Positions 1-10,258 of a DNA stretch of 10,258 nt are shown in pieces. Numbering within the stretch: the first letter of the stretch is position 1; every line of letters begins with the position of its first letter. Origin of the DNA: an uncultured bacterium (GTDB taxonomy: Bacteria > Bacteroidota > Bacteroidia > Bacteroidales > Paludibacteraceae); NCBI GenBank assembly GCA_947074225.1, contig CAMTOX010000040.1, positions 1 to 10,258 of the forward strand, in the 5' to 3' direction. A program made the translations under genes and the position numbers. The notes under the pieces are model-generated. The model worked only from the letters and a program-made list of their open reading frames with translations, ran no database searches and was not told where the DNA came from.

Positions 1-54
1 GGCATACGAGATTTCTGAATGTGACTGGAGTTCAGCCGTGTGCTCTTCCGATCT
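1..54 (+). other. Illumina P7/TruSeq adapter contamination (artefact, not genomic)
   Basis: Bases 1-12 match the end of the Illumina P7 flow-cell primer (GGCATACGAGAT). Bases 13-20 (TTCTGAAT) are the 8-base index, which I recall as the reverse complement of TruSeq HT index D705 (ATTCAGAA). Bases 21-54 match the TruSeq index-read adapter that begins GTGACTGGAGTTCAG and ends GCTCTTCCGATCT, with one difference: C instead of A at base 36. The genomic insert begins at base 55. This is unremoved library adapter at a contig end. Translated, it gives the sequence VTGVQPCALPI, a variant of the VTGVQTCALPI string seen in contaminated protein entries. No biology should be read into it. Confidence 0.98.
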
Positions 55-1517
55 CCTACATTGCCTCAGTTACTTATGGAGCAGTTATAGTACCTATATT
101 ACAAGACTTCAATCCGAGCGATATAAAACATATCATCAACCATTCCGATTCAAAATTGTTAATAGTAAGTGATTACTTATGGGAAAATGTTGATGAAGAG
201 TCTTTAGACAATTTATATGGTGTTCTTTCGCTAAACGATTTTCGTTGTTTAAATCAGCGCGATGGTGAACAAATTCAGAAACACTGTAAACATTTAGAAA
301 AAAGCTTTAACGAGAAATATCCAGAAGGTTATGGTCCGGAACATGTGCTCTACCCAACAGTACCCAATTCAGAATTAGCTTGCATAAGTTATACTTCTGG
401 TACCACCGGATTTAGTAAGGGTGTAATGCTTCCAGGCAATGCGTTGGCCGGTAATATTAGCTTTGGTATTACCACCCGTTTATTAGAGAGAGGAAGTCGT
501 GCTTTAGCATTTTTACCTTTGGCTCATGCCTATGGTTGTGCTTTCGACTTCTTAACATCGTTCTGCGCTGGTTCGCACACTACTTATTTAGGTAAAGTGC
601 CATCTCCAAAAGTGCTTTTAAAAGCCTTTGAAGAGGTAAAACCTACCACTATCTTTACTGTACCTCTCATTATTGAGAAAATTTATCGTAAACAAATTCA
701 GCCACTTCTAAATAGCCGTTCTATGCGTTGGGCCATGAATGTTCCTATTATAGATGCTACAATATTAGGCACTATTCGCAAGAAACTTACGGCAGCTTTT
801 GGTGGCGAATTTAAGGAGGTTATTATTGGTGGCGCCCCATTAAACCCTGAAGTTGAAGCCTTTTTCCGCAAAATAGGATTTAAATTTACCATTGGTTATG
901 GCATGACTGAATGTGCTCCACTTATTAGCTATACACCTTGGGATGAGTTTAAACCTACATCGGTAGGTAAAGTACTGCCAACTATGGAAGTGAAAATAGT
1001 TAAACAGAACCCTAACGACGAAGTAGGCGAAATATGCGTACGCGGAGAGAATCTTATGGTGGGGTACTATAAGAACGAAGAAGCCACTACAGCAGTTCTT
1101 GATGAAGAGGGATGGTTACATACCGGAGATATGGGAACTGCCGATGAAGATGGTACCATATACATACGTGGACGCTATAAGAGTATGCTCTTAGGACCTT
1201 CGGGACAAAACATTTACCCTGAAGAGGTAGAGGCTAAACTTAATAATATGCCATTTATACTTGAAAGTTTAGTATTACAAAATACCGACCATAAATTGGT
1301 GGCATTTGTATACCCTGATTATGAAGCTGTTGACGAAGCAAAAATTGAGCAGAAAGATTTAGAGCTTATCATGAATGAAAACTGCAAGAATTTGAATAGC
1401 ATTGTGGCAAGTTACGAACAAATTACTGCCATAAAACTATATCCAAATGAGTTTGAGAAGACTCCGAAGAAGAGTATTAAAAGATATCTCTATGTAGATT
1501 TATTAAAACAACAATAA
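55..1517 (+). CDS. long-chain-fatty-acid--CoA ligase / AMP-binding synthetase, 5' truncated at contig edge
   Basis: This is an ANL-superfamily adenylating enzyme. It activates a carboxylic acid, most likely a long-chain fatty acid, with ATP to an acyl-adenylate and transfers it to CoA. The first wholly genomic codon is TAC at 57; everything before base 55 is adapter. Counting residues from the adapter GTG at 21, the P-loop YTSGTTGFSKG is at 124-134, the A5 motif GYGMTE at 292-297, GWLHTGD at 364-370, the hinge motif RGRYKSM at 383-389, GQNIYPEEVE at 395-404, and the C-terminal TPKKSIKRYLY at 481-491 holds the candidate catalytic lysine. All core motifs are therefore present. About 486 genuine residues remain, and by comparison with full-length FadD-like relatives (about 550-560 residues) some 70 N-terminal residues lie beyond the contig end. 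The family call is firm; chain-length specificity cannot be read from the sequence. A bidirectional terminator begins 23 nt after the stop. Confidence 0.93.
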
Positions 1518-1539
1518 ATACCTTTAGAATAACACAAAG

Positions 1540-1578
1540 AATAAGGGCCCTGAATTTAATAGATTCGGGGCCCTTATT
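1540..1578. terminator. bidirectional intrinsic terminator between convergent genes
   Basis: Arms 1540-1555 (AATAAGGGCCCTGAAT) and 1563-1578 (ATTCGGGGCCCTTATT) pair over 16 positions with a single G-U wobble, around a 7-nt loop (1556-1562). The stem has a GGGCCC core and is flanked by AATAA/TTATT, giving U-containing tails in both directions. It lies 23 nt after the ligase stop and about 50 nt after the stop of the TPR gene on the opposite strand, so it can serve both. Confidence 0.85.
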
Positions 1579-1629
1579 GCATAAATAGAAATGATATTTG
1601 TATAATCAACATTAGCTAAAGAAATAGAC

Positions 1630-2364
1630 TTACTTCTTTTTTGAACTCTCAAGAAGCTGAGGGTAGTAGGTATTACTTAGAAAGTGATGATTGGGTACAT
1701 CTTTAAGTATTTGTTGGCACAATGCTATTGCCTTCGTTAAATCGCCTGTTTTTTCATAACACATAGCTTGAGCTATACGTGCTTCAATCCAATTCCATTT
1801 GTACATGGGGTTATTTTCTTTAGCAAAGAGTGGTAAAGATTGTGTAAAATAGAGTTTTGCCTTCTCTTTATCGCCACCAGCAATAGAAGGCATGTAAAAA
1901 TAGACATTACCACGGTATGCCACTACCAAGGGATGTTCAGGTGCTAAAGCAAGTGCTTTCTCCATATAACTCATCGAACTTCTACCATAACTCATGGCCT
2001 TCCACTTATTAAAAGTAATTTCATAAACAGAGAGTGATGATCGGTAAAGTTGAATAAGCTCCGGCCGATATTGTTGTTTCTCTAAAGCATCTAAATAGGT
2101 ATACATATGGTTCATGACTCTACGTGCCTCCTCTTTATCTTGTTTACCTAAACAGGCAGCAATATATCCGTACATATAATGAACCGTTTCCATTTTTTGA
2201 GCATTAGTAAGATGAGATTGTTTAATAGCATTATCTATGGGCGCTTTCCACTCAATAATAGCGTTATTTAGGTAGTTTTGATACATACTATCGTGATTAA
2301 AGAGTTGCGCCTGAATGGAGAAACAAAGAAAGAAGGTTATGATAAAAAGAAGTGCTTTTTTCAT
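1630..2364 (-). CDS. secreted tetratricopeptide-repeat-like protein
   Basis: A 244-residue protein with a clear Sec signal peptide: MKK, a hydrophobic stretch at 4-17, then SIQA with predicted cleavage after Ala19. The mature part is helical and repeat-like. Residues about 129-180 and 190-228 read as TPR units, for example MEKALALAPEHP at 134-145, GGDKEKAKLYF at 163-173, and EKTGDLTKAIALCQQIL at 204-220, whose KAI..CQQIL pattern fits the second helix of a TPR. The segment with GGD followed by KAK..F resembles the TPR architecture of periplasmic TatT-like proteins, but that is only a resemblance. It probably acts in the periplasm or at the cell surface as a protein-interaction scaffold; the partner is unknown. 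It starts at an ATG directly before the signal peptide. It lies downstream of mscS in the same direction, separated from it by a strong terminator and carrying its own probable -7 box, so it is probably transcribed alone. Confidence 0.82.
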   Translation of the reverse strand: MKKALLFIITFFLCFSIQAQLFNHDSMYQNYLNNAIIEWKAPIDNAIKQSHLTNAQKMETVHYMYGYIAACLGKQDKEEARRVMNHMYTYLDALEKQQYRPELIQLYRSSLSVYEITFNKWKAMSYGRSSMSYMEKALALAPEHPLVVAYRGNVYFYMPSIAGGDKEKAKLYFTQSLPLFAKENNPMYKWNWIEARIAQAMCYEKTGDLTKAIALCQQILKDVPNHHFLSNTYYPQLLESSKKK

Positions 2365-2398
2365 ATGATTGAAAATTTTAAGTGTGAATTTTACATGG

Positions 2399-2406
2399 CA
2401 AAGATA
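2399..2406 (-). promoter_or_regulatory. candidate -7 box for the TPR gene
   Basis: On the minus strand this reads TATCTTTG, an exact match to the Bacteroidota -7 consensus TAnnTTTG. It would put the transcription start near 2391, about 27 nt before the ATG at 2364. No good TTTG is seen 19-21 bp upstream, because that position is taken by the mscS terminator stem. The -33 half is therefore unsupported. Confidence 0.45.
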
Positions 2407-2442
2407 ACAAAAAAGGAGTTCTAAGAACTCCTTTTTTGTTAT
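2404..2442 (-). terminator. intrinsic terminator of mscS
   Basis: A perfect 18-bp inverted repeat (2404-2421 and 2425-2442) with a 3-nt loop. On the minus strand the RNA has GGAGUUC, loop UUA, GAACUCC and then UUUUUUGUU, a textbook intrinsic terminator. The mscS stop codon (2439-2441) lies inside the upstream arm, and the other end of the stem overlaps the -7 box of the TPR gene. Confidence 0.9.
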
Positions 2443-3275
2443 TTGCCTTGATGTACTGTAAGTTGTGGGAAGGGAAAACCGATGCCCACTTCATTAAATG
2501 TTTTATATACTTTCTCTTTGAAATCAAAGCTCACAGGCCAATAATCATCCAGAGAGGTCCATACACGTACAGTAATATCTACACTACTATCGGCCAATTG
2601 TCCTAATCCGATAAAATGTTCTGGATCTTTAAGAATACGACTATCTTCGGCAATAAGTTTTTCTATCACTTGCTTTACTTTAGCATAATCGGTACCATAT
2701 TCAACACCAAAAGAAAGATCTACACGACGTACTTTCTGATGACTATAGTTAATTAACACACCATTGGTAATTGAAGCATTGGGAATAAAGACTACTTTAT
2801 TGTCTACTGTTGTAAGAATAGTATTAATAATCTGAATCTCTTTAACAATACCCATATAGTTTTGTGTTTCAACAAAGTCGCCAACTCGGTAAGGTTTAAA
2901 CACCAAAATCATGATACCGCCAGCAAAATTCTGCAAACTGCCACTCATTGCCATACCAATACCAACACCTGCCGATGCTATTAAAGCAGCAAAAGAGGTA
3001 GTTTGAATACCCAGAGTGCCAACAACCACTATAAAAAGTAAAATTAGCAATACCACATTTACGATACTACCAAAGAAAGAACGTACAGCAGGGTCTACAT
3101 TACGACGTTCCATGAACTTGCCAAGCATGCGGTTTACAAAGCGTATTAACCAACGCCCCACATAAAAAATTAGAACTGCTAAAATAATATTCTTACCTAG
3201 TTCTAAACCAAATGTAGTTAACTTCTCAATGATTAATTCAAAATCTTGATTCTCTAAATTTTCTAATTGCTCCAT
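2439..3275 (-). CDS. mscS: small-conductance mechanosensitive channel (MscS family)
   Basis: An inner-membrane channel that opens under membrane tension to release solutes during osmotic downshock. From the ATG at 3275 the protein has 278 residues, close to E. coli MscS (286). Three transmembrane helices fit at about 28-46, 68-90 and 94-124. The third is the pore helix, with the alternating small-residue pattern ASAGVGIGMAMSGSL followed by QNFAGGIMIL. The beta domain follows (FKPYRVGDFVE, then a VFIPNASITN stretch), then the mixed alpha/beta domain, and the C-terminus contains FPFPQLTVH, typical of the family. An in-frame TTG at 3299 would add eight residues, but that codon is part of the -7 promoter box, so it cannot lie within an mRNA made from that promoter; ATG 3275 is the better start. 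The gene is probably transcribed alone. The upstream nhaC has no evident terminator, so some read-through is possible. Confidence 0.95.
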   Translation of the reverse strand: MEQLENLENQDFELIIEKLTTFGLELGKNIILAVLIFYVGRWLIRFVNRMLGKFMERRNVDPAVRSFFGSIVNVVLLILLFIVVVGTLGIQTTSFAALIASAGVGIGMAMSGSLQNFAGGIMILVFKPYRVGDFVETQNYMGIVKEIQIINTILTTVDNKVVFIPNASITNGVLINYSHQKVRRVDLSFGVEYGTDYAKVKQVIEKLIAEDSRILKDPEHFIGLGQLADSSVDITVRVWTSLDDYWPVSFDFKEKVYKTFNEVGIGFPFPQLTVHQGK

Positions 3276-3296
3276 AATAATTAATTGTTTATGATG

Positions 3297-3328
3297 CAAA
3301 AATACAAAAAAAATGAATATATTTCAAA
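3297..3328 (-). promoter_or_regulatory. Bacteroidota-type promoter of mscS
   Basis: The minus strand carries TTTG (complement of 3325-3328), a 20-bp spacer, then TATTTTTG (complement of 3297-3304). This matches the primary sigma factor consensus of Bacteroidota (TTTG, 19-21 bp, TAnnTTTG) exactly. Transcription would start near 3289, leaving a leader of about 15 nt before the ATG at 3275. Confidence 0.8.
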
Positions 3329-3486
3329 TTTATAATCATCTAAAACTAGCAATAAAGAAGTAAGTCATTACTCTTATAATCTGGAAATAACATAGCATTA
3401 AAAGAGCAACTAAAATTGAATAGGTTAAACTAGCGTTTTAAGTGCAGAGTGAGCAACACTGAATTACGTAACATCATTTCTGTTAG

Positions 3487-4971
3487 CTATAGTTCAACTA
3501 TTTGCTCCTCTACAGTAGGTTCTTTCACCGGAATACGCCAAATCTTATACCCTATTCTTGCAATTAAAATAGTGGTAAAAGGAGAGAGATAGTTGACTAT
3601 ACAGTACGGTAGGAACGTTAATGTTGGAACATTAAGAACAGCACTCTGAGTCATACTACAGGAGTTCCATGGTATGAGCACTGAAGTAACAGTGATACTA
3701 TCTTCTAATGTACGGCTTAACAAACGAGGTTCAAAGCCCTCTTTTCGATATAACTCCTTAAACATATCGCCAGTTAAAAGTATGGAGACATACTGGTCTG
3801 AGGTTGTAATATTCATTAATATCCCCCCTGCGGTGGTTGTTGCTACAAGCGAAGTTCGTCCTGTAACAAGTTTCATCAATGCTAGAGTAATGCTATCGAG
3901 CATTTTAAAGGCACTCATGGCAGCTCCAAAAGCCAATGCACATATAATTAGCCAGATGGTATTGAGCATCCCCGACATACCTCTTGTAGCTACTAGCTCT
4001 TGTAGCTGTTCAGTAGGCATAGCTAAAGAGGTGGTACCAAAAAGCATCTGTATTAATCCTTTCAACCCTACCATGTTATTACTACCACCTAATGAAGAGC
4101 CAATCTCTTTGAAAAGTTCGGGTTGAAAAATAGCACCAAATATTGTAGCTGCAACAATAGATACCGTGAGAATTATGAGCGAAGGTAAACGCTTTGCTAT
4201 TAATATGGCTGTAATTAATGGTACAATTAATAACCATGGAGTGATGTTGAAACGAGATGCCAGAGCAGTTTTAAACTCTTGCAACTCTACCACTCCCTGA
4301 TGCGAACCAGCAAAACCTACCACAGTATAGACTATTAAAGCAATAATGAAGGTTGGAATTGTGGTAATCATCAGATATCGGATATGAGTGAAAATTGGTG
4401 TTCCGGTAACAGAGGCTGCCATAACGGTAGTGTCTGAGAGTGGCGATATTTTATCGCCAAAATAGGCACCAGAAATAATAGCTCCAGCAATCCATCCGTT
4501 GCTAAAACCATGTACCTGCCCTATTCCCATAAGTGCTAAACCAATAGTGGCAATAGTAGTCCATGAGCTACCTGTAGTAATAGATACCACAGCACAAATT
4601 ATACACGAGGCTAAAAGAAATAGTGCTGGGTGAAGTAACTCTACTCCATAGTAAATTAAAGTTGGTACAACACCACTCACCATCCAAGAACCCGATAACG
4701 CCCCAATTAATAGAAGCATTAAGAGAGGGACTGCGGTATTCTTAAGTTGTTTGACAAAATCTATTTCAAAATCGGTAAAGGTGCCAGTTTTTAAGATTAA
4801 TCCTAAAACACAACACACTATTGCTGCCAAAAGAATAGCTATCTGTCCGGCACCATCTAAAATATCGCCATCAAAAAGAAATACCATCAGAGCTATCAAG
4901 CCTAATAGTAGTAGTAATGGTATTAATGCAACAATTAAATGAGGTAACTTTATATTTATTTCTTTATTCAT
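3487..4971 (-). CDS. nhaC: NhaC-family Na+/H+ antiporter
   Basis: A 494-residue, strongly hydrophobic inner-membrane transporter of the NhaC family, which exchanges Na+ for H+; some members instead couple organic acids such as malate or lactate. Numbered from the ATG at 4971, the family signature TTGSSWTT is at 132-139 and GAYFGDKISPLSDTT at 168-182. The C-terminal half has TTSDQY at 389-394 and LIPWNSC at 432-438, consistent with the inverted-repeat fold. About 11-12 membrane spans are visible, starting around residue 10. Length is normal for the family. A TTG two codons upstream (4977) could also be read, but ATG is preferred. The gene stands alone: 523 bp separate it from mazG upstream, and mscS downstream has its own promoter. 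No clear terminator follows. Its job is probably sodium and pH homeostasis; the exact substrate is not provable from sequence. Confidence 0.92.
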   Translation of the reverse strand: MNKEINIKLPHLIVALIPLLLLLGLIALMVFLFDGDILDGAGQIAILLAAIVCCVLGLILKTGTFTDFEIDFVKQLKNTAVPLLMLLLIGALSGSWMVSGVVPTLIYYGVELLHPALFLLASCIICAVVSITTGSSWTTIATIGLALMGIGQVHGFSNGWIAGAIISGAYFGDKISPLSDTTVMAASVTGTPIFTHIRYLMITTIPTFIIALIVYTVVGFAGSHQGVVELQEFKTALASRFNITPWLLIVPLITAILIAKRLPSLIILTVSIVAATIFGAIFQPELFKEIGSSLGGSNNMVGLKGLIQMLFGTTSLAMPTEQLQELVATRGMSGMLNTIWLIICALAFGAAMSAFKMLDSITLALMKLVTGRTSLVATTTAGGILMNITTSDQYVSILLTGDMFKELYRKEGFEPRLLSRTLEDSITVTSVLIPWNSCSMTQSAVLNVPTLTFLPYCIVNYLSPFTTILIARIGYKIWRIPVKEPTVEEQIVEL

Positions 4972-4985
4972 CTTCAATCTTTAAT

Positions 4986-5033
4986 AGTATTATTTGTAAG
5001 CAGATTTTCTAAACAGAAAAGGAATATAATACT
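4986..5033 (-). repeat. inverted repeat in the nhaC 5' leader
   Basis: The outer arms AGTATTAT (4986-4993) and ATAATACT (5026-5033) are perfect complements. An inner pair, TTTTCT (5005-5010) and AGAAAA (5015-5020), closes a 4-nt loop. The interior is asymmetric (11 nt against 5 nt). It begins 14 nt before the nhaC ATG. It could be an mRNA leader hairpin or an operator; AT-rich repeats of this size also arise by chance. Confidence 0.35.
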
Positions 5034-5432
5034 GTTCAACAGAATCCACTGTTAATGTGTATAGGATAGGAATTATGGAATACCATATTTAATTTGACAT
5101 TGATAAAAAGAGCTTATTCTTTAGTTAGAAACAGTGCTTTATAATTGAATTAGAGAGTAAGAGATATTAACCTATAGAGGTTAGATTCAACATCTAATCA
5201 ACATGAAAGTCTGACAAATAAAAATTATGCCTAAAGAAGAAGTAGACCAATGTATAGACCTTAAATATTAAACCCTTAATGCTACATATTATTAGATAAA
5301 AGAGCTGTAGATTTCATAGTTAACAATCTCTACTTCTCTAAATAAAAGAATAATTACCAGACAAATAATCTATAAATATTGCAGGTAATCTATTCAAGTA
5401 TAGCAAAAAACATACTAAAATGGTTACAAAAA

Positions 5433-5469
5433 AACACACCATTGAAATGTTGAATTTCAATGGTGTGTT
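5433..5469 (-). terminator. intrinsic terminator of the cysS-lipoprotein-mazG operon
   Basis: Perfect 16-bp arms (5433-5448 and 5454-5469) around a 5-nt loop (5449-5453). On the minus strand the stem is AACACACCATTGAAAT with its complement, and the complementary arm runs straight into a run of seven T before GTAACC. It lies about 30 nt after the mazG stop at 5501. Confidence 0.9.
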
Positions 5470-5500
5470 ATTAGTATAAGGTTATATTAAAAAGTAGCTG

Positions 5501-6298
5501 TTATAGCCCTTTTGCTTTTGCTTCGTTCCAGAAAGCGTCCATATCTTCCAGGCTCATTTGTCTCAGGTCTTTGCCTTGCTTAATAGTTTTATCTTCAAGA
5601 TAGTTAAATCGTCGAATAAATTTAGCATTGGTACGCTCTAATGCATTTTCAGGATTAATATTATAAAGTCTTCCAACATTGATAATACTAAAAAGAAGAT
5701 CGCCATATTCAGCTTCCATCTTGTCTTGGTCCATATGTTCTATTTCGTCTTGAAATTCTCTTAACTCTTCCAAAACTTTATCCCATACTTGGTTGCGTTC
5801 TTCCCAATCAAATCCCACACTACGTGCTTTATCTTGAATACGATGTGCTTTAATAAGTGCGGGTAATGCTTGTGGCACTCCCGATAAAACACTTGTATTA
5901 CCATCTTTCTCTTTAAGTTTTAACTGTTCCCAGTTCTCTATCACAGTCTTGGAGTCGTCGGCTTTGACCTCACCATAGATATGTGGATGTCGGTATATCA
6001 GTTTATCGCATAAGGCATCGCAAACATCTTTAATATCAAAACTACCCTCTTCGGATCCTATACGTGCATAGAAGACAACGTGTAACAAAACATCGCCAAG
6101 TTCTTTTTTTATTCCCATGTTATCGGTTTTAGCAATAGCATCGGCTAATTCATATACCTCTTCAATGGTATTGCAACGTAAAGATTCAAAAGTTTGTTTA
6201 CGATCCCAAGGGCACTTCTCGCGCAACTCTGTCATAATAGTCAGCAAACGATCAAAAGCTGCCAACTGTTCTTCTCTACTATGCTCAATATATTTCAT
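5501..6298 (-). CDS. mazG: nucleoside triphosphate pyrophosphohydrolase MazG
   Basis: A cytoplasmic all-alpha NTP pyrophosphatase that hydrolyses (d)NTPs to the monophosphate and pyrophosphate, removing non-canonical nucleotides; in E. coli it also lowers ppGpp during starvation. The 265 residues match the usual two-domain form. The N-terminal domain has CPWDRKQTFESL (29-40), then EEVYE (46-50) and ELGD (66-69), the EExxE...ExxD metal-binding motif. The C-terminal domain has EELRE (177-181) and EYGD (197-200), preceded by KAHRIQDKARSVGFDW (150-165). Both metal motifs are intact. The ATG at 6298 comes only 2 nt after the TAG of the lipoprotein gene, which implies co-transcription and probably translational coupling. 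It is the last gene of the operon, followed by a strong terminator. This is the housekeeping MazG and not a toxin-antitoxin partner; no mazEF genes are nearby. Confidence 0.96.
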   Translation of the reverse strand: MKYIEHSREEQLAAFDRLLTIMTELREKCPWDRKQTFESLRCNTIEEVYELADAIAKTDNMGIKKELGDVLLHVVFYARIGSEEGSFDIKDVCDALCDKLIYRHPHIYGEVKADDSKTVIENWEQLKLKEKDGNTSVLSGVPQALPALIKAHRIQDKARSVGFDWEERNQVWDKVLEELREFQDEIEHMDQDKMEAEYGDLLFSIINVGRLYNINPENALERTNAKFIRRFNYLEDKTIKQGKDLRQMSLEDMDAFWNEAKAKGL

Positions 6299-6300
6299 AT

Positions 6301-7335
6301 CTATTCTTTATCACTATTTATGGGATAATAGTAGTTGTTGAAGTTACCTAAATACTCTCCCGACACCTTATTACCCATCTGATCTTTTAAATCTATCTTA
6401 ATTAAACACTTTCCGTCTGGCTGGTAATTCAACTCAATGGAGTCGTTAAGTATAGTGGCCCTTCCTGAAACAGAGCCCTTATTATAAGTTTGCCAAAAAG
6501 TTCCCCAGTTCATATTCCCACTCTTATGACCATAAAGTAAAGTTTCAGATTCATAGAATCTACTCACAGCATAGGTACCATTTAGTGGTAAAGTAGCATT
6601 ATTACTCTGCACTCCTAAAACTAAATAACAGCCATAACTATATTTTCCTTTGTCTGTACGACGCATATTGGTAGAATAGAGATAATATTCGTAATAGTAA
6701 ATTCCAGGTGCAAAGAGTTCTCCCCAGTGGTATAGATTACCTTGTTGCAATGCATAATTCAAAGTATCAATACGCATATACCCAACAGAATCGCCATCGA
6801 TACTACTATTATAATAGGTTTCGCCATGATAGGAACCTAAAATAGAGTCGCCTGCTAGGTTAGCTAAATGCAAATCAAATTGTTTACCAAGAGCTATTGG
6901 CGCTATGGTCAAATAGCCACCGCCAATAGGCGTATAGAGGGTATCCTTTTTATCTTGAGTATAATAAATCATTGCTGAACTATCGGCAAGCACTGTCATA
7001 GTCTGCCAACTATTAGAGACTAAAAAGTCTCCTTGCATACTTGCATGTGCTGAATCTACTAAGAGTACAAGGTTTAACAAAGCGCCATATCCGGAAAGAG
7101 TAGATTCATTCACCGTTAATGTTGACGAAGAGAGTTGCAGTAAGACCACTGGGACATTATGTTCTGGTGCAATACCCATATACTCAAATCTAGCTTGTTT
7201 AATGTTATATCTCTCGCCTAAATAGGTAAACGCCCCCCCACTAGAAGTTGTAATAGGAGTAGGATGACATGATGCCATTAAACATACTACCATAAAGAAG
7301 AGCAAGATGTGCCAATATTTACCTACTTTTATCAT
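6301..7335 (-). CDS. hypothetical lipoprotein, beta-rich, with probable internal duplication
   Basis: I do not recognise this family. From the ATG at 7335 it has 344 residues, with a lipoprotein signal peptide: MIKVGKYW, a hydrophobic core, then LMASC with the lipidated cysteine at 23. It should therefore be anchored in the outer or inner membrane, facing the periplasm or the surface. An in-frame GTG at 7341 would add two residues. The rest is rich in Tyr, Gly, Ser and Thr and alternates hydrophobic with polar residues, as in beta-sheet proteins. Two halves look related (about 36-175 and 202-337): GYGALLNLVLLVDS and YGCYLVLGVQS; MQGDFLVS and LNGTYAVS; SILGSYHG and KVSGEYLG occur in the same order. 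It follows cysS by 33 nt and precedes mazG by 2 nt, so it belongs to their operon, but nothing suggests a role in tRNA charging. Function unknown. Confidence 0.78.
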   Translation of the reverse strand: MIKVGKYWHILLFFMVVCLMASCHPTPITTSSGGAFTYLGERYNIKQARFEYMGIAPEHNVPVVLLQLSSSTLTVNESTLSGYGALLNLVLLVDSAHASMQGDFLVSNSWQTMTVLADSSAMIYYTQDKKDTLYTPIGGGYLTIAPIALGKQFDLHLANLAGDSILGSYHGETYYNSSIDGDSVGYMRIDTLNYALQQGNLYHWGELFAPGIYYYEYYLYSTNMRRTDKGKYSYGCYLVLGVQSNNATLPLNGTYAVSRFYESETLLYGHKSGNMNWGTFWQTYNKGSVSGRATILNDSIELNYQPDGKCLIKIDLKDQMGNKVSGEYLGNFNNYYYPINSDKE

Positions 7336-7368
7336 ATTCACTGAACCGAAAAATAATTATAGAATCAA

Positions 7369-8832
7369 TTATAAACTCCACTCAAAACCATCTTTGGTAT
7401 CTTTAACTGAGAAACCAAATGCTGTTAACTCATTACGTATACGGTCGGAAGTTGCCCAATCTTTATTTTGTTTAGCCTCTAAACGCATCTGCAATAACAT
7501 ATCTATAGCTTTTTTGTATGCCTCACTACCATCGGCTTGAGATGTCGTTTCTAGACCTAGAATTTCCTCTACAAAGATTTGAAATACCTCTTTAAGTTCG
7601 TTTAAATCTTCTTCAGTAATGGTTCCATTACCATCGTGAATGGTATTAATGGCTTTTGTGGCCTCAAAAAGATGCGATATTACAATAGGCGTATTGAAGT
7701 CGTCGCACATGGCAGTTTCACATTTCTCTCGTAGTCCAGCTACCTCTACAGTAGTTTGCTTTCCAGTTTGCAACTTTTGTAATCGAGCATAAGCCTCAAT
7801 GAGACGTTGATATCCTTTCTCGGCAGCCTGTAGTGCGTCATTGCTAAAGTCTACAGTACTGCGGTAATGAGCCTGAAGAATAAAGAAACGAATGGTCATT
7901 GGAGTATAGGGTTGCTCGAGCAAAGAATTACTTCCAGTAAAGAATTCATCTAAGGTAATGAAGTTTCCTAACGATTTTCCCATCTTTTGTCCGTTGATGG
8001 TAATCATGTTATTATGCATCCAATAGTGCACAGATTCATGACCAAGTGCAGCTACAGATTGAGCAATTTCGCACTCGTGGTGTGGGAACATTAAGTCCAT
8101 ACCTCCACCATGTATATCGAACTCTTCGCCTAAATATTTAGTTCCCATAGCCGAGCACTCTAAGTGCCATCCTGGAAAGCCCTCGCTCCATGGTGAAGGC
8201 CAACGCATAATATGCTCTGGCGATGCTTTTTTCCATAGAGCAAAGTCGGCACTACGGCGCTTTTCCGACTGACCATCTAAATTACGTGTAGTTTCTAATA
8301 GCTCTTCAACGTTACGTCCGGAGAGTTTTCCGTAGTGAAAATCGCGGTTATACTTCTCTACGTCGAAATAGACAGACCCTTCACTTTCATAACCATAACC
8401 GGCATCGAGAATACGCTTCACGAAATCTATCTGCTCAATAATATGACCCGAAGCATGTGGTTCAATACTTGGAGGCAACACATTTAATTTATCCATAGCC
8501 TTCTGATAACGCAACTTATAATATTGCACCACCTCCATTGGCTCTAATTTCTCCAAACGTGCCTTCTTAGCAATTTTATCCTCACCTTCATCGGCATCGT
8601 GTTCTAAGTGGCCCACATCGGTAATATTACGTACATAACGTACCTTATAACCTAAATGCATGAGGTACCGAAATACTACATCGAAGGTAATTGCAGGGCG
8701 CGCATGCCCTAAATGTCCATCGCCATATACGGTAGGTCCGCACACATACATACCCACATGAGGTGCATGTAAAGGTGTGAACAACTCTTTCTTTCTATCT
8801 AAAGTATTGTAAATATAAAGTTTATGTTCCAT
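7369..8832 (-). CDS. cysS: cysteine--tRNA ligase
   Basis: A class I aminoacyl-tRNA synthetase that charges tRNA-Cys with cysteine using ATP in the cytoplasm. The 487 residues are typical for the bacterial enzyme (E. coli 461). The HIGH motif is HLGH at 40-43, and KMSKS is KMGKS at 283-287. The four zinc ligands that select cysteine are visible: Cys31 (VCGPTVYG), Cys226 (GWHLECS), His251 and Glu255 (FPHHECE). The conserved Trp222 precedes the second ligand. The C-terminal anticodon-binding and DALR-type helical part continues to EWSL. The start is the ATG at 8832 ([16 protein letters not shown]), which fits the family N-terminus. It is the first gene of an operon with the lipoprotein and mazG, and it is divergent from the GadC-like gene. 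A -7 box match lies about 95 nt upstream. Confidence 0.97.
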
Positions 8833-8879
8833 TTGAATCTTATTTTATATATTATCGCTTTTAAAATAATCTATTATGT

Positions 8880-8909
8880 GTATAGATGAGATTTAAAACC
8901 TATCTATAC
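8880..8909 (-). repeat. inverted repeat in the cysS leader
   Basis: GTATAGAT (8880-8887) and ATCTATAC (8902-8909) are perfect 8-nt complements around a 14-nt interior. It lies downstream of the candidate start of transcription, so it would fold in the cysS leader RNA. It has no U-tract after it and no T-box features, so its role, if any, is unknown. Confidence 0.35.
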
Positions 8910-8924
8910 CAATATATTAAGATA

Positions 8925-8954
8925 CAAAGTTACAATTATTTCATTTAACACAAC
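8925..8954 (-). promoter_or_regulatory. candidate promoter of the cysS operon
   Basis: On the minus strand TAACTTTG (complement of 8925-8932) matches TAnnTTTG exactly. A GTTG (complement of 8951-8954) lies 18 bp upstream as an imperfect -33 box (consensus TTTG, 19-21 bp). Transcription would start near 8917, giving a leader of about 85 nt before the cysS ATG. Confidence 0.5.
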
Positions 8955-9145
8955 ACACCTTTGAACAACATTCCTATAATTTATTATAAAACAAAGCAAT
9001 AATTTATAGTCCTGCAAATAGAGTATTTAGTATAATAAATTACAGAAATGAATAAATAGGAATAATATTTGTGTTATAAGAAAGTCGAAAAACAAATTTT
9101 TGTTTTAAGAATATTATAGGCATTAATAAGCATGAAGAATATATT

Positions 9146-10258
9146 ATGAAGAATAACAATTCTATTATAAATCAGAATAGCATAAGTTTATCGACGCTAA
9201 TTGTAATGATAATAACAGCTATTGTCACAATACGCGGTTTAGCAACAGAGGCAGAATATGGGACAAGCTCAGCATTTTATTATATAGTAGGAGCAATTAT
9301 CTTTTTCATACCAACAGCACTTGTCGTGGCAGAATTAACCATGATGTTTCAAGACACAGAAGGAGGTGTAGCTACATGGATTGGTAAAGCATTAGGAATG
9401 AAATATGGCCTTGTATCGATATGGCTCCAGTGGATTGCTAGTATGATATCTTTTCCTGCCCTATTAATTGTTGGTTCTGTAAGCATAGCATATATTGGCA
9501 CCGATATGGCCTCGGATAGTCTTCTGGCATCGAACAAAATCTACACCTTTATCATTATACAAAGCATGTATTGGATTGCTACTATAATAGCACTTAACGG
9601 CATGAAATGGATAAGTAAAGTCTCTAAAATAGGTGGACTCATAGGCACTATTATCCCAATTGTTGTGCTAATAGTTTGTGCTATATTATTTCTCATCATG
9701 GGAGGCGACAGTCAAATTAACTTTAGCCATGATTATATACCTAAGATAAGCGGAATAAACCAACTAGTACTTGCCTCGTGTGTATTTAGTTTTTACTCAG
9801 GCATGGAAATTATAAGCGCACATATTAAAGACATTAAGAAGCCAGAACAAAACTTCCCAAAAGCATTTCTAATTGCTGCTATAGTAGTCATTTTAGCCTA
9901 TATATTGGGTACTTTCTCAATAGCTATAATAGTTCCTCAAGCAAAGATAAGTCTAACACAGAGTGTTATGATGGGGTTTGATCACTATGCACAATTCTTT
10001 AATATACCTTGGGCATCTTCAATTTTAGCCGTAGCATTGGCCATTGGAGTCTTTGCAATGTTATTGGTATATATTAGCGGTCCTTCAAAGTCACTATTTG
10101 CAATGGCAAGATTAGGTTTCTTACCTCTCTTCTTTCAGAAAACAAACAAAAAGGGATTACCTAAGAATATTCTCATCATTCAAGGGTGCCTATTCAGTAT
10201 TTTAAGTATACTCTTTTTAGTAATGCCAACCGTTCAAAGCTTTTATCAAATAGTTTGT
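9146..10258 (+). CDS. GadC-like amino acid antiporter (APC superfamily), 3' cut by window end
   Basis: An open frame of 371 codons runs from the ATG at 9146 to the last base without a stop. The product is a hydrophobic inner-membrane transporter with about ten of the expected twelve helices. It resembles the glutamate:GABA antiporter GadC along its length: AEYGTSSAF near 36-44, VAELTMMF at 61-68 followed by EGGVATWIGKALG at 72-84, YSGMEIISAHIKDIKKPEQ at 217-235 (GadC: YMGVEASATHVNEMSNPG), SIAIIVPQAKISLTQSVM at 258-275, and SGPSKSLFAMA at 311-321 followed by LPLFFQKTNKKGLP at 326-339. Family members are about 480-560 residues, so some 110-190 C-terminal residues are missing, including the C-plug region of GadC if it exists here. 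Substrates are not determinable; GadC itself exchanges glutamate for GABA in acid resistance. No decarboxylase gene is visible in this window. It is divergent from cysS. Confidence 0.88.
   Translation, partial: MKNNNSIINQNSISLSTLIVMIITAIVTIRGLATEAEYGTSSAFYYIVGAIIFFIPTALVVAELTMMFQDTEGGVATWIGKALGMKYGLVSIWLQWIASMISFPALLIVGSVSIAYIGTDMASDSLLASNKIYTFIIIQSMYWIATIIALNGMKWISKVSKIGGLIGTIIPIVVLIVCAILFLIMGGDSQINFSHDYIPKISGINQLVLASCVFSFYSGMEIISAHIKDIKKPEQNFPKAFLIAAIVVILAYILGTFSIAIIVPQAKISLTQSVMMGFDHYAQFFNIPWASSILAVALAIGVFAMLLVYISGPSKSLFAMARLGFLPLFFQKTNKKGLPKNILIIQGCLFSILSILFLVMPTVQSFYQIVC

Follow-up and report, generated by a model that had tools for sequence, protein, structure and literature searches.

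Leftover TruSeq adapter at the contig ends of a bacterial genome assembly and probable adapter relics accepted as biology in public records

The first 54 bases of the window, i.e. the whole stretch of 10,258 nucleotides analysed here, are on the evidence of sequence comparison leftover sequencing adapter, an ordinary artefact and not bacterial DNA. This adapter provides a truncated acyl-CoA ligase gene with a false start, which had gone unseen in the first-pass annotation, as had the presence of the i5 side in the assembly and the association of the base-36 substitution with an unusually long tail. The window constitutes contig C40; the assembly to which it belongs comprises 393 contigs with 2,196,743 bases in total, is 67.5% complete and bears adapter at further contig ends. 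According to the main reading, to which we assign a probability of about 0.97, untrimmed adapter with the index pair D705/D501 entered the assembly by read-through of short inserts, including a presumed de Bruijn stop near k 55.

The composition claimed for bases 1-54 in the first-pass annotation, namely P7 end, 8-base index and TruSeq adapter with a single substitution at base 36, is confirmed by a script comparison, in which 53 of the 54 bases equal the last 54 of the D705 primer. The letters of this primer are printed in PMC4632578, and a shorter form is given in PMC7377907. The sole mismatch is C for A at base 36, while the index together with the P7 end agrees with the printed primer at 20 of 20 bases. 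The index name D705 suggested in the first-pass annotation proved correct, as primer D705 carries TTCTGAAT in both papers. Chance cannot account for agreement with a fixed string at 53 out of 54 bases; by our own estimate far fewer than 1e-20 such matches are expected in a genome of 2.2 Mb. The far end of the window (10200-10258) was checked for adapter as well and contains none. The features at the adapter-bearing end are compiled in Table 1.

Table 1. Coordinates of the adapter parts and of the reading frames at the start of the window
Feature	Position	Strand	Basis
TruSeq dual-index adapter, P7-primer sense	1..54	+	53/54 bases equal D705 primer as printed in PMC4632578; outer end lost at contig end
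P7 flow-cell sequence, inner end	1..12	+	equals printed primer
i7 index D705, TTCTGAAT here, ATTCAGAA in read sense	13..20	+	D705 name in PMC4632578 and PMC7377907
TruSeq constant adapter part	21..54	+	33/34 bases; mismatch is base 36
Substitution C for A	36	+	adapter position 19 from insert; shared with contigs C53 and C138
Long-chain acyl-CoA ligase gene (AMP-binding family), 5'-truncated, ~70 codons missing	55..1517	+	PF00501; identity to P0001
False open reading frame, apparent GTG start inside adapter	21..1517	+	open-reading-frame list

The boundary between adapter and genome was located by means of P0001, a protein of 558 residues found by protein search and encoded on two ENA contigs, whose sample of origin may be that of the window or another one. 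BLASTP pairs residues 17-504 of the window with residues 71-558 of P0001. The first two of these differ (IS versus MT), and from base 57 on the window is identical to P0001 residues 73-558 at 486 of 486 positions. Residue 19 is encoded by bases 57-59, and codon 18 (TCC) consists of the last adapter base and two further bases, which are compatible with ACN, the Thr codon of P0001. Given this split codon and the identity from residue 19 onwards, the genome sequence starts at base 55. The first-pass annotation had named an independent sequence that continues with the same 54 bases as the outcome that would speak against adapter. The opposite is seen: the N-terminus of P0001, comprising 70 residues, is unlike the adapter-coded residues of the window. 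Both the primer identity and this comparison at the junction support the claim of untrimmed library adapter.

The gene itself is cut short, as its match to Pfam PF00501 begins only at profile position 64, so that the N-terminus of the acyl-CoA ligase is missing. In 76 of 79 related loci at least 59 open in-frame residues precede the aligned start, the other three having 0, 1 and 38. Of the alignments to these 79 relatives, 59 start at residue 16-21, 18 at residue 5, 7 or 13 and two well inside; the 18 that reach into the adapter-coded residues are taken for chance extension. A search with P0001 for the missing 70 codons on other contigs of the assembly yielded C40 itself as sole match. The nearest named relatives of this first gene belong to the Bacteroidales. 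For the window, it follows that bases 1-54 should be trimmed, that the gene should be recorded as 5'-partial, and that MTGVQPCALPIS is not to be read as an N-terminus. The remainder of the window (1630-10258) looks ordinary and encodes a TPR protein, an MscS-type channel, a Na+/H+ antiporter, MazG, a 346-residue protein devoid of a Pfam match, a cysteinyl-tRNA synthetase and, truncated at the far end, an amino acid permease.

The suspicion that further contig ends might be affected was justified, since the assembly contains 129 P7-side and 48 P5-side copies. The former are matches to the 34-base constant part with at most three mismatches (57 forward, 72 reverse; positions listed for 100 of the 129), and the same 34 bases read backwards, used as a control, matched nowhere in the assembly. 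The latter are matches to a P5-side 24-mer with at most one mismatch, for which the reversed control likewise gave none. All ten index stretches with exact flanks equal ATTCAGAA within one base, four exactly and six with one change. The i5 side is present too: seven error-free P5 tails extend through TATAGCCT, which is D501 according to PMC4632578 and PMC7377907. For an unbiased estimate of the rate, every sixth contig from C5 to C359 was sampled over its initial 300 bases, which gave 60 starts in total, six of them reading N. Among the 54 readable starts, 15 carry adapter by script score (11 P7, 4 P5). The start of C269, which stands outside this count, appears by eye to be a badly read P5 adapter. 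Hence, roughly one in four of the readable starts in this sample is affected, whereby genes are broken and false protein ends are made; in addition, adapter ends may keep contigs of the assembly from joining.

That bases 1-54 are genuine bacterial DNA with a mere resemblance to adapter would accord with the open frame, which runs from 3 to 1517 through the junction and whose start would read HTRFLNVTGVQPCALPIS. However, this notion is opposed by the agreement with a printed synthetic primer, index included, at 53 of 54 positions, by the 129 copies in the same assembly versus none for the reversed pattern, and by the different N-terminus of P0001. Moreover, an adapter 25-mer occurs in only four of 395 genomes of the phylum, the window's genome included, where it is present in 127 copies as opposed to 1, 1 and 9 in the others. 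The genuine-DNA explanation is therefore vanishingly improbable. One genome of the same phylum, G066, carries nine adapter copies and is rated 100% complete.

As to its origin, the TruSeq adapter (i7 D705, i5 D501) was almost certainly reached by reads extending past the end of a short insert; it remained untrimmed and was carried into the assembly. In line with read-through, genome sequence extends up to the adapter, and the P0001 gene is free of it. Among 143 contig ends, mostly picked through search matches, 104 bear adapter (77 P7, 27 P5), all reading outward from the insert, which was the only direction scanned. At ends of C207, C303 and C203 complete adapters are followed by poly-A/T and then by unrelated bases, and these complete tails with poly-A/T and noise mark the run-off of short inserts without trimming. 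Tails of 103-188 bases, some with poly-A/T and with noise-like bases, occur at ends of C207, C15, C58, C184, C210 and C303; base calls past the end of the molecule were assembled into these ends.

Alternatively, the adapter might have come in through adapter dimers or adapter-ligated chimeric molecules instead of short-insert run-off. A precedent is IMGVR_UViG_3300028829_003071 (L131), a 5179-base viral contig of another sample, in whose interior (approximately 3889-3951) an almost complete adapter with index TGACCA is located, as from a chimeric join. This adapter lies about 1.3 kb from the contig end and gives the impression of linking two separate pieces. In the window's assembly, on the contrary, complete tails terminate in poly-A/T and noise, the mark of an ended molecule, and the 104 adapter-bearing ends all read outward, albeit in a scan of the outward direction only; the chimeric origin is accordingly quite improbable.

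Short-insert run-off leaves a further trace in the length of the tails. Without any error are 41 of the 77 P7 tails, 38 of which comprise 46-49 bases (the others 30, 35 and 52). Of 29 tails with one or two errors, 28 comprise 48-55 bases and one 177, while the seven tails with three or more errors range from 48 to 103. The P5 tails (n=27) behave alike, with seven error-free ones of 44-50 bases, five with one or two errors of 48-54, and 15 with more of 47-188. The difference in length between error-free P7 tails and those with one or two errors is significant (p 6e-12, Mann-Whitney), with the caveat that longer tails offer more room for errors. In the class with one or two errors, 37 of 38 changes fall within the first 45 positions.

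A narrow length of error-free tails and a greater length of error-bearing ones is what a de Bruijn stop predicts. An assembler of this type, with k presumably near 55, would follow the insert into the adapter and stop once the k-mers are shared. With thousands of inserts abutting one adapter, sharing would start while several insert bases are still contained in the k-mer, and for this reason error-free tails would measure k minus a few bases. A read error in the adapter would render the k-mers rarer and bring the stop closer to k. A one-parameter model, fitted without the three error-free outliers (30, 35 and 52) that sit outside the cluster, expects 4.1, 12.3, 17.1 and 3.0 tails of 46, 47, 48 and 49 bases, respectively, with 5, 15, 14 and 4 being observed. 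Every k from 49 to 59 fits the error-free tails equally well (log likelihood -49.38 each), and it is the upper edge of the error-bearing tails, 55 bases, that suggests k = 55. This value is a common metaSPAdes setting.

The tail of the window, with 54 bases as compared to mostly 46-49 in error-free tails, would find its explanation in the change at base 36, which occurs elsewhere in a tail of 54 bases at C53 and in one of 51 at C138. Most likely this substitution is a read error. A variant of the synthetic oligonucleotide would match its recurrence in three contigs here and in two from other samples in IMG/VR (two stretches there match the base-36 variant); nevertheless, the change is not exceptional, given that among P7 tails with one or two changes the count is five for C45A and three each for C27A and the base-36 change, which renders an oligonucleotide variant unlikely. 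The notion that base 36 denotes an adapter variant of its own was abandoned, other single changes being equally common.

Beyond this assembly, at least 120 stretches in IMG/VR match the adapter. The window's own 54-mer had no match in phages and plasmids because it includes the index and the error, and the constant 34-mer was used in its place. The latter is present in 16 of 50,697 phage records, in several at the record end and in some twice (e.g. LC710218.1, ON687736.1 and MW927522.1), and in none of 72,556 plasmid records. In OR797046.1 an adapter copy is overlapped by the annotation of a hypothetical protein. Two of 5,426 E. coli genomes contain the 34-mer, one with a mismatch or gap. These are the complete chromosomes NZ_AP046542.1 (2224712-2224745, 100%) and NZ_AP040990.1 (4842174-4842206, 97.1%), with no annotated feature under either copy.

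Adapter has also found its way into public proteins. An adapter-coded peptide query retrieved at least 2,931 proteins at E up to 10 (8,000 scored candidates, proteins of about 70-217 residues), of which about ten would be expected by chance from the meaning of E. All 120 proteins among the matches listed (P0121-P0240) contain an exact run of at least 11 query residues, e.g. of DWSSDVCSSDL or VTGVQTCALPI, versus a longest run of 4 for reversed peptides on the same proteins. Seven of these 120 also have a precomputed Pfam domain. A literature search for adapter-coded peptides among open-licence papers gave no earlier report. From searches on adapter contamination and on contig ends PMC10978663 was followed up, in which the terms 'adapter' and 'adaptor' are absent; a term look-up in PMC6344338 and PMC11476376 gave nothing on adapters of such kind.

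The terminal repeats of Staphylococcus phage Andhra (Andhravirus andhra; KY442063.1, RefSeq NC_047813.1) constitute a particular case. The published 155-nt terminal inverted repeats, annotated at 14-168 and 18380-18534, are exact inverted copies. Therein, TruSeq adapter including a six-base index occupies bases 14-55 and the mirrored positions, amounting to 42 bases per end; the far end read inward consists of ACGGCATACGAGAT, CACTGT, the constant 34 bases and then phage. The records of phages Pontiff and Pike start at Andhra base 56, and the annotated Pike repeat (1-113) has the length that is left once 42 bases are removed from Andhra's 155. With 42 adapter bases per end, the real Andhra repeat would thus measure about 113 nt. 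Against this correction stand the annotated Pontiff repeat (16-143), which differs in length, and the statements in PMC5362749 according to which the reads employed had been trimmed and the contig was corroborated by PCR with primers directed towards the ends. In the open-licence literature no earlier report of adapter in the Andhra repeats was found, 'adapter' occurring 0 times in the searched text of PMC5362749 and PMC9710869.

Taken together, it is highly probable that curated records present adapter relics as biology, comprising the Andhra repeats (about 113 nt being real) and thousands of public proteins that include adapter-coded peptides, a few of these on real domains, and that tail length records both k and the commonness of the adapter. 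If so, an adapter string changes a published fact on the ends of a phage genome. For the field, it matters that this string recurs in public proteins by the thousands, as well as in 16 phage records and two complete chromosomes of E. coli. The value of the finding lies in the cleaning of the window's assembly and in the reminder that adapter has been annotated as biology elsewhere.

Compared with known systems, the window resembles the Illumina D705 primer as printed in having index and constant part in the same order over 53 of 54 bases, and differs from it by the substitution at base 36 and by the primer's outer 12 bases, which lie beyond the contig end. Adapter relics of other assemblies likewise sit at contig ends: in 80 IMG/VR loci among the matches listed, 80 of 81 copies lie at most 247 bases from the end of the available stretch and one lies inside. 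The density is far greater here, with 127 copies of the 25-mer as opposed to 1, 1 and 9 in the three other positive genomes among the 395 of the phylum. PhiX contamination of isolate genomes (PMC4511556) is similar in that DNA of the sequencing process was deposited as microbial. However, PhiX is a spiked-in control genome, whereas in the window's assembly genuine contig ends and genes have adapter joined onto them.
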